Below, piece after piece: positions 1 to 64,000 of a stretch of 64,000 nucleotides of DNA. The notes below the pieces were generated by a model. That model ran no database searches. It was not told the DNA's origin and worked only from the letters and a program-made list of their open reading frames with translations. A program made the position numbers and the translations under genes. The stretch covers positions 1-64,000 of the forward strand of contig KN880473.1 of assembly GCA_000934385.1 (NCBI GenBank), read 5' to 3'. Position 1 is the stretch's first letter. Each line of letters begins with the position of its first letter. Origin of the DNA: Cylindrobasidium torrendii FP15055 ss-10. Its lineage: Eukaryota; Basidiomycota; Agaricomycetes; Agaricales; Physalacriaceae.

Positions 1-394
1 ATTAAAATCCTGGCAAAGCAGATCAAGCTCTGATTAGCAAGCTACCAGAATGGGTTACATTGTAAGGGCATGGTAAGTCGATGATAACCAGTGGTAATGA
101 GCTATCATGATGGCATCTCTTATAATCGACTCAAGTTTTTTGCGATGTCAGTGCTGCTTTTGCGCCATGGCTTGAACTTAATGTAAGATGCGAGATTTAC
201 TGCTATAACTCGCCTGTGGACTTCGTCCTCTTGCCGTGTACCTCATCCGCATCTGCTATCGAATATCTGAAGTTAAACTGACCTTGGCGGATACCCACCG
301 TGATGCGCCGCAATATCCGGCGATCGGCCCGACATTGTCAATTATCACGCGGCAGGTGAACGGTCTGCGGCAGCTTTGGACATCGACCACAACC
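1..394. other. Left-edge non-coding stretch
   Basis: No gene recognised. This should hold the promoter of the Dap1-like gene starting at 395. An open frame continues upstream from that ATG to 236, but it begins at a non-ATG codon and shows no family features. Confidence 0.4.
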
Positions 395-1109
395 ATGGGA
401 CTCAACATCAACGTCGGTTCGCCCGTAAACACCGCGCTTCTCCTCTTCATTCTTTACTCCGTCCAAAAGATTCTGTTTCCTCCACTTCCCAGCAAAAACG
501 CGGCCGTTCCGCACGAATTCAAAGCTGGATACTCATGGATGCCGCAATACCATCCGCTGACGGTCATCTACGAGCTGTACACCCCAAAGACCCTGCAGCC
601 TTTCAATGGAAGAGATAATGAGCGGATTCTGCTGGCCATCAAGGGCACGGTGTTCGATGTAACTGCTGGCAGGAATTTCTACGGGCCAGGTGTGTGCTGG
701 CACCCTCGCTCGTACGCAGACGCTGACCAATGGGATAGGCGGCATGTATGGAAATTTTGCGGGCCGAGATGCGTCGCGAGGAATGGCCAAGCAGTCGTTT
801 GACAGCGGTACGCATACGCGGCATATGCGCTATCGTGTCTGATGGTTCCCACCCTTGTAGAAATGCTGACCGACGTGGATAAGCCACTGGACACCCTTGA
901 GGACTTGAAGAAGGATGAAATGTGCGCTTGCGTTATTTCGTCTCTCATTTCCCATTCCTGACCATGATATCACTCACAGAGAGAACATGAATGGTACGCA
1001 CCTAACTTGCCCCACGCGCCGCACCGCTAACGCGTCCTATCCAGGATGGATCGAGCACTTCTCGAACAAGTACATCGTATGTGGTAAGCTCGTCAACGAC
1101 ACCGTATAA
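395..1109 (+). CDS. DAP1: Dap1/PGRMC-like cytochrome b5-fold heme protein
   Basis: Membrane-associated progesterone-receptor (MAPR) family. Known relatives bind heme through a tyrosine and support cytochrome P450 enzymes of sterol synthesis at the ER. Model of 167 aa: exons 395-689, 739-807, 861-921, 980-993 and 1045-1109. A hydrophobic segment at residues 10-27 is the likely membrane anchor. The heme-binding domain shows the family runs KGTVFDVT, FYGPGGMYGNFAG and DASRGMA, and ends with GWIEHFSNKY. The 14-nt fourth exon supplies IENMN and is needed to join KKDE to GWIEHF in frame. The ATG at 395 has a good context (ACCATGG). The link to P450 function comes from the family, not from this sequence. 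Confidence 0.9.
980..993 (+). other. 14-nt internal microexon of the Dap1-like gene
   Basis: Flanked by an acceptor ending CACAG and a donor GTACGC. Splicing from 921 and on to 1045 restores the conserved C-terminal helix of the domain. Skipping it shifts the frame. Confidence 0.8.
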
Positions 1110-1788
1110 ATCAAAGACCTGTATCACCAACTGCAATACCATTTGCTTCGGCTGTACTTGACGGCCGACCCTAAACGCTACATTCCTGCCTCGCTGTGAA
1201 ATGCAAAAGTTCTACCCGTGCATCGGGATCGTGGATGGTAGTTAATACTTGGGCTGTTAGGTGGCTAAAGTTTAGCAGTCCTGGGGCTGATTCGGGAAGC
1301 TCAACTGTGCTAACGCTGCATTTCGGCACGTTAATTGGCTGAGAGTACACGCTTAGCGGTGCGCTACCCGTGTCTCACTCACACTAAGAGGTAAGAAATT
1401 CACATAGTCGAAGAGTGTGCTTGTTGCTTAACCAGATTCTCATAGCGACGCGGGCGGGCATGCTCAAAGATTAGCAAGACAAAGTATATATTGTACTGAG
1501 TGGGGTGATATACATGCGTTCTGTTTTTAAGCAATCAGTACGGTCCCTCTGCCGGTACCGAATGAAACTTACTCTACAAGTGAACACAGTCATGAAAGTC
1601 CTAGGCCGCGCAAGCCAGCGCTTGAAAGCTTGACGGCCGAATCAAATAAAGTCCAATGCGAAAAGAGACCATGGGAGCGGCTAAGAAAGACTGTCAGTCA
1701 TGCCGGCACGACTTGGCGGTTTAGAAGACTCACAGTCGTACGTCCTTGAAAGAAAGGAGCAATGATTAGCCAGTGCAAGCAACCTGGG
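1110..1788. other. Intergenic region
   Basis: Lies between the 3' ends of the convergent Dap1-like and bZIP genes. I see no coding frame with family features, no RNA gene and no repeat. Confidence 0.5.
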
Positions 1789-2163
1789 TTAATCCTGCTT
1801 GTTCTGCCCAGCAAGCACAGAGGCTTCCTGGAGCACCTGAGGTGCCAAGCCGTATTGCTGTATGACCGCTTCGTAGAGCCGGACGCGACGCTGCCATGTC
1901 TCGACTTCAGCCCGCCTGACCTCGGCCTCATCTTCAAGCGCCTGAATATACACGGCCTTGCGCTGACGACTGCGGCGTGCAGCCAGCATATTCCTCAGGC
2001 GACGCTGTTTAACGCGTTGCGGAACGTCCCCGTCTCCTTGATATTCTTGCCCGCCTCCTCCGGGACCGTCAGCCAGGTCATCCTCCTCTCGCTCCCGCTT
2101 GACATTCGTTGTAACAGCATTCTGGGTGGGTGCTGTGTTTGTCATGTTCGTGAAGATGCTCAT
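1789..2163 (-). CDS. Small bZIP transcription factor
   Basis: Single-exon, 124-residue protein. An acidic stretch (EREEDD) is followed by a basic region with the bZIP signature RNMLAARRSRQRK, then a heptad region continuing as ALEDEAEVRRAEVETWQRRV. It probably dimerises and binds DNA in the nucleus. No other domain is present, so most of the protein is the DNA-binding module. The start is set at 2163 because the frame extends upstream only to a GTG at 2247, which lies just 4 bp from a good TATA box at 2251-2258 and so probably falls outside the message. The target genes cannot be inferred. Confidence 0.8.
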   Translation of the reverse strand: MSIFTNMTNTAPTQNAVTTNVKREREEDDLADGPGGGGQEYQGDGDVPQRVKQRRLRNMLAARRSRQRKAVYIQALEDEAEVRRAEVETWQRRVRLYEAVIQQYGLAPQVLQEASVLAGQNKQD

Positions 2164-2250
2164 GGAGTATCGGCGGTTTGTGAACTGCAGAGAGGGGTGA
2201 GATCTGGGAGTTGGTTGGGAAAGCAAGAACAGTGGCGCAGTGGACACTCC

Positions 2251-2258
2251 TTATATAC
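2251..2258 (-). promoter_or_regulatory. TATA box of the bZIP gene
   Basis: Reads AGTATATAA on the minus strand. It sits 88-95 bp upstream of the chosen ATG at 2163. Confidence 0.6.
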
Positions 2259-3778
2259 TGCCGCACGGATCCGAATCGTCGAGAATGTCAGCACGTACGT
2301 AGGGTGAGTCATACTCCTCTGGCCATTGTTCTCCTCTGTAAGCCTGCACAGCATGATTCATAGGGCTACGAGACTCCTTGCCAGATTAGCAGGCACGGCA
2401 CTGCATTTCATGAAGCGCAGGCAAGGAGCTTGGAGCCCCGAAGGCAGAGCATGCCGCGGAGCATGCCTCAGGAGCCGCTTTGATCACGTGAAAAGGGCTC
2501 TGAGACCGTCGACGCGCGTCGCTGTGCAGGGATGACAAACAGGACGACCTGCGGGCGGATCTCTCTTGCCCGCACTTTATCATGAGGCTGACAAGGTCGG
2601 GCCACGACCGGCGGGCTACGTCATCTCTGATAGCGCATCAAATCTGCACGTGGTTGTGAGCCTCGAGGCAACGCCGGCTTCTCGGCAAGTATCACTCGCT
2701 AGGGTCTTCTACGTATACATCCTCTTGGTTTTACTTCCATGCGCATGCGAATTCTTCTCCGTTTATGGTCGCTGATATCCCAATAACCATCTCCCGTGGT
2801 CACTGCCCGCATAAATTCGTGTCAAACTCAGTTCCGCTGCTCAAGATTCACGGTAGGAGTCAGTCTGACTCTGAGGTTACCTCTGCGCGCACACACAGGG
2901 CCTTAAGTTAACGCTTCAACACGTACTATCGATTCTCTTCTAATTCAGACTACAATGCTTTCTGCCACGCCGCGATGAGTGCTTCAACTAGACTAGCACT
3001 AGCTCACGCTCGTCCTTCCGAAACTGCGCAGAATATGACTTGATGATACGATATAAGGAGTATGTAACATAGGAAAGGTTCAAGATTCAACCCTTTATGA
3101 TCTCCAGAAAGCGGTTCATATGTAAGTACTATTATATAGCGACCCAGGCAGGAACGACAAGAGTGAACTTGCACGCTTGGACGTTATCCTTGGTTGAAGA
3201 AGTTAGGCCCAGATATTCAAGCAAGTGCTTCGCCGGCAAATGGCCACCTCCGCGTCGGTCGTGGGCTCAAATCCCCTGCAATCTAAAAAAACAAAGGCCT
3301 CTCGGCCGTAATGCGACTGTACGAATCCAGCTGGTATCCTCGTGGCGCAAAACAGCGGCGAGATGATTCGGATTCAGATTTTGAAACCATGATCGGGGCT
3401 CCCAACACAACTTGACTATAACGTCCATAACACCCATCTCACTTGCATCTATCTGTGTTTTTCACTCGCGTCGCTGCTTCAACTCTGGGATATCATAGTG
3501 GACTCGCCCCTGTTCGACAAAATTGCTTCAATATCGAAATTCATTGTTGTCAAGAGACGGTTACCTCCGCGATGCACATACATTCTATAAATGCGGTCTT
3601 CTCGTTGTCGGGCGCAACTGATGTGTTTTTGACCTCCGCTTGGCCGGCCTCTTCGCTACGCAAGCAAGACCAACCAGCATACATACCTCCGACCACCACT
3701 CTCGATGGCCATCTAGCCTTTCCATTGGTTTTGCTACCTCCAGGATATCCAAAAGCAATAGGAAGATAGGGCCGAAGG
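2259..3778. other. Intergenic region
   Basis: About 1.5 kb between divergent genes. Short open frames here show no family motif. I see no RNA gene, transposon or long repeat. Confidence 0.5.
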
Positions 3779-5391
3779 ATGTTCAGAAGAATGTTGAGCG
3801 CGCTGGAGCTGCCGCAGGCCGAGCGCAGAATTTCTAGTGCGTCTCCTGCCCAATGTCCGCAAGCTTCACTAACCCAGTGTCCTGAACAGAGCTCCCCGAT
3901 GCGGCAGACACGCCCAAGCGCGAAACGGCACAAGGATTCGACATCATAACCCCCGCCAACGAGCAATTCATCCGCACGTACCATCCCGCCTTTGAGCGTG
4001 CCCCCGACGTCTACGTCTGCAAGATTGTTGGCCGCGTCGAGGACTCCGTCTGGGTCGTTTCGCCAGAACACCTACGGACAACAGAATGGTTCCGCACACA
4101 TTTCAAGGTCGCTGGCCGCGAGGTGCACGAGATGGGCATTAGCGCTACGCTGCATCTTACCCACCGCGGTTTCCAGTCTGGATTGAACAAGTCTGCAATT
4201 ATTGGCGAACCTATCAATACGCGACGAATCCTCGACCCGAGCCATATCCAGATGATTAGGGGACAGTTTCCTGAAGCTATCGGCGTGCGGATCTTTGTGG
4301 GAGGATATCTTTGTCTACTGGTGAAGACGCCAGCAGAGATGAAAGAGATCGCATCAAGACCATGGCCGCCGGAAATGGGCTCCTTAAAAGTCCAGCTGGA
4401 GTTATGGGCGGATAGGCCGAAGGGTGGCTCGGCGCCGCTGGGGTTGAGGCTGCAGGGTATCTTCAATGTCGATGGGAAAGAACGCGATATCGAGGTTGTG
4501 ACAGCGCCAACGAATGTGCATGCAGTGCGACCCTCGGAGATGCAGAAGTCGTTCACGAGCTACTTCAGCGCGACGACAATCCATATGTTCCATCGACCAC
4601 TAGCGTCCGTCGCGCGGTCAATATCTGCAGGTCTACCAACATTGGCTTCCCGCGTACAGACGAGCTGTTCACCCCTTGGAATGCCGGCGCTATGTGAGGG
4701 AAAAGAGGTGCGCGGATACGTCCTTCAATCCAGCCGACTTCTCATGAAGCTTACATAGGTTGGCAACATCATCAAATGCTATGAGGACCCATCGGCACTT
4801 CTTCCTTTTCCTTTTCGGTACCGACATAACATCTCTTTTGTGTCTGGAGCGGACGTGCCCTCGTCCTATCTCCCTCAAGGTGTTCCAAGGATAACAGGCT
4901 ATGCCTCGTTTGAAGACGCCCTCGCTCCATCAGCTACTATCTTCACCGTCCGATGTCACCCCACCAAAGCATCCGTTCGCTCGAGAGCCATTGTCGAGGG
5001 CCACCAGTACGTCTGGGATGTCGACCCAGATGTATGGACGTCCAGTCTTTTGTGGCGAACGCTGTCGGACCATGCACAAGTGGAAGGCGCAGATACCGAT
5101 GACACTGGATGCATGACTCTACTTTGCCTGGGCGACGTCGAGGATAGATATGCAAAGATTGTAGCATTCCAAAGCTTCGAAACCACTTTACCGACGGCCA
5201 ATGTGCGTGCAAGGGCAAAGACGGCCAGCGGATTGGTCGAGGCGCTGGAGACGTATGTGACGCGGACACCGGCGGGACAAGGGACTGTGTGGTACGGGGG
5301 TGGGTTCGAGCTGCCGGAAGACATCCTGGCGGCGGAGGTCATACTTAGTGAGGAACAGGCGTGCAGGACACAGCTTGGTACGACAGAGTAA
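3779..5391 (+). CDS. Conserved-looking protein of unknown function; frame uncertain in the middle
   Basis: Not recognised. Model of 502 aa: exons 3779-3836, 3890-4707 and 4759-5391. The first intron has an ideal CACTAAC branch site. Two ATGs (3779, 3791) are possible starts, and an in-frame stop lies at 3767. The first half (for example YVCKIVGRVEDSVWVVSPEH) and the last exon look like ordinary globular protein, without signal peptide or membrane segment. Between about 4530 and 4694 another frame has the better coding texture (for example NIGFPRTDELFTPWNAG), so the model may miss an intron or carry a frameshift there. Its 3' end lies 82 bp from the convergent F-box gene. Confidence 0.55.
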
Positions 5392-5473
5392 ACAAGGAAT
5401 GTAATAGTGGGACTCTGCGCACATGAAAAATTCGTAAGTACAAGCGTAGTATGTGTGTAGTTGAGCCAGATTG

Positions 5474-7105
5474 CTAATCATATGCATGTGTGCCGCCAAG
5501 ATATGTAAACGAATTTATGTTAAACTTCTTTAGCCCATCAATCGCACGTAGGCCGCATTTGAGGCTCTCCAATTTCTCAGGCGCACCACGATAACCATCG
5601 ACCTTGATCTCCTTCAATGCCTGGAATCCTTTTGTTCCCTGCCTGAACCTCAGCATCTCCAGTAGCCCGTCGCCAACATACATTGGTGTCCTGCTGCCGA
5701 TGCACAATGTCTCCAATTCCGGCACGACGTTATCCTGCTGGTCTATGAAGATGGCAAACAGGGCAGACGTATCCGCATTCGCTGGCTCGTTGGTCACTAA
5801 CAGGTCAAGTTGCGTGACTCTGGGAAATATTGCCAAAATACGTTTCAGTGCTAGGACCTCCGGCTCCTTCGTGTCGAGCATGTTCAATGAGAGCCTCCCT
5901 GTCCGAGAGACCACCACGTTGTTGCCAAATAGAGGCTGCCCCTCAACGACAAGTTCGTGAAGTGGTCCGTACTGGTTAAAGCGCACCTCAAGGAGTGATG
6001 CCCCAGGAGTACGGACAGCGAGCCTGGTGGTTATATAAAGAATCTGTGACGGGATGCCGGCCAGCCAAAGTGTTCGGGCAGAGGTTATCTCGATATCGCC
6101 GGCGTCGACAATTGCAACGCCCGCCCGAGGCAAGGCAGCCAACAGGTCAAAAAAGCGACACGATGGGGAGTTACGCAAAATCCATAAATTGTTTTCTTGT
6201 CGATCAGGATCCCATATACCCCATTGGCCGTCACCAAAGCTTAAAGAGGAATACGGAATGTCCAGGGCGCGGAGAACTGCTGCGTTGCAGACCCGGACCG
6301 ACAGCGTGGGCGTACTAGGTAGTCTGAGTTTCAACGGATTATCCCGTACAACAAGAGGTCCTTGCAAATCTAGCGCTAGATTCTGTAGCCGGTTGAAGGT
6401 TGCAGGTGCGTCGGATAGGACCTGATAGAATTCTTGCGTCGCGGAGGCGCTGAGTGATGTCCAACGTTCACATGTGCCCATGAGCAGTGCTAACGGGAAG
6501 TTTGCCTCTAGATTAGGGCCCACCGTAACTCCCTCGTATATGCTGATAGACAATGAGTGCTCCCTCGAGCGAGAAAGGAAGATGTTGAGTAAGTGGAACT
6601 TCGAGACGTTGTTGAGGGTGTTTAAGTTGAGCACAACGCTTGTCCATAGTTTTGGCGTCGAGGATGCCGCGAGACGCCAAGCGGTGCACACTTTGGACAA
6701 CGTCCATGCTGGGTGGGTGGGCAACAAACAGCTTTGTATCTTTCCTTTGTGTAGTTGCTCCAGTGTAGGCGGAGGGAGCATGCATGCAACCGAGCTGAAG
6801 ATATCCGAGAGAATCTCTGATGGAAGACGTCGGACAGGATGAAGGACCAATGCGACGTCGGTCAAGGATTTGTCGAGCGCTTCCTTCGCTTCAATAAGGG
6901 ACTTGAGAGTTGCTTGTAGCGTGTGGATATTGTCTTGGAGGGCGTCCGAGTATTTCAGTCCGCGGTGCTTCAAATGAAACAACTCTGTGAGTTCGTCCCC
7001 CGCCGGAGACGTGTTGGCCATGAGGTGCGTCGCCACCATCCGCTTCTGGTTCTCCGTGACTTCTGGCGGTGCATCGCTAGTGCCAGTACAGTTCCAGCAT
7101 ACCAT
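5474..7105 (-). CDS. F-box protein (Agaricomycete-type, leucine-rich C-terminus)
   Basis: Single-exon frame of 543 residues. A predicted coiled-coil (KYSDALQDNIHTLQATLKSL) is followed by an F-box core with LPSEILSDIF near residue 95 and the second-helix motif LSKVCTAWRLAASSTPKLW. The rest is a long, leucine-rich region without catalytic residues. This architecture is common in expanded F-box families of mushroom-forming fungi. The F-box would dock to Skp1 in an SCF ubiquitin ligase, with the C-terminus choosing targets. The start is uncertain: the longest ATG is 7105, but 7039 or 7021 (MANTSPAG) would keep all conserved parts. Confidence 0.8.
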   Translation of the reverse strand: MVCWNCTGTSDAPPEVTENQKRMVATHLMANTSPAGDELTELFHLKHRGLKYSDALQDNIHTLQATLKSLIEAKEALDKSLTDVALVLHPVRRLPSEILSDIFSSVACMLPPPTLEQLHKGKIQSCLLPTHPAWTLSKVCTAWRLAASSTPKLWTSVVLNLNTLNNVSKFHLLNIFLSRSREHSLSISIYEGVTVGPNLEANFPLALLMGTCERWTSLSASATQEFYQVLSDAPATFNRLQNLALDLQGPLVVRDNPLKLRLPSTPTLSVRVCNAAVLRALDIPYSSLSFGDGQWGIWDPDRQENNLWILRNSPSCRFFDLLAALPRAGVAIVDAGDIEITSARTLWLAGIPSQILYITTRLAVRTPGASLLEVRFNQYGPLHELVVEGQPLFGNNVVVSRTGRLSLNMLDTKEPEVLALKRILAIFPRVTQLDLLVTNEPANADTSALFAIFIDQQDNVVPELETLCIGSRTPMYVGDGLLEMLRFRQGTKGFQALKEIKVDGYRGAPEKLESLKCGLRAIDGLKKFNINSFTYLGGTHAYD

Positions 7106-7711
7106 CTTCACAGTAATTCATGCGCAGCAAGCAAAGTTAAGACATGCACGCACCTTACTCTATGTGCTGATGATGGAGGAAATCAAAGATACAATGTGAT
7201 CGCAAAAATTGATCGCGCGACTGAGTGGCACTCACTCGCCCAAGGGCCGGCCAACACCCAGCGCGTAGCGCGGCGAGTATACCCTCGGGAGTGAGGGTAA
7301 AACTGAGAACGTTTAAGGACTACAGTCTCCATTGATATCTTTGGCGCGCTATAGTGTGATTCAGCTAGTCCCACGCGCTAAAGTGCCCACCAGTGGAGAC
7401 AGTTCCATCCCAGTTCTTTGGCAGTCGAATACTGTCGTTTCTGGCGCTGCATGTATGGCTTAGGTTCGGTACTTTTATTTGGGGCATAATGAGTGGCATA
7501 AGTAGGCATACAATGGGCATAAAGGAGTGGTCAGTAACCAGAACGAATCAAGCCCTCTCGTCCCAACACCGTGATGGCGATAATGTACATACAAAGGTAG
7601 GGATGGAGCGATGATGGGACGGAGAGGGCATTAGGTGCGAAGGATGTATACAGTAATGGGGGTACACGAGCCTATATTGATACACATGGTGAGAGAGTAA
7701 AAAGAAATGAA
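7106..7711. other. Intergenic region
   Basis: Upstream of the F-box gene and downstream of the HMG-box gene. Nothing further recognised. Confidence 0.5.
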
Positions 7712-8988
7712 TCAGTAGTCCATTTGGGGCGGGCGCGATCCATCAAGGAGGCGCGCGACATCGACACAGGAATCATCAAGTTGGGTGGTCATAGTCGTCT
7801 CCGGGTACTCGTGGTGTTGGTATCCCGCGTCGCTGAGCATCTGCGCTGCAACAAGCTCAAACTCCGCGTCGGATGGGAAAGTGTGGCCAGCGCCGACGTC
7901 CTCAGGCCAGCCGGGGAGGAAGTGTTGGACGTTGTCGAGCTCCATCTCCGCACCGCGCGTAATGGGCATGTTCAGGAAGTCGTACTCGTAAGACGAGTTT
8001 GTGTCGTCCGAGGCAAGGTCGATAAAGCCCCCGAATTGAGGCGAGACACTACCAGTGCTTGCAGTGCCGACTGAAGATCCAATGTCACGGAGGTCGTATC
8101 CGCTGTAGTGGTCATACGGAGAGGCGGCGGCGTCGGGGCTGAGATAGTCAAAGCCCATATCCATCGCGCCGACCTGCGGGGACGTTGGGCAAGAGATAAA
8201 GCGATGCATATCTTCGGGCGACACTTCTTGATAGGAAGGGTAGTGCTCCTCGGGGGCAGACGACGCGCGGACCGGCTTGAAGAACGGCCCATTGCGTATG
8301 CTGGTGTGGTCGGATACCTGGTACGGCGCTGCCGCATGCCTGGCTGACCTATTGCGCGAGTACGCCACCGGGACGTACTCATCCTCATCCCGCTCGTCGT
8401 CCATGGACGATACGGACGCAGTCGAGGAGCCCTTGCCAGCAGAACCCTTCTTCCCGCGGTTGGGGCGGTACTTGTAGTTGGGATACTGCTGCTGGTGCTC
8501 CCGCTTCTTCTCTGCTGCCATATCCTTCCAGACCTGCTTCTCCTCCGGGCTAAGCTCTTTCCAGTGCTTGCTGATCGTCTTGGAAAGGTCGGCTTCGCGG
8601 TTTGGCTTGGAGCCCTCGGGCTTGGTGGCGTTGATCTGAGTGCACATGTTCATGCGGAAGAGAATGAAGGCGTTCTCGGGGCGTTTGATGTAACCCTCCT
8701 CTCGTTTCTTCTGGCGGCGGGCAGCGGTGACAGCCCTGACCGCTGGGCCCGACGAGCTCGAACGGCAGTCGTAGTCGCCTTCGAACGGAGATCCAGATGG
8801 AGTAGAGATGGGGCTTTCAGCCAGATTGTGCTTAGCAGGGAAGAAGATGCTCCGTCGAGGAGTAGGGGATGCAATGACGATCTGGGGCGGCGCCTGCGTC
8901 GCTGTTATCGCAGGACACGTCAGCCACAATAAAAGAAAAAAACACAGATACACGAACCGGAAGAGTCGTTGGATCGGAGCGCGGGCAT
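7712..8988 (-). CDS. HMG-box (MATA_HMG-type) transcription factor
   Basis: Model of 406 aa: exons 8958-8988 and 7712-8901. The 31-nt first coding exon gives MPALRSNDSS and splices in frame, replacing a hydrophobic N-terminus that an unspliced reading would invent. The HMG box at about residues 77-150 begins YIKRPENAFILFR and continues through SKHWKELSPEEKQVW to HQQQYPNYKYRP, followed by a basic GKKGSAGKG tail. This matches the fungal mating-type/Rox1/Prf1-like HMG class, which binds the minor groove. The C-terminal 250 residues are Ser/Tyr/Pro-rich and acidic and may activate transcription. No homeodomain or pheromone gene lies nearby, so this is not shown to be a mating-type locus. Confidence 0.85.
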
Positions 8989-9841
8989 AACGAACAGATG
9001 GGAGAAAAAAAGGAAACTAGAGAACAAAAGTCGTGAACGGGTACGTCGTCGGGGGGAGAGGACAAAGACGAGGGAAACGGGACCGAATGGCCCGGCAGTC
9101 TTATAGTCTACAAAACACAGGGTGAATTGAGCCGGCATCGGGTGATTCATGCCATACGAAGACAATTATGGCGGCCAAAGACAACAAAAAGGACTTCCTT
9201 TTTCGGCGCAGTCAGGGCGATCGTAGCCACATGTCACACCTTTTATTGTCTTTTTAGCGCTTCGTTCTCGGTGGCCCTAGAGCAAAGCTGCAGTATGCGC
9301 AGGATATCGAACGCTTGGAAGACATGCACGATGGTACTAGCGATAATTACCCGAGGGGATGGGGCAAGGGAAGAGCACAAGCAACTTGGGAGGCGGGGAG
9401 GCGGGCATCGTGAACGGTCGCTTAGGCATTGGGATAACGAACTCTGGGCCATTCTCGAACATAAAAGATGTAGTGGCGTGGAATATTTTATAAAACAATA
9501 AACAAGAATGCGCTTTGCCTGGCGACAGGCTGTGACTATCGCAACCTCCTACCAAAATCCTGCGGGCAGACATCTTCGGAGATTCCGGCCACCGTATTCA
9601 TCGATGTACGTCTGGCACTGCTTGAAGTTGAGATGCAGAGCAGTGATGCCCGGCTCCGTACACACGCAGGTTGGCCGTGCAAGAAGCGTCCAACTTCAAT
9701 AATATAGGGTAATATTTGCCAGGCGCGGGTCCGCCTCCTCCATTTTGTCTCTCATTATAAAACGGGGGATGTCTTGTGCTACAAAGGAATGTGGGTAGTG
9801 AGAATGAATAGAATAAACTGTGATATTCTTAATAGTATTGA
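8989..9841. other. Intergenic region
   Basis: Promoter side of the HMG gene and 3' side of the cyclotransferase gene. Nothing else recognised. Confidence 0.5.
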
Positions 9842-10429
9842 TTACTCTTTAGCAGGGATGTACTTCCTGACTACTTCATCGACCCATTCTTGGGGTAATC
9901 CTAGCTGTACGGACTCTCTAATCCCACGATTCATCCGTCCTATATACTCCTCGTATGGTTCACCAGGCTCAACCATTAACTCGTCCACATAAACCAAGAC
10001 TCGCTCAACATCCTTCGGCTCTCCATAGATCTTCTTGATTACCCGTACATCGAGATACCACTTATTGTAATCTCCGGATCCCTGCTCCGTGGGTCTGACG
10101 TCGTCTGGCCACACAGAAAGTTCAGCAGGTCTGCGATTCACATCGACATCCTCGTAACCATCCAAAAGCTTCTCATCTTCTTCCGTCATCTCGTACAGCA
10201 CACCGTATACTCCAGAGCCACGATATGACTTTGGGGCTGTGCCGAATCCACCATCAGGCATGATGGTTGCGTACCGGCGCTGGTTGATGAGCCAAGTCCA
10301 ATTGGGAAGATATGCAATGGCCACGGGCCGTCCAGATTGTTCGGGATTGTGGGTACAGCGAGATTTCATTTGAGTGTGTGAAAAATTCGAGCCATAGGCG
10401 AAATATAGCGGGCGTGAGTAGGAGCTCAT
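9842..10429 (-). CDS. Gamma-glutamylcyclotransferase-like (AIG2/GGCT fold) protein
   Basis: Single-exon protein of 195 residues. Near the N-terminus the signature YFAYGSN forms the substrate-binding loop of the GGCT/AIG2-like fold. Family enzymes release 5-oxoproline from gamma-glutamyl peptides or glutathione. A GSGVYGVLYEMTEED segment follows, with acidic residues (EDEKLLDGYE) where the catalytic glutamate of the family lies. The C-terminal half (VERVLVYVDELMVEPGEPYEEYIGRMNRGI) matches basidiomycete versions. No signal peptide, so probably cytosolic. The ATG at 10429 lies 87 bp from the divergent HCNGP gene, suggesting a shared promoter. The exact substrate is unknown. Confidence 0.85.
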   Translation of the reverse strand: MSSYSRPLYFAYGSNFSHTQMKSRCTHNPEQSGRPVAIAYLPNWTWLINQRRYATIMPDGGFGTAPKSYRGSGVYGVLYEMTEEDEKLLDGYEDVDVNRRPAELSVWPDDVRPTEQGSGDYNKWYLDVRVIKKIYGEPKDVERVLVYVDELMVEPGEPYEEYIGRMNRGIRESVQLGLPQEWVDEVVRKYIPAKE

Positions 10430-10516
10430 GGCGGTAGGTAGGACAGTATATGTGGCGCGCCATCAGAGGTCGGTTGACGGCCCGACCCGCCGCCGGCGTT
10501 TGTGTTCACAACCACC
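10430..10516. promoter_or_regulatory. Short bidirectional promoter region
   Basis: Only 87 bp separate the start codons of the divergent cyclotransferase and HCNGP genes, so both promoters and 5' leaders must overlap here or extend into the genes. Confidence 0.5.
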
Positions 10517-11602
10517 ATGATGCGGGGTGAGTCCATCCACCGCACCCACCGTGGCCGCCCAAGCTGAAATGGACTCGAAAAGGACTTGTAGCGTACGAGG
10601 ACGACTCCGAAGACGAAAGTAGTGCAAAGTTGAACCCAAAGCCTAATGTGAGAATTCTCCCTCCGCGCAATTGCAAGATATTTCCCGTCTCTGGCTGTTG
10701 TTCTCTTCGGTTAGGATGTAACGCTGAATGCGAGTTTGCGCAACTCAGAACGTACGTGGTGTGATACCCTTCTCGACAGAATGGGCTAACGAGCTTCCAG
10801 TGAAAAAGCCTGCGAAATCACAAGTGATCATCAAGAGGGTCCCGAAGAAAGGCCACACTGTCCGCGTGCCTACCGCAGATGAGCTTGACGACAGCCCGAA
10901 GGAGAAATCGAGTGAGGCGAGCCAGGTTGCATCAACCAGCACCAGCGTTCGGGGTGTGACACCCTCAGCGGAGGATGAAGCCGCTCAGCTGCGCGCGCTC
11001 CTTCGACCTCCTCCCATAGCCGGGCTTGAAGACTGGGGAATACCTCCTCCCTCTCGCGCACCTCCAGACCCAGCCTTACAAGTGCGTTATGAACATTCCG
11101 TTGTTGCATCTTTCCTGATCAAACGTCTGCAGGCCAAACTGGCTCAGTACCAGGCGCTGAAGAATGACCCTGTCAACCCACGCCATTTCAACGACTCCCT
11201 AATGTCGAATCGCTCGTTCCGCAATCCCCATCTCTATGCAAAGCTAGTCGAATTTGTAGATGTAGACGAGCATGCAACAAACTTTCCGAAGGCGACTTGG
11301 GACCCAGATGATCTCAGGCCGGAGTGGTACGCGGATAAAATTGGTGAGTGGCCGTATTTCTTCATCCTACCCCACCGAAGTTCTTGCATCTCTGGTACAT
11401 TGCTGACTTCGCAACAGCGGAAGTGCAGAAGGCACGGTACGAACAACAGAGCGCAACAAGCTCTAAGCGGACGCAAATTGACTTTACAAGTTCCAAGTCG
11501 AAGGAGAAGGACCGGGAAAAAGACAGTCACAACGGACAGCGGTTCAACCCATACGGCAGTCACAGTGGAGGGCGTGATAGGCCAAGGGGCAGACGCCTGT
11601 AG
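10517..11602 (+). CDS. HCNGP/SAP30-binding-protein-like nuclear protein
   Basis: Model of 284 aa: exons 10517-10526, 10583-10647, 10749-11343 and 11418-11602. The first coding exon is only 10 nt (MMRG) and has a perfect GTGAGT donor. It joins to [14 protein letters not shown], the acidic N-terminus typical of HCNGP proteins. The family core lies in exon 3: [11 protein letters not shown] followed by [13 protein letters not shown]. The C-terminus is Lys/Ser/Arg-rich. Animal relatives (SAP30BP) act in transcriptional repression and pre-mRNA splicing; a nuclear role here is inferred. The acceptor at 10748 was chosen because it keeps the frame open and joins two plausible segments. Upstream sequence is shared with the divergent gene. 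Confidence 0.8.
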
Positions 11603-12743
11603 ACATTCACACCATGTATGGCTCTTGAGAATAATTAATGATTGCTTGCTCTCCCAATATCCGTTCGTCGATCCTCCATATTCCATATTTTGAATCAGCG
11701 AGATTGGAGACGCGTTTTATGCTTAAGTTCTTCAAAAGGGGAGAGTACCAGCCCGGCTGTAGCTTTGAATTTAAGACTTGGAACTTACATACCAATGGCA
11801 TTAAGCCACCTCGCGATCGGCCATCATGCCGATGTTTGTTTGGTCCCGAGCCCTACAAGTACGCCAGCCGCGCGTCTCTTTCTTTGCTTCTGGCCCCGAC
11901 GTGAAAGGCGACCGAACGCGCTGTGAGTATCCGCCTCGCCCAACGCTGCATGCATCGCTGACATCTGCTCAGCCTCTGGAGCGTATTTGGACCCTGCGTC
12001 GGTCGGGGGGCATGCAGTAGTTGAGTGAAAGTCTCGAGGTACGTCGCTACTGTGCCGCCATCCTGCGCCATCGCTGATCATCGTCGCCAGACTGTGTGTT
12101 TGGAACTCCGAAGACCTCCGCCCTGTCCTACATGACAACAACGGGTCTCCGCCATGTTTGCCCTCCCGGGGTGAACCACATCTTCAACTTCCGCCCGGCC
12201 GGCCGTCGCGAGCAATCGCGAAGAGAGCGGGCTAGGCGATCTTGGATGGGTGGATGTACTCGTTGGCTGCCCACGGCTGACGGATGGCCCCAACGCCGGT
12301 CGAGTGCGTGCACTGCCTGTCATTCGTTCATGCTTCATGCTGACCTCATTGCAGCGGTCGCGCATCTTCCTTTTTGGAAGGAGCGCGTAGTCGATGGGCC
12401 TCCGCCCCGAGCTTTCGGGGCGCGTATACAAATCAAATATCCCAGGCCAATGTAGTGGAGGCGTACATATACCATAAGCCAAGATGGACAATATGAATGC
12501 TTTCCATTACAAACTTTTGTGCGATTCATCAGTTGCCTACTTGTGTCGTCGTCTTGCGACTTCGCTTGAACACATCAGTGTCGGTTGGGGACAAGAAACC
12601 AGCGCGAAACCTAGGATAAATGGGCTCTGCGCTAAACGGATAATCAGTACGGCGACGCCCTCGATGAACGACGACCGCTCGAACTGCCCAACGCGGCCTG
12701 CCTTTGCCTAACTTTGGAGAGCAGAGAATTTCTTCGCCGTTGC

Positions 12744-12764
12744 GCTGAGCGCTGAGCGCTGAGC
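12744..12764 (+). repeat. 7-bp tandem repeat, three perfect copies
   Basis: The unit GCTGAGC occurs three times head to tail in non-coding DNA. Probably a trivial microrepeat. Confidence 0.8.
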
Positions 12765-13421
12765 TTCCCTTTGCTTGTCAGTTATTCGGAGGCTAACTGA
12801 ACAAAGACTCAGTAAACCCCACTAAGCCAATCGACTTTCTCCGGCTCAGTGTCGGTGGTATGCAGACATTAGCTGCAAGCGGTTATGGATCCTATGCTAG
12901 CTAGGGCTTCCTAAGTATCGTTATGATCAAAACCAGGATGGATGGTATGGACCGGTTTCCAGTGGCACACCGACCCAAAACAGCAACCACTGCTGAGGTA
13001 CTTGTGCTGGGGTTCGAGCTCCAGGATCACCGTATGAAGAAACATGTTTCTGTTGAACTAGTGCATTCAACTCTGTGGAGGATGCTTATAAAGAGTGTTG
13101 ACATTACTGGGACGACTGTTTGTCAGCGTAGGTTCCTAGAAGTGTGGGACCGACAGAGGTTGACTCGACACTGACTCGACCACACTAGTGGCGCGGTGTC
13201 AGCAGGGAGCAGGAGGAGATAGACTGCTTCTTTCCTGCAGTGGTTTGAACAAAATGATTGTTTTTGCAGTCGCCAAACTCGAATCTTCACGGGCGCACCA
13301 TGCGCCATTTCCCCGCACGGTCGTTTTGAGACAGATAACCACGTGTACGGAACCAATATGCATTCAGGCCCTGATAAGATAAGGGGCTGTAACGCGAAAC
13401 TCGTTATCATTTTTGCGCGCG

Positions 13422-13430
13422 TATATTAAA
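13422..13430 (+). promoter_or_regulatory. TATA-like element of the ABC transporter gene
   Basis: TATATTAAA lies about 50 bp upstream of the ATG at 13478. Confidence 0.4.
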
Positions 13431-13477
13431 TTACTTCTGATTCGACTTTTGCTTCTTACCTTCATCTTCTAGTCGAG

Positions 13478-16400
13478 ATGCAAGTGCAGCAACCGCTGAG
13501 CGTGCCGCTCTGGTCGCTGCTGATCCCCAGCGCACCCGTCGCGTTCAATGCGGAGTCGGCATCAAGCACTCGGCTCTACCAAGAAATTCGACTCATTCCT
13601 GCCTATGTCGCGGCGGCGACGGCAGTGTACACCATCATTTCGTCCTTGACCACCTATTTCCGCTCATCGAAGAAACCAGCCGCGACTGGCAAGGCACGGA
13701 CGTACGTCCAGTCCGTCGGCGGGGCCGTCCTGGTCGTGTGCTTGTTTTTACGCGTTCTATCGTCCATCGCACTTGCCGTGCTTACTATAACCGCGCCAAC
13801 ACATCCCAAGGTCGCGATCGCAGAATGCATTGTTTTCGTACGTGATCGTGTCGCGAACAAGCTCTGCGTCTTACCACGACCATCTAGCTCTACACGGCTC
13901 TCCTCGCACTGAAGCCATCATGGCATGGACGCTACAACCTGGTCATACTCTCCGCATGCGCAGTGTACTTCTACAGGGACATATTTCCCTTCATGACCTT
14001 TGACAAGTCTCCGATGGATGGTGCCCAAGGTGGCGTGCTTTGGGCGAAGATTGCGGTCCTGGCCTTCATCGGCGTTGTTCTCCCGCTAGGCGAACCTCGC
14101 AGGTACACCCCCCTGGACCCCGACGCGGACTACCCTGCAAGCCCCGAGCAAACGGCGTCCATATTCTCCCTGGCCATGCACCAATATCTTGACCCTCTCG
14201 TCTGGAAAGCATACGGACTTCCCCATCTTCCAGCGGACCAGCTGCCAATACTTCCGGATTACGATGTCGCTCGTGGCCTTCGTACCAGGGTGTTCCCATA
14301 TCTTGACCAATTCCAAGGCGCGCCCAAGCGCCATCTCTTCTTTGGATTGATGAGGGCGTATTTCAAGGACTATGTTATCCTATTCACCTGCGTCTGTGCC
14401 CATGTCGTCCTGACATTCATCAGTCCAATTGGCCTCAACAGACTCCTGACGTATGTGCTCAAAGTTCGATACTATTTTATGCTCACATTGCGATCAGGTA
14501 TCTCGAAACAGCCGGCGAGGGTATGTCCATCCGACCTTGGGTTTGGATCGCGAGTCTCTTTGTTGGGCCATTCCTCGCGTCAATCACCATCCAGTGGTAC
14601 ATCTTCGTTGCCACCCGCCTCATCGTGGTCACCCAGGCCATCCTCACCCAACTCACATTCGAACATGCCCTGCGCATTCGCGTCAAGGCATCAACCGAGT
14701 CCAACAAGGAGGCAGAGAAGAAAGATGAAGACGCGGACACCAACATCATCGGCAAAATTACCAACTTGGTCACTACGGATTTGGAGAACATCGTTGAGGC
14801 GCGCGACTTCCTATTCTTAGTTGTTTACATTCCCTTCCAAATTGCGCTTTGCATTGTATTCTTGTATCTCATCATCGGATGGAGGTATGTTTGGTCGTCT
14901 CTGTTCAGGTTGCGAAGCTGATGTTTGTAGTGCTTTCATTGGCCTTGCTTGTATCATTGCCTTGCTTCCGGCGCCCGGGCTTGTCGCCAAATTCACGCAG
15001 ACTGTCCAGGAAGGGCGTCTGAAGAAGACCGATGGACGAGTGCAGCTGGTGACCGAAGGTCAGTCGATACCTCAAAGGATACTTAGGCATCGCTGACATG
15101 AAAGCAAAGCGCTCAATGTTCTTCGCATGATCAAGCTTTTCGGCTGGGAGCGCAGGATGGAGGACAAGGTTGGAGACAAGCGTGAAGAGGAGTTGACCTG
15201 GATTAGGCGTAGGCAGTATCTCGAACTGACCAACGCTATTGTCAAGTGCGTCCTCCCTGCCTCGCGCCGTTTTCGACTAATGCATTCGCCAGTTTCTTTA
15301 TCCCGCTCATCACCATGATTGCCACCTTCGGATTCTAGTATGTGTCCCTTTCCATGCCCATTATCACTTACTAACTACTTCTCCAGTGTATGTTGTTCGT
15401 GAGGTCCTAGATTCAACTCCGCTAATCAAATTCATGCAGACTATCGCAATGAAGGGAAAACTTACAGCGTCCATCGTCTTCTCGAGCATGACCGTCCTGG
15501 ATATGTTGCGCGACCATCTGTACACGATCTTCGGTGTCATCACGGCTACCATCGCAGGAAAAGTCTCCCTCGACCGTATGGACAAGTTTTTGGTCGAGGT
15601 ACGCAACCTATGCCCATTACTTTGTCACAGACTGATGTCCTCTTTCAGACGGAACTCCTCGACACTCACACTACTGCGTCGCCCGATAATGTATTCATTG
15701 GTGTTGCCCCACCCGAAGGCAAGGTTGGGTTCAACAACGCAACATTCACCTGGTCGGCGTCGGCTCTGGACGATGGGAGTGTCACCCCCAGCAGACGCGG
15801 ATTCACTTTGTCCATCGACCATCTTGTTTTCCAAGAGGGTTGTATCAACTTGGTCGTCGGTGCGACGGGATCAGGGAAGACCAGTCTTCTTATGGCTTTA
15901 CTTGGTACGCCATTTGACTAGCCATTCTTGCGGTTTTCTGATGATAATACAGGCGAGATGCACTTCATTCCCACTAGTGCGGACTCGTGGTTCAGTCTTC
16001 CTCGCGAGCGTGGTGTGGCTTATGCCGCGCAAGAGTCCTGGGTTCAGAACGAGACGATCCGTGATAATATCCTGTTCGGGTCCCCATACGACGAGGCTCG
16101 CTACAAGAAGGTCGTCCATGATTGTGCGCTGGAACGTGACTTCACGTTGTTTGAGGCTGGAGACAAGACGGAGGTCGGAGAGAAGGGCTTGACCTTGAGT
16201 GGTGGACAGAAGGTGTGTGCTCATCAAGCCTCGCCCAGGATTTTATGCTCATCCAATACCCAGGCAAGAGTAACTCTCGCTCGCGCGATGTACTCCTCCG
16301 CGGAGATCATTCTTCTGGACGATGTCCTCGCAGCGCTCGACGTACACACCAGCAAATGGATCGTAGACAACTGTTTCTCCGGTGAACTTGCGATTGGACG

Positions 16401-18693
16401 TACCATAATCCTCGTCACGCACAACATTGCCCTCACGCAGCCCATTGCGTCGAATATTGTCTCAGTCAAGGACGGTCGGATCGTAGCTACTGGGGCCCCG
16501 GCGTTGGTACGCCTGCCGACGGAGGTCAAGCTTGAGCTCAAGCAAGACGAAGAGCACATCAAAATGGCTGACGCTGCGGAAGAAGTGGACGGGCCTCAGC
16601 CTGAGGGTGAACCAGTGAAGAAGGATTCCAACGAGAAGTCGGGTCAACTCATCATGGCGGAGGAAATTGAGGAAGGACACATCAGTTGGCCCGCATTGCA
16701 GCTGTACTTTCAGTCACTCGGCGGTGGAAATGTCTGGATGTTCTTCCTTGCATGGCTCGGAGGCTTGTCCTTGACCCAGGTCTTTGCGGTCGCGCAGAAG
16801 TGGTGGTTGGGATACTGGGCGTCTATTTCTGCGGAGGATACCAATGTGGCATAGTGTGTCCTTTCCTCGTTGGCTGAAGATATGACTGAAGGCTTTCTAG
16901 CTATATTTCAATCTATACGCTCCTCGGAATAGGCGAGTTTATTGCCTTTTCAGCGGCGTATTTCGTGTATATTCGTGGTAGCATCCGTGCCTCCAAGAGC
17001 ATCCATGCCCGACTGGTAGAAAGTGTCCTTGGCACGACACTCCGCTGGCTCGACAAGACTCCGGTTTCTCGTATCATCGCACGCTGCACGCAGGATATCC
17101 GCGCTGTCGATGGTCCCGTCGGCCAATGGTTCTACTGGACTGTAGACCTCACCATCATGCTCCTCTTCAAGCTCTTCGCTATTGTCTCTTCGACCCCGCT
17201 ATTCATCCTTCCTTCCCTCGCAGTGTTCATTGCTGGCGCTGCGGTAGGTCAAGTCTATATCAAGGCGCAACTTTCCGTCAAACGCGAGGTCTCCAACGCA
17301 AAGGCGCCTGTGCTCGGACACTTTGGTGCTGCTATCGGCGGGCTGGCGTCTATCCGGGCGTATGGCGCTCAGATGCGGTTCATTGACGAGAGTCTCAAGC
17401 GCATTGACGCGTATTCACGACCGAACAGGACGTTCTTTAATTTGAACCGCTGGGTGTGCATTCGCGTTGATGCATTAGGTGGACTGTTTGCAGCGGCACT
17501 GGCGGCGTATTTGGTGTATGTGATAGGTGCTGAGCAGGCGTCGAGCACGGGCTTCCAGTTGAACATGGCAATCGGGTTCAGTGGGTTGATTCTGTGGTGG
17601 ATTCGCAATTTGAATGAGTTTGAGGTGCAGGGTGCGTTCTCTGTTCTGTTCTGTTTTGCAATGTGGTGAGTATGTGTACTGAAGAGACTGTGCAGGTAAC
17701 TCGTTGGAGCGTATCCAGCACTACTTGACTATTGAGCAAGAACAGGCGCCCACAGCACAGGGTGTCCCTCCGGCGTTCTGGTCTGCCAGCGGGAAGCTTG
17801 TGGTGGAGAAGCTCTCTGCGCGGTATAGTCCAGACGGTCCTAAAGTTCTTCATGATGTTTCATTCACAATCAAGAGTGGTGAACGTGTTGGCGTTGTGGG
17901 GAGGACAGGCTCTGGAAAGTCGAGCTTGACGCTGGCGCTTCTGAGATGCATTCCAACGGAGGGCGCGGTTTGGTATGATGGGATGGATACAAGGGATGTG
18001 AACCTGGAGGCGTTGAGGAAGGGCGTGACAATCATCCCGCAAATGGTGTGTTCTCCATTGCACTTCTTGGTATTGCTTATTGATGTCGTGTAGCCCGAGC
18101 TCCTCAGTGGCACACTCCGCCAGAATCTCGACCCTTTCGACCAGTACGACGATAAGACTTTGAATGACGCCCTGCGTGCTTCCGGTCTCTTTGCGCTTCA
18201 AGAAGAACAAGCAGAGAACACTGATGCCCAGGCGGAGGAGAAGGTCAAGCTTACGCTGGATAGTTCCATTTCGTCTGGCGGAGGAAACCTGTCTGTTGGT
18301 CAGAGGCAGATCATTGCCCTTGCTCGTGCCATTGTCCGGCAGAGCAAGCTGCTGATTCTCGACGAGGCGACGTCGGCAATTGATTATCGCACGGACTCTA
18401 TCATCCAGGAGTCGTTGCGCAAGGAGTTGGATAGGGATGTGACGCTCATTACGGTGGCACATAGGTTGCAGACGATTATGGATGCGGATAAAATCGTGCG
18501 TTTGTATCTATCGTTTCTTGGATGTCGATGCTGATGGGATGCCTTGCAGATGGTCCTTGACGCGGGTCGCCTTGTGGAGTTTGGGGCTCCGAGAGATTTG
18601 GTAGCAACTGAGGGTGGGCGCTTGAGGGCCCTCGTCGACGAGAGTCGAGACAAAGATATTCTCATCGAAATGGCCATGAGTGAAAAGAAGTAG
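13478..18693 (+). CDS. ABCC-family (MRP-type) ABC transporter with a 1-nt exon
   Basis: Full-length exporter of 1503 residues in 15 exons: 13478-13837, 13888-14450, 14498-14884, 14931-15058, 15110-15245, 15293-15337, 15387 (one base), 15440-15598, 15649-15904, 15953-16212, 16264-16853, 16901-17631, 17696-18045, 18094-18495 and 18550-18693. An N-terminal hydrophobic region precedes TMD1 and NBD1 (Walker A GATGSGKT 664-671; signature LSGGQ 760-764; Walker B IILLDD, where the usual catalytic Glu is Asp as in many ABCC NBD1s). Then come TMD2 and NBD2 (Walker A GRTGSGKS near 1274; LSVGQ 1388-1392; Walker B LLILDE, Glu1413). This asymmetry is typical of ABCC pumps, which export conjugates or drugs at the plasma or vacuolar membrane. 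The substrate is unknown. Confidence 0.93.
15387..15387 (+). other. Single-nucleotide microexon of the ABC transporter
   Basis: One T lies between an acceptor (CTCCAG, with branch site ACTAAC) and a donor GTATGT. The introns are 15338-15386 (49 nt) and 15388-15439 (52 nt, branch site GCTAAT). The T completes the Tyr540 codon (TA from exon 6) so that Thr-Ile-Ala-Met follows, giving [12 protein letters not shown]. Without it the codon becomes TAA. With it the whole coding sequence is 4512 nt, divisible by three. Confidence 0.8.
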
Positions 18694-18856
18694 ATATATC
18701 TAGGGAGCATATAGGTCATGCACATAAAAGTAGATTCTTCTCTTTTTGTATACATTATGTTGTGATATTGAGGGTGTTTATGTGCATCATCCATCAGATC
18801 AGCTCGATCGGCGACAATGCCCAGGCCCCAGCTTGCCTTCTTGCTCCCATCGTGCT

Positions 18857-20402
18857 ATGGCTAGCGTAAGCCGCGCTCTCCTCAGGATGTGAGGGATCTG
18901 ATGAGACAGAATAGAGCAGCAAAGTGTGTTTTATCGACCAACTACCTGATACCGCCCTTCGTGCCATCTTCCTGCGATGTCTTCCTGATTTCGAGACCAA
19001 GGTCATAATAGGCATCCCCAGTGGACGTTGGTGCACCGAGCGGGAGTCCTTGAAATACAAGCGTAAAAGTGCCCCATGGTCGCTTCTTTCTGTGTCGAAG
19101 CGCTGGAATACCATTGCGACTGATTCGGGAGAGCTCTGGAGCAACCTTGTGCTTGACACAGAGGCGTACGCACGATATTCAGTGAAGAGTATCAGAGGAC
19201 GGGTGAAGGCGTACCTCTTGAGGTCGAAGGATGCACCGTTGTTTATTGTGACGCGCTTCATGGGGGACTTCCCGTACAACAAAAGCGTAGCAATCTTTGA
19301 CGCACTCCTACAAGATTCTGCTCGCTGGAAGAGATTTTACTTTGGCGGTGCCATCACACGCCTGAAGGCATTCGAAGGACGTACTTTCTCGTCGCTTCAG
19401 GAGGTACGACTCTTTGTCCTGCCAGCGGGTGCGGACACGGACGATGGCAATGAAGACTCGAAATCGTCCGCGCCAGTACCCGTTTTGACGTGGTTCCAAA
19501 ACTCCCCTCTCTCGACCTTCTATCATACTCAACAGGGCGCGGCATTCACCCTCCCTGCTAAGAGTCTCACCACCTACGTTGCCTCGGATTGCGACCTCTC
19601 GCCATTAGACTACCTCGAGAACCTCAAGGAGCTGCACATTCGATTCTTGGAAACGTCCGAAGACGCGTTCGTCGACCGCAAAGCCCGTACGCTCTCTGGG
19701 TTGCGAAAAATAGAGCTACATGAGATGATGGACTCTGGAGGCATTTACGCCTTCTTTGGGAAATACCAGACGCCCGACCTCGAGCATCTTCGTTTGTCCT
19801 ACTCAAGTGAACGACGCTCTGCGTTCCCCAGACTCGGGCACCTCCCTGGTCTGAAGAACCTTGCGCTATCCATTACCGACCCGGACGCAGAGAAGCAGTC
19901 GCGCTATGTCCTGCCGTTCCTTCGCAGCCTACCACATATCGAGGAACTCTTCCTTGGTGGGCTGGCCACAACCAAACGCATGCTGAAGACACTCGCGGTA
20001 CACACGCCCGGCGCTGAGGAGGGAAACGTCCTCAAGAACCTTCGTATCCTGCGATTCGGCATGCACGGATTTGGGATCCATTTTGGCGATATTGTGGCCG
20101 TGGCGGTGACTCGATGCAAGAAATGGATGGAATATTCAAAGCGGATGCAGTACACTGCGATAAAGGAGATCCATATTGTGAACGAGGGTTTGGACGAGAG
20201 CATGTGGGAAGAGATGAAAGGGACGTTCCCAAGGGTTCTTGGGTGGGAGAATTTCCATACGTCGGTGAAGGCGGTATTTCAGGAGGAGACGGAGTTCTAT
20301 GATGAGCTTTTTGAGGATAGGGCAGGTTATCGAGGAGGAGACAGCGACGCAGAGGATACTAAGAAGTTGTATGAGCTCTTGAATAGGCGAAACGGAGTGT
20401 AA
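18857..20402 (+). CDS. F-box protein with leucine-rich C-terminus
   Basis: Model of 498 aa: exons 18857-18865 and 18915-20402. The long frame has no ATG at its 5' end. A 9-nt coding exon (ATG GCT AGC) with a GTAAGC donor joins in frame at the acceptor GAATAG, giving MASSSKVCFIDQLPDTALR. The F-box follows (IDQLPDTALRAIFLRCLP), with its second half at APWSLLSVSKRWNTIATDSGELW. The remaining 400 residues hold irregular leucine-rich stretches (LENLKELHIRF, LPGLKNLALSI, LPHIEELFLGGL), suggesting an LRR-like target-binding surface. Expected to be an SCF ubiquitin-ligase adaptor. It is unlike the F-box gene at 5474 outside the F-box itself. It lies 163 bp after the transporter stop. Confidence 0.8.
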
Positions 20403-20739
20403 CTCTAGATGTGATCCCATTGATAGCGACGTTAACTATCTCAACATCGAATCATTTGGTAGTAGCCTCACACAGTCTTTTGAGACTCGACAAAAGGAGT
20501 GTTCGGCCATGCGCTAATGACGAATGAGGTCCAATTCTGCTTCAAGTCCGAATTGGCCTTGGCCAACTTTATCTTGCAGAAGTAGAGTGGGACGAAATGG
20601 TGGTTGTCATATTCGATTCAGTATGTATACTATGAGGACAGTCCTGCGCCGTGTATAATGTCCAGCTCCATCCAGAACATGAGTCGTTTACATCAATTCA
20701 AATCTCTTGCCACATTGAGTGTCCATTCAATCTCGAATT
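20403..20739. other. Convergent intergenic region
   Basis: 337 bp between the 3' ends of the F-box and TEA-domain genes. No feature seen. Confidence 0.5.
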
Positions 20740-22092
20740 CTATGCATGATATTGGATTGTATGGTTGTAAGCAGGTGAGGAATGGGAATCGAGAACTGGT
20801 GGGGCTCTTGCATCATGTTGCGAAGTGCACGGATATTGACACCCCAGGGCGTCTGAAAGACTCGTCGACGAGGTATTTACATTGTACGTACCAACGGACG
20901 AGGCTGCAGTCCAATTGCTAGGCTCGACAGCCTCTTGCTTTACAGATATATAGCCGCCTGAAGGAAGGTGCGGAGGTGCGTACGATGTGGCGGCGGAATC
21001 TTCAAAGTGCAATGCAGAAGGTAGCGTCAGAGGCTCCAAAAAGGGGGGACTGTGGAAATTTTGCGTGGGATCGATGTCGAAGGGCCCTTCGCCGTAGAAC
21101 GACAACGAAGGCACCAAGGAGTGAGAGGAACTTGTTGCAGAGTATGAACTCGACGGCTCTGAATCCTGCGGAGAAGAGTCGTCCGTGTCGTCGAACGACA
21201 ACAGGCCCGAGCAGGTAGACAATGACGGGTTATGTATTTGGGAGCAAGGGACAGTGGATGAGCTCCAATGTTGCGCCAATGTTTCTTGGGCGGGTGGGTG
21301 ATAATTCTGCTCTGTGCTATCCCATGATAGTTCGTCGGCCTTGGTCGCTAGTGAATGGGTAGTCGGTATCGAGAGGTGTTTTGAGGTCTGGAAATCTTGT
21401 TTTCTTGTTGGCAGGGGCTGTGCAGTCTCGATGAAAGGGCTTTTCGGCGAATCGCTATCAGGTGACGAAAGGTTCATCTCCGCCGATGGCTGCCCTATGT
21501 ACACGTAGGGCGCGGAGGACGAGGTGTTCATGGAGAATTCAACGTCTGTGATGAGTCTGGTTACTGCGATCATGCATGTTCATCAGCGACCCGCCGTCGG
21601 TAACACAGAACACGCACTTCGAGGATCCTTGCATGAATCGCGTAGCTGCTGAAGACGGCTGCCGACTTGCTTGGCAGTCCTTACACTACCCGTAGTGTTG
21701 AAAATGTAATCCGAAATAAACCGATTCCGACGAGGGAATCGTTGAAACCTTGTTCGCCGAGGGAGCTGGTTAGGCACTTTGTACCGTTCTAATGCTGTCG
21801 ACAATCATTATAGTCAGATAAGCAGGGGTATTGGAATGACACGCGCACCTTCGATGAGCTTCGTCTCGATTTCCAGTGGCCAAACCCTCTCTGCCTTGGA
21901 TTCCTCCGACTTTGCCTTCGTCAACTTCCATATCTTGCGACCGGTCATCGTAATGTCAAACCCGATAGCTGGCGCATCACGCTCGACAGTGGTTCTTGAG
22001 GGCAAGGCTATAGTATCGATTGCGCATGGTGGATATAGGTCGTCGTGGTGTGAAGGGTAGGGATTAGGAGGGTCGCTGTGGTTGTAGACCAT
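20740..22092 (-). CDS. TEA/ATTS-domain transcription factor (AbaA/Tec1/TEAD family)
   Basis: Model of 414 aa: exons 21849-22092, 21618-21794 and 20740-21563. The ATG at 22092 sits in a strong context (GCCACCATGG). The TEA domain spans the first intron: ERVWPLEIETKLIEALERY joins across it, followed by FPRRNRFISDYIFNTTG and the recognition helix RTAKQVGSRLQQL. This is the family signature (R/K-T-x-KQV-x-S-x-L-Q). The C-terminal two thirds are Ser/Pro/Thr-rich with no folded domain and may activate transcription. Fungal TEA factors control development and filamentation (AbaA, Tec1); the role here is inferred from family only. Both introns are 54 nt. Confidence 0.9.
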
Positions 22093-24186
22093 GGTGGCTA
22101 CTTGCAAAAAGGCGGAGAACCCTGCGCAGAGAGTGACACGCTAGTCAAAACAAGGCTTTCTCTTGCGCTTCGCCGGCTCGTCCGGCGGTTTTGTTTCTCT
22201 CCTCCGGCTCGATATTAAAGACGGCGGCAATGCTCGCAAGGTCGGTAGAAGCGATGTTTGTTATAGCAGAATAGCTCAAAAAGACGGAACCCTAAGCCGT
22301 ACGGGCTCGTGCACAGGATTGGACTAATTAATGAAAGGATGCATTATCAGGCATGAGAGCATCGAGGATCACAGCAAAATTGACGAACATCAATCGTCAA
22401 GCTTCAAGGTGTAAAACGAGGGAGAAAAAAACAATGTTCAAGAAAAGCAGAGCGCTCCAGTCCGGTCGATGTAGTCAGAGGGAAAGCAAAAGTTCTCATA
22501 TACCTCCGTTATGGCCATAAGCATTCGGATCTTTCCGAAATCCATTTACGCACTCTCCGTCCTCCGCTCACCATGATAACATCGCATCTTTTGACTACCC
22601 AGAAACCCGCTCGCCTTAGCCTCACTAATCGCTGTTCTCAGGGTGAGTGGCACCAGTCTGGTTTGCGAGTGTAAAGCGTATCCTGGAAAGATTTGAGCCT
22701 CGTGTACTCTGCGCGCTATTCTCGTCCATTTGGATACCATTTCACCCTGATATCGGTGTACCGCAGAAACATGTGCCGGCAATTATGAAGTAATATACCT
22801 TGCTCGCCGCTGATGAACAGACCCTGCGAGAGTCCCCATGCTTGTTCCGTTGCCTATTTATCCGAAAGATCTGTGGTACAGTTAGTGTCTTTTATCAAAG
22901 ACTTCAAAGAGATATTCGTTGTGTGGCGTGCCGACACGGCATAGTTTGAATCTGATGGCTCAAGCCTTTTTTGTCTTCTTAGTTTTCGAAGCGCATACAG
23001 TCCATTGTTATATGTGCTCCGCGACAAGCGTGAGAATCATGCCGTTTCACTCTTCTATGGGACGTTTGAACTCCTTATTTGAGTTGTCCACAGTCTGGGT
23101 CCGTGTATTCGTTGTCGATTTTGCTCGAGGCATGTCAAGTCCCAGCGGAGTTTGGAGCCTGTCAATAGTTGTGCCTCGGGGATCTCGGACTACATCGTTT
23201 GAGGGCTACCGTTTTGTTTGAGGGCCGGCGGAGATTCCCACGGGAGGAAGACCTTATTGAGTAGATTATATGTGCGGCGCTGGGTGAAACCTACCTCGGG
23301 CTGGGCATCCTCGATCGCAGTCATTTGTTCTTGATGCCAAATCAGGCAAGTATTCCAACCAACTGTAAGCTCTGCGTCATTGAATTTGTTTTAGTCGTCC
23401 AGAAAAGCTCTGGGAATCTAGCGCGAACCGTCCTAGGACCCATGCCTTTGTTGCCTAAAGAAAACCTCCCTACTCAATGTGGGCGTGCTTGAGAACAGCA
23501 CCATCGGATGTGCGCAGAAGCATTTTAATTCCATCCGTACCTATTAGGTGCCGACAGGCGAGTGCCAGCGTGACATTAAGGCTTTACTAGTACACACAAT
23601 GATATATATGGCCTGAAGTCTGCTAGCGACAATGGAACGATATTCCAATTTCGTCCGTTATGTGGCTCGTATCGCTGCAAGTGCTACCGAAGTGACTATG
23701 GATGGGGAACTCACGTTGTAAAAGGTTGCAGAAAGGATTGCTAACATGGACGCCGCGTGGACGCCTCACTTTTTGCAATCAGAAAAGGACCAATGGGGCC
23801 AGGCATGTAGCCGAGGGACCATCGGCTCGCAACTTAGTCGGGCTACTTGTGGAAGTGGTTTGAAAGAGGTTTTTTGCATTCTTGTTGCACAGGTATGTTA
23901 TGAGCATCTGTAATACCGTGACCATTCATGCTGTATTGAACAAATATGGCTAGCCAAGCGAAATTGGCTCAATATGTGAGCTAAAACCAGTTTTCTGAGG
24001 GTTTGAATTGGCATCATAAGCTCTTTGATAGGGCTACTGGTGTATCACTCACATGAGTTGTCACTGTGTCGGGATGAGGCGCCACGAAATCCACGCGAGC
24101 AATCAGTTGCGATCGGATCTAATGACGCGAAACCCGTTGTCGTTACCCTTGCTTAACTCCAAACTCTCCCTCTTACCGTGACGACC
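22093..24186. other. Long intergenic region
   Basis: About 2.1 kb between divergent genes. No coding frame with family features, no RNA gene, transposon or long repeat seen. It may hold a large upstream control region for the TEA-domain gene. Confidence 0.5.
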
Positions 24187-24883
<697 letters not shown>

Positions 24884-25608
24884 TCTGACTCTGCCCAAAA
24901 CCAATCGAACTCGTGTATAGATAAGTACAATGAAACTGTTGTAATATTCTGGACATATTCTTGCACTCATATACCCCACCTCTCGATGATAAGCACTACG
25001 CGCGGAAACCTGCTTTCCCGAATGACAACAAGCCACGCCCCGTCCAGTTTCACTAGGTACATCCATTCATCGTGGATGCCCGATCCATTATCACCCTCTC
25101 GTCGCTTCCTTTCTGTCTCCCATGTAACAGACCCTAACGTTTTTCCACGTCAAAGAATTCTCGCCTTGTTAGTTGTTCTGTGTGCAGTGGACAGCGAAGA
25201 ACCCGTTCCAACAACATCCCTCGCTGAGGCCTGACGTTGCCCATTTTCCCCTCAGTCCGTTCGTGTCGAATCTGGCTCGCTAGCATCTCAGGCTCGCCAA
25301 CTTCCCTCCCCACAAAGGCTGAGTTAAGTAAATGGCTGATAACTTTCTGAATCATTAGTCCGTCGGTGCCAGGATGAGAATGGGTTCTGTCTCCATTGAC
25401 TGAACTCTTTATTCGCTACTGAGTCTACCCGTGTGCTCTCAACATCAACGTCTTTACGTTTGGCATATCTTGGCCTTTCGTCCCCTTTCAAGCAAATTCC
25501 AAAATATGCTTTTCGTCGAGCATTACGTAGCGTGCGAACTCTCCCACAGAAGACTACAGCCTCGAGGCAATCGATGGGCACTTCTTTGCCTCCTACCATC
25601 ATCGCGCC
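24884..25608. other. Intergenic region
   Basis: About 0.7 kb between lumazine synthase and the BTB gene. Open frames here are shadows without motifs. Confidence 0.5.
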
Positions 25609-26589
25609 ATGTCGACTGCCGTTACAATCCCAGACTCTGGAAATCCTCCCGACATTGCTCTGCGATCGTCCGATGGCCTGGTCATCCGTACGCACAAAAC
25701 TGTTCTCATGTACGCTTCCGAGTTTTTCAACAATCTCCTCGCCGACGGGCGCCCCGAGGATACCTTTGAAAACCTTCCCCTCTGTGCCATGCCAGAGAAC
25801 GGCATTGTCCTCCAAGCCATTGTCATGCTTTGCGCTCCCGTTCACGTCGAAGCGCAAGATTTACTACCAGCACTCTCCAACGGATCGAGGCTCCAGGACG
25901 CACTCGACAAGTACATGATGGAGCAACCGAGTCGCCGACTCACAGCGTTTTTCCGATCTTATAGCAGAAGCTTGGTTGAAACGGAGCCACTACGCGCTTT
26001 CGCCGTTGCAGACGCATTCAATGTCGATGATGTCCTACTTGCGGCAGCACGAAACACGCTAAAAACACCCATCTCATCATGGCCCCCCTCTCCTCCAGAG
26101 CTTATGATTATGTCCCCCATGCGCTACCACAAGCTCGTGCGATACTTTCAGAAGTGCGTTGCGGCGGCGTCTGCTTCATTGAATAATTGGGACGAGATAA
26201 GATACGGACATTGCACAGAATGCGGAGTGTCATTAACTCCAGAGTATGGACCATCGAGCGATACGAGCTATACAGTCCGGCCTTCAACACCGGCGACCAC
26301 AGCTGGTTTTCATAGCAAGTTCCAATCAAGTTGGATCGCGGAAAAAGCAAAGGGTATTGTCACCTATGCACCGGGGATCGACATCTCTAGGCCTTTGAAC
26401 AGGATCCTAGCCGAGGCATCTACATGTCGGGGGTCCTGGGAGAATCATCAACGCCGCGTAGACGAAATTGTGGCAGAAGTTGCGCGACGGGTTGATGCAG
26501 CAATTTCCGGTGTGAGTCTCCCTCTCGTGACTCCGTTGGCCCCATGCTGAAAATAATTTGACTCGTAGGTTTCTTTCTATGACGCTTGA
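25609..26589 (+). CDS. BTB/POZ-domain protein
   Basis: Model of 307 aa: exons 25609-26511 and 26569-26589. The N-terminal BTB fold begins PPDIALRSSDGLVIRTHKTVLMYASEFF and continues NLLADGRPED, then PMPENGIVLQAIVMLC-like helices. A helical C-terminal region follows. The intron removes a 3' extension; the last exon adds only VSFYDA. The gene at 46220 is a paralogue with the same domain order and a matching 3'-terminal intron. Single-BTB proteins of this type are numerous in mushroom-forming fungi. They may act as dimerisation or Cul3-ligase adaptor modules, but no partner domain (Kelch, MATH, zinc finger) is present. Confidence 0.8.
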
Positions 26590-26953
26590 TTCAGGTGGGG
26601 AACTCGTCTACGATGTAGTCTCTAGAGGCAGGCGTGGTTGGATACAACATGTAATGACCAAATTGTGCCTCCACGTGAGAACAATGGGAATGAGATCGAA
26701 TCCCATCAAGATCGGTGCGAAACATCGACACGTTTTGCCTTGAGTTACGCGTTGAGTTTGGGGGGATCTTCAAGTCCAAGAACCGCCAATCAAGTCTATA
26801 GCAACTCAGCTGGTAAATGACAAATGAGAATTCTCATAGATTCAAACGTTGAACGGTGGTCAATGAGTAAAAGCTATGTTTAAATAAATGAATGTCCAAA
26901 TATGTGTACTGTAGAAACTATCGGGAGTACTCGTCGTTCCAATTTGGTTCTGT
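26590..26953. other. Convergent intergenic region
   Basis: 364 bp between the BTB and peroxygenase 3' ends. No feature seen. Confidence 0.5.
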
Positions 26954-27969
26954 TTAGGAAGGGCCGACAGTGTCAAGGTCATCACCAGGGCTGGTCCTAA
27001 CCCAAGCGCATTGTCCTTCGACAGGTCCTGGCCACTGAGATGTCTTCAGGATGACCTTCTCGATAGCATGGATGAGATCATTGTTGATCGGGACCTCCGA
27101 ACGCTTCCAGCCTTCCTCAATGGGCAGACGATCCTCCCTGAAGAAAATGTCGACATATCTTGCATTGAGCTCGTCAATATTTGATATTTCAGAGGGACTT
27201 TTGAATATACTCACTCCTTGGGGGCCTCGCCCGTAGTCGGATCGCCCATGACGGCAAGGTACAGCGAGCTTTCGCGAGTACGGATGGTGAGCTCGCTGAG
27301 CGTGTTGTGCGTTGCGTTATTGTCGCGAAGAGACTGCTCGAGGCGGAGACGCTGCACTTCTCCGGCGGACGAGGCGTTGTAGTAGTCCACACCAGGGTTC
27401 GAATTGGCGAGAGTCGTGTAGATGTCCTCGTTGAACTCCCAGTTGCTGCCCAGCGCTTCATCCATGCGGGAGAGCGAGGCATCGTGCTCGACATTTCCGT
27501 GACTGTAAGCATGTAGTATGAGTACAGAGCGAGTGCTGCGTGTCGTCGACATACAGTCTAATATCTTCGAGGCTGAAGGCATCCCAGGCATAAGTCGACG
27601 TCATGAGACTAACTCTGGCGGCGAGGAGAATGACCTCGGGCTGGATGTTATATCCCTCTGTATAATATCAGAAAAAATGATGATCTATCTCAACGTTTGT
27701 ATTCACTGAGCGCGGCGTCCATCATAATGGGGATGGTGATGTTCTTGCCATCCCGGGGAAGATACCCATGATTGGCGAGCCTACCAATACTTGTAAGCGA
27801 TGTTAATTGGAAAGGGGTGCCACAATTACGCATTAAGACCAGGGCATGGGCTCCGAACGTCGCCGTCACCAGGAGCCTGGAAACTGTGTTTGTCTTTGCC
27901 TGGGAAGGCCAAGACGCTGGAAGAGAAAGCAACCGCGGTTGCGAGCAAATAGAACGAGGAGCCCAGCAT
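26954..27969 (-). CDS. Secreted short-type unspecific peroxygenase (heme-thiolate, chloroperoxidase family)
   Basis: Model of 269 aa: exons 27830-27969, 27707-27780, 27555-27657, 27215-27502 and 26954-27158. A signal peptide (MLGSSFYLLATAVAFSSSVLA) is followed by the heme-thiolate motif PCPGLNALANHGYLPRDGK, with Cys42 as proximal ligand. The short-family EHD motif is at 111-113 (HGNVEHDASLSR) and probably binds the metal next to the heme. NxS/T sites suggest glycosylation. These enzymes use H2O2 to oxygenate or halogenate varied organic compounds outside the cell. The length fits the short (about 260 aa) UPO group. A TATA box lies 86 bp upstream of the ATG. All key motifs are intact. Confidence 0.93.
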
Positions 27970-28757
27970 ATCAATCGACTTGTGTTATCGAAGAGAAGAA
28001 AGACAAGTGAGAGTGAGAAAAGAGAAGATAGAGAACTCCAGAATTTAGCTGTGCTTTTATAGACAGTTGCATTTGCCTCGTCACATGTAGCTACTGTTAC
28101 CATGAGTAAGAAAGAAACACCTATTGGCTGCGATGAGGATGGCCAATAGATACGGACACCCTCGGAAGCCTCCAAAACAGGCGATCCATCCGTCGGACCC
28201 GCACAGGCAGCGAAAGCAATGCGTCCTGCGTTTCGAGAGATAGGTTGCAAAAGAGTGATACATCCAGGCTTCCGTCTAAGCTTGCGCACTTCCATGCTCC
28301 GTATTCCGGAAGCTTGTTTGTGTAGTGCTGTGCGTATGGTCATAATGCGCGAATTTACACCGAACACCAAGCCTGAGGCGTGACCGGGGGCAAGGGATAC
28401 ACCGCAGCGGCAAATATCAGCGTCTCCTGCGACATTTCCCTGAGCTGGATAGTTTGTACCCTCGCCAGAATGACGGCTATTCCGGAAAGTAGGATTGATC
28501 CTTTACCTTTGTTTGTTACCATTATTCGTGGTTCGAGACACAACTGGCAAGCAAGAAAAAATAGATCCAACGGCACTAAGAACGACTATAGATCCTAGGC
28601 AATAACACAAAGCATAAGCGATAGCATACAAACATCTGTGTCTTTAGATCAGCGCCCGGCCGAGCAAAGAAGAGGAGAATGTAGACATCCAACCAACAGG
28701 GTCTCAAAAAAATGTCAGGGTATCATACGAAGCATCTCACAGCAATCTACAGTCCAC
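27970..28757. other. Intergenic region
   Basis: Promoter of the peroxygenase gene (TATA at 28055-28061), then the 3' flank of the SH3-TBC gene. No gene seen. Confidence 0.5.
28055..28061 (-). promoter_or_regulatory. TATA box of the peroxygenase gene
   Basis: TATAAAA on the minus strand, 86 bp before the ATG at 27969. Confidence 0.65.
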
Positions 28758-31700
28758 TCAACCAACTTTGGGCAGCGAAATTCCCCTGCCAGCCATCGTG
28801 CCCTTCTTCCTCGTGGCCTCTGCAAGCACCTTCCCCATCCTGCCTCTCTCCTTCCTGATATCATCGTCATTACACCGCACCTTACTGTTCTTCATCAATA
28901 ACTCCTCTACTTTGACGCCATTCAACCTGCTCTGCATAAGCTCGAGCGCCGCCTCTGCGTCCCTGGTAGCCAGCAGGGCCTGTCTCCGCGAACCGTGCAC
29001 CAACAGTGTAACGGCTGTGCGGATGAGCGTAGGTAGCCCGCCTTCGCATAACCACAGATCCCATATGCGTCGTACCGCCTCCTCGTCGTCGAGCCTCCCA
29101 ACAAATGCACCGCGAAGTCCAATTCCACGGGCCAATGTACCGGCGGGTATGCCAAGCGTTGTGAGAAGGTGGTGGCCCAGTGCGGCATCAGTCTTGCTCA
29201 GCGTCCTCGCCAGAAGCTCTCCGTCAATCTCCAGGTTCTGAGCATTCTCAGAGTAGTATGCCCGTAGGTGTGTGTCCATCACGCAGCAGAAAATCCAGAA
29301 TGCGTCTTGTTCTGGGGCAAGACCAAGGAGGAAAGGCAGAACTTGATCCAGTTCTGTAGATCATTTATTATTGGCTTCAGGTCTGGTTGCAAAAACGACA
29401 TACCTTCGCCCCAGCCTACGTCAGGGCACATCCGTCGGTACGCTGCCTTTAGCCTGCCTGGTCCCTCGCCTTCGACCGCATCCAGCAATGCCTTTAACGC
29501 TTCGGTATTTCTACCTCCGGGGCCACCACCACCGAGTCCACCGCCAATCGGCCCTCCTCCACCAGGCCCGTCAGGATGATTTGGCAGCGCTGTCGAGCTC
29601 ACAAATTCCATCCACACCAACCACCTCAAGCTCATCGGGACTCCACCATCCAGAACCAGCTTCTTCAACTTCTTTTTCTTCTTCCCCTCACTCAACGCCA
29701 TGAGAAATTTGCCCTCCCTGTCTCTTGCATCTTTCGCTGGCGGTGGCAGTGTCGGCATTGCAGTGGGCGGGGCAGCCATAGTCGGCGTCGCTGGCACAGA
29801 TGTACTCGGTCGTGAGGGTAGAGAACTGACCGGAGAGTCCATATCAGCTCTCCCCGTAAGCATCTCAAACTCCATACTCTTCACGCTCACACTGACCGCA
29901 CCCACACTGTTCACGCTCTCGCTGTCCATCGACGGCCGCACATTCTGACTGCTCATAGACCCTGCCCGATGGCTTAGGGTCCTTGCCCTCAGATTGGGCA
30001 ACGAGAGTTTCCTATCCGGTTGTGTTGGCGAATGCGATGTCGGCGGGAAGGGGTATCCTCCAGGGCTGTACGATGATGGGGGCAATGGGAACGCCGATAA
30101 CGATGCAGGCGACGGCGACGGCGACTCCACTACGAGTTGGGACATTGACGGAGGCGGGGAAAGAGTCAAGCCCTTCCTCGGCCCTAGCGGAGATGGCGGC
30201 GCCCTCGTGTGCTGCGGTTCATTTCCCGCCGGTATTGAAAGCCTCGGCAAATGCCCTAGCACGGGGCTGTCGCGATCCAATTGCGGTGATGGGGAGGGCG
30301 GCAGGACGGGACTGTCCGTATTCCTACTATCCCTATTATGATGCTCAGACGGTGGTGGAGGAGACATAACTCGTGCCATGGAGCCTAATAGATGATACTT
30401 GTCAGTATCGTGTTATATCCTAAACTTATTACGTGCCCACTCACTTAGGCTCGGGCTCCCTCCTCGACTACTAGGCTGCTGAGGCGGCGGTGGCGACAGC
30501 GTCCTCCTCCCTGCCGCGGGAGCCGGGCCCGCAACTTGTTCCTCTTCCTCCTCAGGCATAGTCGCAGACATCCTGCTCTCCGGCACACGTGTCAATAAAC
30601 TCAACGACCGGCTCGCGCTTCCTGCTGCATATGCCATCGATGGGGTAGGCAATGGACTCTCTCCACGATCCGATGACATCCCCCTCCCATGATTCTGTAG
30701 ATTTCCCATCGAACGACTTGTCTTGAGTGGCGATGATCCAGACGGTGGTACAAACTGCCCCAAACTATCTGCTCTCCTGGGACTTGGCGGCGGCATCTCT
30801 CCAAATCTTGAGGCTCCAGGACTGGGTGGCGGCATCCCAGGACTTGACGGCGGGAAACCTGAACTCGCTGGGCCAGGGCTCGGCGGAATAAGCCTCGGAC
30901 TACCCGGTGGCGGTGGCGACCGCAACGCGCTATTCGACCTCGGTCGTAGGGCCAACTGTCCAGGACTCGGCAACGAAATCGAATTCTTCGCTGAACTAGG
31001 CGCAGAACTTGTTGTTCGCGAGTGGCTTTGGCTTTGGCTTTGCGCAGGCGAATGCCCGGGACTTGGACTACTCCCCGTTGTCTCCACACTTCCCACCCAA
31101 CTTTCAAATCTACCTTTGCCTGGAACCTTGATAGGATCGGGCACATGCACCCTTGACACCCTCTGCTCCTCAGCAACCTGCATCGGCGGATTGACTCTCA
31201 AACCTGTGCCAGGACCCTGCTTTGAATTCGGCATATCCAACGACCGCTTAGCAAGCCTCTCCTGGAATCCCCCGCTTGAGCTGCCTCCATCCGTTGAGCT
31301 GAACGACCCTGTACTTGACCCAAACGAGCCATGTCCATTGAACGCTCTTGTGAACCCGGGAGAAGGTGGAACAGGCGAGTCGAATCGCTTCGCAGCATCC
31401 ATTCCACCGTCGGCATTAAACTCTCCAAAGCTGCGACTCCTTGGGCGTTGTCTCGGCGGAGAGCTGAACTTTGGCGATGGAGGTGCCGGGCTATCCTGCG
31501 CCATCATCGTCGGAGTTCCCTGCCGTGAGCCTGGTCCGGAAGCGTTCATCGTTGATGGTGTCCCCTGCCTCGACACAGGTCCTGAACCTCCAGCTCCGAT
31601 TGGCGGATTGCCCATCGCGCTCGGGCCCCTCAAGTGCGACTGCGAGCTCGCTGCCCTCAACGGGCTGCTCGTCTTCGGCGCAAACCCTGTCATAGGTAGC

Positions 31701-34569
31701 AACGACGGCGGTGGAGGCGCATCCACGCTAAATGTGATCCCCACAGGCCCGTTTGCGTCCGTCAATTCACCATGAATTCGAGCATAGATTGTCGGTCGGC
31801 CAGTCCCTCGAGCCTCGTGCAGTACAGCGAACAAATTACCACCCGTTGCTACAGGTGCTGGTGCTGGAACAGGCGGCGGAGGCGCATCGTCTGATCCGGG
31901 CGCAAATGCAGGGTGCATCATCTGCATGTCAAATGTGCTTTGTCGGATGGCAAGCGCGTTCGGTGACGGTGCAGGAGGCGGCTTCGGTGCACCTGGATGT
32001 GGCATGAACAGGCTCTGTCGTTCACCCTGGCCAACAGGCTGGATACGTTTTCGTATTTGCAAAGGCGGGGTCGCTGGCGGATCCGGCATATGACCAGGCG
32101 TGTGGGGAGTATTAGGTGAGAGTGGCAGAGACTCGGACGATCCAAATCGTGTGTGTAGTAGTGGTGAATTCGACATCAAACTGCTAGGCGAAGGCAAAGG
32201 CGCGGCCAGACTCATCGGCTAAACGACATCAGCTTCCTGCGATGTGCACATTATTGGAAGAACGTACAGCACTCGACGGTGGAGGCAACGCCGGCGGCGC
32301 ACCAGTTCGTTTGAAAGTTTGCTCTTCTCTGTCCTGCTCGCCCACGCTCTCCTTCCGTCGGCCCCATTCCCTCTCCGCTTCCTCTCTCTCGCGTTCATCC
32401 CGTTCCTTCTCCTCCTTGGCCAGACTAGCCAAAGAATGCATCGTACTTCGCTTTTCATCGAACGCCTTCCCACTGCCCATAGTGGAAATCGAGTACCGAT
32501 AGTCATCATAGATATCGCCCCATGGATCGTAAGTGTCCGTGCTCTTGCGGGACTCGCTGAACCGCGCCGATGTCGGCGACAGTGACGGCGGTGCAGGGAA
32601 CTGCGAGCTGTCGGGCGATCCGGTCTTCCCTGGCTCACCCCGAGGCGATTCGGCTTCCTCCGACTCATCCTTCTCCCTCTCGTCAAGATCGGAGTGCTGT
32701 TGCTGTTCGCCAAACGAGGCTAGCGATCTAGACGAATAATGACTCTGCCCATCAGAGAATCCGGCACTTGCAGGTGACATTGGTGGACTACTCGCGAACG
32801 CGTTGGTGATTGTCAATGGATCGTGGTGCTGGTGCTGTCGTGGGCGTCCAAAGGTGTTTACAGAGTGTGCGCCAAGTGAATGGTCGGTCTGGATGGAGTC
32901 CGACATCCTGTGTGTATTGTCGAACGATGTCTGAGGCGCACGAGCAAAGGACTGGATGCTCCCCACCGACCCCGCCGTCTGGTGCGTGCCATCCGATGTT
33001 GGTTGGATGTTGTCGAAAGTGAACGGGTTCTGCGAAGACGGGAATCCTTCCAACGTCGGGCTGTCCGCAGAATCAGAGTATCTACTCTCCTCGGACATGA
33101 CAGAACTACGAATGGACGCAGGATCTGGCAGGTTGATGGATTCTGGATGGGGAGGGTGCGCCGTTCGAGTAGCATTCTCGTCTTCAGAGTCGGAATAATC
33201 ACTCTCATCGGAGCCTCCCCCGAGTAAGGAAAGTCCAATATTTATACCAGCGTCGTCGCCTCCTTCGTGTAAAGCGCTACGAGAACTGTCGTCATAGCGG
33301 TGGGAATCAATTGTTGCCATTGAATCTCTGCCATAACGGTCGGAATCAACTGTGGCCATCGAGTTTCGGGCGTTCTGGTATGCATAGCGAGACTCAAGCG
33401 TAGCGGAGGAATCGCGGCCAGGTTGGAAGACGACAGAATCGTGTCCAGGCTGGAGCACGACGGAATCGTGTCCGGGTTGGAAGACAGAGTCCTGGTCCGC
33501 TTGCATGATGGATTCGCCGTCATCCTCGTCATTTCTTAGCTGGTCGCGAATGGTCTGCATGGGACTTGTAGCCCGACTCTCTGCGTCGTCTGGATTGTTG
33601 ACGATCAAGGACCTCGCGGGTAGCGGCTTTTCCGCAGGACTTGGGCTACGTGTGAGAGGGAGCTTCGCATCTGTATGGTTTCTGTCCTCCGAAAGTGTCA
33701 CCACGACCGTGTCATCCGTCGAATGGTGGCGTGGTATTGGATGTTCGAGGTGGTCAAGATGGTCTATCGCAGAAGGAGAAGTCGGCGACACCTTGAAAGC
33801 ACCCATTCAGCTATTTTTTCTTTTTCTGGAAATGACAGGAGAGGACGCACCGGACTAGAGGGCCCAATTGCACGTCGGAGACTCTCTGGCATATTCGTGA
33901 ACATGCTCATCCGCTCTGGGCTCGGGCTGCGGACCGCAATCTTCAGACGCTCAGGCATAGTCTCCGGGAGGGTGGATATTGGGTCCTCATCCTGTAGAAA
34001 GGTTGTTTAGCTTGGGCTGCGATATGTGAAGAAGCTTATGCAGGCAAATTGATAGTGACAACAGGTGAAGGCAAGCAAAGCGAGCGTACCGGCATAGGAC
34101 TAGGACTCATCATCATACTCGACGAGGTCCGCAAGCTGGCGGAGCTGCTGGCGCGTTTGGCCATAATCGGCCTTTTGAGCTTCGCGTGGAACCACACGTG
34201 CGCGCCTTGAAAGCGGCCGACGACGCCTTCGCAGTAGCCAAGGTACGTGTCCGGCGGATTTGGCAGCTGCATGAGCACCGTTATTTCGTCGTCCTAAATG
34301 TCCAAGCGTTAGCTCATAAACACGTGCGGTGGCATAGGTGGACAATGAAGCAACGATTAAATCATAGGACGCGTGGCACTAGCCGTATTGAGTGGACAGC
34401 AGTTGCAGGATAGGTAGGGCGCGGGGATGGACCAAGCAGAGGAAACACGCACCTTCAAGAACATGAGATCCTCCGCGTTCTCGGCGACGCAGTCCGCCGT
34501 TGCGGTGCATTTTCCAATGCCGCCCTTCCCTGCGAACCGCGTCCAACGTGCGAGTTCAGCGCCATCCAT
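28758..34569 (-). CDS. Giant SH3 - disordered - TBC (RabGAP-like) protein
   Basis: Model of 1778 aa joining several large open frames: exons 34453-34569, 34090-34293, 33851-33991, 32268-33791, 30445-32218, 29404-30384 and 28758-29353. An N-terminal SH3 domain (about 22-80) reads ADCVAENAEDLMFLKDDEIT and then YLGYCEGVVGRF. About 1400 residues of Ser/Pro-rich disorder follow, with short repeats. The C-terminal TBC domain (from about 1500) starts GGVPMSLRWLVWMEF and continues PEQDAFWIFCCVMD, then EAVRRIWDLWLCEGG. TBC proteins activate GTP hydrolysis by Rab GTPases in membrane traffic. The catalytic Arg and Gln finger motifs are not recognisable here (see findings). Exon 3 to exon 4 uses the donor at 33850 and acceptor at 33792, which keeps the frame. 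Confidence 0.8.
33419..33490 (-). repeat. Coding minisatellite in the SH3-TBC gene
   Basis: Three consecutive copies of a roughly 10-residue unit (QPGHDSVVF and variants) lie in the disordered region, encoded by a 30-nt repeat. Confidence 0.7.
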
Positions 34570-35360
34570 GCGCAGCCGCTATATGTCGCCAAGAATTGTA
34601 TGCAGGCGATGATTATTTGTAGGAGCAGTGTATCTTTCCTGACGTTGATGTTCGTCTTCCGCGTCCGCTGATGGTTGTATATGAGCCTATTAGTCGTCGG
34701 CCCAGTGTTTGTCGGCCTAGTGTGCGTGCGGCCGGGGACAGAGACGAGATGGCGGAACAGAGCCAGGACAGAAAATGATCGGCGGCCTCTCACGTGGGAT
34801 ATGCGCCCGCCGCGTGTGGCGGATTCATGTTTCCTCTCCACCAGGTTCGTCTCAATGTCGCGAGCTAATATCTCAATTTATAGTGCAGCTATAACCATGA
34901 CCGGATTTGTCTATTATCAATAGCAGCTGTTAGACTGCATCATCAACTATTGTGTATACTGTCCACGCTATGTGCTAATATGAACTTTCTTCCAATTAGG
35001 GCCAGCAACAGACTTTTCTCCGCCATTTCTTGCTGATAAAGCAGTATGCATCGCAGGCCTAGCACGACTTCTTCGTGTATTCCAACGTCGAGTCATTTTC
35101 GGGTTTCCTGTTGAGGACGGCGAGTCCGAGCTCAACTACGGTAAAAACCCGTCTTTACCTTTCTGTACCGCGGGCGAGTGTTTGTTTGATACGCGTATAT
35201 GTACCTTGCATTGCCAATTCGGACACATCCTCCAGGATTACTATCACAGTGAGGCATGTATAAAACGAACAACACCTCTCGTCCCACCATCACCATACCC
35301 ATCGGCTAATCCTTGTGTTCGCTCCGACTTCCCATCCGAAAAAAGCATTTCCAAGCCATC
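34570..35360. other. Divergent intergenic region
   Basis: About 0.8 kb between the SH3-TBC and SDR start codons. A TATA box for the SDR gene lies at 35259-35265. Nothing else seen. Confidence 0.5.
35259..35265 (+). promoter_or_regulatory. TATA box of the SDR gene
   Basis: TATAAAA, about 96 bp upstream of the ATG at 35361. Confidence 0.6.
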
Positions 35361-36742
35361 ATGCTCGTCTTTGTGAGCCATCCCGACATCTGAGTACCCA
35401 GCTTACGCTCACCCGTCCGCCCCCAAGGTCACTGGTGCCTCAGGATACATCGGTCTCCACATCGTCGACCAGCTTTTACAGGCGGGGCACACCGTAAAGG
35501 GGTGAGTCATTCATGCTACCCCCTCCTTCGTCCCCTTGATTTTGAATCTGACAGCACCGCTCGTGGCGACAAATTCACAAACCTCAAAGCCGCGTACGCG
35601 GATACGCCTGCGTTTGAGGCGGTCGAGATCGCGGACATTGGATCAGGGAGTCTTGCCCCTCTATTGCAAGGTGACTTGCCTCTTTGGGATTGTGCCGCCA
35701 TCACCATTTTAACACCGCGCATTGTCTTTCAGGGGTTGATGCGATCATACATACTGCTGCTCCTCTGGGTGGACGAGTGAGTTTCGAGGAAAGCCAGCGC
35801 GTACGATTGAGTTGAATCCGTTCGTTCGAGCTCAAGACTAATTGAGGACACAGTACGCTACTGAAGGCGGAGTGCACATCATCCGTGAAGCTTACAAAGC
35901 CGGCGTGCGTCGCGCCGTTGTCACATCCTCCATCGCTACATTCCCAAATGATGCTTGGAATGGTCCCTACGGCCACAAAGGTGTGTGGACACAACTCTTC
36001 CTCTCACAGAAGTTCAGACAGTTGGCCAGACTTCCCGGAGGTCACAGTGGATGAAGCTAAAGCAGATATGTACAAGGGATACGTTTATCAGAAGACCAGT
36101 GTTGATAAATCGGTCATCGCCTTTGCTGAAGCCCATCCCGAGATGAAAGTCGTTATCCGTGAGTGCTTTCATTCTTTTCGGAAACCCACCAACATATGAT
36201 TAGTCGCACCTGTATGGACACTCGGCCCTCAGGCTCCCAAGTACACCCAAATCATCCCCAAGCGCAATGTTCTAGCATTAGCCACACAGGTCTTTCTCCT
36301 TACCATCATCACGTCAGATGGCAGCTTCTACACATGGTCGCCTGGCGCCATCGACGTACGCGACGTCGCTCGAGTACACATTCGCGCCCTCAGCGTCACC
36401 CCGGCTACGGATGCCAACTGGGGGCGCTACCTCATCGCATCTCCGGAGCCCTACTCATGGAAGGGCGCGATACAACTCCTCAAAGAGAAGCGCCCGGAAC
36501 TTCTTGGGCGTTTGGCTGACCCAGCTGGTGCCCCCGACTGGCCGGAAAACGAGAACCGAGTGAGGCTGTCGAAGGAGGAAAAGGAGGAGCAGGACTGGTT
36601 ATTCGGTGTGAAGCGAGAAGGTGTCGAGTCTACTGGAGACGTGTGGGGTTATAGGAGTGCGGAGGAGATGGTTCTAGACGGTGTCGATAACCTCTTAGAG
36701 ATTGAGCGTGTCTGGGATCAGAATGCGTCGAATGAGAATTAG
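35361..36742 (+). CDS. Extended SDR, dihydroflavonol-4-reductase/Gre2-like NADPH-dependent reductase
   Basis: Model of 358 aa: exons 35361-35372, 35428-35501, 35555-35670, 35733-35800, 35854-35980, 36018-36158 and 36204-36742. The coenzyme loop TGASGYIG spans exon 2 after a 12-nt first exon (MLVF). It is followed by DAIIHTAAPL, VVTSSIATF (active-site Ser) and the catalytic pair in YVYQKTSVDK (YxxxK). Family members reduce aldehydes or ketones with NADPH. The intron 35981-36017 is only 37 nt; the acceptor is fixed by frame, giving GPYGHKDSWPDF. A C-terminal insert (SKEEKEEQDW) is unusual. Cytosolic. The substrate is unknown. Confidence 0.9.
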
Positions 36743-37373
36743 GAAGCACCGAGCAGTTAGTCACTAGGAAGGATTTAATAAAAATCGCTACTTCTACAAC
36801 GGCGCAAACACTAATGCAGTCAATCAGTCGATGCCCAAGCGTTCATCCATGCGATACTGAGTTTTGACTGTATACTACCTATACACTGGCTCAGGTGGTA
36901 ATTTCGCTGATCAGGTCAGATGGCGTGAGCTACGAATCCGAACAGAAATGGCGGAAGTTTTTACTGAAATTTTGATGCCTGCGTACACCGTCCGTTTCTT
37001 TCTATAGGTTCATGCATCATGATGAAGCATGCATTTACGACGGATCGTTGAAAACCTGCATATAGATACTCATAGAACTAAGGGCTGTCAATGATATGGT
37101 AACACGGCATCTGCCTTGCTCTTGTTTCTTTCACTTGACTTAACCGAATTCTAACGCATCATTGGAAACAGGATGCAAGGGCTGTAAGTACATATATGCG
37201 GATGTTTCTGAGAATAGTTCACACTCCGACTATCATTTCACGACGACCAAGTGCATATTCAACCATGCTTGCCATCATACACCTACCACCGTTAACAGTT
37301 GTATTGAACGGACGTGATATGGCTCGTCCAAAACAAGGGGAAAGTCAATATATAATTAAGTCAACAACTTGAG
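36743..37373. other. Convergent intergenic region
   Basis: About 0.6 kb between the SDR and hydrolase 3' ends. AT-rich. No gene seen. Confidence 0.5.
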
Positions 37374-39444
37374 CTATTGTTTGCCGAAATAGACCTCGCT
37401 CGACGCCTTCACGTCCCCTTCGACTGGCTCCAAGGAAGCGGCATCATGCCCTGCGCCCCATACACCTGTGAGGCCGAATCCCATAATGCTAGAGCCTGAT
37501 AAATTGAAAGTGGCTGTTGCTGTTGCAGCAACTCGAATCCAACGCTCCCCAGTGGGTTTACCAGATGCATCAACATAAGACTACGCATACATTAGTATCA
37601 CCTCGTACCATGAGCTGCGAAGAAGAAAACCCACAGGAAGAAGGAAGAAGGTCGCATTCCAGACGTCCGCGTCGAAATGGGATAGTAAAATATGGGTGCC
37701 ACCGAGTTTATCGATTTGCGCGACAAGATTTGGTTTGGAAAGTATGTCGGCACCTGTGGAGGTATTCCAGAAGTATTGTGGGATATCGGATATTTCGTCG
37801 CATGAGGAGATGTTGGAAATGTAACAGAAATCCCATGCACCGTACGCGCCATCGACGTACAACCCTGCGTGCTGTGCGGCATCAATACTGGGCGGCTTTG
37901 GAGTAACCAGCGGTGTGGTCGAAGAGTCCGCCGAGCTGCTTCAAATATTAATATAAGTCATGTGTGTATGCCTGAAGTTCTGCCAAAAGACCGACCTATT
38001 GCTCGCACCAGTTGTATCCGTCAAAGATGAGTCTACCGCCGAGGCGATATCCAATACTGTGTCATATACACGCGTTCTCACAAGGCTCATCAAGTCACCA
38101 CCATTCACCTCGTCGTTTGAAAACACAGCGACGCCCACGCCAAGGTCGGGCATGCGGGACACAAGCGAGCGGAAGCCTGCCACCCCACCATCGTGTTCGA
38201 CGACAGCAGCACCGTTGTATGAATACATGTATTGACCTGCACCATACACGATTGGTGTGCTGTATATGCCTTGAGAATGACGTTTCGTTATGCATTACAG
38301 AAGCTCACCCAATAGTCGATATGACAGTAACGCCGTTTGTCACGAAGTCGAAGATTTCGGCAGGGATAACTTGCTCGCCCGTTCTGGGGTGCGCGCCCTT
38401 GAGAAGTAGCGTCTGTAACCATACTGCAGCATCCCTCGCATTCATGAGCACGCCTCCCGGCCCCGAGAACACTGAAAGGCGATTAGACCACTGCGAAATC
38501 TTTGATTTGGCATAGGGAAACGACGCACAGTCTCCATCGCCAGTCACATCTCCCGTCCATAGCTCCAGTGCCGGTTGTTCAGTCATGCCTAGTCCAGGAG
38601 CTGCGAAGCCTTGCGCGAGTATATGGCCTGAGGATGCGACATCCGTTGAAAATGTTGTCGCATGCAAGCCGAGCGGGTCCAAGATGTGCTCCTTCACATA
38701 GTGCGCGTATGGGATACCCAACGCCGCTGTGGGGAGATACGACGCGAGCATGTACATAACGTTGGTGTACTGGAATATGTCGCGGAATGAGGCAGATGGT
38801 TTCAAGTACTTGGTGCGTGCAATCTATAGTTCTACTTGGTTAGCAATCCATCTATGAACTTTCGAGGATAATACAACGTACAATATCGGGAACTGTGTCG
38901 TTCGTATTGTACATGAGATCGTGGGATGCGAGGCCAGTGCGATGGCTGAGCAGGTCGACGAGGGTTGCGTGGTTTGATGCCTCCTCGTCCATAAGTCCCC
39001 ATCCCGGAAGTATACTGGACATCTTCGAAGACAACGAGATGCTTTCGTTTGTCGCCAGAAGTCCTACAGACAATGCTGCGAAGAGCTGTTGTGGCTTTAT
39101 TAGCACTTGTAACAAGGGACATGTATGTTCAGTCCTACTTTGCTGTTCGACCCAATTGCGAAGACCGTGTTATCGTCAACACTGGTACCATTCGAGGTAG
39201 CGTTCCCGTATCCCTTAGTCTCTACTGACCATGTCCCGTCTGTTGACTTGGATACTACTGCAACACCAAGTCCGCCAGGCGAGCCGGAGGCCTCCAGCAC
39301 TTCATGGATATACTCGTCAATGGAAGGGAGGATCAGGGAGTCGTTGGTTGCACGGGAAATTTGAGCTTGAGGCGTCCGAATTGATATGAGCGCGCGTGAG
39401 AGTCGTACAGAAGCAAGAAGAGCAAGAGACCATGGTAGAATCAT
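37374..39444 (-). CDS. Secreted serine beta-lactamase-like hydrolase (penicillin-binding-protein fold)
   Basis: Model of 598 aa: exons 39139-39444, 38882-39085, 38309-38823, 37996-38259, 37635-37935 and 37374-37580. A signal peptide (MILPWSLALLASVRLS) is followed by the class-C-type nucleophile motif S99-N-S-K102 (SxxK), Y189-T-N191 (YxN) and a HDGG third motif. Fungal members of this serine hydrolase group act as esterases, transesterases or lactonases rather than antibiotic resistance enzymes. The C-terminal 180 residues form a lipocalin-like extension seen in fungal relatives. Several NxS/T sites. A TATA box lies 42-49 bp before the ATG. The acceptor at 38260 was chosen because the nearer AG breaks the frame. 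Confidence 0.9.
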
Positions 39445-39485
39445 GATGAAGTTGGATGGTGGGCTCTATGGCTCCATAACAAGGT

Positions 39486-39493
39486 CTTTATAC
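39486..39493 (-). promoter_or_regulatory. TATA box of the beta-lactamase-like gene
   Basis: GTATAAAG on the minus strand, 42-49 bp upstream of the ATG at 39444. Confidence 0.65.
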
Positions 39494-42026
39494 ATTCAGC
39501 GCCTAGCGGGGACGACGGCTTTGCTGTCTACCAAGTTTGATTGGTGTTTGGGGAAGACACAGATAATGACGCACAGGGTCCCAATCATGCGTATTTCCTA
39601 CGGCTCACGTACGGCATCTGCTGTAGAGGCTGCACAATGGTCCTTGCTGCACGATGTGCCGACTCGAACGGGCGAAAGCGCAGCTCGAGGCTGTGGGCAG
39701 TATGCGGACACATGCCCCGCCAGTGCAGCGGAAACAAGCTGCGGGAGGGACTACCTGGCAGTCAAAGGATGAGTTATGGCTTGGAAGCACTGCGGTCCTC
39801 TGGTTAAAGTGGCTCTAACTCATGGGAGAAGCGCCCAACGTCAAAGTCAAACGATGTAGTCGAACAATGGTGGTCGGAAGGGTCCATGCCGTGTTACTCT
39901 TGATCCGCGATCAATTGTGCCGAGTTCAACCCACGCGGCATTCTGCACCATAAGTACTTACCCATTGTTCTCTCACGCCGAACATGCCTTTGAGGGATTT
40001 TTCTCTCGGCATGATATTTAAAGAAATTCTTTTTTTCTGAGCTCAGGTGTGCTATGGATACCTTGTGGTGACGAGCCTAGTGTCCTTTCACCTCAAGACC
40101 GCTGGAAATTTAAAATTGTCTTTCATTCTATTGACCACCATCACAGACAAAATTGGACAATTACTATAGAAGGTACCAGGAGGTTAGTCTTTGATGTCCT
40201 TCTTCCAGTATCATCCCTCAGAATATCTCGTCGGGCTCATGCCGTGAGGTGGGAAAATACAAATACAAGGGCACTATTACCCGGGTACTTAACCTACAGC
40301 AAGAATGGCGGCCGGGAAATGACATTGATTATCTATACACTCGCTATGCATCAATACGATGTGATAGCGCTAGGACGACACTTGGTTAACCGCTGAACTA
40401 GCAGATTGTGGCGGGTGCCGCATTGCTTCGACGGTGGTGACTAGAAAGCGACACTCCCATCATATATGTAGGGTTTTCTCAGCAGTCCGCGGATATATGG
40501 CGATAGTTGATAAACTACTCAGATGGCCCTCCTTACGCTCAAATCTAGTTACGGGGTTATTGTATATTTTCCTCGACTTCGCACGGGTCACACACAAGCT
40601 TTCATGTTTCTGAAATAGTGTCTTGGTGATTCCCATGGAAATTCCATCTACTTCTATTGGACTTTCCGTCATGCCACTCACCCTCGAGAGTAAGTAGTGG
40701 GGCCTCGCCTCATCCACACACTCACACAGTCACAGCAGAGTAGCACCGCGTATGTGAGGCGCGATGACGGTACATCGAGGCTTTGCGAGCAGTCCTAGCG
40801 ACTTCAATCCACCATTCCTCGGGATGAACGATACGGTTCTAAACAAGCGAATATTGTTGCCGAACTTGGGTAAGCGGGCCCTATGGCCCGATCCGCCGCC
40901 TTCGGTGGCTTTAGGTGTCGGCCCGCTTTGTTCTCACGTGGCTGCGGCGTTTCCACCGACCTACTCCGAGGAGCAATAGTCGTGCCTACGGCCTTGTTCG
41001 CTGTCCACATTTCACCGAGGTGCTGAAAAAGAGCCCATTACTACATGATATACCACAAACAATGGGGGTGTACTACGTACTCAGCAGCGCCTTTCCATCA
41101 AATTGCCTGCTCATGAACGTGGTAGCATGGGTTCCATACAGTCGCGATATGACTTCTTCTCTCCAAGGTGACTTCGCACTTCTTCGTATGAATCGTCCTT
41201 TTCGAGTCTAATATCATATCACCTCGGGCATGGGAAGCAGACTCTATATTATTTCATCTCCTTGGCCAGACATTTCCGATGCTACATGTCGGATCTCCTT
41301 GAACGAACAAAGCTTCGTTCATTCTCACGTCGCCTGCGCCGTTGCCCATGCATGAGTCCCCGTCAGACAGCCGCACCTTCATTTTTGGAAAGTTAGTTGG
41401 CATGCAGGCTTAAATCGCTCAATTGATTTCGCAGGGCTGCTTGCACGCGCTAGAATGCGAGCATTCCTGAATGAGGCCACCTTCAACGAGCCTACGTACG
41501 CTGGTCTAAGGTATCCAGTATGCTCCGTGAGGATCGACATGCCTCGCTCCCACCCTAATCCTCCAACATGTATGCCTCATTCGTGGTTGCCTTTGGCGAC
41601 ATTTACCTTCTGTTTCCATCTGAGAGAATGAGTGTATGAATCTGAAATAGAATTGTTCCCATATGCTTTCCGTGAACAGCGGTAGCTTGAGGATATTTGT
41701 CTTTTCTTTCAGAGGGTGTAGTTCTCGAGACAATGCCCGCCTTCAGCAGCGCCCAAACCCGCCGCTGCGCCTTCTCTTGTGTGTAAAACACAATTTTTGA
41801 AATACGGTGGGTGCCAACATGATGTCATCTCGAATCACACTCCGGAGGTCCGAGGAGCCAGCTACTATTGCCGCCACACAGCGATCATTTGGACGCAAGG
41901 CATATCTCGCGTAGAATACGACACCCTTTTTGTGCGAATGGACATCTTGATTGTATGAGGTACAACCACTCGGCAACTGGGAGAGCCTCCGGCGCGCTTC
42001 AGAATACAGGGCCGTGATCCTAGAGG
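39494..42026. other. Long divergent intergenic region
   Basis: About 2.5 kb upstream of both the hydrolase and the Zn2Cys6 gene. No coding frame with family features and no transposon. It contains an inverted repeat at 40872-40928. Confidence 0.5.
40872..40928. other. Nested inverted repeat (possible structured RNA or palindromic site)
   Basis: A perfect 9-bp outer arm (AAGCGGGCC / GGCCCGCTT) encloses two inner hairpins: GGGCC-CTAT-GGCCC overlapping the left arm, and GCCGC / GTGGC around a CTTCG loop. No gene overlaps it with confidence. It could be chance in GC-rich DNA. Confidence 0.3.
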
Positions 42027-42034
42027 TATATAAG
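42027..42034 (+). promoter_or_regulatory. TATA box of the Zn2Cys6 factor gene
   Basis: TATATAAG, about 54 bp upstream of the ATG at 42088. Confidence 0.65.
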
Positions 42035-42087
42035 AGGCAGAACTCACGAAGCCGTCGCCTCATATTTTGCCCCCGCCCCCCGTCGAC

Positions 42088-44923
42088 ATGCCTATCGACT
42101 CTGACTACTCCCGCGGGGTCAGCAAGAAGCGCAGACTTCAAGGCGCCTGTGGTATGTCTCTCTTTCTTTGCAAAATTCCCTCTATTTTTCTCACTTCTTC
42201 CCTCCTCTAGACCTCTGTCGTCGAAAGAAAGGTATGTAGCGCGCCTCTTGAACTTATCCCGCGCTCACCCTCAATTTTTAGTAAAATGTTAGGCATCCCA
42301 TCACCGCTGCGCATACTGCTGACAGTTTTTGATAGGCGACAGCGCGACCATGCTAGACAACAAGTGTACAAACTGCATAGCGCAGAATGCGGAATGCACT
42401 CATGTAGCCGCGCGGAGGAAGAAGGTTCGTAGATCCCGTCTCATATGAGTGCCACCCATGCTTATTTATCACAGTCCGCGGGCGACGGGTCTCCCTGTTC
42501 TTCAACGACGCCCCTGGCTTCCATTGAGGACATTCGAGCGCACATGAAAGCAATTTTGTCCCATACCGACCCTTATGTTCTTCCAAAGGACGTCTACATT
42601 GTCAAGGCCATTCTCGTCGATCTTGCCCGATATGCAAGCCAGCTCGAATCAGAGGTAGCATCGCTCAAGGCCTACGCAGCTCAATTCTCCGTGCCACCGT
42701 CCCCGGATTGCTCCAGTTCCTCTTCTAGCAGTTCGTTTGACGGAGACGCCCCGGTGTTCAGTGCGCAAAGCCTTCAGCAAGCCACAGGTAGCCAAGAAGG
42801 TCCATACAGCGGCACGAGCCTGGCGCTCGACCTTTTGGACCTCAAAGGTGCCATACTTCCGGCGACTTCTGCATCGACCTATACTATGCGCGCTCAGCAC
42901 TGGAATATTCATCCGTGGCAGCGTCCGATACGCGAGCCAGATCCTCCTGTTTTGTTTCCTCCGACCGACCTGCTCAATGTCCTAGTCAGCCGTTTCTTCA
43001 ATCTCACGAATATCCATCTTTGTCTTCTGCACGCACCGACATTCCGGCGGCAAATTGCCGCTGAAATGCACTATTCTTGTCCGGCATTTGGGCGCGTTGT
43101 ACTCGCCGTGTGCGCCGTCGCCTCGCGTGGTTTCGACGATCCCAGGGTTGGTTCTGGCATCGACGCTGGCTGGCAGTGGTACAATCAGATTCGCGTCCCC
43201 AGACCGTCGGACATGCTCGAGAAGCCGACGCTGTTCGACGTCCAGCTGTACCCACTGTTGTGCACGTTCCTCGATGGCACGTCGTCGCGAGGCCTCGTAC
43301 GCTACCTCTCCGCGGTCGGCACACGAATGGCGCAAGACCTCGGCCTCCACCGAAAACCTGACAAGGCGGTCGAAGAATGGACTACCGAGGATGAACTCCG
43401 CAAAAGGGCATTCTGGGCGCAGGTGCTAGTGGACATTTACGACAGTGCATTGGATGGAACGCCTCGCGGAATGTGCACCGAAGAGTGAGTCACTACCGGC
43501 GTCTTGACCTTGAGCTTGACTTACCGTTGGATAGTTACGACGTAGATTACCCTCTCGAGGTAGATGATGAGTACTGGCCTGGCGAACCCCTTGCCGACGT
43601 CAAGCGAGACTGGACTCAGCCAAAGACGATTCCCTCTCGAGTGACGGCGTATGTCGAGCACCTCAAGTTGCTGGAGATCCTGGGCTTTGCTGGGCGTACC
43701 ATTGTGAGTTCCCTTTTAGCCTTGTCGTAAGTTCCCGTGCTGAGCTTGTTTCAGTACTCGCTGAAGCGGTCTGAGCTATGGGATGCCATATCGCCGGAAT
43801 GGGGTCGGAATATTGCCGTGCATTTGGACTCTGCGCTCAATAACTGGGTAGATTCGATCCCCGCGCATCGTAAGTGCTCCTCCATTTCATCGCACCAAAC
43901 TGAAAGTGGTTACAGTCAAATGGGACCCCTGCAAGACCAATTCGACCTTCTTCGCGCAGTCCGCACAACTTATCTCTGCGTACTACTTCGTCCAGCTCGC
44001 CATTCATCGGCCTCTTCTCCCGCGTGTGAACTCCCTTGACAAGAGGTTCGGGGAGGACGACGACCTTGCATCTCTTCCCTCGAGCCTTATCTGCGTCAAT
44101 GCTGCGCGCTCATGTACCCACGTCCTGGAGGCCTTTGCAAAGCGCAGCGCTATCACGTTCACTCCCATGATTGTCGGTCATGTCATTTCATCCCCGAACC
44201 TCCTGCTAACCTCTCTAATAGACGACTGTGTACCATTCAGCGCTGCTGATGATTATGAATATGTGGACAAGCGAGCGCCATGGCCTCAAGTCGGATCCGC
44301 AGAAGCAAACACAGGACATCCGGACGTGCATGTCGGTACTCCAAAGGCAAGAGTCCTGCCACCAGACTGCTGGCCGATACCTGTACGTCGAGAATTCCCT
44401 ACCTGACCATACCTCTGACCACTTCGACAGAGATGTCCTCCGCGGACTGTATGGTGACGACAGCGGGGCGGAAACAGAACCCAGCACGAGCAGCACCAAT
44501 TCGATATTCCAGACACCTGGTGGCTGCTTCGACACGCCAGAACAGCATTTCCAAATCTCAGAGGTGGAAATGGAGGTGGACGCGGGGCCTTCGGTGGAGA
44601 GCAGCCCCGCCATCCAAACACCCGTCACCCCGTGGGGTCTTCCGCCATACACCGCCGACTTGATGCAGGCGTGGCCGTCGAGCCCCGACCTCCTAGCGCT
44701 CGCACAGACGAGCCCATTGCTCAATACATGGTTCGGAAACCTTCAGCACGAAGGTAAGCTTCTACTAATATATTTTTGCGGCGGCGTCGAGCTGATGGAT
44801 TTCCTAGCCCAAGCACAGTACGACTCGCCGATCCAATCCTGGGGAGAAAGCCTCGCGGACATCGACCATTTTACGTCCACCAACATGAATTATATGACTT
44901 CTTCTTTTGCACGAAAATCCTAA
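42088..44923 (+). CDS. Zn2Cys6 transcription factor with fungal-specific TF domain
   Basis: Model of 776 aa: exons 42088-42151, 42211-42231, 42282-42287, 42336-42424, 42475-43484, 43535-43703, 43755-43869, 43916-44172, 44222-44382, 44431-44753 and 44808-44923. The binuclear zinc cluster has all six cysteines (21, 24, 31, 41, 44, 51): CDLCRRKKVKCDSATM and CTNCIAQNAEC. A fungal-specific (xylanolytic-activator-like) middle homology region follows (RFFNLTNIHLCLLHAPTFRR; GLVRYLSAVGTRMAQDLGLH). It would bind CGG-type half sites in the nucleus. The intron 44383-44430 is 48 nt and stop-free, so its retention would add 16 residues. The 6-nt third exon encodes the Val-Lys-Cys31 junction. Confidence 0.93.
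42282..42287 (+). other. 6-nt microexon in the zinc-cluster coding region
   Basis: TAAAAT lies between acceptor TTTTTAG and donor GTTAGG. It completes Val29, encodes Lys30 and begins Cys31, the third zinc ligand. Skipping it keeps the frame but yields KKGDSATM without that cysteine. Confidence 0.85.
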
Positions 44924-45227
44924 CTAGCCTAGTGCTAATTACCGTCAGTCTCACGACTTACTTTCCATACATAGCCTCCGCTGTAAATCACCTTTCACCC
45001 TTGTATGCGTAGTAGTACGCAGTTTGCATTATGTTTCGTTATATGGTTTATATGGTCTTCACAGGAAATTTTTATGATACCCATTTCCCGTCTATAAGCT
45101 TTTTCATAACCTATCCCTATGTTTTATGTTGTATCATACCGTTATTTCACCACCTCAAAATATGATAAGTCGTGTACGAGAACACAGCGAGTGGGCTTCA
45201 AAATGCTAGCACTCTCTATTGCAAGTG
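44924..45227. other. Convergent intergenic region
   Basis: 304 bp, AT-rich, between the Zn2Cys6 and flavin-reductase 3' ends. No feature seen. Confidence 0.5.
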
Positions 45228-45938
45228 CTATAATTTCGTGTCATTGGCAACGGTAGTGTATGTCCGATTCCGATATAAGAGTGGCGAGCTCGTATCTTCC
45301 GCCTCATCCTTCTCTACTCGCAACACTCTAGCAATGAACAGCTCTGAGGATGTTGGCGGCGGCTCGACCTTCTCAGTGATCCCGCTCGCCATCACATCCA
45401 ACACCGACTTCTCCTTGGTTAAGCCTTCTAGTACGTCCAAGTCATGAAGCGGAATGGGCGGCGCGACAAGGACGCAGGAGAGCGCGCCCAACGCGCCATC
45501 CAGCACCGGCAGACCCTCCGGAGTCGTGTGAAAAGGAATACTTCCATCGAATGGCGTCGGGTACAGATCTGCACGCGAGAACGTGACCGCGACATTTTGC
45601 TGGTGCGATGCAAGCAGGTTGACCACGAATTTCGTGCCAGGGTTGAGTGAATGCGCGAGTCTGGACGGCCGAATCAGAGAGAATGACACGATGGGGTGAG
45701 GAGAGATCGCGATGGACGTGAAGGAAGAGAGCGTCGCGCCGTGGAAGCTGGAAGGGCCATGTCCATGGAGCAGCGAGGTTACGACCGCGACGGGCTGTGC
45801 CGTCCGTCTGAGGAGGTCACGAAAATCCGTGTTTAGACATTCGCTTGTGGTTATAGGCCGTTTTGTAAGTCGGACAAGCAACTTTGAAAGGCCGTTTATA
45901 AGCTTAGTCGGTGCGACATGGTGGTGGCCGGAAAACAT
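45228..45938 (-). CDS. Flavin-reductase-like FMN-binding split-barrel protein
   Basis: Single-exon protein of 236 residues. After a basic N-terminal segment (KLLVRLTKRPITTSE, possibly a mitochondrial targeting sequence), the flavin-reductase-like fold begins FRDLLRRTAQPVAVVTS. It continues through GATLSSFTSIAISPHPIVSFSL, the run typical of the FMN-binding loop, and RLAHSLNPGTKFVVNLLA. Family members reduce free flavin or act as the reductase partner of flavin-dependent oxygenases; others have unknown roles. The first ATG is at 45938; the frame extends one codon to a TTG. It lies convergent to the Zn2Cys6 gene. The substrate is unknown. Confidence 0.85.
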   Translation of the reverse strand: MFSGHHHVAPTKLINGLSKLLVRLTKRPITTSECLNTDFRDLLRRTAQPVAVVTSLLHGHGPSSFHGATLSSFTSIAISPHPIVSFSLIRPSRLAHSLNPGTKFVVNLLASHQQNVAVTFSRADLYPTPFDGSIPFHTTPEGLPVLDGALGALSCVLVAPPIPLHDLDVLEGLTKEKSVLDVMASGITEKVEPPPTSSELFIARVLRVEKDEAEDTSSPLLYRNRTYTTVANDTKL

Positions 45939-46219
45939 CAATTGCTGCCGCGGATCAACCGGGGGTTGCGATCATATTTAGTGTGGCGGGGGTCACAACC
46001 GCTTCGCTTCTAGGTCAAGACTCACACATTGAACTCTTTGCGTGCTTACCTTCTGCTCCTCCCAAATGCTAGCAGATTCTGTGGTCTTTTCAAGAGCGCT
46101 CTGCATTTTGCGATCAATTTGTGAATTACTCCGGCATGCCTCATGACATTGACACTACATCTCCGACCACCATCTGCATCAGGCTCTGATCAGCCCAGCC
46201 CAGTCTCCTCATATCTAGA

Positions 46220-47248
46220 ATGTCGCAGTCATCATCCAAGGTGGTCATTTCCGAGGCGCCATTTCACTCCAAGGAGGGCGCGGATCTCGTTCTGCGTTCC
46301 TCTGATCGCGTATTGTTCTTTGTCCGGAAATACTTCCTGACAGGCGCATCCCCGTTCTTTCTTAACCTGCTAGCGGACGGCACACCAGAGGAGAGACACG
46401 AGGGCCTCCCCATATGTCCGGTGTCCGAGGAGTCCCTCACAATGCGCGCCATCCTGCAGTTGTGTCACCCATACCACATTGCACCTCTCACCTTCCTTGA
46501 CACGGTCGATGTCGCCGAACTAGTTGTATCTCTTAGGAAATACATCATGGAGGATGCTTCCAAACGTCTTGAGCATGTCGTGCGCGATGGCTGCGTCTCC
46601 TTGACATCTTCCGGACAAACTCTGCTCAAAACCAGCCCGCTTCGCGTGTTCGCACTCGCACGCATATTGGGACTCGACGATATCGTACCTCTTGCGTTGC
46701 ATGAGGTCCTCTATATACCTCTCGACGAGCTCGAGGAATCTCCAGAGCTCGAATACATCTCTGGACGAGACTACCATCGACTCGTCAAGTACTACACCGA
46801 CTGTGGCAGGGCTGCTGAAAACGTAATTCCAGGCCATCTTGTTCAAGAGACGTGTGGCCTATCCTTTGGAATTGGCGAGCCGGATGCACAGAGGCCACAT
46901 CTTGTGTGGGCGGGAGTGCATCTGCACGTATCCAGGAGCTGGGCAACAGCGGAATATGTCGCTGATATACAGCGGATGTTCAGAAATCAACCCATGGGAA
47001 ACAATCTTGAAGCAAAACCTCTAATAAAATTGATGGATGGGACGTGTGGAGCAGTATACAAAGAGCTGCAGGCTCATGCGGAGAAGGCGCTGAAAGCATT
47101 GAAGGAGAAAATACACATGTCCATTGCGAAGGTGAGCATGATCCTAAACTAAATTGTTGCTAAGTCACATTTCTTGCCTATGTAGGTGAAGATCCCCGAC
47201 TTCGATGCAAGGCAACCTACTATGTCGTCTTCACTACTGCGTCGATGA
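46220..47248 (+). CDS. BTB/POZ-domain protein (paralogue of the gene at 25609)
   Basis: Model of 324 aa: exons 46220-47131 and 47186-47248. The BTB fold starts GADLVLRSSDRVLFFVRKYFLTGASPFF and continues NLLADGTPEE, LPICPVSEESLTMRAILQLC. An all-helical C-terminal region follows (KTSPLRVFALARILGLDDIVPLAL). The order of motifs, the KYIMEDASKRL segment and a small 3'-terminal exon match the gene at 25609, so the two arose by duplication. Sequence identity is moderate, so the duplication is not recent. No partner domain is visible; function is unknown beyond likely dimerisation or ubiquitin-ligase adaptor use. Confidence 0.8.
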
Positions 47249-47613
47249 TTAGTTATGTCGGTTTCTAGCATCCACGAATTCCACATAGTTTGAGATGCTC
47301 ATGAAAGCGCCGTGTTTTGTATTTCTCCGGCAGATACCACCACCTTCACCTGACTGCCACTGGCACTATGCTACAAGCAAGTCCATTCGGCAGTTTTCGC
47401 GCACTACTCACTGGCAGACATGTCGCAGACTCGCATGAGAATATGACTATGTCGAGCCTGCCATAGGCTGGGCCACAGCTCGGAACTGAACCTTTCGGTT
47501 GCCCGACCATTGATCTGTCATTTCCGTCGAAATCGCGCATTTGGGGTGGCTTTTTAAGCTCAAGGTGTGAGTATAAAGGTCCGCGCAGCTCAACTTTACC
47601 TTCTACTACCACT
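47249..47613. other. Promoter region of the P450 gene
   Basis: 365 bp. Contains a TATA box at 47572-47578. No other feature seen. Confidence 0.5.
47572..47578 (+). promoter_or_regulatory. TATA box of the P450 gene
   Basis: TATAAAG, 36-42 bp upstream of the ATG at 47614. Confidence 0.7.
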
Positions 47614-49710
47614 ATGCTATACCTAGCGCTCCCTGGAATTGTGCGTCGCGCGCTCCTCGCACATCTTCGAAGCAACGCTAACAAACTGCAAGGTTCTCCA
47701 TGGTCTGTTCAAGGTTTTCGACGACAGCGCACACCACGGATGGCTCGTATCACTCCTGTTTATCACGCCCATCTTTTCGTCCTACATCTCTTCTACGTCC
47801 TTGGTTCGCAGTTATGTTGTTTGTTACACAACACTCATCCTCTCCATCGTTACCTACCGCCTCTCCCCTCTCCATCCCCTGGCGCACCATCCTGGACCTA
47901 AACTCGCAAGAATATCGAAGTTTTGGGGCGCGTATCATGCATATGGCGGCCATTACTACAAGCTTTTGTCCGAGCTACACCAGCAGTATGGACCCACCGT
48001 TCGCATCGGTACGCTGTGATTCATTTTTGACCACTTTTCCGCCGCTATTCTCTCTTCATGCGACACAACTCTTATTCCTTTAACTCGCTGAATCGCTGGC
48101 AGGTCCAAATGAGCTGTCCGTCATCGACCCAGCCGTATTCCAGTCTGTCTTCGCCGGGATGGGTAAAGGTCCATGTATGTAGCCCCATTTTCACGGGACA
48201 ATCGATGCAGCTGACGCCTGCGTACAACTAGTGTGGGACGGCAGACGATTCAGCATGCATGGTCCAGGTTCACTGATTGGCATACGCTCGCAGCAAGGAC
48301 ATGCAGAGCGCAGGAAAAGTTGGGGACTTGCCTTGAGCACAAAGAGCATGAAGCAATATGAGGCTCCGCTTCTGGCCCGTGCCGTCAACTTCGGCGATAA
48401 ACTGAGGCAGTACGCGAAGAAAGGAGAACCCGTGGACATGGCCAAATATCTGTCCTTTCTTGCGTGAGTCATTTTGCTGCGAACGCGTCTTCCAAAAGTT
48501 GATGTAGTTGTAGGTATGACTTTACGGGGGACATGGCGTACGCCTGCCACGCCGTTTAGAACGTGCTTTCTCATGTGGCTAATAGGTTCAATGGTGGGTT
48601 TGACCTTGTCGAAAAAGGCGATGTCCACGGCGTATGGTCCCTCATGGAGAGGTCGCTCGCGTAAGTCAATGCATTGTTACTATTCGATTACATTCTCACG
48701 ATTAGCAGAGCAATGGCAATACGCCAGCATCTCCCTTGGTGTCTTCCTTTGTTCCTCGCTTTCGTCGCAAATAGGGCGAATGCATTCAGCGATTTCACTG
48801 TTCAGATGAGCATAGAACGCACACGGAGTGGATCTCTCGTTGTCGAAAAAGATGTCAGCCACTACTTGGTCAGTCATGTCAGATCCGCCTCTATGTGTCG
48901 ATTCAAAGTATTCCCAGCTAGATGAGGATAACCTCAAGCCAGAGGTCCCAACGCCAGAATTCGTTATGGATGCGACTCTTGTCATTGTTGCTGGAGCAGA
49001 TACAACTTCCTCCGTTCTTAGCACGCTCGTCTACTCCCTCCTGAAGAGCCCCGAATACGCACGCCGTCTTAAGCAAGAAGTGGACAGCGCGCTTCCTATG
49101 AGGGTTGCAGAATGGTCGAACGATTGGCCGACACTTCTTGCGGGCCTACCCTTGCTGAACGCGATAATGTGAGGATGCCTTTGGGATACCGGTGGCAGGC
49201 ACGCACTAACACTCCCTCCAGAAATGAGACGCTGCGCTTGTATCCAGGTGTACCATCGAGTATCCAACGCGCTCCATACGAAGGCAGTGGGGGATCTATG
49301 GCAGGCCACTTGTGCGTTTCCTCTTTTCGCCTCGGAGGCGCCTTGCTATGCTAACGAAACGTAGATTCGTGCCCGAAGGAACGGCAGTAACTATACCAGC
49401 GTACACCATCCATCGACAAGACGCTCACTTCGGACCGAACACTGAGAAATTTCATCCTGAGCGGTGGATCGACCCAACGCTGCGCGAGCAGGTGAACGAA
49501 GCGGCGTTCATTCCTTTTGCAGCAGGACCCGCAAACTGTGTGGGAAAGGCAATGGCGATGATGGAGTTGCGCTGTGTTGTCGCGATGCTGGTGCAGGAAT
49601 TCGATATGGAGTTTGCCACGGGCTGTGGGAAGGATTGGAGTGATGGCCTGAAGGATTATTTGGTTTGGTCCAAGGAAAAGTTGCTGGTGAATTTGAGCGT
49701 CAACAAATAG
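47614..49710 (+). CDS. Cytochrome P450 monooxygenase
   Basis: Model of 530 aa: exons 47614-47640, 47693-48008, 48103-48174, 48232-48463, 48514-48537, 48586-48660, 48709-48868, 48918-49168, 49222-49311 and 49365-49710. An N-terminal membrane anchor (WLVSLLFITPIFSS; SYVVCYTTLILSIVTY) precedes the Pro-rich hinge PGPKLARISKFW. Catalytic landmarks: I-helix AGADTTSS, K-helix ETLRLYP (ExxR), PERW, and the heme loop FAAGPANCVGKAMA with the thiolate Cys. The usual Arg two residues before Cys is replaced (PANC), as in some basidiomycete families. ER-bound and needs a P450 reductase. The 24-nt exon 48514-48537 encodes YDFTGDM. Acceptor TAGCAG at 48703-48708 could shift by 3 nt. Substrate unknown. Confidence 0.92.
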
Positions 49711-50120
49711 ACCGTACAACAACCACCTACAAATGACTTCCGCCAAGTTGCTTGTCTTATAATACAGAAATATGTGTCGAAATCCTAGTGAGCAAGCCAA
49801 CTATCCTCTTGAGGCTCGCACCTGGTCCACCTGAGAAAGCTGCAGAGTAAGTATTGGTACCCGGTCTTAATCTTTGGAGGCCTGAATAGCCCCAGTGATC
49901 TCGGCTGCTTGGTCCCTATTTACTATGCACGCAACCAGCTGACGCAACATACAAGACTACATAGGCCTTCACTATATAGCCTGTCGTGTAGTGGTTCGCT
50001 CGCCTTTGCGCCGAAGTTCGAACCTTGGGATGTTGGGTAAAAGATGAAGTCTCTTGTTGCGTACGGTGCGTACAATATCCAAAACAAGTCCAATACAACT
50101 ATCATAATTGCAATACATTA
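49711..50120. other. Convergent intergenic region
   Basis: 410 bp between the P450 and App1-like 3' ends. A tRNA-like fragment at 49984-50030 was judged not to be a gene. Confidence 0.5.
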
Positions 50121-52177
50121 TTATGGACAGTGCCCATTTGACCGCAGCGCCCTACCTATGATCTCCTCCGCCTCTGCTCGGCACTCTTCCGGGCGTCTGA
50201 AGACAGAAAAAGCGATCCCATCCGGAATGGTCAGGCGAGCATTCCACACCCTTAGCTGAAGCTCCTCCCTCTTCTTCTCCGCCACATATGCCGCGGTCGC
50301 CTGCCGTCCCCCGGGCGTGAGTGTCCCATTCCCATTGGCCCTGGGTGTCGCTACCATGCCTTGTATAGGCTCGGGCTCAGCAGTTATCACACCCGAAAAA
50401 TATCCATCGCCAGACCCATCCCTGATGCTTGGCGTCTTTCTCGACGTATACGACGAGGCCCTGCTCCTCGTCCGCTGTCTCTCAAACGAATCTACAGTCA
50501 GCTCGTGCATCCTCGCCTCAACGCCCATGGGATCATCCAGCGCCAAGCTGCTTTCATTCGTGCTGTCCGCCTGGCGCACATATATCGCCAAAATCTGTCC
50601 CGGGCGCGACGCGGCAAGCTCTGCATACACCTCCATATCCTGCTCGCCTGTATCGCCGATGAGAACAAATCGTGAATGCGGGAAGGCGTCGAGGGTCTCG
50701 AGAAGATTCGCCCGTTTCCGACTTGCTGGTGCAGATAGCAGCCCGCTGAACAGCGAGCGACCAGCGTACGAACGCAACTTCACTGACCCAGGCGGCAGCT
50801 GAGCTACAGCCAAGAACTCCCCAAGGACAGGCAGAAGTGCAAATGGTCCATTTGACTTCATGAAAATGAGCACAAGTAGAAGGCAGAACAAAGGCGCACT
50901 TACGATATAATGAAACCGTACACCCTTCTTCCACATTGCCTGGTACCAGTCTGCCATCCCTGGGATGACCAATTCGACGTTGTCGCGCAGAAACACATTC
51001 TGGAAGACGGTCTTGGCCCCGCTTAATACGTCCGAGTGCTTGACCGTGTCGTCGATGTCCGAGATGACCCTCACCGGACTATGTGACAGCGGTATCCGTG
51101 TGCTGGTCGTGACAGGCATGACTGGCGGAGGCGTAGGCTGGCCTGGTATCGGCGAAGGCGGCGGCAAGGGCTGCAGCTTGGCGCATGCCAGGACTTCGTG
51201 TTCGTCCTGGGAGCGACCAAACGCAATTTGGACACCAGTCGGGTGTTGGCAAATATCTTCCCAACGTATGCGAACGGTCACTTGGAAGCTACCGTCTGGG
51301 CCAGTGCTGACATTGGCAGATGCGATAGGCTGAAACATCGTGGGGTCCTGGTCCGAGTGGAATGGGCGCGGGTACAGCTTGATTTGAACCGTCCTGTTGG
51401 CGACAGCACTGGACCAGAAGGGCTGCAAACGGGCCTCGAATGTTTCATGCAGTTTGCCAAGGTTGGACACAACAGAAGAAGCAGATGATGTTGGGGAGGG
51501 CGGCCGACTTGGATTTCTGAATTGCGGGAGGGATGTAAGGTCATCGTCATCGTCAAGGTCCTGTTGGCTATTCATGCGTTGGAACTGTTTCTCGAGCGCT
51601 TCGATTTCAAATTCTTCTGTCATGTCTTCGGGGCGGGGCGGGAGCTTGGTTCCCTGGAGTAGCTGGTCTGTAGAGGTGCCGGTACGAGGGACACCCTTGA
51701 CAGGAAGTGAGGTAGCTATATCTTCTCTGGAAAGACCGGCATACGCTAGAATGTCTAGGTTAGATGAGGCGTGCATATGAACGTGGTGGAAGTACATTTC
51801 GCTACGCGTATGAACGCCTTCTGGGAGCGCGTCGCAAATTCCGGGGGACGATGCTGCGTGGCAAACCCAGATATGAAGACGTCCACCTCGAATGGTTCTG
51901 CATATAATGAGGACTTTCTCATATGCTCAGCCATGTATGACGCACCTTCATCCTTAGCCGTTCCAAGTGCATAGCGTCGTGCTGCCCATCCAGGAAACAG
52001 GGAAAGTTTCTCGATGTTGTTATTTGGGGACCGACGATAGCTGATTTTTTCGCCAGCCCATTCGCGCCATGTTTGCCGAGCTTCTCCGGTCGGAGTCGTG
52101 AGTCCCCGGGGATCCTTGGTGGCCGCGTACTCTTTGAGACGGCTCGATGCCGAAGACACCAGTGATTTCCAGGACAT
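50121..52177 (-). CDS. APP1: App1-type phosphatidate phosphatase (DUF2183, HAD-like)
   Basis: Model of 636 aa: exons 51946-52177, 51796-51897, 50904-51745 and 50121-50855. The catalytic motif DIDDT (DxDxT, around residue 340, within VRVISDIDDTVKHSD) is the hallmark of App1-family Mg-dependent phosphatidate phosphatases, which make diacylglycerol at actin patches and endocytic sites in yeast. Downstream: FHYISNGPFALLPVL across the last intron, PPGSVKLRSYAG and FVLIGDTGEQDMEVY. The N-terminal half holds the beta-rich region (FEVDVFISGFA) and a Ser/Pro-rich linker. The intron 51898-51945 (48 nt, stop-free) is inferred; retention would add 16 residues. The start is MSWKSLVSS. Confidence 0.88.
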
Positions 52178-52830
52178 CGCAGTAAGATGGTAGTTCCAGG
52201 GAGAGGAGGCCGAATCTCGAGCAATTGTCGCGCACGGAGATGGGATAGTCTTTATGAAGGAAGTAGATTTGTACGCTGTGTCATGGCGCAATGTTGAGCG
52301 ACTGGAGCAGACGGAGGTCAAGAGCAAGGTACTGAGGCCGGTATTCATTTCGGAGATCGGACCGTGGTTGAAGATCGCCCGCCACAACATTCTCACCTCC
52401 GTCAATACAAGCAATGCTACCGATGTGCGGATGGTGGAGAAGACACAAGAGGTTGTGTGATTGCGTCAAGGTCAAGAGCGTATATACTACGCGGCAATCA
52501 GGTCAGCCATGAGAAGCCCCAAGTCGATTAAATGGCCGCATGTGCGTGTGTGAAGGTCAGTGCATCAGGTTTTGCCATGTAATTGTATACTGTGAATACT
52601 GTAGTGCTCATTTGAATTCGATCATGCACTGGGAGAAAGAAAAGGAAAATGCAGGGTGTACAACCTCCTCATAAGATGACTCTGTGGAACAACGACATTT
52701 GACAATCGCTCCTTTTCTGAACCTGGTTAAAATTCCAAGCAATCATCGCGGCAGTGGTGATCCTATGTAGCAACAGCCACACATTCGATATATGGTATAA
52801 CAAGGTATCAAGCACATACGATCAACTACT
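52178..52830. other. Intergenic region
   Basis: 653 bp between the App1-like start and the 3' end of the MBOAT gene, both on minus. No gene seen. Confidence 0.5.
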
Positions 52831-54105
52831 CTACTTTGTATAATTGATGATAGTTTCTAATAGATGAAATCGTGCCTCTAGAGGACCTACAACCGATATC
52901 GGCGTAATGAAAGTATCGGCCAATCCCTTTTTGATACAAGATACTACGAACATTCGTGCAGTCAACCAGAACCACGCCGCCACCCACGCGAAGCCCACTG
53001 CACGCGTCAGGACGACTCCCGGTCGGATGCCCAACCTTTGCACAGTGTTCGCAAACGCTTTTTCCGCGAGGATACCCAGCGCCTGGATCTGGAAGATGAA
53101 CATCGAGTCGCCGAACTCCCTCCATCCGAACATGGCGTCACCACCGCAGTGAATAAGGCCTGAGACGAAGAACCCGACGAGCAGAAGGACCACATAAGAC
53201 AATGTAGAGCGCGGTTCAAGACCGAGAGCTTTTGAGGCCGCCTTGCCGTATCCTATAACATGCTACAGACTCGTTTAGCGTCACTCCTAGTCAACAACTA
53301 AGGAAGGTTTTCACCCGACTAAGGCATTGGTGCCACAGTTTCCCCCAGAAACGCGCAACGCTGTACGCATCGAGCGGGCTACCGAAGCAATCTGGCCAGT
53401 CCATGGGACTGTGAAGACCTGTGCCGACCATTGAGACGGCGAAGATGTTATAGAACATGCTGATCCCGGAAATGGCGACGGAGGCAGTCCCAAAGAGCGT
53501 GAGCAGCTGAAGCCAGAGCTTCTGGTCTGTAAAGACTTGGGTACTCGTCGAAAAGTAGATGTCGGGGTAGAAAGACATGAACGTCTGAGCAAGGTCCGCC
53601 CACAGAAGTGACCCCAGGATGCGAGCGGAACGAGTGACCAGGAATTTCGCTCGCGAAGGAGATGGGATGGGTGCGTTTAGTTTCTTCAACTAAGGGTTGC
53701 GTGAGTCGTATAGCATGAGCCCTAGGTTTCGTCACTTACAGACCTGCTCCATCCAATTCCTCTAAGTGTACTGCGCGCGCAGAAGCACCAGTAGATGCGA
53801 TACCACAGAGGATACTCTCGGGGATGTATTTTGTCATTCCTATGCCGCCACTCCTCGATGGGATTTTCGAGAAATAGCATCTGAAATGAGGAAACCCATT
53901 GCTCCATGACAATGCATCCAAATATGTAGTCGGCCTGATAGTTTCTTGTGCTGGAGTTATACGAGAGATAGGTTGTGTAGGTCACTCCGGTCATGTACAG
54001 TGCTCTCCAAGCATAAGAGGCATTTGTGGCTAGAAGGATGCCTAGAAAGCAGTTAGGAACACCCAAGTAAAGGATGGGGTTGAAGATAGGTTTTTCAGCG
54101 GACAT
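52831..54105 (-). CDS. Wax-synthase-like MBOAT acyltransferase
   Basis: Model of 390 aa: exons 53740-54105, 53315-53689 and 52831-53262. Multi-pass membrane protein (about eight hydrophobic helices). The wax-synthase domain shows DWPDCFGSPLDAYSVARFWGKLWHQ and, after the second intron, FFVSGLIHCGGD. The WHQ histidine and the conserved membrane-embedded His of SGLIH are the expected catalytic elements. Such proteins transfer acyl groups to hydroxyl acceptors. In fungi, related genes sit both in lipid metabolism and beside terpenoid clusters, so the acceptor is unknown. The gene lies 353 bp upstream of the kinase-like gene's stop; both are on minus. Confidence 0.85.
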
Positions 54106-54457
54106 GGTGGAAGGAAAGGGAAATGTCCACGCCCTGATCACACTAGCGCCCATCGACATTCGGGGGGCTCCCGCGAAACGCGATCGATGTTGTCCCAACA
54201 CCGCCAAGTAACCAGCAGTTTTGTCTCCAAAACACAGAGTGTATATTAGTCGCAGCTGTAGTGTATACATTTCGAAGGCGGCACCGTTTTGTCATGAGTG
54301 AAATAGTCCTCTCAGGCAAGCGCGCGGACTCGGAGCTGCACTTACAAATTGCTTAAGCTCAGACTGCCCTCCGCAGCGTCGACATCCTTTTTGGTCATTA
54401 CGATGTGAATATCTCAGTTCCCGCTCCTGAATGGAATAAGACTTTGTCAAAACATCC
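54106..54457. other. Intergenic region
   Basis: 352 bp. Promoter side of the MBOAT gene. No feature seen. Confidence 0.5.
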
Positions 54458-55244
54458 CTAGGTGGCGTATACTGGATCTGCTACGCTTTCCACAACCTGC
54501 GTGGGCTCTAGCATGTTCTCAACGAGGAACACACCGTCTGAAGCTACATCAGAGGAGCCCGCAATCATCGTGACAACGCTTACTCGGCATATCATTGTTG
54601 TTGGCGCGCCATTTCGCCGTCTCGAAGTCCGGTGCGACCCCAGTCGTGACATGTCTCTTAATCAAACGTTCGACAGCGTCCGACACCTCCAGCTTCAGAT
54701 AGATCCGTTCATCCAAAAGCCTGGCAGCAACTCCCCAAGCTTCGACGTTCAGGCAAGTATACAATCCCTCAATGACAACAATGCGATGATGAGGGAGGAT
54801 TGAAACTGCGTCTGGCGAGGGATCCTTGAGGGCATGGTCGAACGAGGGAGCTGATATTACGACAGTCTCTGAAACGGGTGCAGCGAGCCTCTTGACAAAT
54901 TGAAGATATGCAGGACCGTCGAACGTCCAGTAGCTTCCTCGTCTATCGTGCGCCAGTTTTGGGTCAGGAAACTTGTCGAGCTCGGCGCGGGTAAGATGCC
55001 AACCATCAAGGCCGACGAGGATCGCCTTTTCGGCTTCTGGGAGGATGGAATTTGCTTTTGCGACTATCATTTCGGCAAATGTAGACTTTCCCGATGCAGG
55101 GATGCCGCACAGGCCTACTAAGAGTCGCGATGAAGGAGGTTTCCTAAACGCTTGAGTTGCAAGCAGAGTAGCTTTGGGAAAGCTTCTTTACAAGGAAAGC
55201 TTTTCTTTCAGATAGCTTGCAATGCGATTGGCTTCGTTCTCCAT
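54458..55244 (-). CDS. P-loop uridine-kinase-like/Yfh7-type NTPase
   Basis: Model of 230 aa: exons 55192-55244, 54584-55143 and 54458-54537. The Walker A loop GIPASGKST lies in RLLVGLCGIPASGKSTFAE, a short distance after the start. Next come GLDGWHLTRAELDKF (substrate-binding Asp and His of the phosphoribulokinase/uridine-kinase group) and GSYWTFDGPAYL. The Walker-B-like strand is RIVVIEGLYTCLN. The lid region carries RLIKRHVTTGVAPDFETAKWR. The tail VFLVENMLEP appears only after splicing the last intron, matching the RADSND-N-G pattern of Yfh7-like proteins. The substrate is not established for most of this group. Cytosolic. Confidence 0.88.
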
Positions 55245-55411
55245 GGCGGTCGATGGGATAGTTCGAGGTCGCGTGATGTATGCATTGATGATCTGATCTT
55301 GAGAACTGCGCCGACTCCCGAGCCGGGCAAGCAGGTAGTGCTACTTAGTGAGTAGGTTCGAAGGGCGACATGATTCCGAATGTATGATTTGTTATCTAAT
55401 TTGCGTCTAAA

Positions 55412-56529
55412 TTATACTGACCATAAGCTGTTGAACCCTCTGCCCTCGAACACGCCTTGCCCGCCTACTATAAACCATAAGACTGCTAATAGAGTGGCCA
55501 TGACCATGATTAACGCCGGAAATCTCGACCGCCGCATTTTCATTGCTTGGCGAGGAGCCATGCCACCTTCACTTGTAGAGCGAAGCCACCTCTCACCGTC
55601 CGAGAACATTTCGCGGGAGGGGAAGACCTCAAGAATCTCCGCGTCAAACCCTTGCACACTCAGTCTGTACTTTCTCCAGACTTGTTCGTACGACTGGGCC
55701 TCCGTCTTCGATTCAACCACGCCAAATCCGACTTCGAGCAGCTCGAAAGATGGAGTGCAGTCTAGTTTGCGAAACATTTGCCCGATTGGGAATTTATCGA
55801 CAAGGAAAAGATGGGCCGCTTGAGTAGACGTGATGGAAACAGTCGAGGTCGCCGTGCAGACTGTTTTCTCAGAGCACTGGAGAATCACCTGGCGAGTTTG
55901 AGTGATCGGTCGTGATTGGGATGCGTTTTCAAGGTCCTGTGTCGTTGGAGCCTCCAATGGTTCGTCTTCAACACTGGATGATCTGCGCATCTGGGTGCGT
56001 GTATAAATTGGCACGATTTGAATGGGGCGCGCGAAGAAAGCGCTATAAATTCAGCTTTGCTTCGTCCGCGGTGGAGGCGGTTTACCTTAGTACGCTCTGA
56101 AGGTTGCCCTGGCAGGACAAAGCGACACGTTCCATGCCAGACAGCCCCTCCGGCCACGCATACTAAGAAAAGAGGCCTCAGTGCTGGCAAAGCGTATTTA
56201 GCCAATGATACCTACATTGATAGATGTACTTGTTGTGTTGAATGAGTAGAAAGGCTTCGAAGACATGGGAACAGGAAGGAAAGAAGAAATGCCACGTCTG
56301 CAATACTGATGGACGAGTATTGGTTGTCGGGACCTTGGAAGCGAGGATCAAAGCGCTCGGGTGCCGCCGCAACTCGCCGCGGCCGGATTGATGCGCCGAG
56401 AGCGATCATAATGATGCGACTGATGGCGGGACTGATGGCGGCTTCTCCAACTTTCAATCGCGCGGAGCTGGGTATCGCGTCATTACGTTTCTTCGGCAAG
56501 GACACGGAGATAGTGTCCGTTGAGGTCAT
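55412..56529 (-). CDS. Uncharacterised fungal protein with C-terminal membrane anchor; possible chorismate-lyase-like fold
   Basis: Model of 335 aa: exons 56230-56529, 56086-56162 and 55412-56042. Three separate open pieces join in one frame, giving GLSGMERVALSC then LQSVLSAFFARPIQIVPIYTR and RQVILQC. The later run FPIGQMFRKLDCTPSFELLEVGFG resembles, at pattern level, UbiC/DUF98-type chorismate-lyase-like proteins (order LSC, LxAFF, R-V-x-L, PIGQxF). This is a weak guess. A single hydrophobic helix near the C-terminus (FPALIMVMATLLAVLWFIVGG) suggests tail anchoring. The first ATG is 56529, only 98 bp from the divergent sirtuin start. Introns are 67 and 43 nt. Confidence 0.7.
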
Positions 56530-56627
56530 TGTTGCAGGAGCGCTGGGCCCAAGTGCCGAATGCCGATCGAACCTCCGAAATCCAAAAGACTTTCTGCTTT
56601 GAACCACCATCATCTCGCTCACAAGTC
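56530..56627. promoter_or_regulatory. Short bidirectional promoter region
   Basis: 98 bp between the start codons of the unrecognised protein (-) and the sirtuin (+). No TATA box seen on either side. Confidence 0.45.
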
Positions 56628-59090
56628 ATGTCCGCCGGTGCTGACGCTGCCAGCACAAGCGCCGCTCACGACGGCCCGACGCCTGCGGAGCCCGGAGATA
56701 CGCCGCGGGCCAAGGTGGCGTCCCAAATTCGCGCTTTTCAGACTCTGGCGGACGAATGCGATGTGGATTGGGACGAGGCGACCTGGGCAGAAATACACCA
56801 GCTGATGGAAATTGAGGAAATATTCCAGCATAATCCTGTAGACGATCAGGGCCAAATTCTCATGGACGTGGATATACTGCTTGCGGACCTGGATTCATTG
56901 TTCGACGTCGCGCCCGAAGGTGCGCGCCTGGCGCTGCGCCACACATATGCTGATGTTGTCAGACCAACTGTGGTCAAAGCAGCAGATTCGCGAGCTAATG
57001 ACCACGCTGAAGGAGCGCGGACGTTCGTCCTTCATTCGCAAATATGTGATAGAGGACGGCGTACCGATTCCCAAGCTGCTCACAGCCTTCAACGTCGATT
57101 TGGTATGTTTCTATTATGTGTTCATAAGACGCCAGAGTTCTAAGCATACGCAGTGCCCAGAGCTACGCACACTAAGCAACCGTACCCTAGTGTACTTCCT
57201 TCAATTAGCAATGCATCGAGAGTAAGTCGCGTCTTCTGCTTTGCTGGCTCAGGCTTATGGTCCAGACTTTCTGCTCGTGAGAAACTACCCCAGTACAACT
57301 CGATACGCGACGCGGTCCAGCTAATTCAACAATCAAAGAGAATATTGATTCTCACCGGGGCAGGAATAAGTATAGAACCATTTACTGTGTCAAGAGTCAA
57401 ACTGACCTCGATGGCAGGTGTATCCTGTGGTATTCCAGACTTTCGTTCGCGAGATGGCTTGTATGCATCGCTCACGGAGTACGAGCTAGATGACCCGCAA
57501 CAAATGTACGCTTCTTATCACCCGCGGGTCCGCGTCTTACCGTATATCAGGTTTGATATCACGTACTTCCGAGAGAAACCCTCAGGTAAGCACAAGGCGT
57601 TCATGCCCATTTTCGGACTCTGACGATCGTACGCCAGTATTCTAGTATGTCATTCATTCTATGTCCGCAGCGACCCTGATTGAACGGGCTTCGAAGCTCG
57701 TTTGCGAAGTAGGTCTTGTTCCCGATTGGTTATCGTCCCCGCTTCTTATCATTCGTAGTAAGATTTATCCATCAAACTTTATTCCTTCACCGTGCCATCG
57801 ATTTATCAAGCTTGTCGAGGACAAAGGCAAGGTGAGTATGAGCGAGGTCCATATATCAACCCACTCATGTTTTTGCAGCTCCTTCGGGTGAGTGACTCGT
57901 GCTCTTGAACACGCACTGTTACCCAGTCTCATCGTGTCCTAGAACTACACACAGAACATCGATACCCTTGAGACGTTGACCGGTGTCAAGACGGTCATTC
58001 AATGTCACGGCTCCTTTGCGAGCGCGAGTTGCATAGAGTGTCACCACAAGGTGCCCGGTAAGGATATCGAGGCGGCCATCATGCGTCGCACAATACCGCT
58101 CTGCACTGTCTGCCATCCTCCCAACGCTCGGGGCTCAAAAAAGAAGAAAAAGAAAAGCAGCAGAAAGAAAGCCAAGGGCCAATGGGACAGCGATTGTTCA
58201 GACGAGAGCGATGGACCAGAGTTCCCGACCGGGATTATGAAGGTGCGAGCGGCTTGCAAGCATCCACTTGAGTTGACTGACCAGCCTGCAGCCCGACATC
58301 ACGTTCTTTGGCGAAAAGCTCTCGGATGTGTTTGACCGATCTTTGGAGGCAGACCGCGAGCAGGTCGACCTTTTGCTTATCATCGGGACCTCTCTCAAGG
58401 TGTCTCCCGTGGCGGACTTGATATGTACGTGCCGCAGATAGTTCTTGTTCAACCCTAACCGCATGAAACAGCCCACATTCCACACTCAATACCGCAAATT
58501 CTCATCAACAAGACACCAATTCGACACATCAATCCCGACGTACGTCTGCCTTGCACATTGTATACTGCCTCTTAGATATGGATATAGATCGTCCTCCTTG
58601 GCAATGCCGATGCTATCATTGAGCATCTTGCCGATGAGCTTAACTGGGAGCTGCCGCCAGCCGTACCGCCGACTCAAGCCGCAAAGACGAAGACGAGCCC
58701 TCATCCGCCAGTCTCAGACCCACCAACGCCTCCACCGCCGTCAGAGCCTGTCACCCCACCGCTTTCGATTCCGGCTATCCCGCCTCAGCGTTCGCCCGTC
58801 AAGAAGATAGAGGACTTGCTCAACAAGCCATTAACACCAATGAAGAGGCTGCCAACGCCGCAAGGGCCACAGCGCGTTGGTGATAGGTATGGATTAATCG
58901 ATGCAAATCGTATGCACGTACTCATGTTCCCCGTTTTAGCCATGTGTGGTTGTTCGAGGGCGCGGAAGGAGGCAAGTGGCTTGCGGATTTCGAGAGGATC
59001 TTATCGATGCAGACGTCTAACAAGACCAACGGGTTGCGAGAAGAGGATGAAGATAGACGGGAGAGTAAACGAGCAAAGTTGGATCACTGA
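56628..59090 (+). CDS. Sir2-family NAD-dependent protein deacetylase (sirtuin) with three microexons
   Basis: Model of 592 aa in 15 exons: 56628-56919, 56963-57102, 57154-57221, 57266-57369, 57418-57505, 57551-57585, 57638-57644, 57697-57708, 57759-57831, 57879-57887, 57943-58242, 58292-58424, 58472-58539, 58588-58886 and 58940-59090. NAD site: GAGIS (198-202) and [13 protein letters not shown]. Then [19 protein letters not shown], catalytic His298 (QCHGSF) and zinc cysteines 306, 309, 330 and 333. A lysine-rich insert after the zinc site is a likely nuclear signal. IIGTSLKV and NKTPIRH complete the Rossmann fold. Class I, Sir2/Hst1-like: silencing or histone deacetylation in the nucleus is expected. 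The acidic N-terminus and Pro-rich C-terminus are extensions. Confidence 0.93.
57638..57644 (+). other. 7-nt microexon of the sirtuin
   Basis: TATTCTA between acceptor CGCCAG and donor GTATGT. Gives Val-Phe and two bases of Tyr in the conserved VFYSF block. Not frame-preserving if skipped. Confidence 0.8.
57697..57708 (+). other. 12-nt microexon of the sirtuin
   Basis: Acceptor TCGAAG, donor GTAGGT. Completes Tyr and adds Ser-Phe-Ala and most of Asn (YSFANKIYPSNF), as sirtuins require. Skipping it keeps the frame. Confidence 0.75.
57879..57887 (+). other. 9-nt microexon of the sirtuin
   Basis: CTCCTTCGG (Leu-Leu-Arg) between acceptor TTGCAG and donor GTGAGT. Joins DKGK to NYTQNID as in other sirtuins. 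Skipping it keeps the frame. Confidence 0.85.
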
Positions 59091-59628
59091 TGTATCTGAC
59101 TATTATCTGTTGTTTATGTATCTAATTAAGGCGGCGAATATGGACTTATTTTGGCGTAACCTATGTAAAGCAGTTTGGGCAGCACCAAAACACGTTGAGA
59201 ACCTTCCAATGAAATTTCATGTGTGATTCCGCCTGCACCTACACCACCACTGTGCACAACATAGCAATACACGATTATATTCGAGAATTGATACAACTCT
59301 GCCGCCCCCCCTTCCATAGTACTCGATAACTATGTTTTAAGGCTCTCAAGGCAGCCCAACTTCCAGATTGCGATTCCCGCTGAAGGTCCAAAATCGAACA
59401 TGGTGCGACCATCCACATAGGTCAGCATTTCAGGCGTTGGTACCAACTCCCCACGACTTATAGCAGCTTAGCAAGGAAATGCTCAAATCAATCTGCTCTG
59501 GTAATCGGGATCCATTGGATAGACTCTACGATATATGTACACATAAATTACAAGTATTTGATGGTATGCAACAGTCTGAAGAAGATAGATAATTAGATGA
59601 CATCGATATCGTGACTGCTTCGCGACCG
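59091..59628. other. Convergent intergenic region
   Basis: 538 bp between the sirtuin and duplicated-gene 3' ends. No gene seen. Confidence 0.5.
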
Positions 59629-61120
59629 TCAACCCCTCCGAGAGGGTGTGGGTTTACTACGTCCCCACAACTGCTTCGTCATTCTGTCAGCGGCTACGCT
59701 TTTCGCTACTCGCGAGGGCAGCGACCGCGTCTCCCGTTGGATATGACATTTCCTCTTCCCCTTTGGCGCAGAGTCGTTATCGAGAGATGCGAAGTCATCT
59801 GTGGTTGGCGCGGGCCCACGTTTCCGCTTGGAAGACTGGATGGAGCGTGGTAGCCTCGACTTTGTACACAGCTGATCATTCAGAGCTGCTGCAGCCACAG
59901 TCTTTGCGCGTCTGGAGGGGCATGACCTCCGAATATCAGAGCCTTCGCCCTGTGACGCAAGCAAAATGCTGTCTCGAGAGGCGAAGATTTCGGGGGTCTG
60001 AGACCCAGAAGGCATTGGGAGAGTGTGTGTGTAAGGCTCGGGAAGGCACTCCGAGTTTTCCGCAATGGACGAGGGATCGAGCAGCTGGAGGCGAATTGCA
60101 ACAGACCGCCAATTTGTGTCGTCTTTGGAGAGGTGGGTCTTGGGCTCTGGAAGCGGCTCGAGCGCATGAAGCTGAGTGACATCTTGCTCATCGGCATCGG
60201 CATCCGAGAATGCGTCGGGAGCTGGGAGAGTTGTGATCCAATCCTTCACGGCAAGTCCGCAGAACTCGTATTCATCCCCTGATCCACTACCGCCTGAGTC
60301 AGAGGCGATTGATGCGACGTCCGAGCCCGAAGTCCCGCATGTCAACGTAGGAACATTGTTTCGACGAAAACTGGCGGGTTTGAAGACCGGTTTGAACACA
60401 GTAGGGAGTGTGCCACTCTCGATTGACGCTCCAACGCGCCGAACGAGGGGTGAATGATCACCGTGAGAGAAAGCAGTCCTGTATGCATGTGTAGATACCA
60501 TCCATGGGTTGGCAGTTAGTTTGAATCGCGGAATATCAGGATATGGCGAAGTATGCTCCTGGACGATACCAGTGTATGGATCGCGCGTGAAAATAGTTTT
60601 CGTAACGCCCCGAGCGATTTTGAGAGTGTATTCGCACAATTTAGTATTGAACTCCGGTATCTAATGATTGTGTCAGTAAACGAAGCCGGCATGTAAGTAA
60701 CGCACGTCGTCGCCGAGAGTGATGCGGTCGTCTAGTGGACATTTGCGGTTATGCTCCGCCGTTTCCAATATTTTGAACAAGCTTTCATCGCTTGGTATGA
60801 ACGACAGAGCTCCCATGTCCAGGAGGATATGGATATTGGATTGGACTGTCCAGGATCAGTACCACACCATGAGGATTGTTGCATAACGTACTTGTTATTG
60901 TGTTCTCACCACAGATAGGATCGCCCCATAGGGATTTTGGAGGAAGGCCGCCAGAGTATTCAACCCAGGGAACCTGTGAAGTCGTAAGTACACGAGACAG
61001 GCAACCCAGCCTTCGGCATGGTACTCACCATATCATCGTAACCGGGTAAGAAGGTGAACTCAGTCACACCACTAAATTCAGCTGAGAACGAAATATCTTC
61101 TGCGCGTAAAAGTTGCGGCA
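59629..61120 (-). repeat. Tandem duplication, unit 2
   Basis: Second copy, with an additional basic C-terminal tail absent from unit 1. Overlaps the fused exon 61029-61859. Confidence 0.75.
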
Positions 61121-62335
61121 TGTCTTCGCAGCTCTCAGAGGTTTGGTATGCCCTCTGAGTATCGGAGCCTTCGTCTTGCAAAATGCTGTTTTGAGAGGCG
61201 GGCATTCCAGGCGTATCAGATCCTGTAGGTGTCGGGAGAGTGTCAGAAAGACACTCCGAGTTTTCTACAATGGACGATGGGTCAAGCAGCCGGCGGCGGA
61301 TTGCAACAGACCGCCAATTTGTGTCGTCTTCGGAGAGCTGGATCTTGGGCTCTGGAAGCGGCTCGAGTGTATGAAGCTGGGCAACATCTTGCTCATCGGC
61401 ATTGACATCTGAGAATGCGTCGGGAGCAGGGAGAGTTGTGATCCATTCATTCACGGCAAGTCCGCAGAACTCATACTCATACTCATCCCCTGATCCACTG
61501 TCACCTGAGCCGGGAGCACTTAACGCGACGTCCGAGCCCAAAGATGTTGGACAATTGTTTCGACGAAAACTGGCGGGCTTGAAGACTGGCTTGAACGCAG
61601 TAGGGAGAGTGCCACTCTCAATTGACGCTCCAACGCGCCGGACCAGAGGCGAGTGAATCCCTTGATAGAATGCAGCCCCGTATGCATGTGTTGATACCAT
61701 CCATGGATTGGCAGACAGTTTAAATCGCGGAATATTAGGATATGGCCATGTATGCTCCTGGACGATACCAGTATATGGATCGCGGGTAAAGATAGTCTCC
61801 CTAATGGCCTTGGCGACTACGAGAGTGTATTCGCACAATTCAGTATTGAACTCGGGTATCTAGCGATCATGTTAATAGACGAAGCTGGCATAAAAGTAAC
61901 GCACGTCGTCGCCGAGAGTAATGCGGTCGTCCAGCGAGCATTTGCGGTTATGCTCCGCCGTTTCCAATATTTTAAGCAAAGTTTCATCGCTTGGTACGAA
62001 TGAAAGAGCTCCCATATCCAGGAAATTATACATGTCGGATTGGACTGGCTGAGATCAGCAATACATCATTGGATTATTGTGTAACATACTATTAATTGTG
62101 TTCTCTCCGCATATGGAATCATCCCAGAGGGATTTGGGAGGAAGGCCTCCCGAGTATTCGACCCAGGGAACCTGTGAAGTCGTCAATACCCGCAACAGGA
62201 AACCCAGCCCTTTAGCATGGTAATCACCATATCATCGCGTCCAGGTAAGAAGCTGAACTCGACGACATCACTGAATTCATCTGAGAACGAGATATCTTCT
62301 GCACGCAAGAACGTGGCAGGATCTGGCACGTCCAT
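59629..62335 (-). CDS. Unknown protein made of two near-identical tandem units
   Basis: Not recognised. Model of 804 aa: exons 62228-62335, 62090-62171, 61905-62044, 61029-61859, 60892-60973, 60706-60845 and 59629-60660. Exons 1-4 and 4-7 are the same set repeated: LRAEDISFS..., VPWVEYSGGLPPKSLW, DMGALSF-PSDE-L-KILETAEHNRKC, IPEFNT, TIFTRDPYTGIVQEH and NPWMVSTHAY recur in both halves with few changes, and intron places and lengths match. Exon 4 carries the end of unit 1 fused in frame to the start of unit 2. Only unit 2 keeps a basic C-terminal tail (SSKRKRGP), a likely nuclear signal. No catalytic motif is visible. Two separate genes are possible if unit 2 has its own start (MPQLLRAED). Confidence 0.7.
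61029..62335 (-). repeat. Tandem duplication, unit 1
   Basis: Direct copy of the segment from about 61120 down to 59800. The copies share high nucleotide identity through exons and introns by eye, and diverge at the ends. Confidence 0.75.
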
Positions 62336-62918
62336 GATGGTGGTAAGAGGCCAAGTACAATGATCGGAGTGCCGATGATCACGTAACACTGCAGGGATGT
62401 GTGGGTAGGTCAGCTAGGTCTAGCCCGACTGCGGTCAGAATCAGCAGCCATTATTCCTGAACGCGAAAGAGAAGGTCAAGCACGAGCCCTGGGTGTTCAT
62501 TGCACCTATTTAGTATTGGAGCGCTGCTTTGCTCAAGGCAACGCTACTCCAGGGACCTCACTGGAAGATTTCAAGAAATACATTGAAAAGAATACGCCAA
62601 GTTTTTCAGGATATTTACCTCACCGGGGATGCGTTCTTCGCGGCGGAGCTGCAAACGGCTTCCCAGCAGCCAAATAAGAAGTTGGCGCGCGCAATAAATT
62701 GACTAGTCTAGTGACATCCAGTATGTTCCGTGTCGTAGTCTCTCAGTAAACTCAGGCTTTGATTTGAAACCCCATTAGCGGCATCGAGGGAGAACCGTAC
62801 TTAGCAAGTTCAAGGAGGAGTTATAATTTATTGCAACTTCGGGGTTCGGGCCGGTTGTGGCAATTGACCAAACACCACATCGCGCATTTGGATTTGACCA
62901 CGGTTATCGTCTCCTATC
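62336..62918. other. Divergent intergenic region
   Basis: 583 bp between the duplicated gene and the DUF952 gene. No further feature recognised. Confidence 0.5.
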
Positions 62919-63332
62919 ATGTCCGCCTTCCCAAAATATGTCTACAAAATTGTACCAGAGGCGCCCCCTTCGCCACTTCCATCAACCCTTGCGCTCAGTG
63001 CTTTGGACAGCAAAGACGGCTTTATCCATCTGTCCATCGGCTCTCAAGTGCCCATAACTGCAGGCCTTTTCTTCAACGATGTATCGTCCGTGTGGGTTCT
63101 GCGAGTGGATAGAGATGCGCTCGAACGGGAAGGCGGCGTACTCAAATGGCTAGAAGACAGGCCTGAGACGGGATGCGTACATTTGTACGGAAGAAGCTCA
63201 GAGGCGCACGATTGGGATGGCGCCAGGCTTGGACAAGGCAACGTGGTGGAAAGTATCGAGTTGAAAAGGACGGAATCGCAGACGTGGGCTGAGGCCTCTG
63301 GCGGGGATACCTGGTTGGTGAACGAAGTGTAG
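62919..63332 (+). CDS. DUF952-domain protein
   Basis: Single-exon protein of 137 residues matching the DUF952 pattern: YVYKIVPEAP at the N-terminus, then DSKDGFIHLSIGSQVPITAGLFF (the characteristic DGFIHLS followed by Q and FF), VWVLRVDRDAL, and CVHLYG. The DUF952 fold resembles ADP-ribosyl-type enzymes, but its reaction is not established to my knowledge. No signal peptide or membrane segment. The length is close to other fungal members. The ATG at 62919 has TATC before it and no upstream ATG in frame. Confidence 0.85.
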   Translation: MSAFPKYVYKIVPEAPPSPLPSTLALSALDSKDGFIHLSIGSQVPITAGLFFNDVSSVWVLRVDRDALEREGGVLKWLEDRPETGCVHLYGRSSEAHDWDGARLGQGNVVESIELKRTESQTWAEASGGDTWLVNEV

Positions 63333-63637
63333 TGCATGCGTGGTTAGTAGTAGAGTAGGTCGCCGCAAAATGATTGGATAGTGCAGTCACAATGCAGACC
63401 CCGATTCGTATTGTCTCTTTCTGTATATGAGACTGTTTATCATCACTCCCTATTGTCGACAACCGGTTAGGTGCTATTGTGTGGCGGGTCTTGCTGTCGC
63501 GCCAGGCCCGATTGCTGTGATCGAGTCACGTCCTCGCCGACCATCACTACCTCTCACACCACCATCCCTTATCTCTTGTTACTGGAACTACTCTTGAACA
63601 TACCCTCACCGGCACAAATATTGAACAAATCCATACG
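63333..63637. other. Intergenic region
   Basis: 305 bp between two plus-strand genes. No feature seen. Confidence 0.4.
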
Positions 63638-64000
63638 ATGAGCTCGAATCGAACAGGACGCAGTCGCGAAGTCATCACCGCGTCGAGCAACAAAAGGCTC
63701 AAGACCGATTCTGGGCGCAAGAAGCGGGCCGACACCGAGGCGACCGCCCCACAGGATTCCACAAACAGAAGGAAGAAGTCGCGCTCGCCATCCGCCAGTC
63801 GGCGTTCAGACCCATTTATTCCCACCGTAGCTATCCCCAAGACAGCCTCCAAGAAGCGCCTGCATGCACTGGTCGATGTCCCTGTCCGCAGCCGAGTCGC
63901 AGAGGATGATGACGACGACGACGCTATGACAATAGACAGCACAATGAAAGCCCCCTCTCGGGTCGGCCACTCTTCGGCCAAGACAAAGAAGGAGAACACG
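63638..64000 (+). CDS. Partial gene, basic Ser/Lys-rich protein cut by the right edge
   Basis: Opens with an ATG at 63638 and stays open for 121 codons to the window edge, so only the N-terminus is visible. The sequence is disordered and basic (SNKRLKTDSGRKKR, NRRKKSRSPSASRRSDPF, ASKKRLHAL), with an acidic EDDDDDDAM run. The multiple nuclear-localisation-like clusters suggest a nuclear protein. A pattern RSDPFIPT followed by basic linkers occurs at the start of Cdc20/Fizzy-like WD40 activators in fungi, but no WD repeat is present here, so that is only a possibility. Confidence 0.6.
   Translation, partial: MSSNRTGRSREVITASSNKRLKTDSGRKKRADTEATAPQDSTNRRKKSRSPSASRRSDPFIPTVAIPKTASKKRLHALVDVPVRSRVAEDDDDDDAMTIDSTMKAPSRVGHSSAKTKKENT

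Follow-up and report, generated by a model that had tools for sequence, protein, structure and literature searches.

A probable one-nucleotide exon shared by an ABCC transporter gene and three of its paralogues in Cylindrobasidium torrendii

Can a single nucleotide be an exon? The question is raised by a gene in the window, a stretch of 64,000 nucleotides from Cylindrobasidium torrendii (Physalacriaceae, Agaricales in the NCBI taxonomy), the source assembly of which is a draft of 29.3 Mb in 494 contigs. The earlier note placed a lone T at position 15387 between two short introns of this gene and took it for an exon. In our analysis, this T is very probably a true one-nucleotide exon, constitutively spliced into the mRNA of an ABCC transporter, a reading strongly supported by paralogues, by the enumeration of splice solutions, and by spliced alignment.

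The 15 exons of the gene, when joined, encode a stop-free product of 1503 residues. Pfam assigns two stretches of the product to PF00664 and two to PF00005. Among the best 60 of 104 matches, the PDB structures closest to P0001, the deposited 1496-aa protein of C. torrendii FP15055, are ABCC2, MRP1, ABCC4, and YCF1. With two membrane domains, two ATPase domains, and ABCC structures as its closest matches, the gene is of the ABCC (MRP) type. P0001 is identical to the spliced product at 1493 of 1503 aligned positions, and the micro-exon site is the sole difference. The introns of the gene are 46–64 nt long, so a lone 102-nt intron at this site would be an outlier. An Rfam search gave no match. 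Elsewhere in the window, a 495-aa stop-to-stop open frame (18915–20402) carries FIDQLPDTALRAIFLRCLPDFETK near its start, which we take to resemble an F-box.

Table 1 Features of the ABCC-type gene and of the site at 15387, in window positions
Feature	Position	Strand	Evidence
ABCC-type ABC transporter gene, C. torrendii	13478..18693, stop included	+	spliced model, P0001 match, Pfam
Upstream exon, 45 nt, ends ...GGA TTC TA	15293..15337	+	spliced model; 45 nt in C35 and C224 too
Intron 1, 49 nt, phase 2, GTATGT/ACTAAC/CTCCAG	15338..15386	+	used in all four in-frame solutions
Putative one-nucleotide exon T, third base of Tyr540 codon (TA-T)	15387..15387	+	sole length-conserving solution; spliced aligner
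Intron 2, 52 nt, phase 0, GTATGT/GCTAAT/ATGCAG	15388..15439	+	sequence, spliced model, paralogues
Downstream exon, 159 nt, starts ACT ATC GCA ATG	15440..15598	+	159 nt in C35, C111, and C224; 28+131 in C10
Rival second intron, after 8-nt exon 15387-15394, GTTCGT...ACTTACAG	15395..15467	+	inferred from P0001 protein alone

The T is preceded by AG and followed by GT, and each adjoining intron has its own splice signals, with branch-like sites ACTAAC in intron 1 and GCTAAT in intron 2. This anatomy and the open frame are read directly from the DNA. The intron coordinates, the lengths (49 and 52 nt), the position of T, and the splice letters are exactly as the earlier note gave them, and in the spliced model T completes the Tyr codon and keeps the 1503-residue frame without a stop. 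When T is kept, the joint reads TTC TAT ACT ATC. When the two introns are removed as one, TA (15336–15337) meets A (15440), and the joint becomes TTC TAA, again as the earlier note had it. The alternative joints at the site are TTCTATACTATC (T kept), TTCTAACTATC (102-nt excision), and TTCTATGTATGTTCGTCC (a second rival joint).

We enumerated the splice solutions between fixed anchors (188 bp), allowing zero to two GT–AG introns of 35–150 nt each. Four of the 91 combinations at the window locus are in frame and stop-free. All four use intron 1, and their internal exons are 1, 1, 8, and 5 nt long; none of the combinations with a single intron or with no intron keeps the frame. Therefore, within the limits of the enumeration, some micro-exon of 1–8 nt is forced at this locus, and a single-intron reading of the site is set aside. 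The claim of the earlier note that every other acceptor fails was mistaken, since three further in-frame, stop-free solutions exist. One of them, the 22-aa solution with the 8-nt exon, yields the joint of P0001 (FGFYVCSSIVF). The in-frame products are 29 aa (1-nt exon) versus 24, 22, and 21 aa, and T joined at 15439 is the sole solution with the 29 residues of the family.

Paralogues in the genome were found with a transmembrane-segment search; 17 stretches were taken, and the six closest genes, including the window copy (C43), were read closely. The window copy reads TA–intron–T–intron–ACT, C35 and C111 read TA–intron–T–intron–ACC, and C224 reads CA–intron–T–intron–ACA, in which the codon is His. 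The structure thus recurs in three paralogues, all on other contigs than the window, with the exon T at 138552 (C35), 67369 (C111), and 11100 (C224). In the two remaining genes, one or both introns are absent. C10 reads ...GCG ACA TTT–intron 2–ACT, without intron 1 and with Phe in place of Tyr, and C173 reads ACC TAC ACA, with neither intron and with Tyr kept. The earlier note proposed looking for such relatives in other species; they are present in the same genome. Two more distant ABCC genes (C276 and C49) have uninterrupted coding through the site.

The exons around the site measure 45/1/159 nt in C43, C35, and C224, and 181/1/159 nt in C111 (181 = 136+45). At C10 the exons are 46 nt and then 28+131 nt, and at C173 there is a single fused stretch of 205 nt (45+1+159), so that the relatives with intron loss retain exactly the one base. 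The four proteins with the 1-nt exon are pairwise 46–53% identical. When corresponding introns are compared, 10 of 12 pairs fall within 1.7 SD of shuffled controls, and the two exceptions, with z of 2.2 and 2.5, both pair a first intron with that of the window copy. Therefore, the boundaries have been kept, and the intron sequence is mostly unrecognisable. The exon base is T, never C, in all four copies, a bias too weak to use. C224 (L041 2050–2154) contains two in-frame AG-T-GT motifs, either T of which may be the 1-nt exon, with introns of 51+53 or 69+35 nt and the same protein.

To compare the recurrence with chance, we dinucleotide-shuffled each intervening stretch 5000 times while its first six and last three bases stayed fixed. 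An AG-T-GT motif with both halves of at least 40 nt arises in 4.1% of the shuffles for the window, 2.1% for C35, 1.7% for C111, and 1.5% for C224. In the real loci it is present in four of four, at the same codon. The recurrence of AG-T-GT in four loci exceeds chance.

For spliced alignment, we wrote a protein-to-DNA aligner without a minimum exon length and ran six homologues (P0066, P0003, P0093, P0115, and P0086, all five from other species, and P0045) against each of the four loci. The queries were chosen from models unbroken at the site and therefore carry the family length. The 1-nt exon was picked in 24 of 24 runs. Forbidding its donor costs a score of 28–30 at C43, where the substitute crosses a stop, and a modest 15 at C35 and 14–20 at C111. 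At C224, where the loss is 5, the aligner turns to another 1-nt solution, which makes the choice between the two T bases ambiguous. In whole-gene runs of P0045 on the six genes, 1-nt exons appear four times, at this site only; in the run on C10, one in-frame stop and some abnormally short exons fall in a part that aligns poorly and from which no conclusion is drawn.

The deposited C. torrendii proteins bear on the same joint, their splice structures being inferred from the protein sequences alone. P0241, from C111, equals the product with the 1-nt exon at 1107 of 1107 compared residues. The enumeration for C111 lists 39 in-frame solutions, and a single one of them, with the 1-nt exon, gives the joint of P0241. 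P0282, from C35, reads TMLTHGRQTIG, a one-intron solution with a single 97-nt intron. Three copies of one structure are apparently annotated in three ways, with an 8-nt exon in P0001, a 1-nt exon in P0241, and a 97-nt intron in P0282. Among 120 of 275 matches listed in a search for short homologous proteins, meant to catch transcript-derived fragments, none is by its identity a C. torrendii transcript product, the best being 54–56% identical. In the same 120, 34 proteins cross the site (the six shortest alignments partially), and none of the 34 has an insertion or deletion there.

Many models of other mushrooms break at the same codon. The first homologue set is the best 120 of 998 matches, or 119 without P0001. 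Scanning for rows whose length differs from that of the window gene within 8 residues, we count at most 2 of 119 at positions 440–518, 8 at 524, 15 at 530, 56 at both 536 and 542, 51 at 548, 5 at 554, and none at 560–596; from 602 on, nearly all rows differ, as the stretch is variable. Models aberrant within 10 residues of the site are 56 of 82 in Agaricales versus 0 of 35 in other Agaricomycetes, with a Fisher p of 1.5e-13 that is only a guide because the rows are related; two of the 119 rows lie outside this split. The orders are those we presume for the genera, except that Cristinia, Plicaturopsis, Cylindrobasidium, Hymenopellis, and Fistulina were looked up. Aberrant models occur in 20 of 29 Agaricales genera, counted without Cristinia. 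The length within 10 residues of the site is unchanged in the other 63 of the 119, and Thr follows the site in 62 of them; the 56 breaks are a lower bound, since some of the 63 (P0008 and P0119) are garbled at equal length.

The breaks take a few forms. In 16 broken models, Val follows the site residue, as if a GTN donor had been read through (P0038 is doubtful and may have lost Thr). In five, the site residue is joined to a later in-frame acceptor (e.g. TYASKV), and in four the run before the site residue is skipped (P0039 was dropped from this group). Limited to a single intron that starts at the same donor, the C111 locus would likewise give a TYASI-type model, as in broken models.

A second set was found with C111 (best 120 of 124 matches; 106 new, 104 without P0241 and P0282). 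Here the contrast is weaker, with 23 of 40 Agaricales versus 12 of 62 others aberrant near the site (p = 1e-4), so restriction to Agaricales is not established. Of the 12 non-Agaricales, eight have an intact junction and are altered next to it, two are without the region, and two (P0322 of Artomyces and P0343 of Gloeopeniophorella) differ at the Tyr–Thr junction itself. Among the 23 Agaricales, the junction is kept in at least P0327. Four models of Lactarius indigo (P0304, P0307, P0315, and P0323) share an insertion, perhaps a retained intron, of ~17 residues; it immediately follows LT and lies a few codons past the site.

Two 'lgn' proteins read through the site. P0310 (1577 aa, longest contig 5188) reads LTYTIF, and P0248 (1568 aa, longest contig 5102) reads TTYTVV. 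Both contigs leave little space for introns and are therefore probably RNA-derived. The three Schizophyllum models nearest to P0310 (P0336, P0321, and P0332; 74.6–77.5% identical) are all altered at the site. The reading through of P0310 and P0248, set against the altered Schizophyllum models, is suggestive but falls short of proof. Conservation beyond the C. torrendii genome is judged from damaged protein models.

The deposited model of the window gene offers another joint, in which intron 1 is followed by the 8-nt exon and the rival intron of Table 1, and the protein is 7 residues shorter. It is in frame and equals the public P0001. However, it swaps 10 residues for VCS at a site where unchanged-length homologues have Thr almost without exception, it lowers the PF00664 score from 165.7 to 161.4 bits, and its donor, GTTCGT, is a poorer fit than GTATGT. 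Each paralogue would also need its own ad hoc short exon (e.g. 7 nt at C35), and we consider this model very unlikely to be right. An assembly error, with a base missing at a normal intron boundary and no micro-exon, would likewise restore a normal frame by a one-base difference, but three more loci, each on a contig other than that of the window, have AG-T-GT at this codon, which leaves such an error next to no probability. The two adjacent short introns, ~100 nt in total, also recall stwintrons as described in the accessible literature, in which one intron sits inside the splice signals of a second and the two are excised as a unit. If the full stretch were excised, however, the joint would read TAA in C43, C35, and C111, and at C43 the frame is lost with fewer than two introns. 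A stwintron is removed whole, with no base left and the frame kept; the window joint has a stop instead, and a stwintron here is highly improbable.

The remaining alternative accepts the exon and makes it a switch, with controlled inclusion of T deciding between a full transporter and none. The earlier note had read the site as such an on/off choice. Skipping of T does create the stop in three of the four loci, and a micro-exon switch has been reported for Trichoderma Xlr2, as far as the accessible text goes (PMC11121469). But the sequence evidence we examined bears no sign of regulation, and the frame is lost whenever a micro-exon is skipped whose length is no multiple of three, so that a stop upon skipping is no special sign of a switch. 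Recurrence of the structure in four paralogues agrees with a constitutive exon, the skipping of which would be an error. The on/off proposal is therefore unsupported, and controlled inclusion is unlikely here; a family-wide, splicing-dependent switch on transporter output, through TA-T-A becoming TAA, seems just as doubtful.

In the favoured reading, a one-nucleotide exon whose constitutive inclusion we infer, two ordinary short introns lie one nucleotide apart within a conserved Tyr–Thr pair (TA-T-ACN), close to where the first transmembrane domain ends. Short fungal introns are generally considered to be recognised across the intron (intron definition). Each of the two introns is complete, with its own donor and acceptor, and would therefore be recognisable alone, so that either may leave first. 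Simultaneous occupation of the sites on either side of one base is hardly feasible, so removal of the introns would most likely be sequential, with T retained. Where T is skipped by an excision of ~100 nt, the resulting TAA would probably expose the faulty mRNA to nonsense-mediated decay.

As to origin, we favour the gain of intron 1 beside an older intron 2, followed by joint loss in C173. Intron 2 would be the older because a precise loss of intron 1, with intron 2 kept one base away, is hard to achieve by cDNA-mediated loss. The deep branches of the homologue tree are weakly supported, so the tree gives no dated origin. It is somewhat more likely than not that fixation of the exon predates the radiation of Agaricales or belongs to its early phase, and that several ABCC paralogues per genome have kept the exon since.

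Such an exon would account for the loss or gain of residues at a single fixed codon in the ABCC models deposited for many mushrooms. This matters to users of these models, as gene-finding software often errs here, and it suggests a search route for more such exons, namely a clade whose protein models all break at the same codon. Four diverged copies, a single-intron relative, and a no-intron relative form a natural series for studying the origin of the exon, the order of intron loss, and the spliceosome at sites one base apart.

Exons of this kind are already known. Supported nuclear one-nucleotide exons were found in three gene families in the literature searched, from which subscription journals were mostly absent; its accessible text reports no such exon for an ABC transporter or for any nuclear gene of a basidiomycete, and within it the ABCC case would be the first in a basidiomycete. 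A 2011 report remarks that the records of some species give 1 bp as the shortest exon, unproven by experiment (PMC3064661), and mitochondrial cases appear in the accessible literature.

The comparisons that follow keep to the accessible text of the reports cited. In Arabidopsis APC11, a one-nucleotide exon A lies between two introns of 422 nt in all, and its inclusion was demonstrated with cDNA and changed constructs (PMC4674806; PMC8831610). As in the ABCC gene, a single base between two introns is essential to the frame and was missed by annotation, and intronless relatives (rice and most monocots for APC11) carry the base inside one exon (PMC4674806; PMC8831610). Sequential intron removal has been argued for APC11 as well (PMC4674806). 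In contrast to this plant gene, with its base A, longer introns, and cDNA proof, the ABCC case is fungal, with base T and shorter introns (PMC4674806; PMC8831610). The 1-nt exon of plant VPS55, supported by RNA-seq and RT-PCR and with alternative isoforms in some plants, likewise spans distant species, was missed by annotations, and is absent from one gene copy; it occurs in one of two gene clades, and the ABCC exon in four of six copies (PMC8831610).

Fusarium CYP621A is also a fungal nuclear gene with an intronless relative. The base between its two short introns completes a codon within a conserved motif, and almost all of its models have a wrong joint (PMC12940212). Unlike the ABCC exon, that of CYP621A is a G in an ascomycete P450, is confirmed by SRA data, and belongs to one orthologous group; its report mentions no relative with just one intron, whereas the ABCC family has C10 (PMC12940212). 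For the ABCC pair an origin by intron gain is favoured, as opposed to the base-loss-and-rescue idea for CYP621A (PMC12940212). Stwintrons, in the accessible accounts, pack two spliceosomal introns together as the ABCC site does, but they are excised whole, whereas the ABCC site would keep one coding base. What is unusual in the ABCC case is U as the exon base, the presence in four paralogous copies, and the graded intron states in one genome.
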